Shown: one piece after another, positions 1 to 64,000 of the stretch
Numbering within the stretch: the first letter of the stretch is position 1
Layout of the letters: every line of letters begins with the position of its first letter
Assembly (NCBI RefSeq): GCF_003054705.1
Contig: NZ_QAYX01000017.1
Location: 1-64,000 of the forward strand
From: Opitutus sp. ER46
GTDB taxonomy: Bacteria > Verrucomicrobiota > Verrucomicrobiia > Opitutales > Opitutaceae
Direction of reading: 5' to 3'
DNA: 64,000 bases
Translations under genes and position numbers: made by a program
The notes under the pieces: generated by a model
Seen by the model: only the letters and a program-made list of their open reading frames with translations
The model's database searches: none
Told to the model about the DNA's origin: nothing

Positions 1-326
1 GCCATCCCCCGAGTCTAGCCGGTACGAATCGCCCCGTCACCACGCCCAAGTTGAACGCTTACGCTGCATCCCAAGTTCAGCTGTTCGAAAGTCACGACGA
101 GGAGGAAATTGTCACTACGCCCCCAAGGGGCGTCGGCCGGCGTGGCGGCGATTCTTCTTACCGTGTCCATCCCTTGGACAACGGCCTTCATGGCCGATTC
201 CTTGACGGCACGGTAGACCGTCTCGGCCTTGCACGAAACTCGATTCGGCATGGCTTAATGCTAATCTTCGATTTCGACTTGTTCAGCGTTGCCGCCTAGG
301 GGCGCGTTCCTACTGGTCAGCGATTG
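1..326. other. Leading stretch without a supported gene
   Basis: This stretch carries two short overlapping antisense ORFs of about 80 codons (15-251 minus and 51-299 plus). Neither has a recognisable motif, signal peptide or convincing ribosome binding site. The minus-strand one begins MPNRVSCKAETV and could be the end of a small unknown gene, but I cannot support it. The composition is less GC-rich than most of the window and continues into the next gene. Confidence 0.4.
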
Positions 327-842
327 TTAGCTGCTACCAAGCTCAGGCACATCGAGTGCAATCAGATCCATGTAAATTTGGATCTCTCCTCTCCTTAGTC
401 GTGATAACTGAACATAATCATATTGAGGTTGGTCTCGGCAGAACTGAGAAAGGTTTGTACCGATGAATAGAGTGCCAGTCTTCGCATCACGAAATGCGAA
501 CGGCTTTGCGGCAGCTACGCTTACGCCCTCATAACCTCCCGGTGTCATATTGAATCCTCTGGGATTCTCGTAGGTGTTTCCGTCTTTGATGTGCTGGATT
601 TCTTTGTCAGAAAGCTCTTCCTTTTCACATTCTTCGACCACCGACCAAACAAAGTAATTCGAGCCACCGTAGAGGTTGAAGCAATTTTGGAGATACTGAT
701 TGCAGTGCTGGTTCTTCTTCAGGTCGCGCTCGTGCTGATCGAATCGGCGGTCAACATCGATCGATAAGCCAAAATATCCATGGTCTCCGAGTTGCTGAGC
801 AGGCACGGCGCAGCCACTGATCATGTAAATTCCGACGGTCAT
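327..842 (-). CDS. GIY-YIG family endonuclease-like protein
   Basis: Predicted 171-residue protein with a GIY-YIG nuclease domain. The N-terminus reads VGIYMISG, followed about 25 residues on by YFGLS (the YIG half, with F for I), then a conserved Arg, an H-x-N-x-x-LQ segment and a Tyr-Gly, and then a glutamate-rich helix that could supply the metal-binding Glu. This layout is typical of phage and homing-type GIY-YIG nucleases. I chose the ATG at 842 because the motif starts two residues later. A longer frame runs to 926 but adds only basic, non-conserved sequence. The gene is visibly AT-richer than its neighbours and stands alone, which fits lateral acquisition. The substrate is unknown. Confidence 0.75.
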   Translation of the reverse strand: MTVGIYMISGCAVPAQQLGDHGYFGLSIDVDRRFDQHERDLKKNQHCNQYLQNCFNLYGGSNYFVWSVVEECEKEELSDKEIQHIKDGNTYENPRGFNMTPGGYEGVSVAAAKPFAFRDAKTGTLFIGTNLSQFCRDQPQYDYVQLSRLRRGEIQIYMDLIALDVPELGSS

Positions 843-1057
843 TTGTTGGCTAGGCTCTTTCTTTCCGGCGCTGACGCAATATGTGTCTCGCGGCTTTTTC
901 CTCCCGATCTCCCGCAGTACCGACAAACGTCAAATCCGTCTTCCCGCACTCTGCGAAATCACAATGATACCGGATACGACGGTCTTGTGGCTCACCTTCT
1001 CCAATACGACATCCACTCGGATGTGGGCGTTAGGTGATTGTGGCAAAATCTGTGGCT

Positions 1058-1786
1058 TCACTTGCCGTCTCTCCACTGCATCCAAGCGTTGTCTCCGCTC
1101 AGGATCATCTTTCCCTCTGTCGCGGGGACGAACCACATTTGCAACATCGGGTATCCTTGAAAGTGCATGATGCCGCGACAAAACAGGAAAACTGGAATGT
1201 TGTCCGGTACCGAGATGGTGAAGACGCCATCAGCATCGGTGCGACCCGAGGCGACAATCGGGACGTTTTTCAAAGCTGCGGCAAACGCATCGCGTTCGCC
1301 CGCCAGCGTGGTCCCAAGTCCGTTCCGATCACCATTAGGATGCTGGGCGTAGTATCGCTTTTGAGCGGCTTTAACGTCGTCCATCGCCGCGAGTGGGTAA
1401 GCCTCAACGTGGGCCTCAGAAATCCTCTCTGTTGTGCCGCTAATGGTAGTGAAGATTTGCCCGGTAATTGTCTTTGTATGACCGCTGGCGGCTGGCAGAG
1501 AGTATGACGGTGGAGGCGGTGGCGGTGGTGCGGCCTGCGGAATCCTAGACCGCATCGCCGCCAAAACATCGGGCGGGAGGTTCGCGTATTGGATGGTCCC
1601 TCGCCCGCCGTCCCACTTCGCCATTGCTGCCGAGGTCGCATAGGAAACGAAAAGGACATTGTGAAGGACCGTCCCGTCACTGAGCTGCAATTCTGGAATT
1701 GGGGCGCGTAGGTCGATCCCAGCGCCAAAGGCCTGTTTGGAAACGAGACCGAAGATCACCACAAGGACTGCCAAGAACCGGACCAT
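1058..1786 (-). CDS. Secreted protein with C-terminal carboxypeptidase-regulatory-like fold
   Basis: Predicted 242-residue exported protein. From the ATG at 1786 the N-terminus (MVRFLAVLVVIFGLVSKQAFGA) is a clear signal peptide; the frame extends to 1855 but that would bury the signal. The mature part has an 8-proline run around residue 90. A C-terminal region with DADGVFTISVPDN resembles the beta-sandwich carboxypeptidase-regulatory-like domain used in cell-surface proteins. No catalytic residues are recognised. No operon partner is evident. It probably acts in the periplasm or on the surface; the function is unknown. Confidence 0.6.
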   Translation of the reverse strand: MVRFLAVLVVIFGLVSKQAFGAGIDLRAPIPELQLSDGTVLHNVLFVSYATSAAMAKWDGGRGTIQYANLPPDVLAAMRSRIPQAAPPPPPPPSYSLPAASGHTKTITGQIFTTISGTTERISEAHVEAYPLAAMDDVKAAQKRYYAQHPNGDRNGLGTTLAGERDAFAAALKNVPIVASGRTDADGVFTISVPDNIPVFLFCRGIMHFQGYPMLQMWFVPATEGKMILSGDNAWMQWRDGK

Positions 1787-2222
1787 AGCTCCGTTCTGCC
1801 ACTGCCACGGGAGCGGTACAATTGTTTTAATGGGGGTCTGCGCTCGGCGCTTCACGTCGCCGGCGGGTTCGATACCCAGTCTCTATAAGGTCAGGTCGAG
1901 TAGCGCGAAGTTCTGTTGGCGCAATGGGGATGAGAACGGTGACGGCACGCACATTCGGCTCGCCGATTAGAATTGAGGAAGATGCCAAGAATTCTGCCAA
2001 GTACCCCTGAATTTCAGCTCGGCTTTTTCCGGCGCCTCCTCTGACTGGAGGCCTATGCCGGCGACGAAACTTCGTTCAATCCCGGCCCCTGGCACCAGCC
2101 TTCGCTCATCCGCAAGCGGATGAGACTACGGCTGGCAGGCCAGCCACACGCGTGCGGGACCGGGGTGGGATTGCCGAGCGAAGGCTGCCCGCCATAGGCT
2201 TGGCGGCGGCGGGCGAACGACA
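1787..2222. other. Intergenic region preceding a GIY-YIG remnant
   Basis: No gene is supported here. The last 120 bases contain short GC-rich inverted segments (for example CTCATCCGCAAGCGGATGAG at 2105-2124) directly ahead of a truncated GIY-YIG reading frame. Confidence 0.4.
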
Positions 2223-2351
2223 ATGACCTACGTCTACATCCTCGAAAGCGTGAACACCCTTGGAGAGCGGTACATCGGGCAAACCGACGACCTGCGAGCG
2301 CGGTTGGCTTTCCATCAACACACGCCAATCAACGAGCCGCGACCGGCGTGA
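2223..2351 (+). pseudogene. Truncated GIY-YIG (UvrC-type/YhbQ-like) nuclease remnant
   Basis: A 42-codon frame begins MTYVYILES and continues to YIGQTDDLRARLAFHQ, the first half of a small YhbQ-type GIY-YIG domain. Intact members are usually 80-100 residues and continue with a basic region and a conserved Glu. Here the frame stops after PRPA and I find no continuation in the other frames. It is therefore most likely a decayed copy. It is unrelated in detail to the AT-rich GIY-YIG gene at 327-842. Confidence 0.6.
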
Positions 2352-2410
2352 CGCGTGGTGCCAGCATTCACTCGCGCGGGCCGAGCGAGTCAGAAAAAAC
2401 TCGCGCAGAT

Positions 2411-2788
2411 TTACGCGCGCTTCTCCGCGCGTCGCTGGGCTTCGGCGAGAAGTTTTTTCAGCGCGGCGATGTTGTCGCGCAAGTAAACGAGGTCGGAGTG
2501 AAACATGCGGACGCCTTGACGGAGGCGCGCGTGTTCCTGTGCGAACTGGGGTGAGTTTAGCAACCGATCGAGATTCGTGACGTGTTTCAGCAGTGGGTCG
2601 ATTCGCAGCCGGGCCCAGTTGGTTTTCGAAGGCAACTGCGAGAACTCGCGTTTTAGCGACTGCAGGGTCTTTCGGTGCGCGGGGATACTGCCCTTGTAGA
2701 CTTTGTCCATATGGTGCGCGCAACGAGCCTCTGCCTTTGCGAACGTCAAGCGAAGCATGCGTCGCGCGGTCGGTGAAACGCACTTCAT
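2411..2788 (-). CDS. Small basic helical hypothetical protein
   Basis: Predicted 125-residue protein, almost entirely helix-compatible and rich in Lys, Arg and Leu, ending in a charged AEAQRRAEKRA tail. I chose the ATG at 2788; the frame runs on to 3019 but the upstream part is arginine/proline noise. No domain, signal peptide or membrane segment is recognised. It could be a four-helix or coiled-coil protein. No operon partner is seen, and its 3' end faces the GIY-YIG remnant. Confidence 0.45.
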   Translation of the reverse strand: MKCVSPTARRMLRLTFAKAEARCAHHMDKVYKGSIPAHRKTLQSLKREFSQLPSKTNWARLRIDPLLKHVTNLDRLLNSPQFAQEHARLRQGVRMFHSDLVYLRDNIAALKKLLAEAQRRAEKRA

Positions 2789-3415
2789 TTCACATTGGGG
2801 GCGTGCCGTCGCGGCCGAGGGTTTTCGCACGCTGCTCGCGAAGCCGGTGGCGGGTTCTCGAATCCCATCGTGCCGTTTTTGAAGCGATCGCCCTCGGGGT
2901 ACCAACTCGATGGATGCAGGACCGCGCGCGGATTCGTGCGAGAAATCATGAGCCGTCCGATCGAGACACGCTCGAGTTTTTCGCATCGGCGCCTCAGTTC
3001 CCGCGTGAAACCGCCGCAACCTGCCGCAGAAAGTATCCGGACATTATCGCGGAGTATCCGGACATTATTCCGGAGTATCTGGACATTATTCCGCAAGTGG
3101 CCGGATGTCGGGTGGATATAATTGCAGCCCTCGTCCGCTGGGCTCCTGGGTTTTCGGCGGTCTCCGACTGTTTTCGTGAACGCGAACACAGCAAGGATCG
3201 GGCAGGGAAGTGACGGAAACGGAAGGAGGTTGGGCCGCAAGAAGGTGCAAGAGGCCCAAAGACGCAGGGCGGAGAACGCGCCCATCAGGGGCGCGTCGGG
3301 GCGGAAAGGGGCAAGTCGCAGCGCGGTTTTCCGGTAAAATGGCGCCGCCCATTCTCTGCCTCCTCCGCCCGTTCGTGAGCATCAGGACGTCAGCAGGGAC
3401 GCGGACGAATCCGGG
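2789..3415. other. 627-base stretch without a supported gene
   Basis: Six-frame reading gives only low-complexity arginine-rich frames. The only structure I see is the 21-bp tandem repeat at 3032-3094. Confidence 0.5.
3032..3094. repeat. Three tandem copies of a 21-bp unit
   Basis: Units begin at 3032, 3053 and 3074, each of the form AGTATCYGGACATTATNCCGG (fourth to last positions vary). Copies 1 and 2 differ at two positions and copy 3 carries T for C at one place. The unit is AT-rich relative to its surroundings. It keeps an open frame but nothing suggests it is translated. Confidence 0.85.
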
Positions 3416-4771
3416 TCATAGCTGTCCGGCGAGATAATGAAGGTGCAGGAGGGCAATGTGGCGCTGGCAGTTGGCGTCAAAGAGATCGGCCTCGGCCTTC
3501 CGGAGCTCGGCGTCGGTCTCCAGCGTCGCCGCCTCGAGGGCCAGTCCGTTGGTCGCAGACTGGTGCGCAAGTTCGGAGGCGCGGCGCCGAAATGAAACGG
3601 CCTCGTGGGCGAGCGCGATCCGTTCGTCGGCGAACACGAGGTCCTGGTGCGCCAAGCGGAGCCGGCGCGCAGCCTCCTCCTCGAGGCGGTCCTGGTTTAG
3701 CTCGGCCCCGCGACGCTGTGACAGCGCGCGGGTGACTAGCGCGCGGCGCCGGCCGAAATCGAAGACGTCCCAGCTCAATGTTACGCCGACCACGCCGTTG
3801 TCGCGGGCGACGAGCGGCACGCCGTCCTGCCGAACCACGCCGCCGACCAGGGAGACGTCGGGGATGTAGGCTTGGCGCGCGGCACGCACGCCGGCAGTGG
3901 CGCGTTCTAACGTGGCGGCGGCGATGAGGCGCTCCGGGTTGTTGGCGGCTTGCGCAATCCAATCGGAGAGCGGCCGATCCTCGCGGGTCGGAAGCCGGTC
4001 GGTGACGACGAGGTCGTCGACGCCGCCGCGTCCGATCAGATCGGCGAGCTCCAGCGACAGGCGCGCGTACTCCTGCCGGCTGCGGGTGAGTTCCGCGCGC
4101 GCCTGGATCACGGCCGCTCCCAACCCGATGACCTTGTCGTCGAGCAACTCACCCGCACTGCGGGCGACCCTGGCGTCGTGGAGCCGCCGCTCTTGCCAGC
4201 GGAGCATCGCCTCCTTTTCGGAAATCCTCAGGGTCTGGACGCGCAGGCCGACAAAGAGCTCCTCGATGTCGAGCCTGATCCGGGCGTTGACGTGATTCAG
4301 TTCCCGCTGCGCCTCCGCAACGCCGGCGCCGGCGGCACGCACGCCGCTGCCGATCCGCCAGAGCTGCGAGAGCGGCTGCGCGACGGTAAGCGAGCCAACG
4401 GAGGGCGTCCGGCTGCCGCGGGCGAGTGCGAGGTCGTTCGTTGGGAAGGCCGTGACGTCCAGCGGCCCCAGGCCGAGGGCCGGCCCGGTGCCGTTGAGAA
4501 CCGAGGTGAGCGATCCACGGGCGAGCTTTACCTCGAGCGGATCCTTCATGTACCAGGAGGCTCCATACACGTGGACCTGGGCGAACCGCTGCCGCTGCGC
4601 GGCCGTGAGCTCGGCCGCCGCGGTGTCGACTTTGGTCTGCCCCAGCTGCGAGGCCTTACTCTTCTGCAGTGCGAGCGAGAGGGCCTGGTCGAGCGTTAGC
4701 GGCTCGCCGGCGAGACCGAGGCCGCAAAAGGTGCTCGCCGCGAAAAGCGGAATGAGGAAACGGGCTTTCAT
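3416..4771 (-). CDS. TolC-like outer-membrane efflux channel protein
   Basis: Predicted 451-residue outer-membrane factor that would form the exit duct of the RND pump encoded upstream. A signal peptide (MKARFLIPLFAASTFCGLGLAG) is followed by LTLDQALSLALQKS, the usual opening of an outer-membrane efflux repeat. A second repeat (GVRAARQAYIPDVSLVGG ... LSWDVFDFGRRR) lies in the C-terminal half. The ATG at 4771 overlaps the pump gene's stop by four bases (ATGA), which fixes the start and indicates translational coupling. The frame runs to 4903, but that part is the antiparallel of the pump's C-terminus. Confidence 0.9.
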   Translation of the reverse strand: MKARFLIPLFAASTFCGLGLAGEPLTLDQALSLALQKSKASQLGQTKVDTAAAELTAAQRQRFAQVHVYGASWYMKDPLEVKLARGSLTSVLNGTGPALGLGPLDVTAFPTNDLALARGSRTPSVGSLTVAQPLSQLWRIGSGVRAAGAGVAEAQRELNHVNARIRLDIEELFVGLRVQTLRISEKEAMLRWQERRLHDARVARSAGELLDDKVIGLGAAVIQARAELTRSRQEYARLSLELADLIGRGGVDDLVVTDRLPTREDRPLSDWIAQAANNPERLIAAATLERATAGVRAARQAYIPDVSLVGGVVRQDGVPLVARDNGVVGVTLSWDVFDFGRRRALVTRALSQRRGAELNQDRLEEEAARRLRLAHQDLVFADERIALAHEAVSFRRRASELAHQSATNGLALEAATLETDAELRKAEADLFDANCQRHIALLHLHYLAGQL

Positions 4772-7700
4772 GAGCGGCTCTCCTGATCGTCCGTGGGCGC
4801 GACGGGCCGCATGACGACGCTGTACATGGCGGGAATGACGACGAGGGTCATGCCCATTGACCAGATGATCCCGATCGAGAAGGCGCCGGCCAGAGGCGCC
4901 CACAGGGGGGAACGCGTGATCAGCATCGGGGCCATGCCGACGGCAGCGGCCATCGAGGTGAGAAAGATAGGGCGGAGCCGGCGGACGCCCGAGGCGATCG
5001 CGGCGGCAGTGGCATCAAGCTTTTCCTCCCGGCGCAGGTGGTTCGCGTGGTCGACGAGTATGACCGAGTTTCGAATCACGATGCCAACGAGGCTGATCAT
5101 CCCGATACCGGCCGTGAAACTCATCACGTTGTGAGTGATGACGAGGCCGGTGATCGCGCCGAAGAGCGTAAGCGGGATCGCCAGCATCACGAGCAGCGTC
5201 TCCCGCACCGTTTTGAATTCGAACAGGATCACGCCGAAGATGAGGACCAGGCTGGCGAGCAGGGCGCCGAGCATCTGCCCGTAGGTCTTTTGCTGGTTCT
5301 CGTACTCGCCGCCGAATTCGATGCGGTAGCCCGGCGGCAGCTTCAGCTCCGCCACCTGCCGCCGCAGCGGCGCGAGGACCTGCGAAGGCAACGTCCGCGC
5401 ATCCGGTGAGATCAGCACCGTCAGCGTGCGCAGCCCGTTGCGATGCGCGATCTGGGCCGGCTGCCAGGTCGGCACGGGCGTGGCGACCTCCGCCACCGGC
5501 ACGGGGGCACTGGTCGAAAGGGTGCCGAGCATGAACGAACGAAGGGCGGCGTAGTCCTCGCGATGCGCGGCGTTGAGGCGAAGCACGATCGGCACCGTGG
5601 CGTCGTGTTCCCATACCTGGGTGACGGGGAAGCCGGAGAATCCGGCACGAACTTGGGCGGCGATCAGGCTGGTCGCCAGACCGAGCCGATTGGCCATCTC
5701 GGCATCGACCTGGAGATTGATCGCGAGGCCGTCGCGAAAGTTGTCGCGCACCTGGGTGGCGCCGGGGATCCGCTGCGCCAGGGCGCGGATCCGATCGCCG
5801 TACTCGCGCAATGTCGCCAAGTCGGGACCGCTGAGACGGACCTCGACGGGCGCGCCGTATTCCTCTCCTTGCTGGATCCGCTTCACGTCGATGCGGACGC
5901 CAGGCGCGAAGTTGACGAGCTTCGTGAAGTACTCCTGCGCCAGCGCGCCGGTTTCCTTGGCGGTCCGGGTGCTGACGAGAAGCATGCCGTAGCTCGGACG
6001 CGGGAACTCGGGCGAGAAGCTGTAGTACACTCGCGGGGCAGCGGTACCGACGAAAGCCGCAAACTTCGGGATCCGCTGGTCGGCGCGCAGGACGGCCTCG
6101 ACCTGGCGGACGACGCGATCCGTCGCCTCAAGCCGGGTGCCGAGCGGCATGTCGATCTCAATGATGAACTGGTCGCGTTCGGCGGCGGGAAAGAGTTCCT
6201 GCTTTACGACCGGCGTCAGCAGCAGCGCAGCGGGAATGGTAAGCAGGGCGAGGCTCGTGGTGAGATAGGGATGAGCGACCGCGGGGCGAATGATCCGCTC
6301 GTAAGTCGCCAAGACACGGTCGAGCACGCGCGCGCCCATGGTCTGGCGGCCGCCCTTCAGGCCCTGCCGGATGCAGAGGTAGCACAGGAGCGGCGTGACG
6401 CACAGCGCCACGACGAGCGAGAGCAGCAGAGCCACGGCGACGGTGATCGGCATGGCCCAGAGAAACTCCTTCGAGTTGCCGGTGAGGAAGAAGTTCAGCG
6501 GCGCGAAGGCCAGGATGATGGCCACCGTGGCGGCCAGCACCGGAACGATCAACTCATGGGCCCCGCGCCACGCCGCGTCCCAGCGCGTGGCGCCGGCGTC
6601 GAGTTTCTCGAGGTAGTTGTCGACGATGACGATGGCGTTGTCGACGACCATGCCCAACACGACGATCAGCGAGGCGAGCGAAACCTGGTGCAGCTCAATC
6701 CCGAGCAGACTCAGGTTGCAGAAGGTCGCGGCGATGGTGAGGGGGATGGCGAGCGCCGCGATCAGCGCCACGCGCAGGGGCAGCAGAATCACCGTGACGA
6801 GCACGACCGCGGCGATCGCGATGAAGAACTCCACGATGAAGTGGTGGATTGACTGCGCCACCACCTCCGGCTGGTCGTTGATCACCACGACGTCGACGTC
6901 GGACGGGAGGAGCGATCGCACCTGGTTGATCTGTTGCCGCACGGCCTGGCCGAACTCGACGATGTTGTAGCCCGGCTGCATCTCCGCCGAGATCATCAAC
7001 GCCGCGTCGTCGCGACCGTTCACCCGCAGAAACGCCTCGGGATCGGACAGCCTCCGGCTGACGGTGGCGATGTCGCCGATGCGAACGACGCGCTCGTGCG
7101 GCAGGTCGGAGAACACCACTTGCTGGCGAACATCCGCAATGGAGGTGAGGCGTCCAACCGTATGGAGCGGAGTCTCAGTGTCGCCGGCCTTGATGGTGCC
7201 GGTGGGCGGCGTCGAGTTCTGCAGCAGGAGCGCGGCCGACACGGCCGGCAGGTTGACGGCGAAACGGGCGAGGCGCTGGGAGTCCGCCTCGACGTAGATC
7301 GTCTCGTTGCGTTCGCCGTAGCGCTTAATCCGCCCCATGCCCTCGACGCGCCTGAGCCCGTCTTCAATCCGCTGGGCAAAGCGACGGGTCTCGTCGTAGG
7401 TGCGCTGCGGCGAAGAGACGCCGATGAGTAGCGCGACGGATTCGCCAAAATCGGAATTGACGATCGGGGGCAGAGTCGCGGCGGGGAGCGCGGTCGCCTT
7501 CAGCTCCGCCAATCCGAGCCGCAGGCGCGACCAGAACGCCTTCTGGTCCTTGGTCCACTCGTGCAACTCGACCGTGACCACCACCAAGCCGTCGCGGGTG
7601 ACGGACTTGGTCTTCCGATGATTAACCTCGGTAAAAGAGAACAGGTAGTTCTCCAGCGGGCGTGTGACCTGCTGCTCGACCTCGGCGGCGTTGGCGCCGG

Positions 7701-7854
7701 GGTAGGGAACGGCGACGAGCGCCTGATACACCGAGATGGTTGGCGTATCCTGCCGTGGCATCCGCAGGAGCGCGTTGAGGCCGAGCAGGAGCGCAAAGCA
7801 ACTGAGGACGAACACCACCTGTCGGTGGCGCAGGGGCCAGGTGAGAAATTTCAT
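4768..7854 (-). CDS. RND efflux transporter, AcrB-type inner-membrane pump
   Basis: Predicted 1028-residue proton-driven pump of the hydrophobe/amphiphile RND class. It has the usual TM1, large periplasmic loop, TM2-7, second loop and TM8-12. TM4 carries LGMVVDNAIVIVDN, so only the first of AcrB's two aspartates (D407/D408) is kept and the second is Asn. TM10 has GIVIRNSVILVD with Arg where AcrB has Lys940. Such DN/R variants occur in many RND pumps, so I regard it as functional. It overlaps the adaptor gene upstream and the channel gene downstream by four bases each, giving a complete tripartite system. The substrate cannot be read from sequence. Confidence 0.93.
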   Translation of the reverse strand: MKFLTWPLRHRQVVFVLSCFALLLGLNALLRMPRQDTPTISVYQALVAVPYPGANAAEVEQQVTRPLENYLFSFTEVNHRKTKSVTRDGLVVVTVELHEWTKDQKAFWSRLRLGLAELKATALPAATLPPIVNSDFGESVALLIGVSSPQRTYDETRRFAQRIEDGLRRVEGMGRIKRYGERNETIYVEADSQRLARFAVNLPAVSAALLLQNSTPPTGTIKAGDTETPLHTVGRLTSIADVRQQVVFSDLPHERVVRIGDIATVSRRLSDPEAFLRVNGRDDAALMISAEMQPGYNIVEFGQAVRQQINQVRSLLPSDVDVVVINDQPEVVAQSIHHFIVEFFIAIAAVVLVTVILLPLRVALIAALAIPLTIAATFCNLSLLGIELHQVSLASLIVVLGMVVDNAIVIVDNYLEKLDAGATRWDAAWRGAHELIVPVLAATVAIILAFAPLNFFLTGNSKEFLWAMPITVAVALLLSLVVALCVTPLLCYLCIRQGLKGGRQTMGARVLDRVLATYERIIRPAVAHPYLTTSLALLTIPAALLLTPVVKQELFPAAERDQFIIEIDMPLGTRLEATDRVVRQVEAVLRADQRIPKFAAFVGTAAPRVYYSFSPEFPRPSYGMLLVSTRTAKETGALAQEYFTKLVNFAPGVRIDVKRIQQGEEYGAPVEVRLSGPDLATLREYGDRIRALAQRIPGATQVRDNFRDGLAINLQVDAEMANRLGLATSLIAAQVRAGFSGFPVTQVWEHDATVPIVLRLNAAHREDYAALRSFMLGTLSTSAPVPVAEVATPVPTWQPAQIAHRNGLRTLTVLISPDARTLPSQVLAPLRRQVAELKLPPGYRIEFGGEYENQQKTYGQMLGALLASLVLIFGVILFEFKTVRETLLVMLAIPLTLFGAITGLVITHNVMSFTAGIGMISLVGIVIRNSVILVDHANHLRREEKLDATAAAIASGVRRLRPIFLTSMAAAVGMAPMLITRSPLWAPLAGAFSIGIIWSMGMTLVVIPAMYSVVMRPVAPTDDQESRS

Positions 7855-8894
7855 GGCCGATGGGCGAGCGCGAGACGGGTACCCTCGAACAACGTATGGG
7901 GAACGTTGAGGACGATCTGGTCGCCGTCGGTCAGCCCGGCGGAGACTTCGATGCCGGTGGCAGTTAGGGATTCCACCTGGATCAGTTGCCGGACCGCCGT
8001 CTGCCGCGTCGGCTCGACGAGCCAGACGAAGAGCGAGCCGTCAGGGTGCTTTTGTACAGCTTGCGGCGGAACGAGAAGCGCGCGGTGCGTTCGGCCGGTC
8101 AAGATGTGGGCTACGACGACGTGCCCCTGCCGGAGTTCGCCGCCGCGGTTCGCGAGCCGCACCTTTACGGTGAACGTGCGGGCCAGTGGATCGGCATTGG
8201 GCAGGATCGATTCGACTGTTCCGCGTTGCGGATCGTGGCCTGCGGCGGGGACGTGAACATCGACGAGCTGACCAACCTGCACCCTGGAAATCTCTGTCTC
8301 CGCAACCCCGACGTTGGCCCAGACGGCGCCGGGCGGCAAGAGGGTGAACACGGGTACGGCAGGGACGGCAACGAGTCCCGGCGCGATACCGCGTCGCACG
8401 ACCCAGCCGTCGCATGGCGCGTGCAAGACGGTGTAGTCAAGTTGCCGGCGCGCGAGGGTTGCGGCCGCTTCGGCCTGCTGCAGGGCGGAGCTGATGCGAT
8501 CGAAATCCGTGGCGGTGAGACTGCCGGCCTCGTGGAGGCGGGCCAGGCGCGCATGCCGAGATTTGACCTCCTGCAGTTGGGCTTCGGCGATGGCGACGCT
8601 CCTCTCGTAATCCACGGGATCGAGCTGGGCGAGCACGTCGCCCTGCTTGATCAGGGCGCCGTCGGCGGCCGGCACCGATAGCACGCGGCCGGAGACCATG
8701 AAGGCAATCTCGGCCTTGTCGATCGCCTCGATCGCGCCCGAGGCAACGATCTGTTCCGGCACATTGCTGGCGTGGACTATATGAACCGAGACGGTGACGG
8801 CAGCCGGCGACGCCTGACTGACGTCGCGGTCGCAGCCTGTCAGCGGAACGAGGACGACCAGGAGGGTCGCTCGAAAGGACGATGGTATCTTCAT
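7851..8894 (-). CDS. RND efflux periplasmic adaptor lipoprotein (membrane fusion protein)
   Basis: Predicted 347-residue adaptor bridging the pump and the outer-membrane channel. From the ATG at 8894 it has a lipoprotein signal ending in LTGC, so Cys21 would be lipidated. Next come one lipoyl half-motif (GRVLSVPAADGALIKQGDVLAQLD), a coiled-coil hairpin, and the second half (VLHAPCDGWVVRRGIAPG). Beta-barrel and membrane-proximal domains follow. The frame extends to 8951 but the lipobox spacing supports 8894. Its stop overlaps the pump's ATG. The MarR gene lies 102 bases upstream on the same strand. Confidence 0.92.
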   Translation of the reverse strand: MKIPSSFRATLLVVLVPLTGCDRDVSQASPAAVTVSVHIVHASNVPEQIVASGAIEAIDKAEIAFMVSGRVLSVPAADGALIKQGDVLAQLDPVDYERSVAIAEAQLQEVKSRHARLARLHEAGSLTATDFDRISSALQQAEAAATLARRQLDYTVLHAPCDGWVVRRGIAPGLVAVPAVPVFTLLPPGAVWANVGVAETEISRVQVGQLVDVHVPAAGHDPQRGTVESILPNADPLARTFTVKVRLANRGGELRQGHVVVAHILTGRTHRALLVPPQAVQKHPDGSLFVWLVEPTRQTAVRQLIQVESLTATGIEVSAGLTDGDQIVLNVPHTLFEGTRLALAHRP

Positions 8895-8996
8895 GGAGGA
8901 TTCGGACAGAGAGTGGATCTCCGTCGTGGACGGACGGTATCGACCACTCACGGACGGACGCTCGCGAAGGCGGAGCGTCTGGTCGTAAACTGGAGT

Positions 8997-9506
8997 TCAG
9001 CCGGCGGAGGGTTTTCCGCGGGCGGCTGCGTCGAGGCGGCGAAAGGCCTCGACGAGGACCTCATTGGCGTGGACGCCGATCGCGCGCCCAATCTGGTGCG
9101 CCTTCTCGATCGTGAGCTGCAGCGATTGCTCCGCCAGGCTGCGCCCGGCGTCGGTGAGTTCGATGAATATTCTGCGGCGGTCGGCTGTGGCGCGCTCGCG
9201 CCGGATGAGCGCACGCCCTTCCAGGCGATCGGCTGCCTCGGTCATGCTCGGGCGCGCCGATCCCGTCTGCGCTGCCACGGCGGCGAGCGTGGAGCGTTCC
9301 GGCGCGATCGCGTAGAGCGTAACGAGAACAGCGAAATCGAGTTCCGACAGCCCGAGGCGTTCGAACTCGCGGCGAAACGCGTGGCGAACCGCGGTGGCGG
9401 TGCTGAGCAGCCCGAGGACGACGCGGCAATGCGTCGCATCCGCCCCGCGCTTCTGACCGGCGATCGTCAGGATCGCGCGAAACGGGATGGTGTTGGCGGC
9501 GATCAT
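8997..9506 (-). CDS. MarR-family transcriptional regulator
   Basis: Predicted 169-residue winged-helix regulator. The core includes LSELDFAVLVTLYAIAPERSTLAAVAAQTGSARPSMTEAADRLEGRALIRRERATADRRR, i.e. the helix-turn-helix followed by the D-R-R wing, then a dimerisation helix. It is the first gene of the minus-strand run MarR-adaptor-pump-channel, so it probably represses the efflux operon and itself in response to a small ligand. That role is inferred from position. The start at 9506 gives about 40 residues before the HTH core, which is normal for the family. Confidence 0.88.
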   Translation of the reverse strand: MIAANTIPFRAILTIAGQKRGADATHCRVVLGLLSTATAVRHAFRREFERLGLSELDFAVLVTLYAIAPERSTLAAVAAQTGSARPSMTEAADRLEGRALIRRERATADRRRIFIELTDAGRSLAEQSLQLTIEKAHQIGRAIGVHANEVLVEAFRRLDAAARGKPSAG

Positions 9507-9606
9507 GGGACGTGGCGGTTGTCGCGCGCGCTTGGGCTGAACTGATCCATGGCATTATTCTACGGCGCGGCCTTCGCTGGGAGAAATAGCCTGCCAGACC
9601 TCGACC

Positions 9607-9658
9607 TATTCCGGCCTGGAATAATTTTCCCGCCGACGCATCAACCGCCGACGCATCA
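9607..9658. promoter_or_regulatory. Candidate operator/promoter region upstream of marR
   Basis: About 100 bases upstream of the MarR start there is an inverted repeat TATTCC-N5-GGAATA at 9607-9623. It is followed by a direct repeat CGCCGACGCATCA at 9631-9643 and 9646-9658 (15-base period). MarR proteins usually bind such short inverted repeats near their own promoter. The assignment is positional only. Confidence 0.35.
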
Positions 9659-9753
9659 TGAGGCGATTCTCGATGCGCGATGGAGTTGCGACGCGGAGCT
9701 GGATATCGACCGCGAGGGGAGGGCGGCGATATCGCGCAGGCCGGGACGCGGGG

Positions 9754-10638
9754 TCAAACCCTCCGCGCCTTGAGCGCGCCTCTGAGCGCCTCGAGGTAAG
9801 CCGGGATGAGTGGTGACGGGGATTCCTTGCTGGAAACCGCGAATACCTCGAGCGGTGTGCAATCGGTCTCGACCATCACGGTGCCAGGTTCAGCGCGGCC
9901 GTTTCCCCAGTCGGGAATGAGTCCGACCCCATGGCCGGCGATGACGTGGGCGACGATTCCCGGCAGCGACTCGGTTGCCGTCCCGTACTTGGGTGTGAAC
10001 TGGAGAATCTGGGACATGACGACCCGCCCTCCCGGCATGCTCTGCGGCGCCAGGGTTAGCCAGCGCTCGTTTTTCAGTTCCTTGAGTTCAATCTGCGGGC
10101 GGGACGCGAGTCGGTGGTGGTCCGGGAGCAGGACCTTGATTCGCACTGCGCACACGCGCTGCAATTCGAGGTCGTCGGCGGCGCCGAGGAACATGGGAGC
10201 GGAGAAGCCGAGGTCGATCTCCCGCGCGCGGATGGCACCGAGATGCTCGGTGACGGGCCGTTCGACGAAGCTCACGGAGAGACGCGGATGGAGCGTGGTC
10301 ATTTTGCGCGCCGCTGCTGCGATCGGCAATCCGACCAGCCGCCAGTCGCAACCGACGCGAAGAGTGCCGACCGAACCCTTGGCGAGTTGCTGGGCCCCCG
10401 TGACGGCGATGTCGCACTGGATCAGGATCCGGCGGGTCTGTTCCTGGAAGTAGTGGCCCATCTCGGTCAGGCTCACCTTAGTCGTCGTACGATGAAACAG
10501 CTGGCCGCCGAGCTCCTGTTCAAGCGCGCGAATCTGTTTGCTCAACGCGGACTGGGCTACGTGCAGCCGTTCGCCCGCCCGGCTGAAGTTCAGGGTTTCA
10601 GCCACGGCCAGGAAGTAGCGGATGTGACGGAGCTCCAT
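9754..10638 (-). CDS. LysR-family transcriptional regulator
   Basis: Predicted 294-residue LysR-type regulator. The N-terminus MELRHIRYFLAVAETLNFSRAGERLHVAQSALSKQIRALEQELGGQLFHRTT is the canonical LysR HTH. The rest is a periplasmic-binding-protein-like effector domain containing the usual GTLRVGCD opening strand. The length is typical. It lies 247 bases upstream of and codirectional with marR, and divergent from the next gene at 10988. Its target is not evident, because LysR proteins usually act on the divergent neighbour, which here is itself a small regulator-like protein. Confidence 0.92.
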   Translation of the reverse strand: MELRHIRYFLAVAETLNFSRAGERLHVAQSALSKQIRALEQELGGQLFHRTTTKVSLTEMGHYFQEQTRRILIQCDIAVTGAQQLAKGSVGTLRVGCDWRLVGLPIAAAARKMTTLHPRLSVSFVERPVTEHLGAIRAREIDLGFSAPMFLGAADDLELQRVCAVRIKVLLPDHHRLASRPQIELKELKNERWLTLAPQSMPGGRVVMSQILQFTPKYGTATESLPGIVAHVIAGHGVGLIPDWGNGRAEPGTVMVETDCTPLEVFAVSSKESPSPLIPAYLEALRGALKARRV

Positions 10639-10987
10639 CTCGCCTCTAAAGCAGGTGCGCAGAGTCGAGGCAAGCGACGGGCTGATGCGTTGGGCGAGTC
10701 GGCCGCGGGCGAGTCGGCTGACGGCGGAGCGCGGGACACCTCATACGCGGGCGAGACTGGGACGGAAAAGTTGGATCCGAAGAGGATTTCCGCGCGACCG
10801 CGCAGGCTTTCGGGTGGGGCTCGGCCGATACTGTCGGCGTTTCGGCGGGGTTATAGCCCTCGGGCATAGACGTGATTCGCCGGAGGCATTTCTGAAACCG
10901 GGAACATCCTGCTATCGTAGGATGCTGGATACGCGCAGACCCCGTCGGGCGATACTGTCGTGGATCCCGTGCTCTCCTTCTCTTCCC
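10639..10987. other. Divergent intergenic region
   Basis: No gene is supported. The region separates the LysR gene from the plus-strand winged-helix-like gene and should hold both promoters. A plus-strand frame is open from 10655 but is arginine-rich and without homology signals. Confidence 0.4.
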
Positions 10988-11485
10988 ATGCATCCTCGAA
11001 TTCGGCAGACCCGGTGTGACCCTGTACATCGCAACAGATGGGCCGGAGACGGTTTCGGAGATCTCGCCGGCGTCACCGTACCGAAGGCGGTATGGCGGCT
11101 CATTGCCCTTGCGGAGCGCGCGGGACTCAGCATCCCCGTGCATCGGGCGCGACTTCTCAAGGCATTGGCCGCGCCGCGCGGCGTGCCGGATCCCATGGCC
11201 CGCGTGCTGGCGGCTTTCGAACTGGACCGAACGGAACTGTTTCTGGTCGTGAACCTATTCTCGGTCGATCCGCAACCCGTGCGTCTTTCGGTTCTCGCGG
11301 ACCAATCGGGCGCGAGCATCGCGGAAGTCCGTGAAGCGTTTGGCCATCTGGATGCTCAGGGTGTTGTCAGTTCGCCCGGGACGGGCCGCCTCAGGGACGA
11401 CCGGGATGTCATGCTGACCGAACTTGGCCGAGACATGACCGTGTACGCAGTGTACCGTCTCGTCGACGTCGCCAAAGCGCTGTGA
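10988..11485 (+). CDS. Winged-helix-like (MarR-like) hypothetical regulator
   Basis: Predicted 165-residue protein. The C-terminal half (VRLSVLADQSGASIAEVREAFGHLDAQGVV ... LTELGRDMTVYAVYRLVDVAKAL) has the helix-turn-helix, recognition helix and wing pattern of MarR-like proteins. The N-terminal half is helical (AVWRLIALAERAGLSIPVHRARLLKAL) and not recognised. The start is uncertain: ATG at 10988 lacks a good ribosome binding site, and the frame is open from 10655. It is divergent from the LysR gene. Confidence 0.5.
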   Translation: MHPRIRQTRCDPVHRNRWAGDGFGDLAGVTVPKAVWRLIALAERAGLSIPVHRARLLKALAAPRGVPDPMARVLAAFELDRTELFLVVNLFSVDPQPVRLSVLADQSGASIAEVREAFGHLDAQGVVSSPGTGRLRDDRDVMLTELGRDMTVYAVYRLVDVAKAL

Positions 11486-11534
11486 CGTTTGCGTATCCGC
11501 AAGCCCGGACGCTCAACTCAACATTGGCCTGCGG

Positions 11535-12665
11535 TTACCCGTCCAGCGCATGGATCTCCTCGTAGGTCGCGTGCTGCTCGGCGGGGTCTTCGATGTGGGT
11601 GCCGACGATCAGCTTCAGACCGGGTTTCCAGAGTTGGCGGACGCGCGACATGACTTCGGCGCGATCGCCTACGATCCGTGCGTGCAGGATGATGCCGGTG
11701 CCGACGAGCGCGTCCCGGAAGGTCGCAGCGTCGTTGAAACCGGGATCGGTCTGCGGACTGAAGGCGCCGTCGACGATGCAGAGATTCGGAATCGACTTCA
11801 CCGTGTCGATCCAGCGCGCCCAGTTGCCGCAGGAGTGAATGCCAACCCCGCCAAAGGCCGCGCCCAGTTGCGCGCAGTCGGTGCTACAGAACTCGGCCAG
11901 CATCGCCGGCGAAATCATGACGAGGTTGTCGGTGCTCAGCGCGATGCCCATGCCCGCGCGCGAACTGGCGAAGCCGTGTCCCGGACGCGCGAGCGTGTTG
12001 CCCAGGAGGGCGCTCTGCCGGCGCGTGAAACGGATGATCTCGTCGCGCAGCGCGCCCAGGATCTGCTGCGCGCGCTGGGGCTCGTCGTAGCAGAGCTCGA
12101 GAAATTGTCCGAGTTCGACAATCCCGCCGACGGCGTTGATGGGGGCCTGCAGGTCGCACCAGGAAATCGGGACGCGCCCCTGCGTGGCCGAGAGGAAGTA
12201 CTCGATCGTCTCGAGCGTGTACCGGAGGATCGGGACCTCCTCGGCGGGGCGGGGCTCGAGCTGGTTGGGAATGTCGGCGACCGACGCGTAGGCCGGCATG
12301 ACCACCGGGGCTTGGCCCGGCAGCCATTCGTACGTGGCGCCAAACGCGGCGGCGGTCGTGCCGATGCCGTACCACGGTTCGAGGTACGTGGGCGCGTCGG
12401 TGCGGTAGTCGAGCGTGCGCTGGAGCGCGCCGATCTGCCAACGCAGCGACTCGCGCATGTCGCGGCAGGCGTCACGGAACACCTCGCCCGCGCGGACGCG
12501 CTGCCACACCGCGATGCCGTCCTGCTGTTGCAGAAACGCGTGGAAGCGCGCATCGGCCTCGGCCGCGAACGCTTCGTAGCGCGCGAAATCGAAAGCTGCC
12601 GGGTCGATCGGCCGGACCGGCATGGCCATCGCGTCCTTGCGGGTGATGTCGAAGGTGGGTGGCAT
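11535..12665 (-). CDS. Uroporphyrinogen decarboxylase (URO-D) superfamily protein
   Basis: Predicted 376-residue protein of the URO-D/corrinoid methyltransferase superfamily. It has the TIM-barrel pattern: SWCDLQAPINAVGGIV, STDNLVMISPAMLAEF, GVGIHSCGNWARW, and a C-terminal LKLIVGTHIEDPAEQ. True haem-pathway HemE enzymes have RQAGR-type arginines near the N-terminus, which I do not see. It is therefore more likely a methyl-transfer or sugar-linked paralogue than HemE. The start at 12665 precedes MPPTFDITRKDAMAM; the frame to 13016 upstream is translated repeat DNA. No partner gene is adjacent. Confidence 0.75.
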   Translation of the reverse strand: MPPTFDITRKDAMAMPVRPIDPAAFDFARYEAFAAEADARFHAFLQQQDGIAVWQRVRAGEVFRDACRDMRESLRWQIGALQRTLDYRTDAPTYLEPWYGIGTTAAAFGATYEWLPGQAPVVMPAYASVADIPNQLEPRPAEEVPILRYTLETIEYFLSATQGRVPISWCDLQAPINAVGGIVELGQFLELCYDEPQRAQQILGALRDEIIRFTRRQSALLGNTLARPGHGFASSRAGMGIALSTDNLVMISPAMLAEFCSTDCAQLGAAFGGVGIHSCGNWARWIDTVKSIPNLCIVDGAFSPQTDPGFNDAATFRDALVGTGIILHARIVGDRAEVMSRVRQLWKPGLKLIVGTHIEDPAEQHATYEEIHALDG

Positions 12666-12668
12666 GAA

Positions 12669-12914
12669 GAGGGAGTGAGGGAAAGGGAGAGTGAGGGGCG
12701 GGCGGCGGGGGGAATAGGCCGCGTCGTGGTGAATAGAGTAAGTGTGGGGGGGCGGAAAGGGAGAAGACGGCCGGTGCGGGCCGGGGCCGGTCTTACTCTT
12801 TCTCCTACTCTTACTCTTTCTCCTACTCTTACTCTTTCTCTCGAACCTTCTCGGCCGGCGCGAGCGGGCCGAGAACGAGAACGGCCTTCGGAGTGAGAGT
12901 GAAAGTGAGAGAGG
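12669..12914. repeat. GAGNAA hexamer array with central hairpin (composite element)
   Basis: It fills most of the 343-base gap between the URO-D-like and methyltransferase-like genes. The pyrimidine arm (12791-12842) is built of CTCTTN-type hexamers with an 18-base higher period (TACTCTTACTCTTTCTCC). A GC-rich centre (12843-12885) follows, then a purine arm (12870-12914) with GAGAAC and GTGARA hexamers. A separate block of about 30 bases at 12669-12700 is a GTGAGGGA-type octamer run. The two arms are opposite in strand sense, so the whole can fold on itself. Confidence 0.8.
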
Positions 12915-13008
12915 TGCGCCTTCGGAATGATGGTCAGAGTGAGGGCGGGCGGGCCCCGAGTTTCCCGCTCGCCGGAGGGGGGCGGAGCGCTTAGTCCGAA
13001 CGGCTTTC

Positions 13009-13806
13009 ATGAGCACCCAGCTTAAGTTCCAGAACTCGCCCTTCGTCCTCGCGGCGCCGTCGGCTCAAAACGCCGTCGATCTCTTCGAGAACTGGGCGTC
13101 GCTTCTGCCGGCCGAGTCGGGGCTCACGACCAATGGCAAGGCGGGGCTGTTCGTCGACGAGCGCATCCAGTGGCTCAACGCCACCTACGGGGCCGTCACG
13201 GGGCGCTCGCTGCGCGATCTCAACGTGCTGGAACTCGGACCGCTTGAGGCCGGCCACACGACCATGCTCGAGCGGCTCGGGGTCGGCCATATCGACGCCA
13301 TCGAGGCGAACGGGATCGCGTACCTGAAGTGCCTCGTCGTGAAGGAGCTATTCGGGCTGCAAAAAACCCGATTCCAGCTCGGCAACGTCATCCCGTTTCT
13401 CAAACAGTGTCAGACGCGCTACGACCTGGGACTCTGCCTCGCCTTCCTGAATCACCTGACGGATCCCGTGAGCCTGCTGCGACAGCTCAGCGCGCACTGC
13501 GATTCGATCTACGTGTGGAACGTCACCTACAACGAGCGCCTCTTCCAGCTGCACCCGGAATTCAAACCGGCGTTCGGCGAGGGAAAGCTGATCGAGAGCG
13601 ACGGGCTGCGCTACACGTACTACCCGCACTATTACGGCGACGTGAAGGACTTCAGCGCGTTCTGGGGCGGCGTGGCGCCGTCGTGCTGCTGGATGACGAT
13701 CGACGACTACCTGCAGGTGCTGGGAAAGCTCGGCTACTCGAAGATCCAGCACCAGATCGACGATAACTACTTCGGCGACGCGCTGCGCGTCTTTGCCTCA
13801 CGCTGA
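13009..13806 (+). CDS. Class I SAM-dependent methyltransferase-like protein
   Basis: Predicted 265-residue protein. Residues around 65-100 (LNVLELGPLEAGHTTMLERLG ... IDAIEAN) look like a Rossmann-type SAM site: the hydrophobic strand, the E-x-G-x-x-E/A-G loop, and an acidic residue at the end of strand two. YDLGLCLAFLNHLTDP corresponds to motif IV. The C-terminal third is aromatic-rich and unrecognised. The methyl acceptor is unknown. It is convergent with the radical SAM gene 64 bases downstream. Confidence 0.65.
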   Translation: MSTQLKFQNSPFVLAAPSAQNAVDLFENWASLLPAESGLTTNGKAGLFVDERIQWLNATYGAVTGRSLRDLNVLELGPLEAGHTTMLERLGVGHIDAIEANGIAYLKCLVVKELFGLQKTRFQLGNVIPFLKQCQTRYDLGLCLAFLNHLTDPVSLLRQLSAHCDSIYVWNVTYNERLFQLHPEFKPAFGEGKLIESDGLRYTYYPHYYGDVKDFSAFWGGVAPSCCWMTIDDYLQVLGKLGYSKIQHQIDDNYFGDALRVFASR

Positions 13807-13870
13807 GCGGGAGCGCGGCGGCGCTGGCGCCCCGACGCTCCGACGGCGCGGCCGGGTCGGGGTGACGCCG

Positions 13871-15406
13871 CTACGCCGTGTCGAGTTCGGAGGGCAGTTC
13901 CTGGCCCTTGAGCGGACAGCCGCGGCAGTTCTCGTCGCCCTCGGGGCGGAGCATCGCGCGCCGCAGTTGCTGGAAACGCGGGCCGAAGAAATGCGACTTG
14001 AGGTCGGGGACTTCGCTCAACCGGCCGAGCGCCACGCGGTGCCACGGGCAGGGCAGGACCTCGTCCTGGTTCCGGATCGTGATCTCGGTGAACGGGCGCG
14101 TGCAGTAGAGGTGACCGAAGATGTCCTGGAGGCGCGCCTCGGTCACGCGCGGGATCTTCGGCTTGGGTGGGGCGAGCTCGCCGGCATCGGCCGGCACGCC
14201 GCGGATGATGGCGAGCGCGGTGGCGGCGTCAGCGACGGGCTCGTCGGGGCCGGGGCTCCACGTGGCTTCAGTCGGCAGGGCCGGCGGAATATAGACGACG
14301 ATCCCGGCGGCGGCGCCGGCGGCGATGGCCTGGGCGCGGTAGTGATTGAAGCGTCCCGGGTAGTGCTGGAGTTGCTCGTCCTGCAGGGCGAACTCGCCGA
14401 AGCAGTTTACGACGTGGCGGAAGTCGACGTAGGCGAGCTCCAGTTCGCGGGCGATCTGGATGAAGTGCGGCGCCTCGTGGATGTTGCGCGCCATCATCAC
14501 GAAATTGGCCGTGAGGATTGGGCGGTCGACGCCGGCGCGGCGGCGCAGGTCGCGCAGGGCGGTGATGTGCGACAGCACGCGCTGGAAGTTGGCGCCCTTG
14601 CGAATGCCCTCGAATGTGGCGGCCGCCACACCGTCGATCGAGAAGAGCACGTGGTCGACGCCCTGCTCGACGATCACCTTGCGCAGCGGCGCCGTCATCA
14701 ACATGGCGTTCGTGCAAAAGCAGATGACGAGGCCCGGCCGGACGGCGCGCAGGTAGGTGACGATCTCGGAGAAGAATTTCGAGGCGAGCGGCTCGTCGGC
14801 GCAGGAGAGGAGGATGACCTCGACGGCGGGGGCGATGCCCTCGAACAACGTGCGGAACTGCTCGAGGCTGATGGACTTTGCCGGGCGCTTGAAGATCTCG
14901 TCCTGGCTGTAGTGGCACATGATGCAGCGCAGGTTGCACTTGTTGATCAGGTCCAGCCGCAGCGTGATGCCAGAGCCGCGGGTGAACGCCCGCCGGAGCC
15001 GGTCCTCCACCAGGTTTTCGTCGCTGCACGTGCGGACGTCGGCGGGCACCGCCTCGGGGGCGACGGCGGTCGCCTCGCGCTGCACCGGACTGTGCTGCGT
15101 CCAGTCGGCGGGCAACTGCCACCAGGAGCCGTCCTGCGCCTCGACCCACCAGGTGCCGTGCTGCGGTTGGGCGGCCGCCGGCAGGGCGAAAAGGTAGCCG
15201 CTGCGGGCGGCGGTCGGGGCGTCGGGGAAGGCGGCGCGGACGTCGGGACGAGGATCACCGAGCCAGACGGCGATGGGCTTCGCGTCGGGGAGTTGGGCGA
15301 ACAGGCGGCGAATGGGGCGGTCGGCGACGAACCAGCCCTTCAGGGCGAGGAGATTGGCGTCAGGTTCGGGCTGGATCTGGTCCAGGCAGGTCGTCGTTCG
15401 GAGCAT
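13871..15406 (-). CDS. Radical SAM protein with SPASM-like C-terminus and N-terminal beta domain
   Basis: Predicted 511-residue protein. The radical SAM [4Fe-4S] motif is CNLRCIMC, in DLINKCNLRCIMCHYSQDE, about 150 residues in. The barrel continues with ILLSCADEPLAS and VLFSIDGVAAATFEGIRKG. C-terminal cysteines (LYCTRPF, VLPCPW, CRGCPLKG) suggest a SPASM/twitch auxiliary cluster. The first 120 residues (LKGWFVADRPIRRLFAQL ... GDPRPDVRAAFPD) form an unrelated beta-rich module of a type seen beside glycosyltransferases. Peptide or glycan modification is plausible but the substrate is unknown. The start at 15406 follows a low-coding gap. Confidence 0.8.
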   Translation of the reverse strand: MLRTTTCLDQIQPEPDANLLALKGWFVADRPIRRLFAQLPDAKPIAVWLGDPRPDVRAAFPDAPTAARSGYLFALPAAAQPQHGTWWVEAQDGSWWQLPADWTQHSPVQREATAVAPEAVPADVRTCSDENLVEDRLRRAFTRGSGITLRLDLINKCNLRCIMCHYSQDEIFKRPAKSISLEQFRTLFEGIAPAVEVILLSCADEPLASKFFSEIVTYLRAVRPGLVICFCTNAMLMTAPLRKVIVEQGVDHVLFSIDGVAAATFEGIRKGANFQRVLSHITALRDLRRRAGVDRPILTANFVMMARNIHEAPHFIQIARELELAYVDFRHVVNCFGEFALQDEQLQHYPGRFNHYRAQAIAAGAAAGIVVYIPPALPTEATWSPGPDEPVADAATALAIIRGVPADAGELAPPKPKIPRVTEARLQDIFGHLYCTRPFTEITIRNQDEVLPCPWHRVALGRLSEVPDLKSHFFGPRFQQLRRAMLRPEGDENCRGCPLKGQELPSELDTA

Positions 15407-15608
15407 CGCGTAGGGCGGGCACTATTTGTGGGCGCAGGGAATTGGCAACTCCCGGCAGTTTTCGCTCACGCGAAAACTGAAAGGGGCGGCACTGCCGCCC
15501 TTTGGTGGGGCAGAAACACGTAAAGTGGAGGGCGGGGCTCAGGGCGCGAGGGGCGGTGACGATGATTTGTGCCGAACCCAAAACTACGGCGGCTGTCCCT
15601 TTTGACCC

Positions 15609-15791
15609 ATGCCCTCGTCCTCCTATCGCGCCCGAGCGTTCACGCGCGGCTCCGATTTCAACGCCGGCTTCTTTGCCGCTGCGATCGTGGCTGTGACGAT
15701 CGCCGTGGCCGCTTCCATCGCCCTGCCGCGTGTGGCCGCATCCGTGCACGGGTACATTGTGCAACTGCGCACGGCGTCCCCGTCGCGCTGA
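15609..15791 (+). CDS. Possible small single-span membrane protein
   Basis: A 60-codon frame with ATG start. It contains one hydrophobic helix (GFFAAAIVAVTIAVAASIAL) with basic residues before it and a short polar tail. No family is recognised, and there is no convincing ribosome binding site. It may be a real small inner-membrane protein or chance. Confidence 0.3.
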   Translation: MPSSSYRARAFTRGSDFNAGFFAAAIVAVTIAVAASIALPRVAASVHGYIVQLRTASPSR

Positions 15792-15881
15792 CGGCGGGAG
15801 CTGACGGCGGAAAGCTGAACGCCGCAGCGGCAGCAGCCGGCCACATGTGGTCGCGCACTCACCAAATTTGCCTCCGGCAAC

Positions 15882-15959
15882 TGTCACGTAATACGTGACA
15901 CTGGCGCGATGCCACACGAGGGAGACGTGCGGAAAGTGTCACGTAATACGTGACACTTT
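15882..15959. repeat. Pair of long palindromes (TGTCACGTA-A-TACGTGACA)
   Basis: Two copies of TGTCACGTAATACGTGACA, at 15882-15900 and 15937-15955, starts 55 bases apart. The second palindrome extends to 27 bases (15933-15959, AAAG and CTTT flanks). Each is perfect around a single central A. Possible roles are a tandem operator, a recombination site or a mobile palindromic repeat; no gene for a cognate protein is adjacent. Confidence 0.9.
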
Positions 15960-16636
15960 TGGCGGGGCGAGAATGTCGCCGGATGGCTGATACGTCGGCT
16001 CGGAACGCGATTGGCGGCGACGCGACTTCGATCGAGGCGCTGCACCCGGCGGGACGTAGGCCGTTGCGCGGTGAGGCCGAGGGATTTACGTCCGTTGGAG
16101 GGCGCAATACAGCGCGCTCAGAGATGACAGGAGTTCGTAAACAATTACCGCCACGTGAGTCATAAAGCCTAGTAGGCGACTCAAGAACACTAGAAAAGGC
16201 TTGCGCGCGACGCAGAGGGCGGCCTTTGTCGCCCACGTGAAGTCAATTCTTCGAGGCCTTTTCGCGCAGCGTGCGCCGGTCAGCTCGGCGAGCCTTTCGG
16301 CTCCCGCGAGCGTCGGCGCCCTGACGATGCATCCCGGCTCCATGCGAGCCGCGGATGCGGGCGCTCGATGTTTTTCGGAGCACCGCTGACGCGGTCGCTG
16401 GGCGCATCGGAGCACGACTCCGGTTAAGCGCCAGCGAGCGACCCGTCAGAGCGGCGGGTTAATCCATGCCGAGTGCGGCCCCGGCCGCTCCGCATGCTTC
16501 AGCCTCCGCCCGTCCGTACCGCCGCTGGCCTTGGTGCCGGTCGGGGGGGCGAGTTCCGGTGCGTCTGCGCCGTTCCCTGCTGAGTTCTCCCGTATTGCCA
16601 TTCCGCGCGTGTTCGCGGCGGCCTGTGACTGATCCA

Positions 16637-17443
16637 ATGATGAAACTCCTTTCTTCTGTTCTCGCGCGCCATGAGCGCGCCCTCCTCGAGCCCATTTCGC
16701 CGGCGGCGGCCTGGCACGAGCAACTCTTCCGTACGTTTCGCGCCGTCGAACAGTCGCGCCACGTCTTCGCGTCGCCCTTTGGTCCCTTGCGTGGATCCGC
16801 CGGATCGGCGCACCTGCAGCGCTTCGTATACTTCGGGCCGGGCGCGACGGATGCGGCGTTACGGCTGAGTTTCCTTGGGGGGCTCGATCATCGCGAGCTG
16901 CGCGGTTCGCTGGCGCTGCTGCGTTTCATCGAGGGGCTGGCGCTCGCGCCGGACCTGGGGCAGGGGCTCGATCTTTCGTTCTTTCCGCTCGTGGACGCGC
17001 TGGGGCTGGCGGAGGCGACGCCGGCGCGGGATCTGGCCGAGGAAAACTGGGCGACCTCAACGGAGCCGGAGATCCAGGTGCTCGAGCACGATGCGCGGCT
17101 GCGGGGCTATCACGGTTTCGTGCGGCTTGAGACGACGACGTCCGACGAAGTGACGGTGCGGTTGCATGCCGAGGCGGCGACGGAGAACGCGGCGCCGCCG
17201 CTGGAACTGATTTCCTCGGACGAGATCGAGCCGCTGCCCGTGCGCTGGGAAGTCGAGGCGGACGCCGACCCGCGGCGCGGGCCGCTCGCGGTGGCCGATG
17301 ATCTGCCGGTCGCGCCGTTTGAACTTGTGCTCGCCATTCCGGCGCTCTGGCCGGCGGCGCGGCACACCGCGGCGGTCTCGCTGTTTCTCAAGCGCTTTGT
17401 TCGCCGTCACCGTGGGTTCATCGCCTACGCGCAACACCTGTGA
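16637..17443 (+). CDS. M14-peptidase-like (succinylglutamate desuccinylase-like) protein with lost zinc ligands
   Basis: Predicted 268-residue protein. Its order of motifs follows M14 metallocarboxypeptidase/aspartoacylase folds: FGPGATDAALRLSFLGGLDHRELRG sits where G-x-HGDE-x-x-G is expected. LALLRFIEGLALAP corresponds to the following helix, FFPLVDALGLA to the 'P-x-x-NP-x-G' strand, RDLAEENW to RDLNRNW, and PEIQVL to the next helix. The zinc His becomes Asp, and the later D-L-H becomes R-L-E, so catalysis is unlikely. The start is an ATG doublet at 16637/16640. It stands alone. The relation to M14 is my manual reading. Confidence 0.55.
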   Translation: MMKLLSSVLARHERALLEPISPAAAWHEQLFRTFRAVEQSRHVFASPFGPLRGSAGSAHLQRFVYFGPGATDAALRLSFLGGLDHRELRGSLALLRFIEGLALAPDLGQGLDLSFFPLVDALGLAEATPARDLAEENWATSTEPEIQVLEHDARLRGYHGFVRLETTTSDEVTVRLHAEAATENAAPPLELISSDEIEPLPVRWEVEADADPRRGPLAVADDLPVAPFELVLAIPALWPAARHTAAVSLFLKRFVRRHRGFIAYAQHL

Positions 17444-17645
17444 GAAAGTGAAAGTGAGAGTGAGAGTAAAAGTGAGTGTGGACCGAGATGTGAGAGGGAA
17501 TGTGGGCGTGAAAGTGAGCGGCGGCGGAGCGGCGCGTCTGAGCGGCTGGTGTGGACCGGGAGGATGAGCGGCGAAGCGGCTCTGACACTCCGTCAGGGGC
17601 GCGGACTGCCGTGAGAGAGAAAGAGGAAGAGTAGGAGAAGGAACA
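17440..17645. repeat. GTGARA and GAGNAA hexamer arrays
   Basis: Two purine-rich blocks lie in the 320-base gap after the M14-like gene. Block one at 17440-17530 is built of GTGAAA/GTGAGA hexamers, starting within the gene's stop codon. Block two at 17611-17645 has GAGAAA-GAGGAA-GAGTAG-GAGAAG. No gene is seen in the gap (17444-17763). Confidence 0.8.
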
Positions 17646-17763
17646 ACGCGACGCGCGCCGTTGTATGACTTTCCGCTGCGCCGGGGTCGGATGATCCCTG
17701 CGGGGTTAAACTGGACGCTCCTCGTGGGGCCGACCTCGGCGCGGCGGATTCTCCTCCCGGTGT

Positions 17764-19314
17764 TTATGGCGCCAAGGGGCGGCGGGCGGGTGATTTCAGG
17801 GCGACGGCGGCGGCCAGGAGCGCGCCGAGGACGGCGAGCCACGGTCCGGCCGCAAAGGCCACGCGCACGACGCGGCTGGTGACGCTCGGGGGACGCGATG
17901 GCAGGATCTCGGGCGCGAGAAGTGCGAGCGCGGACAAGGGCCGGACTAGGATATTACCGTACACGGTCGGATGCGGCGTGAAGCGCAGGATGGGGTCGTC
18001 GAAGAACCGGTAATCGAGCGCTCGCAGCCGTTCGTTCATTTCGACCCGCGCCTGCTGCATGCGAGGCGAGGTCAGCAGCGCGCGGTAATGCGCGACCGCC
18101 TCGGCGCGGTGGGCGTGCGCGGCGACGAGGTAGGTGCCCGCGTTGAGCCAGACCGAGACGAGCGCGCAGAGGTACAGCGCCGCGAGAGGCACAAGCAGCC
18201 GGCGGCTGGCGCGGTGTGGAGCGGTTCCCGGCGACGGGTGCGAAGTGGCGGGAGCGGTGCTGTCGGGCGCACTCGGGCTCGTCACATACGCCAAGGAGGC
18301 GGCGAGGACCATGACGCCCAGGGGCAGGAGCGCCGCGATTTCGAAGTGCCGGGCGTGAAAATCAGACGGTGGCCGGCGCCAGGCGAGCATCGCGAGGTTG
18401 GCGGCGGCGTAGGTGGCGAGCCCGAGCGGCAGCGCCGCAGCGGCGCGACGCTGGGTACGCCACAACCAGAGGACGCCGGCGATCACGCCGAAAAGAATCG
18501 CCGCGCCCCACAGCACGTTGCCGCTTGGCCAGCCCAGCAGCTGCAGGAGGAACGCAGCGCGTTCGGCGAGCGGGAGGCCGGCGGTTCGGATGCCGACCCC
18601 GGCGCCGGCCCACAGCGCATACGCGCCGGCGGCCGTGGCCGAGAGGATCCACGCGGTCCAGAAGCCGGGCCGGTGGCGCGGCGAGGCGAGGTGGGTCGCC
18701 AGCGTGGCGGCCGGAATCGCGATCGCCGCGCCCATGCTGGAGAGTCCGAAAAGCGTGAGCAGCGCCAGGGCGGCGCCGTTGCGGCCAGCATGTTGCCATC
18801 GCGCGACGCACAGCAGCGAACCCAGCAAGGCGAGATCGGAGAGGTAGAAACTCACCTGCAGCCCCGATAGCAGGTTGTAGCCGGAGAGCGGGGTGGCGAA
18901 CACGACGAGGCAACCCAGCCAAGCGGTGACGGTCACGCCGCGCGCCGCGGCAAACGAAAGCACGCGAAACGTCAGGACGGCCTCGATGGCCCGAACAAGC
19001 GCGGCGATGGCGGCGAGGAAGGGAACGTCCCAGTAGCCGTTGAGGCCGACGCCGAGCAGCGAAAGCAGCTTGGTGGTGGCGAGGATGTGCTCGTTGTGCG
19101 GCGTGAACAGCAGCGCGAAGGAGGGACCGTCGACCGTCGCGGGGAGGAGGGTGTTGTTAAACTCGGCCAGCCACTGGTCGTAGTACGGCAGCGGACTTCC
19201 CGCATAGCCGAAGAGCGCCAGTCGCACGCCGAGCACGATCAGGCCGAGCGCGAAGCTGGCGTTGGCGAGCGTCGGCAGGCGGTCGGGAAGAGTGAGCCGG
19301 GCGGCGGCGGGCAT
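17764..19314 (-). CDS. Polytopic membrane protein, GT-C-like
   Basis: Predicted 516-residue integral membrane protein with about ten hydrophobic segments. The first loop carries YYDQWLAEF and then FTPHNEHILATTKLL. An acidic residue in the first external loop is characteristic of GT-C glycosyltransferases that use polyprenyl-phosphate sugars. That makes a role in surface glycosylation plausible, but no family assignment is certain. It faces away from the aminotransferase gene's terminator. Confidence 0.6.
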   Translation of the reverse strand: MPAAARLTLPDRLPTLANASFALGLIVLGVRLALFGYAGSPLPYYDQWLAEFNNTLLPATVDGPSFALLFTPHNEHILATTKLLSLLGVGLNGYWDVPFLAAIAALVRAIEAVLTFRVLSFAAARGVTVTAWLGCLVVFATPLSGYNLLSGLQVSFYLSDLALLGSLLCVARWQHAGRNGAALALLTLFGLSSMGAAIAIPAATLATHLASPRHRPGFWTAWILSATAAGAYALWAGAGVGIRTAGLPLAERAAFLLQLLGWPSGNVLWGAAILFGVIAGVLWLWRTQRRAAAALPLGLATYAAANLAMLAWRRPPSDFHARHFEIAALLPLGVMVLAASLAYVTSPSAPDSTAPATSHPSPGTAPHRASRRLLVPLAALYLCALVSVWLNAGTYLVAAHAHRAEAVAHYRALLTSPRMQQARVEMNERLRALDYRFFDDPILRFTPHPTVYGNILVRPLSALALLAPEILPSRPPSVTSRVVRVAFAAGPWLAVLGALLAAAVALKSPARRPLAP

Positions 19315-19373
19315 CGGGCGCGAGCATCACGGCTTTCCTTTGGAACGTCGAACCTCAAGCCGAGGCGTGAGCA

Positions 19374-19420
19374 AAAGAAAGAGCCGCGCGGCGGCGTCAG
19401 GGACGCAACCGGCGCGGCTC
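19374..19420 (-). terminator. Rho-independent terminator of the aminotransferase gene
   Basis: Arms GAGCCGCGC (19381-19389) and GCGCGGCTC (19412-19420). On the minus strand the hairpin is followed by TTTCTTTTGC. It lies just after the stop of the aminotransferase gene. Confidence 0.7.
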
Positions 19421-19453
19421 GATCGCTGCCGTTCTCGCGGGGGCGAAAACGGA

Positions 19454-20542
19454 TCAGGCGGAAACCTTGGGCGTCTCGGCGAGGGCGGCGTCGAAGGACT
19501 TCAGCATGGCGGCGATGGTCTCATCGGTCTCGTCGCCCATGTTGGAGATGCGGAAGGTCTTGCCCTTCAGCTTGCCGTAGCCGCCGTCGATCACGAGGTG
19601 GTGCTTCGACTTCAGGATCTTGTTCAGCGCGGCGAGATCGTAGCCGAGCGTGTTGGCGAAGCAGTTGAGGGTGACGGAGCCGTAGCCCTCCTTCGGGAAC
19701 ATCTTGAAGCCCTTGGCGAGGATGTGGTCGCGGACCATCTTGTTCAGTCGGAGGTGGCGCGCGTAGCGGTTTTCGACGCCCTCGGCCTTGATGTCCTCGA
19801 GCTTGGACTTGAGCGCGAAGATCAGCGAGACCGTCGGCGTGCTCGGCGTCATGCCGGCCTCGTGGTTCTTCTGGAACTCGACGAAGTCGAAATAGTAGCC
19901 GCGGCCGGGCGTCTGGGCGGCGCGATCGAGCGCGCGCTTCGAGACGGAGATGAGGGACAGGCCCGGCGGCATCGCGAGCGCCTTCTGCGAGCCGGTGATG
20001 AGGACGTCGATGCCGAGCTCATCCTTCTTGATCGGCATCGCGCTGAAGGAGCTGACGGTGTCGACGATCGAGATGACCTCGGGAAACTCGCGGACGACCT
20101 TCATCACGGCGGCGAGGTCGCTCATGCAGCCGCAGGAGGTCTCGTTGTGGATGAGGGTGATCGCGTCGTAGCCGCCCTTGGCGAGCTCGCGGCGGACAGC
20201 CTCGGGGTCGACGGGCTGACCCCATTCAAACTTGAGCGCGGTGGCCTGCTTGTCGTCGCGGAGGGCGACGTCGTACCACTTGTCGGAGAACGCGCCATTC
20301 ATGCAGTTGAGCACCTTCTTCTGCACGACGTTGCGCAGCGCGCCTTCCATGGAGCCCCAGGCGCTGCTCGTGGAAAGGTACACGGGATCCTTGGTGTACA
20401 TCAGCGCCTGCAGCTCAGGCTGGATCGCCTGGTACAGCGCGACGAAGTCGTTGCTCCGATGACCGATCATCGGCTGGGCCATCGCCCGCAGGGTCTTATC
20501 CGACACGGCGATGGGGCCGGGAATGAACAGTTTGTAGCTCAT
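19454..20542 (-). CDS. Class V aminotransferase (serine/alanine-glyoxylate aminotransferase family)
   Basis: Predicted 362-residue PLP enzyme. The opening FIPGPIAVSDKTLRAMAQPMIGHRS is the family signature. IVDTVSSFSAMP supplies the PLP-binding Asp161, and TGSQKALAMPPGL the Schiff-base Lys187. An R-I-S-N-M-G-D stretch near the C-terminus matches the substrate-binding arginine region. Family members act in photorespiration-like glycine/serine metabolism, purine breakdown, or as non-SerC phosphoserine aminotransferases, and I cannot choose between these from sequence. It is a single gene with its own terminator. Confidence 0.88.
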   Translation of the reverse strand: MSYKLFIPGPIAVSDKTLRAMAQPMIGHRSNDFVALYQAIQPELQALMYTKDPVYLSTSSAWGSMEGALRNVVQKKVLNCMNGAFSDKWYDVALRDDKQATALKFEWGQPVDPEAVRRELAKGGYDAITLIHNETSCGCMSDLAAVMKVVREFPEVISIVDTVSSFSAMPIKKDELGIDVLITGSQKALAMPPGLSLISVSKRALDRAAQTPGRGYYFDFVEFQKNHEAGMTPSTPTVSLIFALKSKLEDIKAEGVENRYARHLRLNKMVRDHILAKGFKMFPKEGYGSVTLNCFANTLGYDLAALNKILKSKHHLVIDGGYGKLKGKTFRISNMGDETDETIAAMLKSFDAALAETPKVSA

Positions 20543-20711
20543 GAGGAGTGCGCGTAGGCGGTGCGAAAACAGTTTACGCCCCGTAGGGCGTCAACCTTCA
20601 ATCGCGGTCGTGACACACCTGACACCGCTGCCGATAAACCCGCTGCCTGCGTCCGACTCCCGGACGCCCGAGGGCGCGCGCGGGCGGCGGGGCGGTGGCT
20701 GACCTGACGCG

Positions 20712-21932
20712 ATGCAACTGCACTGGCTGAAAAAGCAGGCTAATGCGCTGGAGCTCTACACGATCGATGTGATCCTGGGCCGGCGCGCGGGGGCATCGGC
20801 GGCGCTGTACGGCGCCTTGCTGCAAATGCTTTCCTGGCTCTGGAGCGCGGCGGCCCAGGCCAAGCTATGGCTGTACCAGAACCGCATCATGCGCGACCAG
20901 CCGCTGGGCTGCCTGGTGGTGGTGGTGGGTAACCTCACGGCGGGCGGCACGGGCAAGACGCCGGTCGTCGAGAAGTTTGCCCGCGCGCTGCGCGATCGCG
21001 GCCGGCGCGTGGCGATCCTGAGCCGCGGCTACAAGAGCAAGCGGCAGCCGTTGTGGCGCCGCTGGTGGATCCGCTTCACGCATGCCGAGGAGCCGCCGCC
21101 GCGGATCGTGAGCGACGGCCAGAAGGTGCTCCTCGAAAGCGACGAGGCGGGCGACGAGCCGTACATGCTGGCGCGCAATCTGCCCGGCGTGATCGTGCTG
21201 GTGGACAAGAACCGCGTGAAGGCCGGCGCGTATGCGATCAAGAAGTTCGGCTGCGACACGCTCGTGCTGGACGACGGATTCCAGTACCTGCCGCTGAAGG
21301 GCAGGCTCAACCTGCTGCTCGTGGACAAGACGAACCCCTTTGGCAACGGGCACCTCCTGCCGCGCGGCGTGCTGCGCGAGCCAATCAAGCATCTGCGCCG
21401 CGCGAGCTACGTCTTCCTCACCAAATCCAACGGCGAGCGCGACCCGGAGCTGGAGCAGACGATCCAGCAGTACAACCCGGGCGTGGACATCATCGAGTGC
21501 GCGCATCGGCCGCAGTACCTGCAGCGTTTCGGCGTGCCGGTGACGGACGCCGCCGCGCGCGAGCCGCTGAGTTTTCTGAAGGGCCGCCGCGTGTTTGCGT
21601 TCAGCGGCATCGCGACGCCCGAGAGTTTCGAGAAATTCCTGCGCGACCTCGGCGCCGTGCTCGTGGGCCGCGAGCGCTTCCTCGACCACTACCGGTACAC
21701 CGACGAAGACGTGGCCGAGCTGTTCGCCATGGCGCGGCGCGACGGCGCGCAGTGCCTGGTCACCACCGAGAAGGACGCGGTGCGCATCCAGGAGACGCAG
21801 TCGTGCCCGCTGCCGCTGTATTATCTGCGGCTGGAGATCGAGATCCTGCGCGGCGCGGCGGACTTCGATGAAGCGGTCGGCCGGATCTGTTTTCCGCAGG
21901 ACCCGGTTGAGCGGGGGCGGGGCGTGGTGTAG
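20712..21932 (+). CDS. lpxK: Tetraacyldisaccharide 4'-kinase (lipid A biosynthesis)
   Basis: Predicted 406-residue inner-membrane kinase that phosphorylates the lipid A disaccharide at the 4' position. The N-terminal hydrophobic helix (residues about 35-58) is followed by [19 protein letters not shown], the LpxK P-loop, and then [11 protein letters not shown] and [24 protein letters not shown]. The C-terminus has the [10 protein letters not shown] motif. The length is slightly above the usual 330-350 because of a linker between the P-loop and the lid. It is the clearest evidence of an LPS-type outer membrane. Confidence 0.95.
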
Positions 21933-21948
21933 AGGGGGGCGGGCTCGA

Positions 21949-22048
21949 ATCTTTCTCGTTCTCTTTCTCTTACTCTTACTCCCCCGCTCGGCGTGAACCG
22001 CCGAGCGAAGTTTGAGAGGAAGAGAAAGAGGAAGAGTAAGAGAAAGAC
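21949..22048. repeat. Composite GAGNAA element: pyrimidine arm, hairpin, purine arm
   Basis: The pyrimidine arm at 21951-21981 reads CTCGTT-CTCTTT-CTCTTA-CTCTTA. A perfect hairpin at 21985-22007 has arms CGCTCGGCG and CGCCGAGCG with a TGAAC loop. The purine arm at 22014-22048 reads GAAGAG-AAAGAG-GAAGAG-TAAGAG. The element sits between lpxK and the aminopeptidase gene. Confidence 0.9.
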
Positions 22049-22130
22049 CGCGCGGCCCCCCCCCCGCGCCCCCGCCTGTCCGTTTTCCACCTTGCGAGGA
22101 TCAGCGGGCGGGGCGTTAGTTGGCGGGCAA

Positions 22131-23255
22131 ATGATCATTGATCCACGCTATAACGAGCTCGCGGACGGGCTCATTGGGTTTTCGACGCAGCTGAAAAAAG
22201 GGGAGCGCGTCCTGATCGATGCGTTCGACGTGCCAGACGAGATGGTGATTGCACTGGTGCGCGCGGCGCGGGCCCGCGGGGCCTATCCTTACGTGCAGAT
22301 CAACCGGGCGCGGATCACGCGCGAGCTGCACCGCGGGGCCGAGGAGGCGCAGTTCGCGCCGCAGGCGGAAGTTGAGCTCGCGCGGATGCAGAAGATGGAC
22401 GCCTACGTGGCGCTGCGCGGCTCGAACAACATCTTTGAAACGTCGGACGTCCCGTCGGAGCGCGTGCAACTGGTCTCGCGGCTGATGAAGCCCGTACTCG
22501 ACTACCGCGTGGGCCGCACGAAATGGGTCGTCTTGCGCTGGCCGAGCGCGGCGATGGCGCAGCAGGCAGGGATGAGCACCGAGGCGTTCGAGGACTTCTA
22601 CTTCAAGGTCTGCACGCTCGACTATTCGCGCCTGACGCCCGGCATGAAGGCGCTGGCCGACCTGATGGAGCGGACCGATCGCGTGCAGATCAAGGGCCCG
22701 GGCACGGACCTCAGTTTCTCGATCAAGGGCATCGGGGCGCGCGCCTGCGGCGGCCGCCACAACATCCCCGACGGCGAAGTGTTCTCCTGCCCGGTGCGCG
22801 ACAGCGTCGAAGGCCACGTGCAATACAACGCGCCGACGGTTTATCTCGGGACCTCGTTCGACAACATCCGGCTCGCGTTCCGCAAGGGCAAGGTGGTGGA
22901 GGCGACGGGTTCGAACACCGCGCGGCTCAACGAGATTCTCGATAGCGACGCGGGCGCGCGGTACATCGGCGAGTTCGCGCTGGGTTTCAATCCGCACATC
23001 CTGCAGCCGATGCGAGACATCCTCTTCGACGAGAAGATCGCGGGCTCCTTCCACTTCACGCCCGGCCAGGCCTACGAAGGCGTGGGCAACGGCAACAAGT
23101 CCCAGGTACACTGGGACATGGTGTGCATCCAGCGGCCGGAGTACGGCGGCGGTGAGATCTGGTTCGACGGGAAGCTGATCCGCAAAGATGGCCTGTTCGT
23201 GCCGAAGTCCCTCCACAAACTGAACCCCGCGTACCTGCTGGGGAGCAGCCGGTAA
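22131..23255 (+). CDS. M29-family (AmpS-like) aminopeptidase
   Basis: Predicted 374-residue metallo-aminopeptidase. Recognisable blocks are [51 protein letters not shown], the central [27 protein letters not shown], and the C-terminal [36 protein letters not shown]. The last is the typical metal-binding HxD region. The ATG at 22131 is chosen because upstream codons are translated hexamer repeat. It is followed by a strong terminator. Confidence 0.9.
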
Positions 23256-23340
23256 ACGCGACCCGCGGCGGCGCGCACTCGCCTGGAGCGGCGCGCCACT
23301 TGCGGGCCGGCGGAAATCCAGCCACCCTCCTTCTCACCTG

Positions 23341-23370
23341 CCGCGGCGCGCCCGAGCGCCGCGGTTTTTT
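23341..23370 (+). terminator. Strong rho-independent terminator abutting the next start codon
   Basis: Perfect 9-bp stem CCGCGGCGC/GCGCCGCGG (23341-23349 and 23356-23364) followed by six T. The ATG of the adenosine deaminase gene lies only six bases after the T run. Confidence 0.88.
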
Positions 23371-23376
23371 CGAACC

Positions 23377-24357
23377 ATGCGCGACTTCATCCAAGCCCTG
23401 CCGAAGACCGAAACGCATCTGCACGTCGAAGGGGCGCTGCCCTACGAACTGCTGACGCAATGGCAGCCGGAGCAATGGCCGCCCGATCCGCAGTTCCGCT
23501 CGCGCGCGTATCGCTACCCCTCGTTTCCGGAGTTCGACCGGATCCTCCTGGACAACGCGCTGCCGTGGTTCACGACGGCCGACCGCTATCACGAGGCGGC
23601 CAAGGTGATGTTCGCGAAGCACGTCGCGCAGAACGTGCGCTACGTGGAGACCAGTTTTCACCTGCCGGTGACGAAGTTCATCAAGGTGCCCGGTCCCGAG
23701 ATCATCGCCGCGCTGCGGGCGGCGGTCCCGGCGGGGCTCGAGGTGCGGATCTTCGCCGGCATGGCGCGGACCGACATCAACAGCGACCTGCGGCCGACGA
23801 TCGACGAACTGCACACGTGGGACGACCTGGCCGGCATCGACCTGCACGGGCACGAGGTGCAGCCGACGCCGCCGGAGACGGCAACGATCTGGGCGCGCGT
23901 GCGGGCGGCGGGGAAGGTGACCAAGGCGCATGCGGGCGAGTTCGGCGGAGCCGACCGGGTGCGCGAGGCCATCGAGCTCCTCGGCGTCACGCGGATCCAG
24001 CATGGCGTGCGGGCGATCGAGGACCCCGCGGTGGTCCGCCTGGCGGCGGAGCGCGGCGTCACGTTCGACGTGTGCCCGATCAGCAACGTCGGCCTGCAGG
24101 TGGTGCCCACGATGAAAGACCATCCGATCCGGCGGCTGATCAAGGCGGGGGTGCGTTGCACGATCAGCACCGACGATCCGCTCTGTTTCGGCAACACGCT
24201 GGTCGAGGAGTACGAGACGCTCGCGAGCGAGCTGACCTTTTCGCGCGCGGAGCTGGCGGCCCTGGCCAAGAATGGTTGGGAAGTCGCGCAGGTGCCCGCG
24301 GCGACGCGCCGGGCCATGCTCGACGAGATCGATCGGATCTCCGCGACCACGACCTGA
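23377..24357 (+). CDS. Adenosine deaminase-family hydrolase
   Basis: Predicted 326-residue zinc deaminase. THLHVEGAL supplies the HxH metal pair. KAHAGEFGG carries the third His and catalytic Glu region, [11 protein letters not shown] the next His, and STDDPLCFG the final Asp pair. Length and motifs fit adenosine deaminase, but adenine deaminase and 6-aminodeoxyfutalosine deaminase (menaquinone pathway) share this pattern. The start codon comes immediately after a terminator hairpin, leaving no room for a Shine-Dalgarno sequence outside the stem. Translation may depend on readthrough or on an unusual leader. Confidence 0.88.
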
Positions 24358-24505
24358 CCCGCCGGACGGGCCTGAATGGATATGCGCGACCGGGGCGACC
24401 GCCCCGGCGCGGGCGGGCAAATCTTGGCGAAAGCAGGGGGAAATTTGCCGGCCCGCGTGACGATCGTTGCCCTCAGGCGTCAGACTTTTCGAATTTTCTT
24501 CCGCC

Positions 24506-26797
24506 ATGCCGTCCCGTGCCGTCGTTCCCTTGCTGGCTGCGCTGCTCCTCGTGAGCGGCGGGCGCGCGGCTGCCGCGACGACGACGACGACTCCGATTAC
24601 GTCGGCTCCGTCCGTGGCGGCGCCCACGCCGCCGGCGGCCCAACCGGTGACGCCGCCGGCCGTCGGGCCGGTCGCAACCGACCCCGGCGCGTTGGTCCGG
24701 CCCGAGCGCGATCCGCTGATCAAGATGGACGCCTACGAGGTGAAGTCGGCGGAGGACACGTCCTTTGACGGCACCGGGATGGGGAGCTATGAGCAGCAGC
24801 TGCGGGACTGGCCCTTTGCGAACGAACTGGTGATGGCGCAGCCGGTGGAGGACGAAGTCGTCGATGTGCAGCTGGTGCAGATCGCGAACCCCTCGGCGGT
24901 GGACCTGGCGACGGGGGACGCGCGCCTGAGCCTGCGGGGATTCCCGACGCCGCTGTTGCGCAACGGCTTTGTGACGATGGGGGCGACGGACATGCTGAAC
25001 ACGCTGCGGACGATCGTCATCCAGGGCGCGCTGGTGCCGGTGATGGGGCGGGCGGCGCCGGGCGGTATTCAGGATTTCTGGACGGCGCGGCCGCGGACGA
25101 CCCCGGGCAAGAAGCTGGAGTATTCGATTTCGACGGAGCAGACGCAGAACGCGACCGCGGAGGTGTTTGGTGTGAGCGTGCCGAAGCGGGTGTGGCACCG
25201 GGTGGGGCTGAGCTACACGCGCCGCGAGGGGCCGGAGGAGTTCGCCGCGAACACGACCATGAACGCGAGCGCGGCGGTGTCCTGGAAGCACAGCCCGGTG
25301 GCGAGCACGCTGTGGGCGGTGGACGTGCAGAGCGTGCGGACGAATGCCGCGCCGGCGATTCCCGACTACCGGCTGGCGACGGGGCAGAAGATCGTCGGCC
25401 CGTATCTGCCGCTCGCGGGCTTCAACGTCTTTGGCCCCGATGCGGGCGTGCGCCGGCGGACCGGCGCGGCGAGCGTGCTGTTTGACGGCCAGCCGCGGCG
25501 CTGGCTGACGCTGCGGGCGGGCTTGGAGTCGTGGTGGCGGACCGTCGAGCAGGACCGGTTCACGACGGGCGTGTACAACGTCGCCACGCGACGCTTCGAA
25601 GGCACGCGTGAGCCGCGGCACTCCGAGCAGCCGCAGGAGGTTTTGCTGGCGCATCTCGAGGCGACCGGGCGCTTCGATTTCTGGCGCACCCAGCACAAGC
25701 TGATGGCGGCGTTCAACCACACCTGGGGTACGTACACGCGCGAGGAGCTCGCGCTGCCGACGGCGGTGCGCAACCAGCTGCCGGCCAGCGTGCGGCTGTT
25801 CTACCCGAGCGCGCCGAACTATTACCGCACGCCCTTTGCCGACGAGGTTTACACCCGCGTGCTCACCGACCGGGAGGAGAACGCGCGCTACACGGCGCTC
25901 GAGCTCACCGAGCGCATGGGCATGGCCGCCGGGCGGCTGGTTTTCACCACCGGGCTGCGGCAGGATTTGGTGGGCCTGACGCTCGAGGACCGGCGGCCCG
26001 GGACCACGCTCCCGTACGTGTCGGACCGCGTGCAGCAGCTCACCTATCACGTCGGCGTCAACTACCAGGCGCTGCCCGGCCGGCTGCTGGTGTTCGCGAC
26101 GACGAGCACGGCGTTCGACCCCTCGACGCGGGTCGACTCCCGCACCGGTCGTATCCAGGGCAACGACACGACGCGCGGCTATGAGACGGGCCTGAAGGGC
26201 AGGTTCCAGGACGGCGAACTGGAGCTGAGCGCGTCGGGCTTCCTGCTGTTCAACCAGGACATCTCGCGCCGGAACCCGCTGTACGACGACCCCATCTACG
26301 ACGCGAACCAGACGCAGCCGCAGCTGGTCGCGGCGGGCGAGGAGCGTTTCTCGGGTGGCAAGTTCGAGGGCCGGTGGCGCCCGTGGGGGGGATGGACCTT
26401 TGCGGCGCGCGCGGCATACACGCGGGCGATCACCACCGCCTCGCCAGACCTGCCGGAGGAGGTGGGCCGGCCGATCACGCGCCTGCCGCCGTATACGGCG
26501 ACGGCGAGCGGAACCTACGCTTTCGCCAAGGGCCGGCTGAAGGGACTCTCGCTGGCGGCGACCTGGAGCTACGTGTCGGCCTTCACCGCGCAGTATGAGG
26601 ACAAGCAGCGCTACGCCCTCGAGTATCCCGGCTACGGACTCCTGACGCTGAGCACCAACTGGACGATCCGGCGCAAGAAGGTGGCGCATACCGTGGGGCT
26701 GACCCTGCGCAATGCGGGTGACTACGACATGGTAAAGTCGCAGGCGCGCCTGGGGAATGACCGTGAGCTGGTCAGCTCCTACCGGGTGATCTTCTGA
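24506..26797 (+). CDS. TonB-dependent outer-membrane receptor
   Basis: Predicted 763-residue outer-membrane protein. A signal peptide (MPSRAVVPLLAALLLVSGGRAAA) is followed by a Thr/Pro/Ala-rich linker. Next comes a TonB-box-like DAYEVKS, a plug domain with LSLRGFPTPLLRNG, and a long beta-barrel of alternating strands ending in a C-terminal Phe (SSYRVIF). The plug is short and there is no starch-utilisation partner beside it. The frame is open from 24467 but the signal peptide fixes 24506. The imported substrate is unknown. Confidence 0.85.
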   Translation: MPSRAVVPLLAALLLVSGGRAAAATTTTTPITSAPSVAAPTPPAAQPVTPPAVGPVATDPGALVRPERDPLIKMDAYEVKSAEDTSFDGTGMGSYEQQLRDWPFANELVMAQPVEDEVVDVQLVQIANPSAVDLATGDARLSLRGFPTPLLRNGFVTMGATDMLNTLRTIVIQGALVPVMGRAAPGGIQDFWTARPRTTPGKKLEYSISTEQTQNATAEVFGVSVPKRVWHRVGLSYTRREGPEEFAANTTMNASAAVSWKHSPVASTLWAVDVQSVRTNAAPAIPDYRLATGQKIVGPYLPLAGFNVFGPDAGVRRRTGAASVLFDGQPRRWLTLRAGLESWWRTVEQDRFTTGVYNVATRRFEGTREPRHSEQPQEVLLAHLEATGRFDFWRTQHKLMAAFNHTWGTYTREELALPTAVRNQLPASVRLFYPSAPNYYRTPFADEVYTRVLTDREENARYTALELTERMGMAAGRLVFTTGLRQDLVGLTLEDRRPGTTLPYVSDRVQQLTYHVGVNYQALPGRLLVFATTSTAFDPSTRVDSRTGRIQGNDTTRGYETGLKGRFQDGELELSASGFLLFNQDISRRNPLYDDPIYDANQTQPQLVAAGEERFSGGKFEGRWRPWGGWTFAARAAYTRAITTASPDLPEEVGRPITRLPPYTATASGTYAFAKGRLKGLSLAATWSYVSAFTAQYEDKQRYALEYPGYGLLTLSTNWTIRRKKVAHTVGLTLRNAGDYDMVKSQARLGNDRELVSSYRVIF

Positions 26798-26841
26798 GGC
26801 TTTACCCGCGGTGGAAAACCTGTCGGGGATAGGGCCGCTGC

Positions 26842-27777
26842 ATGGCTGCCGAAACCTACACCGTTCCCGAAGGATCAGCGCGCGCGCGCGCCGACAAGGC
26901 GCTGGCGCAGGGATTTCCCGGGCACAGCCGCACGGCGTTGCAGCGGGCGTTTGACGCCGGGCTGGTCCGGCTGCGCGGCGAGCCGATCAAGCGCGATCAC
27001 GCGGTGGTCTCGGGCGACGTGCTGGAGTTTGCGCTGCCGGAGGTGGTCCCGACCGAGCTGAAGCCGGTGGACATCCCGCTCGACGTGATCTTCGAGGACC
27101 GCCATATGCTGGCGATCAACAAGGCGTCCGGAATGGTGGTGCATCCGGGCGCGGCGACGGGCGAGGACACGCTGGTGCATGCGCTCCTGGCTCATTGCGC
27201 CGGCAGCCTCAGCGGCATCGGCGGCGTGGAGCGGCCGGGCATCGTGCACCGCCTGGACAAGGAGACAACCGGGGTGATCGTCGTGGCCAAGACCGACGCG
27301 GCGCACCGGGCGCTGGCCGACCAGTTCGCCACGCGGGCGCTGAAGAAGGAGTACGTGGCGCTGGTGGCGGGGGCGCCGGACCGGCTGAGCGGGATGATTG
27401 ACCGGGCGATTTCCCGGCACCCGGTGCACCGGCATCGCATGACGGTCGGCGAAGGCGGAAAGCCGGCGCGCACGGCGTGGGAGCGCGCGGAGGCCTTCGG
27501 GCAGATGGCGGCACTGATCCGCTGCCAGATTTTCACGGGTCGGACGCACCAGATCCGGGTGCACCTGAAATCGATCGGTTTCCCGATTCTCGGGGACGCG
27601 CTGTACGGCTGGAAACCGGATCCGCGGATGCCGTTGCAGCCGGATCGGGTGATGCTGCACGCGGAGCATCTCGTGCTGACGCATCCGATGACCGGTAAGG
27701 AACTGGACCTGCGGGCGCCGCTGCCGAAGGACTTCACGCGGCTGATCAAGGCGCTGCGCAAAGCGACGGCGAAGTGA
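26842..27777 (+). CDS. rluD: RluA/RluD-family 23S rRNA pseudouridine synthase
   Basis: Predicted 311-residue enzyme that isomerises uridines in large-subunit rRNA. An N-terminal S4 RNA-binding domain (SRTALQRAFDAGLVRLRGEPIKRDHAVVSGDVLEF) is followed by the catalytic motif GIVHRLDKETTGVIVVAKT with the nucleophilic Asp. The C-terminal GRTHQIRVHLKSIGFPILGD is the family signature. An RluD role is more likely than RluC, but this is not certain from one sequence. It follows the TonB receptor by 44 bases on the same strand. Confidence 0.9.
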   Translation: MAAETYTVPEGSARARADKALAQGFPGHSRTALQRAFDAGLVRLRGEPIKRDHAVVSGDVLEFALPEVVPTELKPVDIPLDVIFEDRHMLAINKASGMVVHPGAATGEDTLVHALLAHCAGSLSGIGGVERPGIVHRLDKETTGVIVVAKTDAAHRALADQFATRALKKEYVALVAGAPDRLSGMIDRAISRHPVHRHRMTVGEGGKPARTAWERAEAFGQMAALIRCQIFTGRTHQIRVHLKSIGFPILGDALYGWKPDPRMPLQPDRVMLHAEHLVLTHPMTGKELDLRAPLPKDFTRLIKALRKATAK

Positions 27778-27822
27778 TGGAGGGTGGCTGGGGCTGAGCG
27801 GGCGGCAAGCCGTGAGCCTCGA

Positions 27823-27955
27823 TCCCTCAGTCCCTCAATCCCTCAATCCCTCAATCCCTCAATCCCTCAATCCCTCAATCCCTCAATCCCTCAATCCCTC
27901 AATCCCTCAATCCCTCGAGAGAAAGAGGAAGAGTAGGAGTAAGAGAAAGAGGCGG
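27823..27955. repeat. Octamer array TCCCTCAA plus GAGNAA block
   Basis: Twelve head-to-tail octamers from 27823 to 27918: one TCCCTCAG, ten exact TCCCTCAA, and one TCCCTCGA. They are followed directly by a purine block (27919-27955) of GAGAAA-GAGGAA-GAGTAG-GAGTAA hexamers. The array is the most homogeneous repeat in the window and a likely length-variable locus. Confidence 0.95.
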
Positions 27956-28001
27956 AGGCGGCTTGACCCGTCTATAGGTTCACCCCCGAGGCTCATCCCC
28001 G

Positions 28002-28196
28002 ATGAAGACGCATGCCACATTCGTTACGAAGGACCAATTCGTCGCCCTCCTGCGGGATAGCGGCGTGAGCGAGGCGCAGATGGACAAGCTGCATCGCCTG
28101 TTCGAGCAGCGGCATCCGGAGGCGCACCAGGCGTTTCTTGAGGCGCTCCAGATCGACGCGGAGACGGCGGCCAAAATCCGCGTCCGCAGTCGGTAA
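28002..28196 (+). CDS. Small protein homologous to the C-terminal domain of the adjacent MerR regulator
   Basis: Predicted 64-residue soluble protein. Residues 9-64 (from TKDQFVALLR to IRVRSR) align without gaps to the C-terminal region of the MerR-type protein encoded 132 bases downstream. I count 22 identities in 56 positions. The shared pattern is T-x-DQ-x-V-x-LLR, a central H, P-x-AH-x-x-FL, and R-x-RSR at the end. It has no DNA-binding part. It could modulate the regulator by competing for dimerisation or ligand, but this is inference. A terminator-like hairpin follows the gene. Confidence 0.75.
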   Translation: MKTHATFVTKDQFVALLRDSGVSEAQMDKLHRLFEQRHPEAHQAFLEALQIDAETAAKIRVRSR

Positions 28197-28216
28197 ACCC
28201 AAAGCTTGAGTCGGCG

Positions 28217-28249
28217 GCCCGGCGCGCGTTGGCGCGTGCGCCGGGCTTT
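28217..28249 (+). terminator. Terminator-like hairpin
   Basis: Arms GCCCGGCGC (28217-28225) and GCGCCGGGC (28238-28246) followed by TTT. It separates the 64-residue gene from the MerR gene. Confidence 0.55.
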
Positions 28250-28328
28250 GGCATGCAGCCGCGGCGGGGAAAGCGCACTCGCCCCCGGCGTGAATCTCCG
28301 CTCCGCTGACCGGCCCCCTTTTCTGGCA

Positions 28329-28907
28329 ATGAAGACGATCACCGTCATCGCGCGGCGCTACGGCCTCTCGCGCACCACGCTGCTGTACTACGACCGACTG
28401 GGCCTGCTTTCACCGAGCTACCGCACCGCGGCCGATGCGCGGATGTACTCGGCGGAGGACGAGGCGAAGCTGGCGCGGATCGTGACGTATCGTCGCGCGG
28501 GGGTGCCGCTTCGCTCGATTCAGCAGATGATGGATGGCGCACCGACGCGCGTGAACCGGACGCTCGAGGCGAGGCTGCGGGAGATTCAGGACCAGATCAG
28601 CGCGCTGCGCGGTCAGCAGCGTTTCATCGTCGAGATGCTGCGCGAGGCCGTGTTGCGCGGCGAGGAGCCCAAGCGGACGCGCGACCAGTGGGTCGAGTTG
28701 CTGCGGGCGTGTGCGTTCACGGACCGCGATCTGCAGGTCTGGCACATGGCGCTGGAGCGGGACGATCCGCAGGCGCACGCGCGCTTCCTGCGCCGGATCG
28801 GACTGACGGCGGAAGAGGCGGCTTATGTGCGCGAACGCTCGCGGGAAGACCTGCAGAAGCTCGGCATGACCCCGGCACCCCGGCGTGGCCGGCGGCAGCA
28901 GGGTTAG
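28329..28907 (+). CDS. MerR-family transcriptional regulator
   Basis: Predicted 192-residue regulator. The N-terminal winged HTH starts MKTITVIARRYGLSRTTLLYYDRLGLLSPSYRTAADARMYSAEDEAKLARI and a coiled-coil dimerisation helix (RLREIQDQISALRG) follows. The C-terminal 60 residues form the domain shared with the small gene upstream, whose WH...P-x-AH-x-x-FL pattern suggests a helical ligand pocket. No metal cysteines are present, so a small organic or drug-type ligand is more likely. Its stop overlaps the convergent Ppx/GppA gene's stop within four bases. Confidence 0.88.
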   Translation: MKTITVIARRYGLSRTTLLYYDRLGLLSPSYRTAADARMYSAEDEAKLARIVTYRRAGVPLRSIQQMMDGAPTRVNRTLEARLREIQDQISALRGQQRFIVEMLREAVLRGEEPKRTRDQWVELLRACAFTDRDLQVWHMALERDDPQAHARFLRRIGLTAEEAAYVRERSREDLQKLGMTPAPRRGRRQQG

Positions 28908-29845
28908 TGCGAGGCGCCGAGCAGCGCCTCGGCGGCGAGGCCGTAGCGCAGGTTGTACAGCGAATGCCGGAAACCCTGCACGCCGGCGACGTCGGCGACG
29001 GCGACGAAAGTCACGAGCGCCGTCGGAAAGACGTCGGCGCGGGCGGGCGGGAGCCCGGGGACGGTGCGACGCTCGTCCAGCGGCAGCCGGCCGAGGTGCG
29101 CGAACATCACGCGGAGCCACGCGACCGGAAGCTGCGTGGGGGTCTGTTCGAAGGGAATGCCATCGCGGGCGCCGATGATGGCCCGCACGGTGGCCATGGT
29201 GCCGCCGGTGCCGACGGCGACGGCATCGTCGCCTAAGTCGAATTTGAACGGGCTGCGCACCAGCTCGTCGTGGACGTGCTGCATGATGCGGTAGCGGGCG
29301 CCGCGGCCAAGCGGACGGGTGACATCCTTGACGAAAGCCTCGGTCAGGCGGACGCAACCGAGCTGGAGACTCGCGGCCTGGACGAGTTGCCGGTGGCGGA
29401 AGGCGAGGCATTCGAGGCTGCCGCCGCCGAGATCGAAGACGTAGAAATTCTGGAGATCGCCAAGGGCGGGATCGCAGGCGAGGCCCCGACCGATCAGCCG
29501 CGCCTCCTCGTCGCCGGTGAGGATGCGAACCTCATGGCCGGTCTCCTCGTGCACGCGGGCGCGGAAGAGCGGACCGTTGCGCGCGTCGCGCACCGCGCTG
29601 GTGGCGACCAGGAGAATCTTGCGGACGTGGTGGGCCTTGGCGTCGGCGAGCAGCGTGCGGATGGCGTCCAATCCCGTCGCCATGCCGTCCTCGCTGAGTT
29701 CGGGTTCGGCCTTGCTGATGCCGGCGCTGATGCGGGCGTCCAGGGAGCGGGAGTGAACAACCACGATCGATCCCTCGCCGCGTTTGGCGATCAGGAGTTT
29801 AATCGAGTTGCTGCCAATATCGATGACGGCAACAGCCGAAACCAT
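28904..29845 (-). CDS. Exopolyphosphatase / pppGpp phosphatase (Ppx/GppA family)
   Basis: Predicted 313-residue enzyme of the actin/hexokinase-like superfamily. VAVIDIGSNSIKLLIA is the phosphate-1 motif, ILLVATSAVRDARNG follows, and VFDLGGGSLECLAF is the phosphate-2 motif. The C-terminal HD-like domain of long Ppx proteins is absent, which fits the short Ppx/GppA type. The start is ATG 29845, with the open frame extending uselessly to 30223. It lies 73 bases downstream of rsmI on the same strand. Confidence 0.9.
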   Translation of the reverse strand: MVSAVAVIDIGSNSIKLLIAKRGEGSIVVVHSRSLDARISAGISKAEPELSEDGMATGLDAIRTLLADAKAHHVRKILLVATSAVRDARNGPLFRARVHEETGHEVRILTGDEEARLIGRGLACDPALGDLQNFYVFDLGGGSLECLAFRHRQLVQAASLQLGCVRLTEAFVKDVTRPLGRGARYRIMQHVHDELVRSPFKFDLGDDAVAVGTGGTMATVRAIIGARDGIPFEQTPTQLPVAWLRVMFAHLGRLPLDERRTVPGLPPARADVFPTALVTFVAVADVAGVQGFRHSLYNLRYGLAAEALLGASH

Positions 29846-29918
29846 GGCGCCACCAAACCCATGATTCCGCCGAAAGGGAAGCCTTCGTTTACTGAGGGAA
29901 TCAACCCAGGCGCCGCCG

Positions 29919-30635
29919 CTAGAGCGTGAAATCCGCCGGGGCGATGAGGAGGACGAACTCGCCCTTGAGGCTGGCCTTCGCGAGCCGGGCCTGCACTTCG
30001 CCGACGGGGCCGACGAAGAAAGTCTCGTGGAGTTTGGTGACCTCCTTGGCCACGCAGACAACGCGCTGGGGCCCGAGTGTGGTGACGATTTCGGCGACGG
30101 CCTTGTCGATTCGATGGCAGCTCTCGTAGAGCGCGAGCGTGTACGGGAAGGCGCGGTGTTGATCGAAGAAAGTGACGCGGGCGGCGCTCTTAGCCGGCAG
30201 GAAACCGACGAAAAGAAAACCATTGGTCGGCAGTCCGCTCGCGCTGAGGACGGAAATGACGGCGCAGGCGCCAGGGACGGGAACGACGGGCAGGCTGCGC
30301 CGGCGGCATTCGCGGACCACGCGAAAACCCGGATCGCTGAGGGCGGGAGTGCCGGCGTCGCTCACGACGGCGATGCTGCGACCTGCTGCGAGCTGGTCGG
30401 CGAGGCGGGGCGCGGCCTCGGTCTCGTTGTGCTCGTGATAGGCGACGAGTTCCTTGTGCAGGCCGAGCCGGGTGAGAAAAGCGCCGGTGGTGCGGGTGTC
30501 CTCGCAGGCGATCAGGTCAACGCCGCCGAGGATGGCGCGACCACGCTCGGTGAGGTCGGCCACATTGCCGATGGGTGTGGCGACGACGTACAAGTGCCCG
30601 GGTTGCGGGACGAGCGAGGTGTTTTCGGAGGACAT
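29919..30635 (-). CDS. rsmI: 16S rRNA (cytidine1402-2'-O)-methyltransferase
   Basis: Predicted 238-residue SAM methyltransferase that modifies C1402 in the ribosomal P site. LYVVATPIGNVADLTERG opens the tetrapyrrole-methylase fold. LIACEDTRTTGAFLTRLG, SDAGTPALSDPGFRVVREC and VPVPGACAVISVLSASGLPTNGFLFVGFLP follow in the order of RsmI. E. coli RsmI is about 50 residues longer at the C-terminus, which is absent here. The ATG at 30635 precedes MSSENTSL and is preferred to the frame start at 30701. Confidence 0.93.
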   Translation of the reverse strand: MSSENTSLVPQPGHLYVVATPIGNVADLTERGRAILGGVDLIACEDTRTTGAFLTRLGLHKELVAYHEHNETEAAPRLADQLAAGRSIAVVSDAGTPALSDPGFRVVRECRRRSLPVVPVPGACAVISVLSASGLPTNGFLFVGFLPAKSAARVTFFDQHRAFPYTLALYESCHRIDKAVAEIVTTLGPQRVVCVAKEVTKLHETFFVGPVGEVQARLAKASLKGEFVLLIAPADFTL

Positions 30636-30696
30636 GGCGGGAGCGGAACCGGGGACGGGAAGGGGCTCACGATGCCGGGCAGGCGCGGGCCGGGAA

Positions 30697-30731
30697 AACA
30701 AAAATCCGGCGTCCCGAGGGAGCGCCGGATT
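30697..30731 (-). terminator. Rho-independent terminator after the small lipoprotein gene
   Basis: Perfect 9-bp arms AATCCGGCG (30703-30711) and CGCCGGATT (30723-30731). On the minus strand the hairpin is followed by TTTTTGTTTTC. It separates the lipoprotein gene from rsmI. Confidence 0.88.
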
Positions 30732-30753
30732 AGGAAAGAAGACTGAGCCGCAA

Positions 30754-30918
30754 TCAGCGGCCGCCCTGCTGGGCCATGCCGGGAATCTGGCCTTCCCAAG
30801 CGGCAGGTTGGCTCCACGGAATCGACGATTGTTTGGGGCTGTTCGTCGTGCAACCGGCGAGGAGGGCGCCGCCAGCGACGAGCAGGAGGGCGAGGAGGCG
30901 TTTCGAGAACGAAGTCAT
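30754..30918 (-). CDS. 54-residue lipoprotein
   Basis: Short gene found by direct reading. Its product starts MTSFSKRLLALLLVAGGALLAGC, a typical lipoprotein signal with lipobox LAGC (Cys23). The mature part is only 32 residues and reads SSIPWSQPAAWEGQIPGM towards the C-terminus, with paired Trp residues. Signal, ATG, terminator and coding-like third positions all support it. It is likely anchored in the outer membrane, with unknown function. The PW...P..WEG pattern could mark a small conserved family. Confidence 0.8.
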   Translation of the reverse strand: MTSFSKRLLALLLVAGGALLAGCTTNSPKQSSIPWSQPAAWEGQIPGMAQQGGR

Positions 30919-30989
30919 GGGTGATTTGGAGTAGAGTGACCGGGGGAGCCTTGGGCAAGTTCCGTCTCGGGCGGCTGTCGCCGCCCGAG

Positions 30990-31030
30990 ACGAGGGAGTG
31001 AGGGAATAGGGGAATGAGGGAGTGAGGGGG
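30990..31030. repeat. TGAGGGAA-type octamer run
   Basis: About five octamer-like units (TGAGGGAA, TAGGGGAA, TGAGGGAG, TGAGGGGG) lie downstream of malQ. They resemble a reverse-complement relative of the TCCCTCAA array at 27823. Confidence 0.6.
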
Positions 31031-31197
31031 CGCGGAGGTGAGAGACGCGCGGGGCTGGCGGGGACGGGCTGGGGTGGGTAGCGCAGATCAGTCGGATCCG
31101 TCTGATGAGTCTGATCGGTCGGATCAGTGAGTTTTGTTAGATATGTAGGGTAAATGGTTTACGATCGCGCGGCCTTGCGCTCGATGGCGGTGGCGGG

Positions 31198-32772
31198 CTA
31201 TTTGACGGGCGGCTCGGCGCGGCCGTAGAGGGCGGCGAGATCGGCGAGGTAGGCGGCGGACTGTTCGCTCAAGGTGCGGAGTTGGTCGGCGCGGTAGCGC
31301 CACGTCCAGTTGTCCTGGGGTCTGCCGGGCGTGTTGAACCGGCTCTCGCTGCCAAGGCTGAGTAGATCCTGAAGCGGGATGATCGCGAGGTTGGCGACGG
31401 AGGCGTAAGCGGCGCGGATGAAGTCCCACGGAATCTCCTGGCCGCTGATCCGGAAGTAGCGGCGCACATGGTCGCGGGTTTTTTCGTCGGTCGTGGCGTA
31501 CCAGCCCGCGGTGGTGTCGTTGTCGTGCGTGCCGGAGTAGATGACGGTATTGGCGCGCAGATTGTGAGGAAGGTACAGGTTGTCGGCGGGACCGCCGAAG
31601 GCGAACTGGAGCACGGCCATGCCGGGGAGGCCGGTGGCTTCGCGCAGGGCGATCGTGGCGGGCGTGAGGAGGCCCAGATCCTCGGCGATGAGCTTGGCGT
31701 CGGGCATGGCCTGGCGGATGGCGGCGAAGAAATCGACGCCGGGGCCGGTGACCCATTTGCCGGTGCGGGCGGTGGCGGAGCCGGCGGGGACGGACCAGTA
31801 GGCCTCGAACCCGCGGAAGTGGTCGATGCGGACGACGTCGTAGAGCGCGAAATTGGCGCGCAGGCGCTCGAGCCACCAGCGATAGCCGGTGGCGGCATGG
31901 GCGGGCCAGTCGTAGAGCGGGTTGCCCCAGAGCTGGCCATCGGCCGAGAAGTAGTCCGGCGGTACGCCGGCGACGGCGGTGGGGCGCTGGGTCTTGCGGT
32001 CGAGCTGGAACAGCTCGGGGTTGGCCCACACGTCGGCGCTGTCGAGGGCCGTAAAAATCGGAGTGTCACCGATGATCTGGATGCCGAGCCGGGCGGCCTG
32101 GGCGCGGAGCTGAGTCCACTGTCCGAAGAACAGGTATTGGATGAACGCGTACGCCTCGACGCGCTCGGCGAGGGCGTGACGCAGGTCGGACTTGGCGGCG
32201 GCAGCGAAGGTGCGCACGGCGGCCGGCCACTCCCACCAGGGCTGCCCGTTGAAGTGGTCCTTGAGGGCGGAGAACAGGGTGTAGCCGGCGAGCCAGGGGG
32301 CGTTGTCCTGCTGGAAGGTTTCGAAGCTGCCGTAGGGCAGGGCGCGGGAACGCTGGGCGCGCCAAGCCTGGTGGGCGGCGAATAGGAGCGGGCGCTTCTG
32401 GTGGTAGAGCGCGCCGAAGTCGACGTGGTTGGCGGGGAGGGCGCGCAGCGGGGCAACCTGGGCATCGGTGAGCAGGCCGGCGCGGACGAGGGCGGCGGGA
32501 TCGACGAGGTTGGGGTTGCCGGCGAACGAAGAGAAGCACTGGTAGGGCGAGTCGCCGTAGCCGGTGGGACCGAGCGGGCAGAGCTGCCAGTATTTCATGC
32601 CGGCGGCGGCGAGGGTCTCGAGGAGCGTCACGGCGGCCGCGTCGAACGCGCCGACGCCGAAGGCGCTCGGAAGGGCGGTCGGGTGGACCAGGACGCCGGC
32701 GGCCCGGCGGTTGAGCCAGCCGAACAAGGGCGAAGTCGAGCCCTGGGCCGAAGGGGAGGAAAGAGACGCCAT
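31198..32772 (-). CDS. malQ: 4-alpha-glucanotransferase (amylomaltase, GH77)
   Basis: Predicted 524-residue enzyme that transfers maltooligosaccharide chains in glycogen/maltodextrin metabolism. RRAAGVLVHPTALPSAFGVGAFD opens the GH77 fold, and YWQLCPLGPTGYGDSPYQCFSSFAGNPNLVD is its strongest signature. RIDHFRGFEAYW contains the nucleophile Asp, LIAEDLGLLTP the acid/base Glu, and SGTHDNDTTAGW the transition-state Asp. The length matches bacterial MalQ of the short type. Upstream codons to 33024 are translated repeat, so I start at MASLSSPS. It is a single gene. Confidence 0.95.
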   Translation of the reverse strand: MASLSSPSAQGSTSPLFGWLNRRAAGVLVHPTALPSAFGVGAFDAAAVTLLETLAAAGMKYWQLCPLGPTGYGDSPYQCFSSFAGNPNLVDPAALVRAGLLTDAQVAPLRALPANHVDFGALYHQKRPLLFAAHQAWRAQRSRALPYGSFETFQQDNAPWLAGYTLFSALKDHFNGQPWWEWPAAVRTFAAAAKSDLRHALAERVEAYAFIQYLFFGQWTQLRAQAARLGIQIIGDTPIFTALDSADVWANPELFQLDRKTQRPTAVAGVPPDYFSADGQLWGNPLYDWPAHAATGYRWWLERLRANFALYDVVRIDHFRGFEAYWSVPAGSATARTGKWVTGPGVDFFAAIRQAMPDAKLIAEDLGLLTPATIALREATGLPGMAVLQFAFGGPADNLYLPHNLRANTVIYSGTHDNDTTAGWYATTDEKTRDHVRRYFRISGQEIPWDFIRAAYASVANLAIIPLQDLLSLGSESRFNTPGRPQDNWTWRYRADQLRTLSEQSAAYLADLAALYGRAEPPVK

Positions 32773-32845
32773 GCCGCCGAAAAAACCGTGCCGCCACGGG
32801 GACGCAACACGGCAGGAGGGAAAAGGGGGGGCGGGGGGGCGGGCC

Positions 32846-32970
32846 CTTTCTCTTACTCCTACTCTTTCTCTTTCTCTCCGGAGCGGCGCCGAATGGCGCC
32901 GCGAAGCTGGGCGCGGAAGGAGAACGAGAAAGAGAAAGAGGAAGAGTATGAGAAAGAGGAACGAAGGCGG
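32846..32970. repeat. Composite GAGNAA element: pyrimidine arm, hairpin, purine arm
   Basis: The pyrimidine arm at 32846-32879 reads CTCTTA-CTCCTA-CTCTTT-CTCTTT. A perfect hairpin at 32883-32902 has arms GCGGCGCC/GGCGCCGC and a GAAT loop. The purine arm at 32919-32962 reads GAGAAC-GAGAAA-GAGAAA-GAGGAA-GAGTAT-GAGAAA. It has the same architecture as the element at 21949-22048. No gene is seen in the surrounding 360-base gap. Confidence 0.9.
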
Positions 32971-33132
32971 GGAGCCCCACACCACTATAGGGCTCCCCGC
33001 GACATCCCACTTGTTTGCACACACACACCGATTCGCGCCGCGAAGGCCCGGGTTCTCGCCGGGCTGCTGGCGTCGCCAGCAGCGGCGGCTGGACTGAACC
33101 CGGGCCGACGTGCGGAACGAAAAGCTGCTGGG

Positions 33133-34077
33133 TCAGGCCGCGTGCGCCAGGGCCGGGTTGACGCCGGGGCCGTGCAGCCGCTCGCGGTAGGCCGACGGCG
33201 ACTCGCCGGCGACCCGGCGGAACACGCGGTTGAACTGCGAGAGCGATTGGAAACCCGCTTCGTAGGCGGCCTCGCTGACCCGCTTGTGCGGGTTGAGGAG
33301 GATCTGTTTCACCATCTCGACGCGCACGCGGGCGAGATAGTCGGTGAAGGTGAGCCCGGTGGCGGCCTTGAAGAGCTTGCAGAAGTAGAACGGGCTCGTG
33401 TTCACGGCGCGGGCGACGTCGGTGAGGGCGATCTCGTCGGCGTAGTGCTCGGCGATGAAGGCGCGGGCGCGGCTGATCACGGGCGCCTCCGCGGTGGCCT
33501 CCTGGGTAACGATCTGGTTGCTGCGGGCGGAGAGATGCGCGGCGAAGATTGCGAGCAGGCGGACCACGGCGTCGTACTGTTTCCGCGGCACCACGCGGGT
33601 CGCGAAGTAGGCCTTCTTCAGCTCGGAGGCATTGGGCTGGGCGTCGAAGCCAAGGCCGGCCGACACGCGCTTGAAACGCTCGGCGCTGGGCTTCTGGAGG
33701 AGGACCTGGCCGGTTTGCAGGTAGCCGAGGACGGTCTCGCCCACGCGGATCGGCACGGCGGACTCGGTGAGGCCGGCGTGGCACTGGAGGGTCTTGGCCT
33801 CGTCCCGGGCGTTGTCGGCCAGGTGCTGCTGCATCTGGAGGCAGGCGGCGCAGGAGCGGTTGGTCGCGGCCATCAGAAGGCAGAAGCCATTCGCCTGTTT
33901 TGAATCGTGAAGGGGCGCCCGGAAGCACTCCGAAGCGCGGATGCCCAGGGGCAGCCCGGTCGTGGCCTCGAAGGCCTTCTGGTATTCGCGAAACAGCTCC
34001 GATTTCTCGATGTGGGCCACCATGTCACGGTGGCGCGAAGCGGTTTCGGCGGGCTGGGTGGGGAGCAGGGTGTTCAT
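33133..34077 (-). CDS. AraC-family regulator with N-terminal PocR-type sensor domain
   Basis: Predicted 314-residue regulator. Residues about 20-170 form a PocR-like ligand domain with characteristic cysteines (FCLLMAATNRSCAACLQMQ and LQCHAGLTE) and the GYLQTGQVLLQKP stretch. The C-terminal 100 residues are a double AraC helix-turn-helix (IALTDVARAVNTSPFYFCKLFKAATGLTFTDYL ... EAAYEAGFQSLSQFNRVFRRVAGESPSAYRERL). It is divergent from a two-component cluster across a 183-base gap containing a palindrome. Ligand sensing by the Cys-rich pocket, possibly of a hydrocarbon derivative or redox state, is inferred from the family. Confidence 0.9.
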   Translation of the reverse strand: MNTLLPTQPAETASRHRDMVAHIEKSELFREYQKAFEATTGLPLGIRASECFRAPLHDSKQANGFCLLMAATNRSCAACLQMQQHLADNARDEAKTLQCHAGLTESAVPIRVGETVLGYLQTGQVLLQKPSAERFKRVSAGLGFDAQPNASELKKAYFATRVVPRKQYDAVVRLLAIFAAHLSARSNQIVTQEATAEAPVISRARAFIAEHYADEIALTDVARAVNTSPFYFCKLFKAATGLTFTDYLARVRVEMVKQILLNPHKRVSEAAYEAGFQSLSQFNRVFRRVAGESPSAYRERLHGPGVNPALAHAA

Positions 34078-34154
34078 TGTGGGAGGGTCGCCTTCGACGC
34101 GCACACAATAGCAAATAATGCGGAGCCCCGATATTGGTGTGGCCGCGCGATCTC

Positions 34155-34173
34155 ACTAGGGAAATTCCCTAGT
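34155..34173. promoter_or_regulatory. 19-bp palindrome between divergent regulator and sensor kinase
   Basis: ACTAGGGAAATTCCCTAGT is perfect around one central A and sits mid-way in the gap between the PocR/AraC gene and the histidine kinase gene. Candidate operator for the AraC-type protein or for the NarL-type regulator of the cluster. Confidence 0.55.
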
Positions 34174-34260
34174 CCTACCTTCGCCACGAGCGGAAACACA
34201 TCGGGATGCGTGGTTTTGGCCCCTTGCGCAACGGTTGCCATGTGATTAGGGTCTCTGATC

Positions 34261-35532
34261 GTGGCCCAGCTCGATTACCAACACCTCACCCGCGAGGATC
34301 TTGTGACGCGTCTTGCCGACCTGGAGCGGACGGCGTCATCGGAGCGGCAGCGTTCCGAAGAGCGCGCCCAGAACACCGAGGCGGAGCTGCGGGACATCAA
34401 GGCGGCGCTGGACGAGCACTCGATCGTGGCGATCACGGACCGCACGGGTCGGATCACGTACGTGAACGACAAGTTCTGTGCGATTTCGAAGTACCCGCGC
34501 GAGGAGCTGATCGGCCAGGACCATCGCATCATCAATTCCGGGACGCACCCGAAGACGTTCTTCCAGGATCTCTGGCACACGATCGCGCACGGCCGCGTCT
34601 GGCATGGCGAGATTCGCAACCGGGCGAAGGACGGCAGCCTCTACTGGGTCGACACGACGATCTATCCCCGCGTGAACGCGGAGGGGAAGCCGGTGCAGTA
34701 CGTGGCGATCCGGACGGACATCACCAAGCGCAAGGCGGACGAGGAAAACCTGAAGCAGTTCGCCCGCGAGCTGGAGGAGAAGAACAAGGAGCTGGAGACG
34801 ATCGTGTACACGGTGTCGCACGATCTGCGCTCGCCGCTCGTGAACGTGCAGGGCTTCAGCAAGCAGCTGAACCGCGCCTGCGAGAAGCTCACCCTGGTCG
34901 CGACCGGGGCGGCGGACGGCCGCATTGCGGTGGCCGATATCCGGCCGCAGCTCGACGGGGCGATTCCGCAGGCGCTGAAGTTCATCAATGCCGGCGTGAA
35001 CAAGATGGAGATGCTGCTGGCCGGCCTGCTGCGTTACTCGCGGCTCGGCCGGGTGGCGCTGAATATCCGCCCGCTCGAGATGAACTCGCTCCTGGCGGAG
35101 ATCGTCGCCGCGATGAAATTCCAGATCGACAACGTGCAGGCGAGCGTGCGCGTCGACCCGTTGCCGAGCTGCCTGGGCGATTCGGCGCAGACGAGCCAGG
35201 TGTTCGCCAACCTGATCGACAACGCGCTCAAGTACCGCGACGCGTCGCGTCCCCTGCAGGTGACGGTAACCGGGCGACGCGAGGGCGCCGAGGTGATCTA
35301 CGCGGTGGCCGACAACGGGATTGGCATGGCGCCGCAGCACCAGGCCAAGGCGTTTGAGATTTTCCATCGCCTCAACCCGGACGACACGCCGGGCGAGGGG
35401 CTGGGGCTGACCATTGCGCAACGCGTGCTGGAGCGGCAGCGCGGGCGCATCTGGGTCGACAGCGCCGAGGGGCGCGGGTCGACGTTCTACGTTTCTTTGC
35501 CGGCGAGTGATCTGCCGGTGGTGACCCGATAA
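34261..35532 (+). CDS. PAS-domain sensor histidine kinase
   Basis: Predicted 423-residue soluble kinase with a GTG start. A short coiled coil leads into one PAS domain (AITDRTGRITYVNDKFCAISKYPREELIGQDHRI ... RTDITKRK). The H-box is TVSHDLRSPLVNVQGFSKQL, and a roughly 40-residue insertion follows it before the second dimerisation helix. The ATPase domain has NLIDNALKY, DNGIGMA and GEGLGLTIAQRV. It resembles phytochrome-type kinases that pair with Rcp1-like regulators, which is what the next gene encodes. The stop and next ATG share one base. Confidence 0.92.
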   Translation: MAQLDYQHLTREDLVTRLADLERTASSERQRSEERAQNTEAELRDIKAALDEHSIVAITDRTGRITYVNDKFCAISKYPREELIGQDHRIINSGTHPKTFFQDLWHTIAHGRVWHGEIRNRAKDGSLYWVDTTIYPRVNAEGKPVQYVAIRTDITKRKADEENLKQFARELEEKNKELETIVYTVSHDLRSPLVNVQGFSKQLNRACEKLTLVATGAADGRIAVADIRPQLDGAIPQALKFINAGVNKMEMLLAGLLRYSRLGRVALNIRPLEMNSLLAEIVAAMKFQIDNVQASVRVDPLPSCLGDSAQTSQVFANLIDNALKYRDASRPLQVTVTGRREGAEVIYAVADNGIGMAPQHQAKAFEIFHRLNPDDTPGEGLGLTIAQRVLERQRGRIWVDSAEGRGSTFYVSLPASDLPVVTR

Positions 35533-35984
35533 TGAAAAAGCAGGAACCGATCATCCTCATCGTCGATGACGACGAAGGACACGCCATTCTCGTCCGCCAG
35601 AATCTCGAGGCGGCCGGGCTGGACAACCGCATCCAGCATTTCCGGGACGGCCAGGCCGTGCTGGACTTCTTCTTCGGTCCGGACGGCCGGGCGAGCCGGC
35701 ATCCGGGCGAGGTGTACCTCGTGCTGCTGGATATCCGCATGCCGAAGGTGGACGGCATCGAGGTGTTGCGGCGGCTGAAGACGGATCCCGACCTGAGGAA
35801 GATCCCGGTGATCATGCTCACGACGACCGACGACCAGCGGGAGGTGGAGCGCTGCCACAAGCTTGGGTGCAGCGTCTACATCCAGAAGCCGGTCGACTAC
35901 GACAAGTTCGCCGAGGCGATTCGCCGCCTCGGGCTGTTTGTCACGCTGCTGCTCGTCCCCCCGGTGACCGAACCTGCCTCGTGA
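35532..35984 (+). CDS. Single-domain response regulator (Rcp1-like)
   Basis: Predicted 150-residue receiver with no output domain. The acidic pocket is IVDDDEGH, the phosphoacceptor is in VYLVLLDIRMPKVDG, the Thr is in VIMLTTTDD and the Lys in VYIQKPVDY. The insertion between beta-2 and alpha-3 (FFFGPDGRASRHPGEVY) is typical of Rcp1-type regulators paired with PAS/phytochrome kinases. It probably relays phosphate from the kinase upstream to another protein. It overlaps the next gene by four bases (GTGA). Confidence 0.92.
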   Translation: MKKQEPIILIVDDDEGHAILVRQNLEAAGLDNRIQHFRDGQAVLDFFFGPDGRASRHPGEVYLVLLDIRMPKVDGIEVLRRLKTDPDLRKIPVIMLTTTDDQREVERCHKLGCSVYIQKPVDYDKFAEAIRRLGLFVTLLLVPPVTEPAS

Positions 35985-37414
35985 GCGACGAACCGAAGTC
36001 AGCGCACATCCTCGTCGTGGATGACGACGAGGGCCTTTGCCTGCTCATGGCGGAGGCCTTGCGGGCGGATCATCTCACGGTGGCCACGGCCGGCTCCGGC
36101 GCGGCGGCGCTGGCCTGGCTCGAGGCGCATACCCCCGACCTGATGCTGCTCGACCTGAAGATGCGCGACGTCGGCGGGCAGGCGCTGGTGAAGCGGCTGA
36201 AGCAGCATCGAACTCCGGTGCCGTTCCTCGTCGTGACGGGGCAGGGCGATGAGAAGGTGGCGGTCGACGTGATGAAGCAGGGCGCGCTCGACTACGTGAT
36301 GAAGGACTCGGGCCTGCTCGACCTGCTGCCCGGGGTGGTGCGCCGCGCGTTGGAGGCGATCGAGCGCGACCGGCAACTGGCGCAGACGCAAGCGAGCCTG
36401 CGCGAGAGCGAGGCACGTTTTGCCGCGGCTATGCGGGCGACGAACGACGGCGTGTGGGAATGGCGCATTCCCGACGACAGCGCGTACTTTTCGCCGCGGT
36501 GGAAGGCGATCCTCGGCTTCCAGCCCAACGAAATCCCCGACGTGCGCGACGAGTGGCGGCGGCGGATCCATCCGCAGGACGAGGAGCGGGTGCAGGTGGC
36601 GTTCCGCGACTTTCTCACCGACGCGATCCACACCTTCAGCATCGAATACCGGATGCAGCACAAGGACGGCTCGTACCGGTGGATTCACTCCCGGGCGGTG
36701 CTCGAGCGCGACGTGGCGGGACGGCCGCTGCGGATGATCGGCGCCAACGCGGACATCACGGACCGCAAGCAGCTGGAAAAGGAGCTGACGAGCATCAGCG
36801 ACCGCGAGCAGCGCCGGATCGGCCAGGACCTGCACGACGGCCTGGGACAGCAGCTCACGGCGATCGAGTTCATGTGCCAGTCGCTGCGCGCCGACCTGAA
36901 GGACGCAGCGCCGGAGATCCGCGAACAGGTCGTCGCGATGGGAGCGTTCCTGCGGCAGGCGATCACGCAGACCCGGGCGCTGGCGCACGGACTGACGGCG
37001 TTCATGCTGGACGCGAGCGGTCTGCAGGGCGCGCTGGCGGAGCTGGCCGAGACCACGGGAGCGTTGGGCCGCGTGAAGGTGCGGTTCTCCTGCCCGGCGC
37101 CGGTCCGGGTGAAGGATGGCGAGACGGCGGTGCATCTTTATCGCATCGCGCAGGAGGCGATCGGCAATGCGCTCAAGCATTCCCGCGCCACGGAAATCTA
37201 CGTCAGCCTCGTCGACGAGGACGGCGTGGTGACGTTGCGCGTTTCCGACAATGGCACCGGACTGCCGAAGGCGGACGAGGTGGGCGACGCCGGGGTGGGC
37301 ATGCGGGTGATGGATCACCGCGCGGCGACGATTGGCGCGAACCTGTCGATCAGCTCGCGGCGGAACCGTGGCGTCACGGTCACCTGTACCTTGCACCAGA
37401 AATTTGCCGCGTGA
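35981..37414 (+). CDS. Receiver-PAS-histidine kinase (HisKA_3) hybrid
   Basis: Predicted 477-residue soluble protein with a GTG start that overlaps the previous stop. An N-terminal receiver (ILVVDDDEGLCLLMAEAL ... LMLLDLKMRD ... FLVVTGQGDE) is followed by a PAS domain (MRATNDGVWEWRIPDDSAYFSPRWKAILGF) with PAC (IGANADITDRKQLEK). A NarL-partner-type kinase core follows, with the phospho-His in GQDLHDGLGQQLTAIE and an ATPase with AIGNALKHS and DNGTGLP. HisKA_3 kinases normally phosphorylate NarL-type regulators, and one follows 28 bases downstream. Confidence 0.92.
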   Translation: MSDEPKSAHILVVDDDEGLCLLMAEALRADHLTVATAGSGAAALAWLEAHTPDLMLLDLKMRDVGGQALVKRLKQHRTPVPFLVVTGQGDEKVAVDVMKQGALDYVMKDSGLLDLLPGVVRRALEAIERDRQLAQTQASLRESEARFAAAMRATNDGVWEWRIPDDSAYFSPRWKAILGFQPNEIPDVRDEWRRRIHPQDEERVQVAFRDFLTDAIHTFSIEYRMQHKDGSYRWIHSRAVLERDVAGRPLRMIGANADITDRKQLEKELTSISDREQRRIGQDLHDGLGQQLTAIEFMCQSLRADLKDAAPEIREQVVAMGAFLRQAITQTRALAHGLTAFMLDASGLQGALAELAETTGALGRVKVRFSCPAPVRVKDGETAVHLYRIAQEAIGNALKHSRATEIYVSLVDEDGVVTLRVSDNGTGLPKADEVGDAGVGMRVMDHRAATIGANLSISSRRNRGVTVTCTLHQKFAA

Positions 37415-37442
37415 CGGTGTTCGCATCCCTTTCGACCATGCC

Positions 37443-38204
37443 ATGAAACCTCGGGCCTCCCACACTCCCCGTGCCGCCACTTCCACTCCCGCGCCGAGCA
37501 TCCCGGCGGCCGCGTCTCGCGGGGCCGGGGACGCGGAGCGCCGGACAATCCTGATCGTTGACGACCACCCCTTCATGCGGGCGGGCCTGGCGCAGTTGAT
37601 CGACAAGCAGGCGGACCTGCGGGTCTGCGGCGAGGCGGGTGATCCGGCCGAGGCCTTGCGAAAGCTCGCGGAGCTGAAGGTGGACCTCGTGCTGACGGAC
37701 ATGACGATGCCCGGCCGCAGCGGCATCGAGTTCATCAAGGACGTGCAGGCGCTGTATCCGAAAATGCCGATGCTGGTCGTTTCGATGCACGACGAGGTGA
37801 TCTACGCGGAGCGGGTGCTCCGGGCAGGGGCGCGCGGCTACATCATGAAGGAAGCCGGGGGCGAGAACCTGCTGTTCGCCATCCGCCAGGTGCTGGTGGG
37901 GCAGGCGTATGTCAGCCCGCGGGTGTCGGCCAAGATCCTGGACGACATGTCGGGGCGGAAACCGCGCGGTTCGAATTCACCGATCGAGCGGCTGAGCGAC
38001 CGCGAGTTCGAGGTCTTCCAGTTGATCGGGCAGGGAAAGAGCACGCGCGAGATCGCTAAGCAGCTTGGGCTCAGTCCGAAAACGGTCGATGTGCACCGCG
38101 CGAACACGAAGGAGAAGCTCGGGCTCGACGACGCGACCGCGCTGGTGCGCCACGCGGTGCGGTGGGTGGAGTCGCAGGGCGGCCCGGTGGAAGTGCAGAA
38201 GTAG
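37443..38204 (+). CDS. NarL/FixJ-family response regulator (LuxR HTH)
   Basis: Predicted 253-residue regulator with a receiver (ILIVDDHPFMRAGLAQLI ... LVLTDMTMPGRSG ... MLVVSMHDE ... GYIMKEAG) and a C-terminal LuxR helix-turn-helix (LSDREFEVFQLIGQGKSTREIAKQLGLSPKTVDVHRANTKEKLGL). The first 33 residues are a disordered Ala/Pro/Ser/Thr leader, unusual for the family. It completes a four-gene phosphorelay set: kinase, receiver, receiver-kinase hybrid, transcription factor. Confidence 0.93.
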   Translation: MKPRASHTPRAATSTPAPSIPAAASRGAGDAERRTILIVDDHPFMRAGLAQLIDKQADLRVCGEAGDPAEALRKLAELKVDLVLTDMTMPGRSGIEFIKDVQALYPKMPMLVVSMHDEVIYAERVLRAGARGYIMKEAGGENLLFAIRQVLVGQAYVSPRVSAKILDDMSGRKPRGSNSPIERLSDREFEVFQLIGQGKSTREIAKQLGLSPKTVDVHRANTKEKLGLDDATALVRHAVRWVESQGGPVEVQK

Positions 38205-38229
38205 CAGAAACCGCGGCCGCGATTTCTGC
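38204..38229. terminator. Bidirectional hairpin between convergent genes
   Basis: Arms GCAGAAA (38204-38210) and TTTCTGC (38223-38229) enclose a CGCGGCCGCG core. It lies between the convergent NarL-type and tautomerase genes. No T run is present, so termination is uncertain. Confidence 0.4.
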
Positions 38230-38240
38230 CGGGAGGCGGC

Positions 38241-38648
38241 TCAGCGTTTGGCCCAGGCGGGTGGGGCGTCGGCGTATTGCGCGACTCCGTTGCCGAAGGA
38301 CCAGTTCTCGGCGGCGGTCTCGACGAGCGCCACGAACACGTCCTCGGGCCGCAGGCCCGGCGCGGAGCCGAGCTGGGCAGCGATCTGGGCAAAGAGAGCG
38401 CGCTTTTGGGCGAGCGTGCGCCCGGTGCCGAGCGTGATGCGGATGAACACGGTTTCGGCCGAACGCTTGATGCCGAGGTACTGCGGGTCGCAGATGAACC
38501 CGTCGGGCGGAACCTCGGTGATCACCTGGAAATGATCGTCGGGCGGCACCCCGAGGGCGGCGACGAGGGCCGCGTGGACGCTGTCGCCCAGGGCCCGGCG
38601 GTAGGCGGCGGGTTTGCCGGAGCGGAGATAGATTTCAACGAAGGGCAT
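38241..38648 (-). CDS. Tautomerase-family protein
   Basis: Predicted 135-residue protein starting MPFVEIYLRSGK, so that Pro would become the N-terminal catalytic base once Met is removed. YRRALGDSVHAALVAALGVPPDDHFQVITE and FIRITLGTGRTLAQKRALFAQIAAQL are the two beta-alpha-beta halves of the single-chain tautomerase type (about 130 residues). Substrate unknown. The ATG at 38648 is required for the Pro1. Confidence 0.85.
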   Translation of the reverse strand: MPFVEIYLRSGKPAAYRRALGDSVHAALVAALGVPPDDHFQVITEVPPDGFICDPQYLGIKRSAETVFIRITLGTGRTLAQKRALFAQIAAQLGSAPGLRPEDVFVALVETAAENWSFGNGVAQYADAPPAWAKR

Positions 38649-38777
38649 GACGCCGCAGAACGGACGGGGCGGCGGCGGGAGGGCAACTGCCGGCGCGACA
38701 TACCTCCCGCCCAATTTTGGCAGCACACGCAGTTTTGAGAGGCGGGGTGCGCGGGGTACGCGGGGGGCGCGGGCCTG

Positions 38778-38887
38778 GAGAGAACGAGAAAGAGGGCGTA
38801 CGAGGGCGGGGTGCGGCGGACGGGTGACGATTGTCCGAGCGCCCCAGAGAAGGAGAACGAGAAAGAGAACGAGAACGAGAAAGAGGG
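38778..38887. repeat. GAGNAA hexamer arrays, purine strand only
   Basis: Two blocks: about 38779-38795 (GAGAAC-GAGAAA-GAGGG) and 38847-38887 (GAGAAG-GAGAAC-GAGAAA-GAGAAC-GAGAAC-GAGAAA-GAGG). They lie in the 279-base gap between the tautomerase and cupin genes. Confidence 0.85.
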
Positions 38888-38927
38888 CGGGAGCGGCGGA
38901 TGCAGGTTCTTCGCCGACGCGGGGGGC

Positions 38928-39302
38928 TCAGATGGACGGAGTCTCCGCCGTCAGGATACGGATCACGTGATACGAGACCTGGCCGTCGCCGATGGCGCGC
39001 ATGCCGTGGAGGTCGTTGGCGGCGAAGAAGAGCAGGGAGCCGGGGCCGGCCAGTTCGACCCGGTCGTTAATCGTCACCTCGAGCGTGCCCTCCTTCACGA
39101 TGACGAGTTCCTCGTCGGGGTGACGATGGGCCTCATGGGCGCGTTCGCCCGGGTGGAGGGTGGTGGCGTGGCACTCCAGGTTGCGCATCGTGCGCGTCGG
39201 CCGGTCGAAGAAGTCGCGTCGTTCGCCCACGCGCGTGGGGATGGCGGGCAGCTTGGACCATTCATAGACAGCGGACGCGAGCAGTGACCGGGGGGAGGGC
39301 AT
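38928..39302 (-). CDS. Cupin-domain protein
   Basis: Predicted 124-residue single cupin barrel. CHATTLHPGERAHEAHRHPDEELVIVKEGTLEVTINDRV is cupin motif 1 with the metal His and Glu residues, and GSLLFFAANDLHGMRAIGD is motif 2. The usual call starts at 39302 (MPSPRSLLASAVYEW). However, the same frame stays open upstream through translated GTGAAA repeat into FRTLLALLLSAVIPVSAS, a good signal peptide. Such cupins are often exported, so the gene may originally have begun near 39410. The function is unknown. Confidence 0.75.
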   Translation of the reverse strand: MPSPRSLLASAVYEWSKLPAIPTRVGERRDFFDRPTRTMRNLECHATTLHPGERAHEAHRHPDEELVIVKEGTLEVTINDRVELAGPGSLLFFAANDLHGMRAIGDGQVSYHVIRILTAETPSI

Positions 39303-39531
39303 GGGCGAAGTGAAAGTGAGAGTGAAAGTGAGGGTGGAGGCGGAAACCGGAATGACGGCTGAGAGCAGAAGCGCGAGGAGGGTCCGGAAAGCTGCGGGCG
39401 GTTGTCGCAGATCCGGGGGCGCCGGGCGAGCTTTGGTCGGGGGAGCGTCCGGCCGGCACCCCACGAGGAGCCTGTCTGACGGCGCGCGGTTCGATCCCTC
39501 TCACTTTCACTCTCACTCTCACTTTTCCGCC
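39303..39531. repeat. GTGARA hexamer pair in inverted orientation
   Basis: A purine block at 39305-39340 (GTGAAA-GTGAGA-GTGAAA-GTGAGG) and a pyrimidine block at 39497-39531 (CACTTT-CACTCT-CACTCT-CACTTTT) flank about 155 bases. The order is purine first, opposite to the elements at 21.9 and 32.9 kb. The purine block directly abuts the cupin start codon. Confidence 0.85.
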
Positions 39532-39582
39532 TCCCTTTTGGCGCTGACATCTGGGTTTTCGCTGAGCACGGTTCGAAGCCTT

Positions 39583-40194
39583 GTGCCGCGCCTCGTCTTC
39601 CACCTCGTCGTCGTAACACTGGGTATCCTGAGCATGGGCTTTCAGTTGCTGGCCTCGCGGCTGCTGAATCCGCACTTCGGTTCGTCGATCATCGTCTGGG
39701 CGTGGCTGATTTCCACGTTCCTGGCGGCGTTCAGCATTGGCTCCATGGTGGGCGGCTGGATCAGCAACCTGCCGTCGGCGCCGCGGCGGCGTGGGCAATG
39801 GGTGGGTGCGGGGCTGGCGGTCGTTTCGCTGACGCTGACGGCGGCGTTTGGGCGCGCCTTGCTGGACCGAATCGAAGTCGCATTTCCAGACCTGAGCATC
39901 GGGCTGCTCGTTTCGTGTGTGAGCCTGTTCTTCGTGCCGGTCACGGCGCTGTCGCTGTTCAGTCCGCAGTGCGTGCAGTACCTCGCGAGCCACGGGACGC
40001 CGCCGGGTAAGGCCTCGGGTCTGGTCTATGGCGTGAGCACGCTCGGGAACATTGCCGGCGTGATGATGACGGCGTTCCTCCTGATTCCGCACTTCCGGGT
40101 ATCGACGCTGCTCTACGGCTGGCTGGCCGTGGCAGTGGCCAGCCTAGCGGTGTTGCTGCACCTCCTGCGTCCAGCCCCGGTCTCCTCCTCATGA
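39583..40194 (+). CDS. Membrane subunit of a split spermidine-synthase-like pair
   Basis: Predicted 203-residue membrane protein with about six transmembrane helices. GILSMGFQLLASRLLNPHFGSSIIVWAWLISTFLAAFSIGSMVGGWI is the N-terminal transporter-like half found fused to spermidine-synthase domains in many bacteria. Here it ends as a separate polypeptide that overlaps the catalytic gene by four bases (ATGA). I chose the GTG at 39583; ATG at 39634 would delete part of helix one. The pair probably forms a membrane-linked complex. Confidence 0.75.
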   Translation: MPRLVFHLVVVTLGILSMGFQLLASRLLNPHFGSSIIVWAWLISTFLAAFSIGSMVGGWISNLPSAPRRRGQWVGAGLAVVSLTLTAAFGRALLDRIEVAFPDLSIGLLVSCVSLFFVPVTALSLFSPQCVQYLASHGTPPGKASGLVYGVSTLGNIAGVMMTAFLLIPHFRVSTLLYGWLAVAVASLAVLLHLLRPAPVSSS

Positions 40195-41102
40195 TGCGCC
40201 TGCTCCTGACTTTCCTAGCCCTGGCTGCGGTGGCCCTTCGCGCGGCCCCGACGGGCGACTACGTCGAGCGTTACGACACGCTCTACAACAGCCTCACGAT
40301 CGAGAAGAACGGGACGGTCGTGGAGATGCGGGCGCGTTCCCGGCGCGGCGAGGCGCTGGAGTCGGCGGTGGACCTGGCGGATCCGCTGCGGCTGGTCGTG
40401 CCGTATACGCGCACCTTGTACGGGGCGTTGTTCTTCCAGCCGGAGCCGCGGCGCGTGCTCATGATCGGCCTGGGCGGAGCGGGCTTTCACCGGCTGTTCC
40501 ACGCGGCGTATTTGCAGGCGATCGTCCAGTCGGTCGAGCTCGACCCGAAGGTCGTCGAGCTCTGCCGGACGCACCTGGCGTTCGCGCCCGACGAGCGGCA
40601 GCCGATCGCGACGATGGACGGCCGCATGTTCGTGAAGCGCAACCGGGAGAGCTGGGACTGGATCATCCTCGATGCGTTTCGCGGTGGGTTCGTGCCGCCG
40701 CACCTGAAGACGGAGGAGTTTTACCGGGAATGCGCGGCGCGGCTCGCGGAGGGCGGCGTGTTCGTGAGCAACCTGCACGCGAACAGCGAGCTGTTCCATT
40801 CGGACATCAAGACGATCCAGGCGGTGTTCCCGCAGGTGGTGCTGTTGCAGACGCACGCGCGCGGCAACGTGATCGTGTTCGCGGTCAAGTACCGGAAACC
40901 CGTGATCACCGACCCGGCGAAATGGCCGGACCCGGCGAAGCTGATGCGGCCGGAGTTTGCCGGCCGACTGGAGCTCGCGGCGCTGCGGGAGGAGTACGTG
41001 CCCATCCCGCAGGCGGTGCGGAGCGCGCGGGTGCTGACGGACGATTTCGCGCCGGTGGAGTTTCTCGACGCGATGAAGACCAACAACACCAGCGAGCGGT
41101 AG
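40191..41102 (+). CDS. Spermidine-synthase-like protein with N-terminal export signal
   Basis: Predicted 303-residue protein. MMRLLLTFLALAAVALRAAP is a signal-peptide-like start. Next come a spermidine-synthase-like N-domain (YDTLYNSLTIEKNG) and a SAM fold (RRVLMIGLGGAGFHRLFH, SVELDPKVVELC, MDGRMFVKRN, WDWIILDAF). Classical spermidine synthases have GGGDG and an active-site Asp before S-D-P. Here these are GLGGAG and ILDAFRG, so aminopropyl transfer is doubtful. An exported enzyme with a SAM fold is unusual because SAM is cytoplasmic. Confidence 0.8.
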   Translation: MMRLLLTFLALAAVALRAAPTGDYVERYDTLYNSLTIEKNGTVVEMRARSRRGEALESAVDLADPLRLVVPYTRTLYGALFFQPEPRRVLMIGLGGAGFHRLFHAAYLQAIVQSVELDPKVVELCRTHLAFAPDERQPIATMDGRMFVKRNRESWDWIILDAFRGGFVPPHLKTEEFYRECAARLAEGGVFVSNLHANSELFHSDIKTIQAVFPQVVLLQTHARGNVIVFAVKYRKPVITDPAKWPDPAKLMRPEFAGRLELAALREEYVPIPQAVRSARVLTDDFAPVEFLDAMKTNNTSER

Positions 41103-41110
41103 CAGGAGCA

Positions 41111-41162
41111 GCCTGTCGGACGCGTCCGACAGGCTGCCAAGCAAAATGGCTGCGCCATTTTG
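41111..41162. terminator. Palindrome and second hairpin after the spermidine-synthase-like gene
   Basis: A perfect 24-bp palindrome lies at 41111-41134 (GCCTGTCGGACG and its complement, no loop). A second hairpin at 41142-41162 has arms CAAAATGG and CCATTTTG. The second reads into a T-poor stretch, so it may be a terminator or a repetitive palindrome. Confidence 0.5.
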
Positions 41163-41291
41163 GGGCGGGGGAGGCGCAGCCCGCGGACGAACTCCGCAGG
41201 GTGGCGCGGCGCCGGCGCGCTAAAGGGTGAACGGCTTTGCAGTTGAGACGCGGCGGCGGATCCGGCCAGATTCGGGCTCTTTCTTACCACC

Positions 41292-42809
41292 ATGTCCCTC
41301 TTCATTGGCATCGATTCCGGTACCCAAAGTGTGAAGGCCGTCGCGTTCGACCTGGACCAAGGCAAGGTCGTCGCGGAAGCCCGCGCGCCGCATGCGCTCA
41401 TCGCCGGCCTGCCGGTGGGGCACATGGAGCAGCATCCGCAGGAGTGGGTGAGTGCGCTGGACACCGTGATCGCGGCGGTGGCGGAGAAGATCGACCGGTC
41501 GCGGGTGCGCGGGATCGGCGTGTCGGGCCAGCAGCATGGATTTGTGCCGCTGGATGACCATGGCCAGGTGATCCGGCCGGCGAAGCTCTGGTGCGACACG
41601 AGCACGGCGCCGGAGTGCGCGATTATCACGAAGAAGCTGGGCGGGCCGAAGGCGACGATCCGGAAGACCGGCAACCTGGTGCTGCCGGGCTTCACGGCGG
41701 CGAAGATCCTCTGGTTGAAAAAGCACGAGCCCGCCAACTATCGCCGGCTGCGCCACGTGCTGCTGCCGCACGACTACCTGAATTTTCACCTTACCGGAAA
41801 CTACTTCATGGAGTACGGCGACGCCTCGGGCACGGCGCTGATGGACGTGCGGAAGCGGGTCTGGTCGAAGGAGGCGGTGGCGGCGATCGACCGCCACCTG
41901 ATCGACTGGCTGCCGGCGCTGCATGATTCGCATGAGGCGGCCGGGACCCTGCGGCCGGATCTGGCGGCGAAGTTCGGCTTCCCGGCGGACGTCGTGGTGA
42001 GCGCAGGCGGTGGCGACAACATGATGGGCGCGATCGGCACGGGCAACGTGGCGCCTGGCGTGGTCACGGCGAGCTTCGGCACGAGCGGCACAATTTACGC
42101 GTATGCGAACAAGCCCGTGATCGATCCCCAGGGTGAGATCGCGGCGTTTTGTTCCTCGACCGGCGGGTGGCTGCCGCTGCTCTGCACGATGAACGTCACG
42201 ACCGTGACGGAGCAGGTGCGGGCACTGTTTGGGTATGACGTGGCGGCGCTCGAGGCGGCGGCGGCGACCGCGCCGGTGGGCTGCAACGGGCTGATGCTCC
42301 TCCCGTACTTTGCCGGCGAGCGCACGCCCAACGTGCCGCACGGCTCGGGTGTGTGGCTGGGCGTGAACCAGGCGACACTGAAGCCCGCGCACCTGGCGCG
42401 CAGCGCGATGGAAGGCGTGACCATGGGAATGAACTACGGCCTGCGCCGGCTGGGCGCGCTCGGCGTGAAGCCAAAGGAAATCCGCGTGACCGGCGGCGGC
42501 GCCAAGTCGGCGGTGTGGCGGCAGATCATGGCGGACATTTTTGGCGTGCCGGTCGTGGGTATGGTCGAGGACGAAGGCGCGGCGCTCGGTGGCGCGCTCC
42601 AGGCTGCGTGGTGCCTGGCGCGGCGCGACAACCGGGGCGCGGCGATCACCGATCTGACGAAGGGCTGCGTGGCGGTGAACGAGGCGTCGCGTTGCGAGCC
42701 GAACAAGGCGAACGTCGCGCGTTACCGCGAGATGCAGGCCCTGCAGGATCAGCTCAGCACGAACCTGCGCGACGTCTTCCCGACGCAGCGCGAGCTGGCG
42801 ACCCGCTGA
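41292..42809 (+). CDS. xylB: Xylulokinase (FGGY carbohydrate kinase)
   Basis: Predicted 505-residue sugar kinase. LFIGIDSGTQSVKAVAFDLDQGKVV is the phosphate-1 motif, GIGVSGQQHGFVPLD the sugar-binding loop characteristic of xylulokinases, and ASFGTSGTIYAY phosphate-2. GNGLMLLPYFAGERTP-like and VTGGGAKSAVWRQIMADIFGVPVV complete the FGGY signature. No xylose isomerase gene is in the window. It would feed D-xylulose into the pentose phosphate pathway. Confidence 0.9.
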   Translation: MSLFIGIDSGTQSVKAVAFDLDQGKVVAEARAPHALIAGLPVGHMEQHPQEWVSALDTVIAAVAEKIDRSRVRGIGVSGQQHGFVPLDDHGQVIRPAKLWCDTSTAPECAIITKKLGGPKATIRKTGNLVLPGFTAAKILWLKKHEPANYRRLRHVLLPHDYLNFHLTGNYFMEYGDASGTALMDVRKRVWSKEAVAAIDRHLIDWLPALHDSHEAAGTLRPDLAAKFGFPADVVVSAGGGDNMMGAIGTGNVAPGVVTASFGTSGTIYAYANKPVIDPQGEIAAFCSSTGGWLPLLCTMNVTTVTEQVRALFGYDVAALEAAAATAPVGCNGLMLLPYFAGERTPNVPHGSGVWLGVNQATLKPAHLARSAMEGVTMGMNYGLRRLGALGVKPKEIRVTGGGAKSAVWRQIMADIFGVPVVGMVEDEGAALGGALQAAWCLARRDNRGAAITDLTKGCVAVNEASRCEPNKANVARYREMQALQDQLSTNLRDVFPTQRELATR

Positions 42810-42968
42810 GTCGGTCGGTTTGACGGCCGCAGCCGGGCGGCACGCCACGGCTGCGCCGTAGGTGCGCCGTCGAGCTGACGCGAAGTCATTACCGGCGGCG
42901 TTGTTGCGCGTGCCGGGACCGACCGGAACCTTGGGACTCGGTGGAGTCAGCCGCGGCGGCCCGTCCGC

Positions 42969-44404
<1,436 letters not shown>

Positions 44405-44422
44405 CGGGCCGCGCGCGGGGCG

Positions 44423-45247
44423 TCAGCGCGCGAAGAACGGATTATGATCGCGCTCCTGCTGGACGGTCGTGAGCGGGCCGTGGCCGCAGGCGAGCACGGT
44501 GTCGCGCGGGAGCGTGAGAATCTTGCGCTTGGTGCTGCTGAGCTGGTCGCGGAAGCGCGTCTCGCTGCCCCCGAGGGAACTGGCGAAGAGGGAGTCGCCG
44601 ACGGCGGCGAGCGGCCAGCTGAGCCCGGTGACGTAGAACGTGGTGAGCCCGGGGGAATGGCCGGCGGTGAGGAGTGTCTTGATCGCGAGCGTGCCGACGT
44701 GAAAGTGGGCGTTCTCGCGGAAGACCTTGGCGCCGGGGTGGGGCACGGGCTCGAGTTCGCTGCCCCAGACCTCGGCGCCGGTCTTCGCCGCGAGCGGGGC
44801 GAGGCCGGCGACGTGGTCCTCGTGGGAGTGCGTGAGGAAGATGTACCGGAGCGTCAGGCCCTCGGCCTGGATGAGGTCGAGCATGGGTTCGCTGGTGGCA
44901 CCGGTATCGAATGCGGCGGCCACGCGGTCGCGCGGGTCCCACACGAGATAGCTATTCACGGTGATGTCTTCGCACGGCGTGTTGAACGCGGCGAAGCTGC
45001 GGGGGAACACCACCTGCTGCGGATACCATCGCTTGTGGGCGAGGTCCTCGAGGGCGTTGGGCGAGAGGTTCAGGTGACGAGCGACCCGGCGCAGCACGGC
45101 ATCGATGGGCTTGCCGCCCTGGACCGCCGCGAGATCGGCGAGGGAAACCTCGGCGCGCTTGGCGAGGTCGGCGTCGGAGATGCCCAGCCCACGCTGGGCC
45201 TTGTTGATGACATCGTTGAAATTATCCTCGAGCGGGATGCGGGCCAT
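44423..45247 (-). CDS. HTH / metallo-beta-lactamase-fold fusion hydrolase
   Basis: Predicted 274-residue protein. Residues 1-70 look like a small Cro/C1-type HTH (GLGISDADLAKRAEVSLADLAAVQGGKPIDAVLRRVARHLNLSPNALEDLA). The remainder is a glyoxalase-II-like metallo-beta-lactamase domain with THSHEDHVAG, TAGHSPG, GDSLF and ACGHGP. An HTH joined to a metal hydrolase is unusual. It might bind DNA or merely be a helical capping domain. The ATG at 45247 precedes MARIPLED. It is convergent with the amine oxidase. Confidence 0.8.
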   Translation of the reverse strand: MARIPLEDNFNDVINKAQRGLGISDADLAKRAEVSLADLAAVQGGKPIDAVLRRVARHLNLSPNALEDLAHKRWYPQQVVFPRSFAAFNTPCEDITVNSYLVWDPRDRVAAAFDTGATSEPMLDLIQAEGLTLRYIFLTHSHEDHVAGLAPLAAKTGAEVWGSELEPVPHPGAKVFRENAHFHVGTLAIKTLLTAGHSPGLTTFYVTGLSWPLAAVGDSLFASSLGGSETRFRDQLSSTKRKILTLPRDTVLACGHGPLTTVQQERDHNPFFAR

Positions 45248-45387
45248 GGCGTGATGAAGTCGGGTTGGGGGGACGGGTAGCAAGGCGCAAGTGGGCGGGC
45301 CCGGGGCGGCATCCGGTGGCGGTTGCGGACAGGTGACCGTATTTCCCGTTGCCAGCCCGGCGAACCTGACTCCTTTTATAGCCCTTC

Positions 45388-46179
45388 ATGAGCACACCCT
45401 CCGAATATTTGTCCTCGTTGTATTCATTGTCCGGCAAGGTCGCCGTCGTGATTGGCGGCACCGGTGAACTGTGCGGCGCAATGGCCGAAGGCATGGCGGC
45501 GGCGGGTGCCGAGGTGGTGCTCGTGGGCCGCAATGAAGAGAAGGCCAAGCCGCGGCTCGAGCGCATCACGGCGGCGGGCGGCAAGGGCTATTTCGTCTCG
45601 GCGGAGGCGAGCGAGAAAGCGGCGCTGCAGCAGCTGCTGGAGACGGTGCTGAAGCGCTCGGGGCGCGTGGATGTTGTCGTCAACGGCGCGGGTGTAAACT
45701 CGGCGACCCCTTATCTCGATATTCCGGAGGAGGAGTTCGACCGGATCGTGAAGGTGAATTTCAAGGCCGTTTTCCTTGGCTGCCAGATCTTCGGCAAATA
45801 TCTCGTCGAGCGCGGGCAGGGCGGCGCGATCATCAATCTCGGCTCGATGTCGGGCATCGTCCCGCTGTCCCGGGTTTTTACCTACTCCGCCACCAAGGCC
45901 GCTGTACACAATCTGTCGAAGAATCTCGCCCGCGAGTGGGCGCCGAAACACGTACGTGTAAATACGCTGATCCCCGGGTTCTTCCCCGCGGAGCAGAACC
46001 GTAAGGTGCTTACCCCTGATCGGGTTGCGTCGATCATGGGCCACACGCCAATGAAACGCTTTGGTGAATCGCGCGAACTGATCGGCGCCACGCTGCTGCT
46101 GGCAAGCGATACCGCGGGCGGCTTTATTACCGGTGCCGAGATCGTTGTAGATGGCGGATATCACGCTATGACAATCTAG
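45388..46179 (+). CDS. Short-chain dehydrogenase/reductase
   Basis: Predicted 263-residue NAD(P)-dependent SDR. The cofactor loop is [17 protein letters not shown] instead of the usual TGxxxGIG. NGAGVN is the N-N-A-G-like motif. The catalytic Ser/Tyr/Lys are in LGSMSGIVP and [29 protein letters not shown]. The C-terminus has a normal VDGGYHAM. This sugar-acid type loop (GELCG) is seen in fructuronate/mannonate-related SDRs, so a sugar-acid substrate is plausible but unproven. Confidence 0.88.
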
Positions 46180-46257
46180 GCGGGAACCATCATTCCCGGC
46201 GCAAATAGTATATAAAGCCTTGCTGCATCCACCGAGTGCAGCCAACGTAGCGGTCCT

Positions 46258-46644
46258 ATGCCTACTATCGTTTCAGCAAAATTGAAGGAACTGGAGGCGA
46301 CGCGCGCCAAGCTCGCCAGCCTCGAGCAGGCGGTTCAGGCCGAACTCGGCAAGGAACTCGCGGGTCTCCCGGCCAAGTTTGGCTTCGAGTCCGTCGATGA
46401 CTTCATCGAGGCGGTGCGCACGGCAACGGGGGCCCGTCGTGGCCGCCGCGGTCGTCCTGCCAAGAATGCTGACGGGGCGAAGAAGCGCCGTCGCCGGGCG
46501 GTCATCACCGACGAGACCCGCGCGGAGGTGAAGAAGATGGTCGAGGGAGGGAAGACGGGCGCGGCGATTGCCGAAGCGCTCAACATCTCGCTGCCGACCG
46601 TGCAGAACATCAAGAAGGCCCTCGGCCTGGTGAAGAAGCGCTAA
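46258..46644 (+). CDS. Coiled-coil protein with basic linker and helix-turn-helix
   Basis: Predicted 128-residue DNA-binding-type protein. Residues 1-40 are an amphipathic helix (KLKELEATRAKLASLEQAVQAELG) and a short folded segment follows. The linker GARRGRRGRPAKNADGAKKRRRR recalls H-NS-like or AT-hook-like proteins (it includes an RGRP core). A C-terminal resolvase-type HTH (EVKKMVEGGKTGAAIAEALNISLPTVQNIKKALGL) completes it. It may be a nucleoid or silencing protein. A strong terminator follows. This stretch of the window has lower GC than usual upstream of the gene. Confidence 0.75.
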   Translation: MPTIVSAKLKELEATRAKLASLEQAVQAELGKELAGLPAKFGFESVDDFIEAVRTATGARRGRRGRPAKNADGAKKRRRRAVITDETRAEVKKMVEGGKTGAAIAEALNISLPTVQNIKKALGLVKKR

Positions 46645-46675
46645 GCGTTTCTCCATCGGCCGCGATTCTGATCTC

Positions 46676-46702
46676 AGCCCCGCCTCGCGCGGGGCTTTTT
46701 TG
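46676..46702 (+). terminator. Rho-independent terminator
   Basis: Arms AGCCCCGC (46676-46683) and GCGGGGCT (46689-46696), followed by TTTTTT. It ends the HTH-protein transcript and precedes ruvX. Confidence 0.9.
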
Positions 46703-46750
46703 TGCTCGTGCCTGGCGGCGGGCTGTGGAGCCTGTCGGCCGAATTTTCCC

Positions 46751-47200
46751 ATGAGCGGCGGCACGCGATTTCTCGGCATTGACTATGGCGACCGGCGGAT
46801 CGGCCTGAGTTTTGGCGATCAGCTCGGCGTGGCGACGCCCTTGCCGGCCATCACGACCGCAGACGAAGGCCGGCGGCGGGAGGCGCTGGCCGCCGTCATT
46901 CGCGAGCGGCGCGTCACGGAGCTGGTGATGGGGCACCCGCTGAACATGGACGACTCGGTGGGACCGAAGGCGAAGCAGATCGAGGCGGTCGCCGCGCGGT
47001 TTCGCCAGGAGTTCGGATTGCCGGTGCATCTGGTGGACGAGCGGCTCACGAGCTACGAGGCCGAGGCGACGATCGCGAAGTCGCGCCGGCGCGAGGTGCG
47101 GGCGAGCGGAATCATCGATTCCCGCGCCGCCACGCTGATTCTGCAGGACTATCTCGACACGAGGTTCCCGTTGCCGCCGCCACCCGAGCCGCTGGACTGA
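46751..47200 (+). CDS. ruvX: Putative Holliday junction resolvase / pre-16S rRNA nuclease YqgF
   Basis: Predicted 149-residue RNase H-fold nuclease. FLGIDYGDRRIGLSFGD supplies the first acidic residue, VHLVDERLTSYEAEA the second, and IIDSRAATLILQDYLDTR the third. YqgF processes 16S rRNA ends in E. coli and is also annotated as RuvX. The ATG at 46751 precedes MSGGTRF. The last 52 bases overlap the 3' end of the convergent HAD gene. Confidence 0.93.
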   Translation: MSGGTRFLGIDYGDRRIGLSFGDQLGVATPLPAITTADEGRRREALAAVIRERRVTELVMGHPLNMDDSVGPKAKQIEAVAARFRQEFGLPVHLVDERLTSYEAEATIAKSRRREVRASGIIDSRAATLILQDYLDTRFPLPPPPEPLD

Positions 47201-47853
47201 AAGGCGGGCAGCCCGAAGGCCGCGCCGAGCGCGTGGAGGTTTGGGAACACGGGCACGCCTCCCTGGCGGAGACGTTCGGCCGGGTGGTGGCCATGGCTGA
47301 CGAGCACGCAATCGACGCCCATCTCGCGGGCGACCTCGAGGTCATGGAGGGTGTCGCCGATCATGAGAACCTTGGCCGCAGGCACGCCGAGCCGCGCAAG
47401 GGCCGCGCGGCCGAGGGCGGCTTTGCTGTGCGCGTAGATGTTGTCCAGGCCGGACAGCGCGACAAACCGTGAGGTCAGGCCAAAATGGGCGACGATTTCG
47501 CAGAGCGTGTCGTGGCGGTAGGCGGAGAGGATCGACTGCGTCAGCCCGCGGGCCGGGATCGCGGCGAGCAGTTCCTCGGCGCCGGGATGCAGCCGCGTCT
47601 CGAGCCGCCGGGCCTCGTAGGCGCTGATGAAGTCGACGCTCAGGGCCTTGAAGGTCTCCTCGGTGGTCGCGAGCCCGATCTCGGCGTAGTAGGCGCGCAC
47701 CGGAAAACCGAAGACGGCGTGGTAGCGCGTCAGGTCGAGCGGCGGCAGGCGGCGCTGGCGGAGCAGGCTGTTCGTGACCTCGATGCACAACTGGAGGTCG
47801 TCGAGGAGCGTGCCATTCCAGTCCCAGATCAGGTGTTGATAGCGTCGGAGCAT
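47149..47853 (-). CDS. HAD-superfamily phosphatase (phosphoglycolate phosphatase-like)
   Basis: Predicted 234-residue hydrolase. Motif I is HLIWDWNGTLLDD, motif II SILSAYRHDTLCE, motif III AALARLG with a Lys before it, and motif IV MIGDTLHDLEVAREMGVDCVLVSHGHHP. The second Asp of DxDxT is Asn here, a variant known in some phosphoglycolate-phosphatase-like members. The ATG at 47853 gives MLRRYQHLIWDWNG. It overlaps ruvX by 52 bases at the 3' end. Confidence 0.88.
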   Translation of the reverse strand: MLRRYQHLIWDWNGTLLDDLQLCIEVTNSLLRQRRLPPLDLTRYHAVFGFPVRAYYAEIGLATTEETFKALSVDFISAYEARRLETRLHPGAEELLAAIPARGLTQSILSAYRHDTLCEIVAHFGLTSRFVALSGLDNIYAHSKAALGRAALARLGVPAAKVLMIGDTLHDLEVAREMGVDCVLVSHGHHPAERLRQGGVPVFPNLHALGAAFGLPAFQSSGSGGGGNGNLVSR

Positions 47854-47912
47854 CGGCGAAGGAATGACGAAGGCGCCGCCGGCGGCACGAGGCAAGGGAA
47901 CTCTCCTACGTG

Positions 47913-48237
47913 AAACGGACCTGTCCCTGATCGGAGCCCCAGGCTAAACGGACCTGTCCCCGATAGGGGGCTACTGGCGGCACGACGCAAGGGCGCGAAA
48001 TGGACCTGTCCCCGATAGAGACGCGCCGGCCCGGGCTGCTCCGGCTCCCCGGCCAGACGGACCTGTCCCTGATAGCGGCTCTCGCGCGCAAAACGTACCT
48101 GTCCCCGATAGTGACCTCCGCGAAACGGACCTGTCCCCGATGCAGACCCTGATGGAGGTCTCCCGGCGGGGCTAAAGAGACCTGTCCCTGATGGAGGTCG
48201 CGGGCCTGGGCCTAAGCGGACCTGTCCCTGATAGAGG
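47913..48237. repeat. Eight irregularly spaced CTGTCCCYGAT motifs
   Basis: The spacer between the HAD gene and truA (47854-48290) is filled with eight copies of GGACCTGTCCCYGATAG or close variants. They start near 47913, 47945, 47996, 48054, 48088, 48121, 48172 and 48211. Gaps between starts are 32-58 bases with no fixed period. GGAC and GTCC are inverted within each copy. Six copies have an A-rich lead (AAACGG or similar). All are on one strand. Confidence 0.95.
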
Positions 48238-48290
48238 CTGAGCCTGGTTTCAAATTGCCGGTCGCGGGCGAAATCCCATGCTGCGCCGGC

Positions 48291-49046
48291 ATGTCCGAAC
48301 TGCCGCCTGAACTTACCCGCTGGAAGGGAGTGTGCGCGTACGACGGCACGACCTTTGACGGCTGGCAGAGCCAGGTGGGCGGGACCGCGGTCCAGGACAC
48401 CCTTGAGCGCCGGCTGGCGGAAATGTTTGGGACGACGATGCGCATCCATGGCAGTGGCCGGACCGATGCCGGGGTGCATGCGCTCGGGCAGGTGTTTCAT
48501 TTCGACGCGGCGTGGCGGCACGGGCCGGACAAACTGGCAGCGGCGCTGCGGGCGGGCCTCCCGGCGAGCATCCAGATCAAGAGCATGCGGCCAGCGGCAC
48601 CGAGTTTCCACGCGCGGTTTTCGGCCAAGGGGAAGCGGTACGTGTACCAGGTGCACCTCGGGGACGCGGATCCCTTCACGCGCCCGTATTGCTGGCCGGT
48701 TTTCACGCCGGTGAATGTCGCAGCAATGCAGGCGGCAGCCGCGGTGCTGAAGGGGACGCACGACTTTCGCGCGTTCACGGCGCTGAACGGCCCGGAGCGG
48801 GAGGACACGGTGCGGGACTTGCGCCGGCTCGACGTGAGCCGTCGCGGCCGGCGGATCCGCATCACGGCGGAGGCGAATGGATTTCTCTACAAGATGGTGC
48901 GCAGCCTGGCGGGCGTGCTGGTGGCGGTCGGAGAGGGCCGGCTCAGCCCGGAGGCCGTGCGGGAGATACTCGAAGGGCGCAAGCGCACAACGGCGGTGCA
49001 GACGGCGCCGCCGCAGGGGTTGTTCATGGTGAAGGTGTTTTACTGA
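48291..49046 (+). CDS. truA: tRNA pseudouridine(38-40) synthase
   Basis: Predicted 251-residue enzyme that modifies the anticodon arm of tRNAs. CAYDGTTFDGWQSQ opens the fold, GSGRTDAGVHALGQVFHFD holds the catalytic Asp, and FHARFSAKGKRYVYQVHLGDADP and FLYKMVRSLAGVLVAVGEG are further TruA blocks. The ATG at 48291 precedes MSELPPELTRW. It overlaps comF by one base. Confidence 0.95.
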   Translation: MSELPPELTRWKGVCAYDGTTFDGWQSQVGGTAVQDTLERRLAEMFGTTMRIHGSGRTDAGVHALGQVFHFDAAWRHGPDKLAAALRAGLPASIQIKSMRPAAPSFHARFSAKGKRYVYQVHLGDADPFTRPYCWPVFTPVNVAAMQAAAAVLKGTHDFRAFTALNGPEREDTVRDLRRLDVSRRGRRIRITAEANGFLYKMVRSLAGVLVAVGEGRLSPEAVREILEGRKRTTAVQTAPPQGLFMVKVFY

Positions 49047-49816
49047 TGGAAGACGCCGCCGGAGAGGCCCGCAGCGCGCGCGATGTCCTGCGCGGGGTGA
49101 TGCACCGGGCCGGAGACGTGCTTTTCCCGCCGCGGTGCGTGCATTGCGGCGGGGTGGTGGATGAGACGGCGGGCGGTTTTCGGCACCTGTGCCGCCGGTG
49201 CGTGGCGCTGATCGAGTATGTGGCGCCGCCGCACTGCACCACCTGCGGGCATCCGTTCTTCGGAGTGGTGGAAGGTGAACGCCAGTGTCCGCACTGCGAG
49301 GGCTTGGAGCCAGCGTTCGGGGAGGGGCGGACGACGACGCTGTTTCGCGGACCGGTGCGGGCGCTGGTGATTGAGCTGAAATACCACCACGGCCTGCACG
49401 TCCTGCACGACATCGAGGCCGTGTTGCGGCGGAGTGAGCACGTGCTGGAGTTCGTGCGCGGCGGGAGTCTCGTGCCGGTGCCGCTGCATGCGCGCAAGGC
49501 CCGGGAGCGCGGCTACAACCAGGCGGAGTTGCTGGCGGAAGCGCTGGCGCGGGCGGCCGGCGGCGGCACGCGGATCGAGGCGCTGTTGAGGCGCGTGGTG
49601 GATACGCACACGCAGACGGCTTTCGATCGAAAGACGCGGATGGGGAACCTCAAAAATGCCTTTGCACTCGCTCCGGGCGCCTCCATTAATCCCGCCTCTT
49701 CCTACATCCTCGTCGATGACGTCTTCACCACTGGTTCCACCCTCAACAACTGCGCGCGCGTCATGCGCCGCGCGGGGGCCGTGAACCTGCGCGTCGTCAC
49801 GTTTGGCCACGGCTGA
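49046..49816 (+). CDS. comF: ComF-family phosphoribosyltransferase-like protein
   Basis: Predicted 256-residue protein. An N-terminal four-cysteine zinc region (CVHCGG, CRRC, CTTCGHPF, CPHC) is followed by a phosphoribosyltransferase domain. The latter contains LVPVPLHARKARERGYNQAELLAEALA and the PRPP loop YILVDDVFTTGSTLNNCARVM. ComF takes part in DNA uptake in competent bacteria, though the gene also occurs in non-competent ones. It shares one base with truA and is nine bases from accD. Confidence 0.93.
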   Translation: MEDAAGEARSARDVLRGVMHRAGDVLFPPRCVHCGGVVDETAGGFRHLCRRCVALIEYVAPPHCTTCGHPFFGVVEGERQCPHCEGLEPAFGEGRTTTLFRGPVRALVIELKYHHGLHVLHDIEAVLRRSEHVLEFVRGGSLVPVPLHARKARERGYNQAELLAEALARAAGGGTRIEALLRRVVDTHTQTAFDRKTRMGNLKNAFALAPGASINPASSYILVDDVFTTGSTLNNCARVMRRAGAVNLRVVTFGHG

Positions 49817-49825
49817 TCCACGCCC

Positions 49826-50683
49826 ATGCATTTCGACAAACCGACCTACACGGTCCGCAAAGCCCGCAAGAAGGACATTCCCAAGGGGTTGTACACGAAG
49901 GACCCGGTTTCCGGGGAAATTCTCTTCAACAAGGAGATCGAAGATAACCAGATGGTGGTGCCGAAGAGCGGGCATCATTTCCCGATCGGGGCGCGGGCGC
50001 GCATCAATTACCTCTTTGATGCCGGGACGTTTGCGGAGGCGGACGCGGAGGTTAAGTCGAGCGACCCGCTGCATTTCGTCGATTCCCAGCCGTATCCGGA
50101 TCGCATCAAGCGCTACGAGAAGGAGAGCGGCCTGCCGGAGGCGGTGATCTGCGGCACGGGCAAGATTCACGGCATCGAGGTGTCGGTCGCGGTGATGGAT
50201 TTTCGCTTCTGCGGCGGCGCGATGGGCGCGGCGGCGGGCGAAAAGATCACCCGGGCCGTGGAGACGGCGATCGCGCGGAAGATCCCGTGCATCATTTTCA
50301 GCGCCTCTGGCGGAGCCCGCATGCAGGAGGGAATTTACTCGCTCATGCAGATGGCGAAGACGAGCGCGGCGCTCGGGCGGCTGGCGCAGGCCGGGCTGCC
50401 GTTCGTGTCGGTGCTGACGCATCCCACAATGGGCGGCGTGACCGCGAGTTTCGCCACGCTGGGCGACGTGATCCTGGCCGAGCCCGGCGCGCTCGTCGGT
50501 TTCGCCGGGGCGCGCGTGATCAAGGACACCACGAAGCAGACGTTGCCCGCCGGTTTCCAGACGGCGGAGTTCCTGCTGAAGCGCGGGCTGATTGACCAGA
50601 TTGTGAGCCGGCTCGAGATGCGGGACCGGCTGCGCGACCTGCTGGGCGCGCTGCATCTGCGGAAGAAGCCGGGCGCGAACTGA
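49826..50683 (+). CDS. accD: Acetyl-CoA carboxylase carboxyltransferase beta subunit, cysteine-free zinc ribbon
   Basis: Predicted 285-residue subunit that, with AccA, transfers the carboxyl group to acetyl-CoA in fatty acid synthesis. The carboxyltransferase core is intact (FCGGAMGAAAGEKITRAVETA, IIFSASGGARMQEGIYSLMQMAKTS, LTHPTMGGVTASFATLGDVILAEPGALVGFAG). The N-terminal zinc ribbon of E. coli AccD (CxxC and CPKC) is replaced: the first pair reads TKDPVSGEILF and the second VVPKSGHHF. So all four cysteines are gone while the flanking pattern stays. accA is not in the window. Confidence 0.93.
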   Translation: MHFDKPTYTVRKARKKDIPKGLYTKDPVSGEILFNKEIEDNQMVVPKSGHHFPIGARARINYLFDAGTFAEADAEVKSSDPLHFVDSQPYPDRIKRYEKESGLPEAVICGTGKIHGIEVSVAVMDFRFCGGAMGAAAGEKITRAVETAIARKIPCIIFSASGGARMQEGIYSLMQMAKTSAALGRLAQAGLPFVSVLTHPTMGGVTASFATLGDVILAEPGALVGFAGARVIKDTTKQTLPAGFQTAEFLLKRGLIDQIVSRLEMRDRLRDLLGALHLRKKPGAN

Positions 50684-50701
50684 GCGCGTCCCGGCGCGGC
50701 G

Positions 50702-51976
50702 ATGCACACCAACAGGTCCCGCGAGTACGCCGCGGTGGTCGACCGTCTGTTTGCCCTGAAGGCGCACGGTCCGCATTTCGGCGTCGATCGCATGCGCGTC
50801 CTGGCGGAAGCGCTCGGGCATCCGGAGCGCAGCGTGCCGTGTGTCCACATCGCGGGTACGAACGGCAAGGGTTCGGTCGCGGCGATGCTTGAGGCGATGC
50901 TGCGGGCGGCGGGGTGGCGGACGGGTTTGTACACGTCGCCGCACCTGGTGCACCTGGGCGAGCGGGTGCAGGTGGACCGCAGGGCGCTGACCGAGGAGCA
51001 GATTCTCACGTACGCCGCGGAGCTCGACCCGGTGGCCGCACGGATTGCGGCGGCGGATCCGACGCTGCGGCCGAGCTTTTTCGAGCTCATGACGGCGATG
51101 GCGTTCCTCGAATTCCAGCGACGCCGGTGTGACATCGCCGTGATCGAAGTCGGGCTGGGCGGCCGGCTGGATGCGACGAATGTGGTGACGCCCGAGCTCG
51201 CGGTGATCACCTCGATCGGCCTCGACCATTGCGAGTTGCTGGGAAACAGCCTGGCGCAGATCGCCGCCGAGAAGGCTGGGATCATCAAGCCGGCGGTGCC
51301 GGTGGTGATTGGCCGCATGCCACGCGATGCGGAAAAGGTGATTCGGGCGCTGGCGGCGCAACTCGGGGCACCGATCCAATCCGTGGCCGAGCGTTTCCGA
51401 CTCGGGCTGGAAGGCGTGCCGTCGACGCGCCTGGAAGGTGAATATCAGCGCTGGAATGCGGCTACGGCGACGCTGGCGGCGCAGCAGCTCGACCCAAGGT
51501 GGCGGATGGAGCCGGCAGCCATTCGCCAGGGGCTCGAGCGTGTGGAGTGGGCGGGCCGCTGGGAGCGGCGGCGGGTGGGGGGGCGGACTGTGATTCTTGA
51601 TGCGTCGCACAACTCCGAGGGTGCGCTCGCGCTGGAGGCTAATTTGAGCCAGCTGGTTGCAGAAACGCATCGACGGCCGGTGATCGTGACGGGGGTGCTG
51701 GGCCTGGACCGGGCCCGACCGCTGCTCGACGTGATCAGCCGGTATGCGCGTGCGGTCCATCTGGTGGTGCCGCACGAACCGCGCGCCTGTGGGTATGAGG
51801 AGCTTGAGAAGGCGATGCCGCGTGGGTTTCCGGGGCGCGTCGTGCGTGACACCGTGGAGCAGGTGTTTCCGGCGGCCGACCGATGTGCCGTGGGCGAGAC
51901 GGACGACATCGTGGTGGTCACGGGGTCCATCTACCTGCTCGGTGAGGTCATGGCGCGGTTGGAGACGGGGTTGTGA
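50702..51976 (+). CDS. folC: Folylpolyglutamate synthase / dihydrofolate synthase
   Basis: Predicted 424-residue ligase that adds glutamates to folates. HIAGTNGKGSVAAMLEAMLRAAG is the P-loop. GLYTSPHLVHLGERVQVDRR and CDIAVIEVGLGGRLDATNVV, then ITSIGLDHCELLGNSLAQIAAEKAGIIKPAVPVV, are the usual Mur-ligase blocks. It follows accD by 18 bases and ends the run truA-comF-accD-folC. Confidence 0.95.
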   Translation: MHTNRSREYAAVVDRLFALKAHGPHFGVDRMRVLAEALGHPERSVPCVHIAGTNGKGSVAAMLEAMLRAAGWRTGLYTSPHLVHLGERVQVDRRALTEEQILTYAAELDPVAARIAAADPTLRPSFFELMTAMAFLEFQRRRCDIAVIEVGLGGRLDATNVVTPELAVITSIGLDHCELLGNSLAQIAAEKAGIIKPAVPVVIGRMPRDAEKVIRALAAQLGAPIQSVAERFRLGLEGVPSTRLEGEYQRWNAATATLAAQQLDPRWRMEPAAIRQGLERVEWAGRWERRRVGGRTVILDASHNSEGALALEANLSQLVAETHRRPVIVTGVLGLDRARPLLDVISRYARAVHLVVPHEPRACGYEELEKAMPRGFPGRVVRDTVEQVFPAADRCAVGETDDIVVVTGSIYLLGEVMARLETGL

Positions 51977-52028
51977 CGTGCCTGCGCCGACGCGAGTTGG
52001 GTCGTCGGGCCATCTGCATAACCGATGC

Positions 52029-52057
52029 TTGACAACATTTCGCGGGACCGGTCTTGT
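52029..52057 (+). promoter_or_regulatory. Candidate promoter for rpsP
   Basis: A consensus TTGACA at 52029-52034 is followed after 17 bases by TCTTGT, a weak -10 box. It lies in the 124-base gap between folC and rpsP. Confidence 0.45.
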
Positions 52058-52100
52058 GCTCAGCTTTTCAAGGCAAGAACTGCTCCGCATTTAATCCGAC

Positions 52101-52379
52101 ATGGCTCTCAAAATCCGTCTCACCAAGGTTGGTTCCGTGCACCAGCCGCTCTACCGCGTGGTCGTCGCTGAAGCGCGCTCGCGCCGCGATGGCGCCGCCG
52201 TCGAGAACCTCGGCACGTACCGTCCGGGCAGCAAGGGCAACCCGATCAATATCAACATGGAGCGCGTCGATTATTGGCTGAGCAAGGGTGCGACGCCGAC
52301 CGACACGATGCACGCGATGATCAAGCGGGCCCGTCGCAGCGCGACGGCGAAGTCCGAAGCGCCTGCCGCGACTGCCTAA
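52101..52379 (+). CDS. rpsP: 30S ribosomal protein S16
   Basis: Predicted 92-residue small-subunit protein. MALKIRLTKVGSVHQPLYRVVVAEARSRRDGAAVENLGTYRP and VDYWLSKGATPTDTMHAMIKRA match S16. It has a short Ala-rich tail. A terminator-like hairpin follows, and rimM, which usually comes next, is absent. Confidence 0.97.
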   Translation: MALKIRLTKVGSVHQPLYRVVVAEARSRRDGAAVENLGTYRPGSKGNPININMERVDYWLSKGATPTDTMHAMIKRARRSATAKSEAPAATA

Positions 52380-52451
52380 GTCGCCCTGGCGGGTTTCGGC
52401 CCGCCGGATGCAGTCGATTCGGCGGGCGAAAGCCCACCGTTCATCGCAGAG

Positions 52452-52477
52452 GCCTCGGAATACTCCGGGGCTTTTTT
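52452..52477 (+). terminator. Rho-independent terminator between rpsP and trmD
   Basis: Arms GCCTCGGA (52452-52459) and TCCGGGGC (52464-52471) with one G-U pair, followed by six T. It could act as a partial terminator or attenuator within the ribosomal operon. Confidence 0.75.
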
Positions 52478-52522
52478 GTTCATCGATTCTCCTCCCTGCG
52501 TGACAGTCCAATCCTCCCTCCC

Positions 52523-53197
52523 ATGGCGCTGAAAATAGACGTCCTGACGTTATTTCCGCGGATGCTGGATGGCTTCCTGAGCGAAAGCATTCTCGGGAAG
52601 GCGATCGAGGGCGGACTCGTACAGGTCCAGGTGCATGATTTGCGCGCTTGGACGACCGACAAGCACCGCACGGCCGACGACCGGCCGTTTGGCGGGGGCG
52701 CCGGGATGGTCATGAAGCCTGAGCCGGTCTTTGCGGCGATCGAGCAGGTGCAGACGCCGGGCTGCCGCCGGATTTATCTGACGCCGGATGGCGTGCCCCT
52801 TTCGCCGAAGCTGGCGGAGGAGCTTTCCCAGCAGCAGCACCTGGTTCTGCTCAGCGGGCACTACGAGGGCATTGACCAGCGGATCCGTGATGGCGTCATC
52901 GATCAGGAGATTTCCATTGGGGATTACGTGCTCACCAACGGCACCCTCGCCGCCGCGGTGCTCATCGATGCGATGGCTCGTTTCATTCCCGGCGTGCTCG
53001 GGGAGGAAAAGTCATTGACGCACGAATCCTTCACCAGCAAGTTGCTCGACTTTCCTCAATACACGCGTCCCGCCGAATTCCGGGGCATGTCCGTTCCCGA
53101 GGTTTTGCTCTCCGGTAACCATGCCCAGATTGAACGTTGGCGCCAAGCGCGTGCTTTGGAAAAAACCCGTCAGGTGCGTCCCGATTTACTCGAATAA
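52523..53197 (+). CDS. trmD: tRNA (guanine37-N1)-methyltransferase
   Basis: Predicted 224-residue SPOUT enzyme. DVLTLFPRMLDGFLSESILGKAIEGGL opens it. FGGGAGMVMKPEPV, LTPDGVPL, LLSGHYEGIDQRI and SIGDYVLTNGTLAAAVLIDAMARFIPGVLG are the knot-forming SAM-binding segments. The ATG at 52523 precedes MALKIDVL. It is slightly shorter than E. coli TrmD (255). rplS follows by nine bases. Confidence 0.96.
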   Translation: MALKIDVLTLFPRMLDGFLSESILGKAIEGGLVQVQVHDLRAWTTDKHRTADDRPFGGGAGMVMKPEPVFAAIEQVQTPGCRRIYLTPDGVPLSPKLAEELSQQQHLVLLSGHYEGIDQRIRDGVIDQEISIGDYVLTNGTLAAAVLIDAMARFIPGVLGEEKSLTHESFTSKLLDFPQYTRPAEFRGMSVPEVLLSGNHAQIERWRQARALEKTRQVRPDLLE

Positions 53198-53206
53198 TTC
53201 ACAGCC

Positions 53207-53656
53207 ATGAACCCGATCATCCAAGAAATCACCGCCGCTCAGGTGAAGAAAGACACCACGCCGTTCAAGGTCGGCGACGGTGTGCGCGTGCACACGAAGG
53301 TCCGCGAAGGCGACAAGGAGCGCGTGCAGGTTTTCGCCGGCATCGTGATTGCGCGGAAGGGTTCGGGCATCCACGAGACCTTCACGGTCCGCCGCCTCAG
53401 CTACGGCGAGGGCGTGGAGCGCGTTTTCCCCGTCAACTCCCCGAACATCGAGAAGATCGAGGTCGAGCGTGAGTCCGAGGCGATGAAGGCCCGTCTGTAC
53501 TATCTCCGTCGCCGCACCGGCAAGGCCGCGGTCGCCATCAAGGAGAAGGATCGCGCGGCTGAGATTCACGCCGAGAAGGTCGCCGCGTCGACCCCGAAGT
53601 CCGCTCCGGCGGCGAAGCCGGCGTCGGCTCAGCCGGCGGCCGAGACGAAGGCCTGA
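53207..53656 (+). CDS. rplS: 50S ribosomal protein L19
   Basis: Predicted 149-residue protein. [70 protein letters not shown] is the L19 core. The last 33 residues are an Ala/Pro/Lys-rich tail absent from most L19 proteins (about 115 residues). A strong terminator follows. Confidence 0.97.
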
Positions 53657-53680
53657 TCGGGTCGTCCTTTCGCAAAAGAA

Positions 53681-53707
53681 CGAGCTTCGCGAGAAGCTCG
53701 TTTTTTT
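53681..53707 (+). terminator. Rho-independent terminator of the ribosomal operon
   Basis: Perfect 8-bp arms CGAGCTTC and GAAGCTCG (53681-53688, 53693-53700) with loop GCGA, followed by seven T. Confidence 0.92.
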
Positions 53708-53758
53708 GTGTCCGCCGTCCTCGGTCAGGAGCGCGGCGGCGAGAGCGGGGGGAGGGGT

Positions 53759-54385
53759 TCAGCGCCGCTTGTGCGTGAACCGATGGACGAAGAAGTAGTA
53801 GATCGCGCCGAGCACGGCCAGGGCACCAATCAGCCAGATCGCGATGCGATGCAGTTCGCCCTGCATGAGCGCCTCATCCTGACCGGCTTTGATGCCGACC
53901 CAACAGAGCACGGAGCACCAGACGGCCGAACCGAGGATCGTGTAGATCGAGAATGTCACGTAGTTCATCCGGACAATGCCCGCCGGGATGCCGATCAGAT
54001 GGCGGACGACGGGCAGCAGGCGGGAGGCAAAGATGCCGAAGCTGCCGAACTCGGCGGCCCAGCGTTCGGCCTGCTCCACCTTGGCCGGCGAGATGAAGAT
54101 GAACTTGCCGTATCGCATCACGAGCGGGCGGCCGGCGAGGCGGGAAGCCCAATACATGGCCGTGGCCCCGATCCACGAACCGACGGTGCCGGCGATGACG
54201 ATCCCGGTCAGCGTCATGTTGCTGCCGGACCGCTGGGCGATGATGGCCGCCGGAGGGATGACCAGTTCGCTGGGGAGCGGGATGATCGAGCTCTCGATCG
54301 CCATCAGCAGCGCGACCAGCCAGTAGCCGCCGGTGTCGAGGGATTGCGCGTACCAGTCAAAGAGGGGCTTGAAGAAATCGTGCAT
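53759..54385 (-). CDS. DedA-family inner-membrane protein
   Basis: Predicted 208-residue membrane protein with four to five hydrophobic segments. FSRLLPVVRHLIGIPAGIVRMNYVTF (here beginning FASRLLPVVRH) is the DedA signature, and ESSIIPLPSELVIPPAA is the first conserved loop. Family members act in undecaprenyl-phosphate or phospholipid flipping. It lies downstream of the small basic protein gene on the same strand, separated by a terminator. Confidence 0.92.
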   Translation of the reverse strand: MHDFFKPLFDWYAQSLDTGGYWLVALLMAIESSIIPLPSELVIPPAAIIAQRSGSNMTLTGIVIAGTVGSWIGATAMYWASRLAGRPLVMRYGKFIFISPAKVEQAERWAAEFGSFGIFASRLLPVVRHLIGIPAGIVRMNYVTFSIYTILGSAVWCSVLCWVGIKAGQDEALMQGELHRIAIWLIGALAVLGAIYYFFVHRFTHKRR

Positions 54386-54406
54386 GGAAAAGGGGCGGGA
54401 GAGGAC

Positions 54407-54439
54407 GCAAAAAAAGGCAGGCAGCGAAGGCTGCCTGCC
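54407..54439 (-). terminator. Rho-independent terminator after the small basic protein gene
   Basis: Perfect 9-bp arms GGCAGGCAG (54416-54424) and CTGCCTGCC (54431-54439). On the minus strand it is followed by TTTTTTTGC. Confidence 0.92.
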
Positions 54440-54457
54440 GGAAAGGGGGAAGATTAC

Positions 54458-54613
54458 TCAGACGTCGGGCTTGGTCTTGCGGAGGCCGGACACGCGGTCG
54501 CCCGCCTTCCACTGGCCGCGCTTCTTGAGCACATCGATGCGCTCGAACCGCTTGAGGACGTTGCGTTTAATGACGAGACCGGAGACGCCTTGGAGGCTTT
54601 TGTGCTGTGACAT
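54458..54613 (-). CDS. Small basic protein of the Chlamydiae/Verrucomicrobia type
   Basis: A 51-residue protein too short for default gene finding. It starts MSQHKSLQGVSGLVIKRNVLKRFERIDVLKK and has a basic, hydrophilic tail. I recognise it as the lineage-restricted small basic protein family (TIGR04137-type, described as Chlamydiae/Verrucomicrobia) whose conserved core is KRNVLKRFER. I recall this from memory; no search was made. It has its own terminator, which supports expression. Function unknown, possibly ribosome-linked given its basic charge. Confidence 0.85.
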   Translation of the reverse strand: MSQHKSLQGVSGLVIKRNVLKRFERIDVLKKRGQWKAGDRVSGLRKTKPDV

Positions 54614-54640
54614 GACGGGAAAGGAGACGGGTGGAACGTG

Positions 54641-54961
54641 TTAAAGGGGCGGATTGGTAGAGTTGGCCTTCGCCCAAGACAAGAATTTTTCTGCCACATA
54701 TTCCGCGGTGACGACAATCCACTCGGGAGTGTCGTACGGATGGTGGGCTAGAACGTGTTGCTGGAGGCCTGAGTGCTGTTCCTCCAGGAACTTGAAGCAG
54801 AGGCGGAACTCCTGTTCTTCGCAGGTCTTGTCCTCCCACCGGTAGTGCGACGTGATCGGCCCTTCGATCTGCACGCAAACCGCCAGTTTACGGGCAATAA
54901 CGTCGCGGGCGAGGCGGTTGGCGTCGTCCAGCGAGCCGACGGTTGTCCAGGCGAGAAGCAC
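54641..54961 (-). CDS. cutA: CutA1-like divalent cation tolerance protein
   Basis: Predicted 106-residue trimeric PII-like protein. TTVGSLDDANRLARDVIARKLAVCVQIEGPITSHYRWEDK is the CutA start, and EWIVVTAEYVAEKFLSWAK the end. A GTG at 54961 gives the usual length. The ATG at 55069 would overlap the rpoZ start codon on the opposite strand, so I prefer the GTG. It is divergent from rpoZ across 106 bases. Confidence 0.87.
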   Translation of the reverse strand: MLLAWTTVGSLDDANRLARDVIARKLAVCVQIEGPITSHYRWEDKTCEEQEFRLCFKFLEEQHSGLQQHVLAHHPYDTPEWIVVTAEYVAEKFLSWAKANSTNPPL

Positions 54962-55067
54962 GGCGCCACGATCCGGGGGCGCAGGGTTGGTGCAAGCGGA
55001 ATTCAGCCTTGACGGACTTGGGGCCGACCATTCCCCTAGCCGGTTTTCACCGAGCAATTTCGAAGCC

Positions 55068-55271
55068 ATGCGCGACGACTATATCAAAGATGCCCTCAAG
55101 ACGATCAACGACCCTAACGTGTTGATCAACGTGGTTTCCCGCCGCGTTAAGCAGTTGAAACGCGGCAATCGCCCGCTGGTGGAGTCGCTCGAGAAGTTGT
55201 CGCCCGAGGATATCGCCCTCCGTGAAGTCATCGAGGGCAAGATCAGCTTCGAGTCGGGCCCGACGACCTGA
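55068..55271 (+). CDS. rpoZ: RNA polymerase omega subunit
   Basis: Predicted 67-residue subunit that stabilises the beta-prime subunit. NVLINVVSRRVKQLKRGNRPLVES and EDIALREVIEGKISFE match the omega core helices (the usual R-A-R-Q-L becomes R-V-K-Q-L). It is somewhat shorter than E. coli omega (91). The start is ATG 55068 with MRDDYIKDAL. A terminator hairpin follows, then smpB. Confidence 0.92.
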   Translation: MRDDYIKDALKTINDPNVLINVVSRRVKQLKRGNRPLVESLEKLSPEDIALREVIEGKISFESGPTT

Positions 55272-55294
55272 TCCTCGTATCTCATCCGGTTTTA

Positions 55295-55326
55295 GGGCGG
55301 CGCCGCATTGTCGGAGCCGCCTTTTT
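55295..55326 (+). terminator. Rho-independent terminator after rpoZ
   Basis: Arms GGCGGC (55296-55301) and GCCGCC (55316-55321), followed by five T. A larger loop of 14 bases makes it moderate in strength. Confidence 0.7.
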
Positions 55327-55349
55327 CATGTACAGGTCCGTCTCCCCCC

Positions 55350-55826
55350 ATGGCTGGCGCGAAGAAAGAAGCGAAACGTTACACCGAGATCCGCAATGCA
55401 AAGGCGGGGCGCGACTATTTTGTCGACCAGCGCTTCGAGGCGGGCGTCCAGCTGCGCGGCACCGAGGTGAAATCCATCCGGGCAGGCAAGGCGCAGATCA
55501 GCGATGCCTTTGCGCGCATCGAGAAAGGCGAGGCGTGGCTCTACAATGCGCACATCGAGCAGTACGCGTTCGGCAACATCTTCAACCACGACGCCAAGCG
55601 GGTGCGAAAGCTCCTCCTGCACCGGCGGGATCTCGACAAGATCCAGCTGGCACTGGCCACCGGCGGGCGGGCGCTCGTCCCGCTGCGCATGTATTTCAAG
55701 GAGGCGCTCGTGAAGGTCGAAGTGGGGCTCTGCACCGGCAAGAAGCAGTTTGACCGGCGCGACGACCTCAAGAAGCGCGTGCAGCTGCGCGAGGTGGAGC
55801 AGGCGATGAAAGCGCGCCGCCGCTGA
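55350..55826 (+). CDS. smpB: SsrA-binding protein
   Basis: Predicted 158-residue protein that delivers tmRNA to stalled ribosomes. AKRYTEIRNAKAGRDYFVDQRFEAGVQLRGTEVKSIRAGKAQISDAFARI is the beta-barrel core, and KKQFDRRDDLKKR the RNA-binding tail with the invariant KKxxDKR-like motif (here QFDRRDDLKKR). The ATG at 55350 is used; no ssrA gene is seen in the window. trmL begins 17 bases after its stop. Confidence 0.95.
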   Translation: MAGAKKEAKRYTEIRNAKAGRDYFVDQRFEAGVQLRGTEVKSIRAGKAQISDAFARIEKGEAWLYNAHIEQYAFGNIFNHDAKRVRKLLLHRRDLDKIQLALATGGRALVPLRMYFKEALVKVEVGLCTGKKQFDRRDDLKKRVQLREVEQAMKARRR

Positions 55827-55842
55827 CCGGCCTGGCTTGCTC

Positions 55843-56313
55843 ATGCTGCACGTCGTCCTGTTTCAGCCCGAGATCGCGCCGAACACCGGCAATGTGGGGC
55901 GCATGTGCGCGCTCACCCGCTCGCGGCTTCACCTCATTCATCCGCTCGGCTTCGTCATCAACGACCGCAACCTGCGGCGCGCGGGCATGGATTACTGGCG
56001 GTCGCTCGATGTGCACGAGCACGCCAACTGGCAGGCCTTTCGCGCGAGTTCGGTGGCACCCAAGCGGCTGTGGCTCTTCACGACGAAGACGCAGCGCACC
56101 TTCTGGGATGTGCGTTTCGCCGACGAGGACGGCCTTGTGTTTGGGAACGAAGGTTCGGGCGCGCCGGATTGGCTGCACGACGAATTGCACGACGGTCGGG
56201 TCACCATTCCGCACGCGAACCCCACACTGCGTTCGCTGAACCTCAGCACGGCGGCGGGCGTCGCGACCTACGAGGCGTTCCGCCAATTGTCGCATCCCCA
56301 GCCACCGGCCTGA
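55843..56313 (+). CDS. trmL: tRNA (cytidine34-2'-O)-methyltransferase
   Basis: Predicted 156-residue SPOUT enzyme. FQPEIAPNTGNVGRMCALTRSRLHLIHPLGF is the TrmL opening (E-I-x-x-N-T-G-N). VFGNEGSGAPDW and SLNLSTAAGVATYEAFRQL form the knotted SAM site. A TTG six bases earlier (55837) is an alternative start. It is convergent with the gene at 56393. Confidence 0.93.
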   Translation: MLHVVLFQPEIAPNTGNVGRMCALTRSRLHLIHPLGFVINDRNLRRAGMDYWRSLDVHEHANWQAFRASSVAPKRLWLFTTKTQRTFWDVRFADEDGLVFGNEGSGAPDWLHDELHDGRVTIPHANPTLRSLNLSTAAGVATYEAFRQLSHPQPPA

Positions 56314-56392
56314 AACGGCCGCGGGGCAACACGCGCATCGTCGCGAACGAGAGCTTCGCGCCGTGCGTCGCGTCGTTGTTTGTGCAGGCGCC

Positions 56393-56809
56393 TCAGCGCG
56401 CGGGCGCGGGCCGGGGCGGTGTGACGGTCCGGAGCGTGGGAACGTCCCACTGCGTGCGCAGCGTATGGTCAAAGCGCAGGGTCGTGGGGTCGCCGGGCCG
56501 GACAAAGGTCTGCTCGAGGAACGCCGGGGGCGGCGCATCCGGCGGCGGGGCCACCGATCCGGTCTTCTCCACCGCCTGGGCGGACGCCCGCACCGCGGGC
56601 TTGGAAACCGCATGCGTCGTCTTGCTGACGGCGTGGGTTGAGGTGGCGCTGCTCGTGCCCTTGGCCGGCGACAGCAGGTACGGGCCGGGGAGAAGGGTTG
56701 TGTCGGGGCGACTCTGGGCGGGGTTGGCGGGCAGGAGCGGGCCCGAGGTGGCGGCGCCAAGGGGCACGACAGCGGCGGCCAATAGGATCGGGAACAGGGA
56801 CGGGCGCAT
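56393..56809 (-). CDS. Exported Pro/Ala/Ser/Thr-rich hypothetical protein
   Basis: Predicted 138-residue protein. MRPSLFPILLAAAVVPLGAA is a signal peptide. The mature part is low-complexity (Ser/Thr/Ala then Pro-rich), with an imperfect repeat of THAVSK (STHAVSKTTHAVSKPAV). No cysteine or domain is recognised. It probably lies in the periplasm or cell envelope. Convergent with trmL. Confidence 0.65.
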   Translation of the reverse strand: MRPSLFPILLAAAVVPLGAATSGPLLPANPAQSRPDTTLLPGPYLLSPAKGTSSATSTHAVSKTTHAVSKPAVRASAQAVEKTGSVAPPPDAPPPAFLEQTFVRPGDPTTLRFDHTLRTQWDVPTLRTVTPPRPAPAR

Positions 56810-56962
56810 GGCGGGTAAGCCTGGGGTGAGTGGGCGCGAACCGGGCGGTGGTTCCTGGAAAATGGCCCCCGGGAGAAGCCGCGCAATCCCGGAGCTGGCG
56901 TCGGGACTGCGACCGGGAACGGCACCGCTGGGATGGGTCTAACGCTGCCGCGCCTTTCCATC

Positions 56963-58675
56963 ATGCCTCCCCGCTCCCAGCCGCGCCGACCTGCACCGCG
57001 CCGCTCCGCAACGGCGCGGGGGCGACTGGCGTCGTATCACGCCAAGCGCGATCTCGCGGCCAGCGGTGAGCCGGCGGGAGGCGAGGGCACGCCGCCGAGC
57101 CAGGCGGTGCGGCGCTTCGTGATCCAGCAACACGATGCCACGCGGCTGCACTTCGATTTCCGACTGGAAATGGACGGGGTGTTTCGCTCCTGGGCGGTGC
57201 CGAAAGGCCTGCCGGAGAAACCGGGCGACCGCGCGCTCGCCGTCGAAGTGGAGGACCATCCCCTGGAATATGGTTCGTTTGAGGGCGTGATTCCGTCGGG
57301 CAATTATGGGGCGGGCACGGTGATGCTGTGGGACCGCGGGCACTACACCGTTTCCGGCGTGCCGGCCGAGACCGCGTACCGGCAGGGGAAGATGCACCTG
57401 GCCCTCGCGGGCGAGAAGGCGGTGGGGGAGTGGACGCTGGTCCGTTTGCGCGCGCGACCGGGGGACAAGCACGCGAACTGGCTGTTGCTGAAGAACCACG
57501 CCCCGGCGCACCGCGCGCCGATACTCGGGGCCGCGCGGGAGCGCTCGGTGCTGAGCGGCCGGACGCTGGAAGAGATCGCCGAGGGCCGGGCAACGCGGCG
57601 GGCGCGCACGCGCGCTCCGGCGACGCGCGCCCAACGGGGCGAGGCGGCCGACGTGCCCCGGAAAAAGCGCGCGCGCGCCGCCTCGTCCCGGGTACTGGCT
57701 CCCGCGGCGTTCGTGCCGCCGATGAAAGCGCTGAGCGTGGATGAGATCCCGGCCGGCCGGTGGCGGCTGGAGATCAAGTTTGACGGTTTCCGCGCGCTCG
57801 CGCTGCTGAACGAAGGGCGCATCGAGCTTTGGTCGCGCAACCACAAGCCGCTGACGGCGGACTATCCCGAGGTGGTCGAGGCGCTGCGCGGTATCCAGTG
57901 TGCGAATGCCTGCATCGACGGCGAAGTCGTGGCGCTCGACGCGCAGGGGCGGAGCCGCTTCCAGCTGCTGCAGAACCGCGACGCGGGCGCGCGGCCGCCG
58001 ATTGTGTTCTACGTTTTCGATCTGCTGCATCACGACGGCCGCTCGCTGCTGCATCTGCCGCTCGAGGAGCGGCAGATGGCGCTCGAGGTGCTCGTGGGCA
58101 AAGGCGCGGCGGCCCTGCGGTTTTCGCCGGTGTTCGAGATGAAGCCGGAGCAGCTCCTCGCCGAGGTGCGACGGCAGGGACTCGAGGGCATCATCGCCAA
58201 GCAGGCGGGGTCAGCCTACGAGCCCGACCGGCGCACGGGCGCCTGGCTCAAGTGCAAGGTGCATGGCGAGCAGGAGTTCGTCATCGGCGGATTCACGCCG
58301 CCCAAGAACAGTCGGACGCACTTCGGTGCCCTGTTGGTCGGGTATTATGAGGACGGGACCCTGCGCTTCGCCGGCAAGGTCGGCAGCGGTTTCGACGCCG
58401 CGACCCTGGCCTCGTTGCACCGGGCGATGCGGAAGCGGAGGGTGCGGCGGTGCCCGTTTGCCGATCTGCCGGCCGCGCGGCACTCGCGTTTCGGCACGGG
58501 CATGACCGCTGTCGTGATGAAGCAGGTCACGTGGGTGCGGCCGGAACTCGTGGCGCAGATCCAGTTTACGGAGTGGACCGAGGACGGGTCGCTCCGCCAC
58601 CCGGTGTTTCTCGGATTGAGGCCGGACAAGGACGCCTCTGAGGTGGTGCGCGAAGCGCCGCGCCCCGGCGCCTGA
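56963..58675 (+). CDS. ligD: LigD-type ATP-dependent DNA ligase with 3'-phosphoesterase domain
   Basis: Predicted 570-residue protein. Residues about 45-200 are the 3'-phosphoesterase domain (FVIQQHDATRLHFDFRLEMDGVFRSWAVPKG, VEVEDHPLEYGSFEGVIPSGNYGAGTVMLWDRG). A basic linker follows, then the ligase domain with EIKFDGFRAL (adenylated Lys in KFDG) and GIIAKQAGSAYEPDRRTGAWLKCKV. No primase/polymerase domain is present, so it is the two-domain type. The partner Ku is not in the window. The ATG at 56963 is chosen over 56933. Likely role: end-joining repair. Confidence 0.92.
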   Translation: MPPRSQPRRPAPRRSATARGRLASYHAKRDLAASGEPAGGEGTPPSQAVRRFVIQQHDATRLHFDFRLEMDGVFRSWAVPKGLPEKPGDRALAVEVEDHPLEYGSFEGVIPSGNYGAGTVMLWDRGHYTVSGVPAETAYRQGKMHLALAGEKAVGEWTLVRLRARPGDKHANWLLLKNHAPAHRAPILGAARERSVLSGRTLEEIAEGRATRRARTRAPATRAQRGEAADVPRKKRARAASSRVLAPAAFVPPMKALSVDEIPAGRWRLEIKFDGFRALALLNEGRIELWSRNHKPLTADYPEVVEALRGIQCANACIDGEVVALDAQGRSRFQLLQNRDAGARPPIVFYVFDLLHHDGRSLLHLPLEERQMALEVLVGKGAAALRFSPVFEMKPEQLLAEVRRQGLEGIIAKQAGSAYEPDRRTGAWLKCKVHGEQEFVIGGFTPPKNSRTHFGALLVGYYEDGTLRFAGKVGSGFDAATLASLHRAMRKRRVRRCPFADLPAARHSRFGTGMTAVVMKQVTWVRPELVAQIQFTEWTEDGSLRHPVFLGLRPDKDASEVVREAPRPGA

Positions 58676-58694
58676 ACCACCCCGCTCGTCCCCC

Positions 58695-59162
58695 ATGGCT
58701 GCCGCCGAACCGCTCATCATCGTCGACCTCCAGCGCGCGTTTCCGATTCCGCCGAAACTGGTGACGGCGATCCGCCGCTATGCCGCCCGGTTTCCCTTTC
58801 GCGTGTTCACGCGCTTCGAGAATCCCGCCGGATCGCTCTTCCGTCGACGCCTCGACATGAAGGTGTGTCCGCCCGGCTCCGACGACACCGAACTCCTGAT
58901 CGAGCCGCAGCCGGGCGACGTGGTCTTTGCGAAACGCAGTTACGGGCTCAATGCGCGCCAGATTGCGCGGCTGAAGCGCCGTGGGGTGAGGCGGGCGACG
59001 GTGTGCGGCGTCGAGACGGATGCGTGCGTCCTCGGCGTGATGTTCTCGCTGTTCGACGCCGGGATCGACTGCCGGGTGAAGACCGACCTGTGCTGGAGCT
59101 CGACGGGGCTGCACGGAGTCGCCGTCAAGATTCTGAAGACCCAGTTCCCGCCGCTGAAGTAG
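58695..59162 (+). CDS. Isochorismatase-family cysteine hydrolase
   Basis: Predicted 155-residue hydrolase. The triad positions are the Asp in PLIIVDLQ, the Lys in FAKRSYG and the Cys in VCGVETDACVLG. It is short for the family (usually 180-210) because loops between the strands are trimmed. The substrate is unknown; related enzymes act on nicotinamide or isochorismate. It follows ligD by 19 bases on the same strand. Confidence 0.85.
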   Translation: MAAAEPLIIVDLQRAFPIPPKLVTAIRRYAARFPFRVFTRFENPAGSLFRRRLDMKVCPPGSDDTELLIEPQPGDVVFAKRSYGLNARQIARLKRRGVRRATVCGVETDACVLGVMFSLFDAGIDCRVKTDLCWSSTGLHGVAVKILKTQFPPLK

Positions 59163-59166
59163 CCGG

Positions 59167-62100
59167 TCAGCTGGTCGGGTGCAGCGCGCGGTAAACCGCC
59201 GTGGCGAGTTCGTCGGTCGTGAAGGGCTTGGCCAACAACTCCACTTGGCCGAGCTCGTCGAGCGCCTGCGGCGAGATTTTCGAGAAGTAGCCGGACATGA
59301 TCACGACTGGGATGTTGGGCCGGAGGCGTCGGACCGCCGCGGCCAACTCGGTGCCCTGCATGCCCGGCATGGTCTGGTCCGTCACGAGGACGGAGCAGAT
59401 GGTCGGGTTGGCCTGCAGGTGCGCGAGGCAGGCTTCCGCGGAGGCGAAGATCAGGGACTGGTAACCCTGGCTTTCGAGCACGAGCTTCGTGCAGCTTCCG
59501 ACGACCTCTTCGTCGTCGACCACACAGACGAATTCACCGCCGCCCCGGGGGGCGGTGTCGCTGTCCTCGGCCTCGGCCTTGTTGCCGGTTTCGACGACCG
59601 GGAGGTAGATGCAGAATGAGGAGCCGCGGCCGGGAACGCTTTCGACGTCGATCGCGCCGCGATGCGAACGCACGATGCCGTGGACTACGGCGAGGCCAAG
59701 GCCCGTGCCTTCGCGCGTGTTCTTCGTGGTGAAGAAGGGATCAAAGATCCGGCGCCGCGTGGATTCGTCCATGCCGTGGCCGGTGTCGCTGACGGTGAGG
59801 CAGACGTACTCGCTCGCCGCCGGGCCACCGAGGGTGAGGGCGAGCTCGGGCGTCAACACGGCCGGCTTGAGGCTGATCTTCAGCGTGCCGCCGTTCTGGC
59901 GCATGGCGTGGGCTGCGTTGGAGCCGAGATTGAGGATCACCTGATGAAGTTGCGTGGTGTCGCCCATCACGGAGCCGCAGTTCGGAGCGCAGTCGAACTC
60001 GATGCTGATGTTGGCGGGGACCGTGGCGCGGAGGAACCGGCGGGCCTCGTCAATCACCGTCACCAGGTCGAGCGGCATGTGCTCCGCGCTCCCGGAGTGG
60101 CGGCCAAACGTCAGAATCTGTTCGACCAGTTCACGGGCTCGCAGGCTGGCGTTGCGGGCTTCGGCGAGGCACTCGCGCGCCGGGTGGTCGGACGGGAGCG
60201 AGTCGGCGGCCAGCTCGTGGTAGCCGATGATGCCGGTGAGCAGATTGTTGAAATCGTGGGCGATGCCGCCCGCGAGCGTGCCAAGCGTTTCCATCTTCTG
60301 GGCCTGGAACAACTGGGCCTCGAGTTCGCGGCGCGACGATTCGCTCTCGTGACGCGCCGTGATGTCCTGCAGGGCTCCACGCACGCTGGTGGCGCGCCCC
60401 ATCGCAAAACTGGCGTGCCCCAGGATACGCACCCAGATCCGGTTGCCGCGACCGGTGTTGAGCGGCACCTCGACGTCGAAGGACGGGTGGTCGGGTTTCA
60501 CCTCATGCAGGCTTGCCTGCACGGTCGGCAGGGCCTCCGGGGGAATGAAGCTCCAGAGTCGTTCGAGCGAGGGTTCGTAGGCGTCATCGACCTCGCAGAT
60601 GCGGCGCATGCCCTCGTTCCAGACGGCGGTGCCGTCCGTGAGATTGATCTCAAAGCCGCCGATTTGGGCGATCCGGCTCACCTCCGTCGCGAGCTGCTCG
60701 GTGGTGCGCAGGCGGTCTTCCAGCACGCGACGCGCGGTCACGTCCGAGTGGGTGCCGACCATGCGCAGCGGGCGGCCGTCGGGGGCGCGGCGCACAACCT
60801 TGCCGCGGTCCAGGATCCAGCGCCACGTGCCGTCCTTCGCGCGCATCCGCAGTTCGTGACAGTAGAAGGAAGTCCGCTGGGCGAAGTGCTCCTGCAGCGC
60901 GGCCTCGTTCGGCGGGAGATCGTCCGGATGGGCGAGCCGTTTCCAGCCGTCGATCGTGTAGTCGATCTCGCCCGGCTCGTAGCCCATGATCCGCGTCCAG
61001 CGCTCGTCGTGATAGACGTGGCCGGAGGTGACGTCCCAATCCCACACGGAGTCATTGGTGCCCTCGATCGCGAGTTGCCAGCGCTGCTCGGCGAGCTCCA
61101 GCGCCTGCTCGAGCTGGGCGTTCTCGGTGATGTCGCGGCTGAGCCCGACGAGCCGGATGGCGCGGCCGTCGGCGTTGCGCTGGACATGTCCGTGCGACTC
61201 CACATGACGGACGGAGCCGTCGGGGCGGACGATGCGAAACTTGAGGTCGTAGTCGGAAGTCGTCCCCGCGATGACCTGCTGTTGCTGGGCGGTGACAGCC
61301 GGCTGGTCGTCGGGGTGCAGCGTCTTGAGCCAGGCCGCTTCGGAGCCGTCGAACTGGTCAGGGCGGAGCCCATAAATCTCAAGCTGGCGCTCATCCCAGA
61401 TGCGGCGCTGGTGGACGAGGTCATGTTCCCAGACGCCGTATTTGGAGGAGCGTAGCGCGAGTTGGAGACGCTCGTTCAATGACTGCAGCTGCTGGGTCGA
61501 TTCGCGTTCGACGGTGATGTCGCGATCGGTGCCGATGATGCGAAGGAGTCTCCCTTGCTCGTCGCGTTCGGCGACCGCACTTCGCAGCACCTGCCGGACG
61601 ATGCCGTCCGGACGCACGATGCGGTATTCCTGCTGGAGGCTGCTGCCGCCCTTCATGAGGGCGTCGATGGTCCGGGTCACGCGGTCCCGGTCATCGGCGT
61701 GGACAAACTTGAGCCAGTCCGTGACGCCGCCGACGAGTTCCTGGTCCGGCTGCCCGTAGATTTCACACATGCGGGCGTCCCAGAGGGACCGCTGGGTGCG
61801 GACATCCCATTCCCAAATCCCGAGTTCGGCGGCGCGAGCGGCCATCTTCAGCCGCTGGCTGAGGTGCTCGAGTTGGATTTTGTCCGCCCGCTCGGCGGTG
61901 ATGTCGGTCAGGTTGATCACAAAGTTGATGAGGCGTCCGGAGCGTTCATGCACCGGCTGCAGTTCGATGGCGTGCCAGGCGGTTTGTCCGGTTCGAGTGT
62001 AGTTGAGTAGGGTCTCGTGCGCCGGAACGCCATCGCGTTCTGCGGCCTGGAGGCGCTGGACGGGCGCGGGGTCGGTCTCCGGTCCGGTCAGCAGCGTTGA

Positions 62101-63159
62101 GAGCCGGCGGCCCTTGATGGCCTCGAGTTCGTGACCGGTGATGCGCGTGAAGGCGACATTTACCCAGGCGATGCCGCCGACCGCGTCAGTGATGACCACG
62201 CCGTTGGTGGTGTTCTGGGCGACGAGGGCGAGGAGAGCGTTGGATTCGGCGGAAGCACGCAGGGAGGCGTTCGCTTCGCGGAGCTCCCGGGTGCGCTGGC
62301 TGACCGTTTCCTGGAGTTCAGCAGCCTGTTGCTGCAGCCGGGCGGTGAGTTGGGCGCGCTGGCTTTCGGCCTCTTCGCGCCGTTCGCTGAGCCCGGCGGC
62401 GATCTCGGCGGAGAACAAGGTGATGATGAACCCGCTGAGCAGGGTCGTGGCGACAAACAGGAGGCCGGCCTCGGCGACCGGCAGGTGATGCGTCCCGACC
62501 ATCCAAGCGAACGCGGCGCCGAAGCAGACCGGGAGAATCACGGCCGCGAGGAACAGGCGACGGGCGAGGATGCCGGCGCCATGTGGAGCGAACATCACGT
62601 GCAAATACCGATTGTCCGGCCGGGCGAGGGCTGCGCCCAGCCCAAGGACGAGCAGGGCCGCGACGAGTGGGCCCGACAGGTTTGTGGGCGATTGGATTTG
62701 GTCGGGGCCGGCCACGATCGCGAGCAGCGTGCCGGCGGCGCCGGCCACGACCACGAGACCGAGCCAGGCTGAGGTGGGGCCGTGGCGCGCGGCGGAGCCG
62801 GGGCGGAGCAGCAGCAGGGCCAGCGCGGTCGTGACGATGAGGAGCCCATTGATGGCGCCGCCGGCGAGAAAATCGCCGGCAACGGTGACTTCAAGCAGGC
62901 CGGTGACGAGGATGCCGGCTCCCAGCAGGAGAGCCGCCGCCGCGCTCAGGAGGCGCACTCCCTGCCGGCGCGGAAACTGGCTGGCAATCAGCGCCGTCCC
63001 GCTCAGGACCACGGCGATGGCGGCACCAGGGCCGTCAAGCTCGAGTCCAAAGTGGCTTGAGGCCGGTACGGCCAGGCCGACGAGTCCCAAGAAAGTCGTG
63101 AGGAGCCCCGCGCCCAGGCAGAACCGACGTAATTTGGCTTCCAGCGGCATCGGCGCCAA
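59167..63159 (-). CDS. Multi-PAS hybrid sensor histidine kinase with receiver
   Basis: Predicted 1330-residue membrane sensor. Residues 1-260 hold seven or eight hydrophobic helices, followed by a coiled coil. Five PAS-type modules follow: one classical with [20 protein letters not shown], then [42 protein letters not shown] and [14 protein letters not shown]. The kinase core has the phospho-His in [19 protein letters not shown], then [10 protein letters not shown] and [14 protein letters not shown]-terminal receiver ([29 protein letters not shown]) ends it. It is divergent from a chemotaxis receptor gene and convergent with the isochorismatase gene. Confidence 0.93.
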
Positions 63160-63543
63160 CGCCTACGCAGCGACCCGGCGGAGGGCAACGGGAATGAACT
63201 ACTTTCGTTCGTGAACCGCGACTTCCGGGGGATGAATCACTTCGGGCGTGAAGAAAGGCGTACCGGTTACTGCGTACGCATACTTACGTATTTGGGCTCA
63301 AGTTCGCGTGCAGCGCGCCGATGTGCAGGCCAACGAATCGCCGTCTTCTGATGCAATTTAGTGTGCCGAACCGAAATCGGTCGACGCCCATGCCTGGGCG
63401 TCGTTCCGCCCGACGTGACGCCATTGCACCGGCAGACCGCGATGCCGCCACCCGTGGCCAAGATCCGTTCTTTGGACCGTTGCCCGCTCTTAACCTCTCT
63501 CTTCGCTCCTAGCTCCCATTGCCGCCCTGCGGCACCCGTAAAC
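63160..63543. other. Divergent promoter region between the sensor kinase and chemotaxis receptor genes
   Basis: No gene is supported. The middle (about 63240-63300) is AT-richer than its surroundings and is a likely site for the divergent promoters, but I see no clear box. Confidence 0.4.
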
Positions 63544-64000
63544 ATGTCCTTCAAGAACCTGACCATCGGCAAGAAGATCGGCCTGGGCTTCGCGTTCACG
63601 CTGACGGTGCTCCTCGTCGTGGCCGTCATCGCCTACATTGCCCTGGGCGGCGCCGGCCGGCGACTGACCGCCTACGCCGGGAGCGCGCAGGAGACCTATG
63701 CCGCGGCGACACTCGAGACTTCGATGCAGTCGCTCAAGCTGCAGGTGAACGACTTTCTCGCGACCGGCAGCGCCGAGAGCATTGCCAACTGCGAGGCGGC
63801 CAAGAAGGCCCTTGACGCCGATCTCGACCAAGCCGCGAAACTGACCACCGATCCGGAGCGCGCCGCCCAAGTCACCGCCGCGCGCGGCCTGCTGGCGCAG
63901 TACTGGGCCGCGTTCAACGACCTGGTGACGAACCATCGGTCCCGCGTCTCGATTGAGAAGGACGTGCTTACCCCGCAACAGCAGGTGCTGGCGGACGGCC
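63544..64000 (+). CDS. Methyl-accepting chemotaxis protein (partial, runs off the window)
   Basis: The first 152 residues are visible. MSFKNLTIGKKIGLGFAFTLTVLLVVAVIAYIALGGAG is a membrane anchor typical of chemoreceptors. Helical periplasmic segments follow (ETYAAATLETSMQSLKLQVNDFLATG ... QAAKLTTDPERAAQVTAARGLLAQYWAAFNDLV), resembling a four-helix ligand domain. The signalling region lies beyond 64000, so the assignment rests on the N-terminus only. Confidence 0.75.
   Translation, partial: MSFKNLTIGKKIGLGFAFTLTVLLVVAVIAYIALGGAGRRLTAYAGSAQETYAAATLETSMQSLKLQVNDFLATGSAESIANCEAAKKALDADLDQAAKLTTDPERAAQVTAARGLLAQYWAAFNDLVTNHRSRVSIEKDVLTPQQQVLADG

What the first reader, a model, noticed from the sequence alone, without database searches (positions are those of the whole stretch)
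21949..22048. Composite element: pyrimidine arm, perfect GC hairpin, purine arm
CTCTTN hexamers, a 9-bp hairpin with TGAAC loop and NAAGAG hexamers follow in order. The same order occurs at 32846-32962 with a different hairpin (8-bp arms, GAAT loop) and loosely at 12791-12914. As the arms are near-complementary, the RNA or single strand would form a long imperfect hairpin. Two elements with the same architecture but different centres suggest a defined mobile or structural element rather than chance.
Basis: partly seen in the sequence, partly recalled or inferred. Interest (0 to 1): 0.6.

Follow-up and report, generated by a model that had tools for sequence, protein, structure and literature searches.

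The report
Hexamer-armed palindromic repeats in Opitutaceae
The odd 100-base palindrome is one of many dispersed non-coding repeats, apparently undescribed, scattered between genes in this bacterium and in at least 18 genera of its family, each built from two mirror-placed 34-base arms of six-base units; it looks like a REPIN/MITE-type selfish repeat with no transposase found for it.

Summary
Confirmed and extended. 21950-22047 and 32847-32960 are pyrimidine arm / centre / purine arm palindromes folding far better than shuffles (z -6.6 to -8.3). The 12791 copy is a hybrid with a weaker fold. They belong to a dispersed intergenic family: arm = GA(GAGNAN)5GA, usually exactly five hexamers. In 1.65 Mb of the genome sampled, 57 intergenic gaps carry arms; 33 of 33 inverted pairs have the same polarity, and no arm lies clearly inside a gene. 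An architecture pattern hits 40 of 252 Opitutaceae genomes (18 of 49 genera), 282 hits against 4 for reversed polarity, with one hit outside the family. Ends are sharp (..GAGAACGATT outside this genome), then similarity stops. The centre is variable and a strong GC hairpin is optional. Arms of one element are no more alike at the free N positions than arms of different elements; the GAG.A. core is nearly invariant. Sites are not conserved between species where tested. No clear target duplication and no Y1/RAYT transposase beside the arms. Best reading: a REPIN/MITE-like non-autonomous repeat with hexamer-coded arms, tolerated between genes. A terminator role is not supported by gene context but not excluded. 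It fails the REP definition.

The parts
21950..21981 (-). left (pyrimidine) arm; on the - strand a GAGNAN hexamer array with N code TTAAA
21985..22007 (.). centre: 9-bp perfect GC stem, loop TGAAC
22014..22047 (+). right (purine) arm, GA(GAGNAA)5GA, N code GAGTA
32847..32876 (-). second element, left arm
32883..32902 (.). second element, centre: 8-bp GC stem, loop GAAT
32920..32960 (+). second element, right arm (7 hexamers)
12791..12841 (-). third, hybrid element: left arm of 8 hexamers with an 18-base superperiod
12891..12914 (+). third element: right arm made of GAGTGA/AAGTGA-type hexamers (another repeat family)
17617..17640 (+). solo purine arm between convergent genes
27817..27957 (+). 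CCTCAATC octamer array directly followed by a purine arm (27919-27950)
38847..38885 (+). GAGAAC/GAGAAA hexamer array

Best explanation
A non-coding, dispersed, palindromic intergenic repeat family of the Opitutaceae, working like a REPIN or MITE: the unit is a pair of inverted arms of about 34 bp (GA-[GAGNAN]5-GA; in other genera ending GAGAACGATT) around a variable centre. Shown: the fixed architecture, polarity, sharp ends, intergenic confinement, family-wide spread and the lack of positional conservation at the two sites checked. Inferred: new copies arise by a copy/insertion process acting on the folded single strand or on the arms as recognition sites; solo arms are halves or remnants; the GAG.A. 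core is kept because the spreading machinery (unidentified, not a neighbouring Y1 transposase) reads it in 6-base register, while N positions are free. Individual copies are probably tolerated rather than selected; when transcribed each adds a long imperfect hairpin near the 3' end of the upstream gene.
For: 578 hits of a 4-hexamer pattern in the genome (arrays count more than once). 57 gaps with arms in 1.65 Mb; inverted pairs 33 '<>' and 0 '><'; the only 6 arms outside called gaps lie within about 350 bases of the ends of sampled stretches. Exactly five hexamers in 45 of 77 arrays. 78 of 96 arms perfect at all 20 core positions, Markov control none, whereas hexamer position 4 is A/T/G-variable. 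Same architecture and polarity in other genera and in 40/252 family genomes, 282 hits vs 4 reversed-polarity controls; 1 genome outside the family in the phylum sample. Ends GA 61/70, then TT about 40/70, then background composition. In genome G031 copies are homologous over about 210 bp, the best at 79-88% identity. Orthologous gaps without it: lpxK-M29 gap in relatives, glucanotransferase-AraC gap in G002 and G019. In tandem gaps median 31 nt after the stop and 119 nt before the next start, the pattern reported for REPs (PMC3733652).
Against: No clear target-site duplication; no transposase beside arms; no exact empty site found (relatives too distant); solo arms are not significantly more decayed than paired ones, unlike REP singlets; N positions of partner arms do not covary and the G031 alignment gives no covariation support, so that folding is what matters is not shown.
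Confidence: 0.6

Rival explanations
1. Bidirectional transcription terminator or insulator: because polarity is always pyrimidine-first on both strands, a transcript from either side first emits a C-rich, G-poor tract (Rho-type loading site) and then a hairpin.
For: Fixed polarity; position just after stops, median 31 nt; 0 of 33 tandem gaps with arms also carry a canonical terminator against 31 of 367 without; at 21949 it lies 17 nt after the lpxK stop, upstream of a TTGCG/GTTAG promoter-like block visible in relatives.
Against: No clear excess in convergent gaps and about as frequent in divergent gaps, where there is no 3' end (9/78, 33/400, 15/162). The 0/33 is close to the 2.8 expected. 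Most same-genus genomes lack the family. Fixed polarity follows from any palindromic element.
Confidence: 0.15
2. Arms are protein-binding arrays (nucleoid, segregation or regulatory protein) read in 6-bp register; hairpin formation is incidental.
For: Invariant GAG.A. core with free N positions; fixed five-unit length; solo arms about as well conserved as paired ones; no covariation between arms.
Against: Paired arms always inverted at 20-300 bp; patchy distribution among relatives is odd for a housekeeping protein; no candidate protein identified.
Confidence: 0.13
3. Locally grown satellite hairpins: short tandem repeats plus inverted duplication by replication slippage and template switching, without mobility (slippage has been proposed for tandem heptamers in other bacteria, PMC4679880).
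For: Hexamer alphabet reshuffled between arms; other tandem-unit families with inverted arms in the same genome (GAGTGA, octamers); a relative has an analogous (TTGAGAG)n palindrome in the same lpxK-M29 gap.
Against: Five-unit arm length, one core sequence shared by many sites and 18 genera, sharp conserved ends, full-length homologous copies in G031.
Confidence: 0.1

Closest known systems
REPINs (REP doublets forming hairpins; PMC3116915)
   Same: Inverted doublets of a conserved short arm around a variable spacer, intergenic, singlets plus doublets, high copy.
   Different: Arms are purine-rich hexamer arrays, not palindromic REPs; no GTAG-type tag; no Y1/RAYT gene beside them; spacer length not fixed (21-295); partner arms do not covary.
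GTAG/CGTC REPs, including those of Opitutus terrae (PMC3733652)
   Same: Same host family and same intergenic niche near upstream 3' ends; in G031 the hexamer elements are bracketed at 8-19 bp by a GTGG-CGCGGGCG..CGCCCGC palindrome, apparently like the O. terrae GTAG-20 type (majority GTGG).
   Different: The hexamer arms themselves carry neither tag nor palindrome; the passages of the paper that were searched do not describe them.
MITEs / Correia-like elements
   Same: Short non-coding element with terminal inverted repeats and sharp ends.
   Different: No reproducible target-site duplication and no matching transposase found.
Tandem heptamer intergenic repeats (PMC4679880; cyanobacterial STRR, recalled)
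   Same: Short-unit tandem arrays between genes.
   Different: Those are mainly direct repeats; here arrays have a preferred unit number and often come as inverted pairs of one polarity.

Membership tests
REP / REPIN | short extragenic repeat, high copy | tested here: met
REP / REPIN | doublets organised as inverted repeats forming a hairpin | tested here: met
   33/33 inverted pairs with one polarity; fold z -6.6 or better for the two main copies
REP / REPIN | each repeat is itself an imperfect palindrome with a GTAG/CGTC-type tag | tested here: not met
   the arm is purine-only apart from the N positions and cannot self-pair; ends are GAGAAAGA or GAGAACGATT
REP / REPIN | repeat flanks RAYT/Y1 (or TIRYT) transposase genes | tested here: not met
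   0 of 13 Y1 loci in own genome and 0 of 30 loci in 12 element-bearing genomes, within about 1.5 kb
REP / REPIN | compensatory changes keep the hairpin | tested here: not met
   partner-arm similarity 2.12 vs 2.05 permuted, p 0.34; covariation term unfavourable (+1.77) in the G031 alignment
MITE | terminal inverted repeats with sharp ends | tested here: met
MITE | target-site duplication | tested here: inconclusive
   2-bp excess at one offset, driven by homologous G031 copies; own genome 7 vs 3.3, p 0.04 uncorrected
MITE | shares its ends with an autonomous transposon | tested here: inconclusive
   no recurrent near-identical gene beside 57 arm-bearing gaps; only part of the genome sampled
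Intrinsic terminator | GC hairpin followed by a U tract at gene 3' ends | tested here: not met
   no T run after the purine arms; no clear bias to convergent gaps
Rfam RNA families | match above a curated score | tested here: not met
   no family at gathering score; only sub-threshold miRNA-precursor matches

The most novel reading that the evidence does not exclude
An unrecognised class of bacterial mobile repeat whose terminal arms are read as a degenerate hexamer array (GAG.A. in 6-base register, preferred number of units) by a spreading machinery that is not a Y1/RAYT transposase, active or recently active across the Opitutaceae.
Probability: 0.25. Interest if true: 0.65.

Novelty: new variant of a known kind. 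Interest (0 to 1): 0.45.

Why it matters
It adds a dispersed repeat family, apparently undescribed in the literature searched, that spans at least 18 genera and has a built-in puzzle: a hexamer core nearly fixed while two positions per hexamer are free. If mobile, it implies a dissemination mechanism other than the known RAYT-REP pairing, testable by population sequencing of a cultivated Opitutaceae strain. Practically, such repeats break assemblies and can mislead terminator or sRNA predictions in this group.

Tried and rejected
RAYT/Y1 mobilisation by neighbouring genes: no arms near 13 own and 30 relatives' Y1 loci. Compensatory RNA structure: not supported. Target-site duplication: not convincing. 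Canonical terminator: no U tract, no convergent bias. Known RNA family: none. Recurrent adjacent gene: none near-identical. Degenerate partner for solo arms: mostly no better than on the opposite flank. Empty-site test in genus g66: the sampled loci shared no clear orthologous site. Literature: no paper in the held library was found to describe the hexamer element; subscription literature was not searchable.

Full report
WHAT IS THERE. The element at 21949-22048 is as described: a 32-base pyrimidine arm, a 9-bp GC stem with loop TGAAC, and a 34-base purine arm. The element at 32846 has the same order with another centre. The 12791 copy has a long pyrimidine arm, a GC-rich hairpin and a right arm of another hexamer type (GAGTGA/AAGTGA). 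Folding is far better than dinucleotide shuffles for the first two on both strands and as DNA, weaker for the third. The 15-base core pattern occurs 32 times in the window against 0.08 expected. No Rfam family reaches its threshold.

CONTEXT. The host is a member of the Opitutaceae (Verrucomicrobiota): the M29 peptidase beside the element has its best matches at up to 87% amino-acid identity in Opitutaceae MAGs. The element at 21949 lies between lpxK and an M29 aminopeptidase, the one at 32846 between a 4-alpha-glucanotransferase and an AraC/PocR regulator, the one at 12791 between divergent genes.

GENOME-WIDE FAMILY. A 4-hexamer pattern hits 578 places in the 5.71-Mb genome (arrays count more than once). 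In 1.65 Mb read as stretches (plus the window), 95 arms were found. 57 intergenic gaps carry arms: 30 as one inverted pair, 26 as a solo arm, one as a triple. Every close inverted pair is pyrimidine-first (33 of 33). The six arms outside called gaps are all near ends of sampled stretches, where gaps cannot be called. Gaps of at least 100 bp carry arms at similar rates whether convergent (9/78), tandem (33/400) or divergent (15/162); the difference was not formally tested. In tandem gaps the element sits a median of 31 nt after the stop and 119 nt before the next start, as reported for REPs (PMC3733652).

THE ARM. The arm is GA(GAGNAN)nGA with n = 5 in 45 of 77 arrays. The core is nearly invariant: 78 of 96 arms have all 20 core positions, and the score distribution is bimodal. 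Position 4 varies between A, T and G; the commonest code is TAGTA. Arms of one element are not more alike at N than arms of different elements (2.12 vs 2.05 matches, p 0.34). So the complementarity comes from both arms being copies of one motif in inverted order, not from element-specific co-evolution. In G031, where 12 homologous copies could be aligned, the covariation term is unfavourable.

THE CENTRE. Centres range from 21 to 295 bases. A perfect stem of at least 8 bp is present in 24% of pairs against 8% of control segments. Recurrent modules are GAGAAC repeats next to GC hairpins, and CCTCAATC octamers placed directly inside a purine arm.

RELATIVES. The same polarity and hexamer logic occur in other genera with other N letters. 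An architecture pattern (pyrimidine array, 20-50 bases, purine array) hits 40 of 252 Opitutaceae genomes in 18 of 49 genera, 282 hits against 4 for the reversed-polarity control (my sum of the listed counts, which include overlapping registers). In the phylum sample only one genome outside the family has a hit. Ends are sharp: after the array, GA in 61 of 70 ends, TT in about 40 of 70, then background. In G031 about 20 copies align over up to about 250 bp, the best at 79-88% identity, and many are bracketed at 8-19 bp by a REP palindrome GTGGCGCGGGCG..CGCCCGC. That resembles the GTGG-tagged GTAG-20 REPs reported for O. terrae (PMC3733652), so in that genome the element may travel as the interior of a REP pair.

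ARE SITES CONSERVED? No, where tested. The lpxK-M29 region of over 30 relatives lacks GAGNAN arms; one of the nearest relatives has there an analogous palindrome built from another unit, (TTGAGAG)n. The gap of the 32846 element holds other repeats in G002 and G019. Most same-genus genomes have few or no arms. This fits lineage-specific gain but is not an exact empty-site proof.

MECHANISM. Shown: a defined, repeated, palindromic, intergenic unit with sharp ends and fixed polarity. Inferred: spread by copying. Not found: a target duplication, a transposase beside the arms or a recurrent neighbouring gene. The most likely reading is a REPIN/MITE-like non-autonomous repeat whose arms are read in 6-base register by an unknown machinery. 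A terminator role is the main functional rival: pyrimidine-first polarity on both strands would suit Rho loading, but gene context does not favour it. Membership in REP/REPIN fails on the palindromic tagged unit and on RAYT linkage, although the architecture works like a REPIN.

VERDICT. Real, apparently undescribed in the literature held here, of moderate interest. A new variant of short interspersed palindromic repeats rather than a new kind of system, unless the hexamer-reading machinery proves to be new.

Noticed in passing
L171:2585-3154 (G000:C22 about 370846-371415): CRISPR-like array: at least 9 copies of GTTTCAATCCGCGCGCCCACGAGGGGCGCGAC at 65-68 base spacing, about 0.85 kb from a Y1/RAYT transposase gene.
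   Followed up: partly
window 3032-3093; L171:415-498 and 2242-2325: Repeat family TCCGGACATTAT, often followed by GGGCTGCAATTAT; a copy of the module lies on each side of one RAYT gene (L171), so it may be that transposase's REP family.
   Followed up: partly
window 39283-39602: Second inverted hexamer-array family, (GAGTGA/AAGTGA)n, with the opposite polarity (purine arm first); also at C17 208806 and C24 sample 49033.
   Followed up: partly
window 42970-43030: Tandem palindromes of the type ATAACTAGCCA..TGGCTAGTTAT, a further intergenic repeat family in this genome.
   Followed up: no
L040, about 2246-2505: In this near relative the orthologous lpxK-M29 gap carries a different composite palindrome: (TTGAGAG)n arms around a GC hairpin, purine-rich arm first.
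   Followed up: no
L180-L189: In G031 many hexamer elements are bracketed at 8-19 bp by GTGGCGCGGGCG..CGCCCGC REP palindromes, possibly a REP-plus-hexamer composite unit.
   Followed up: partly
L315:1943-2111: Nested concentric inverted hexamer arms (outer GAGAAC type, inner GAGAAA/GGAAAGAG type) in genome G121: an onion-like palindrome.
   Followed up: no
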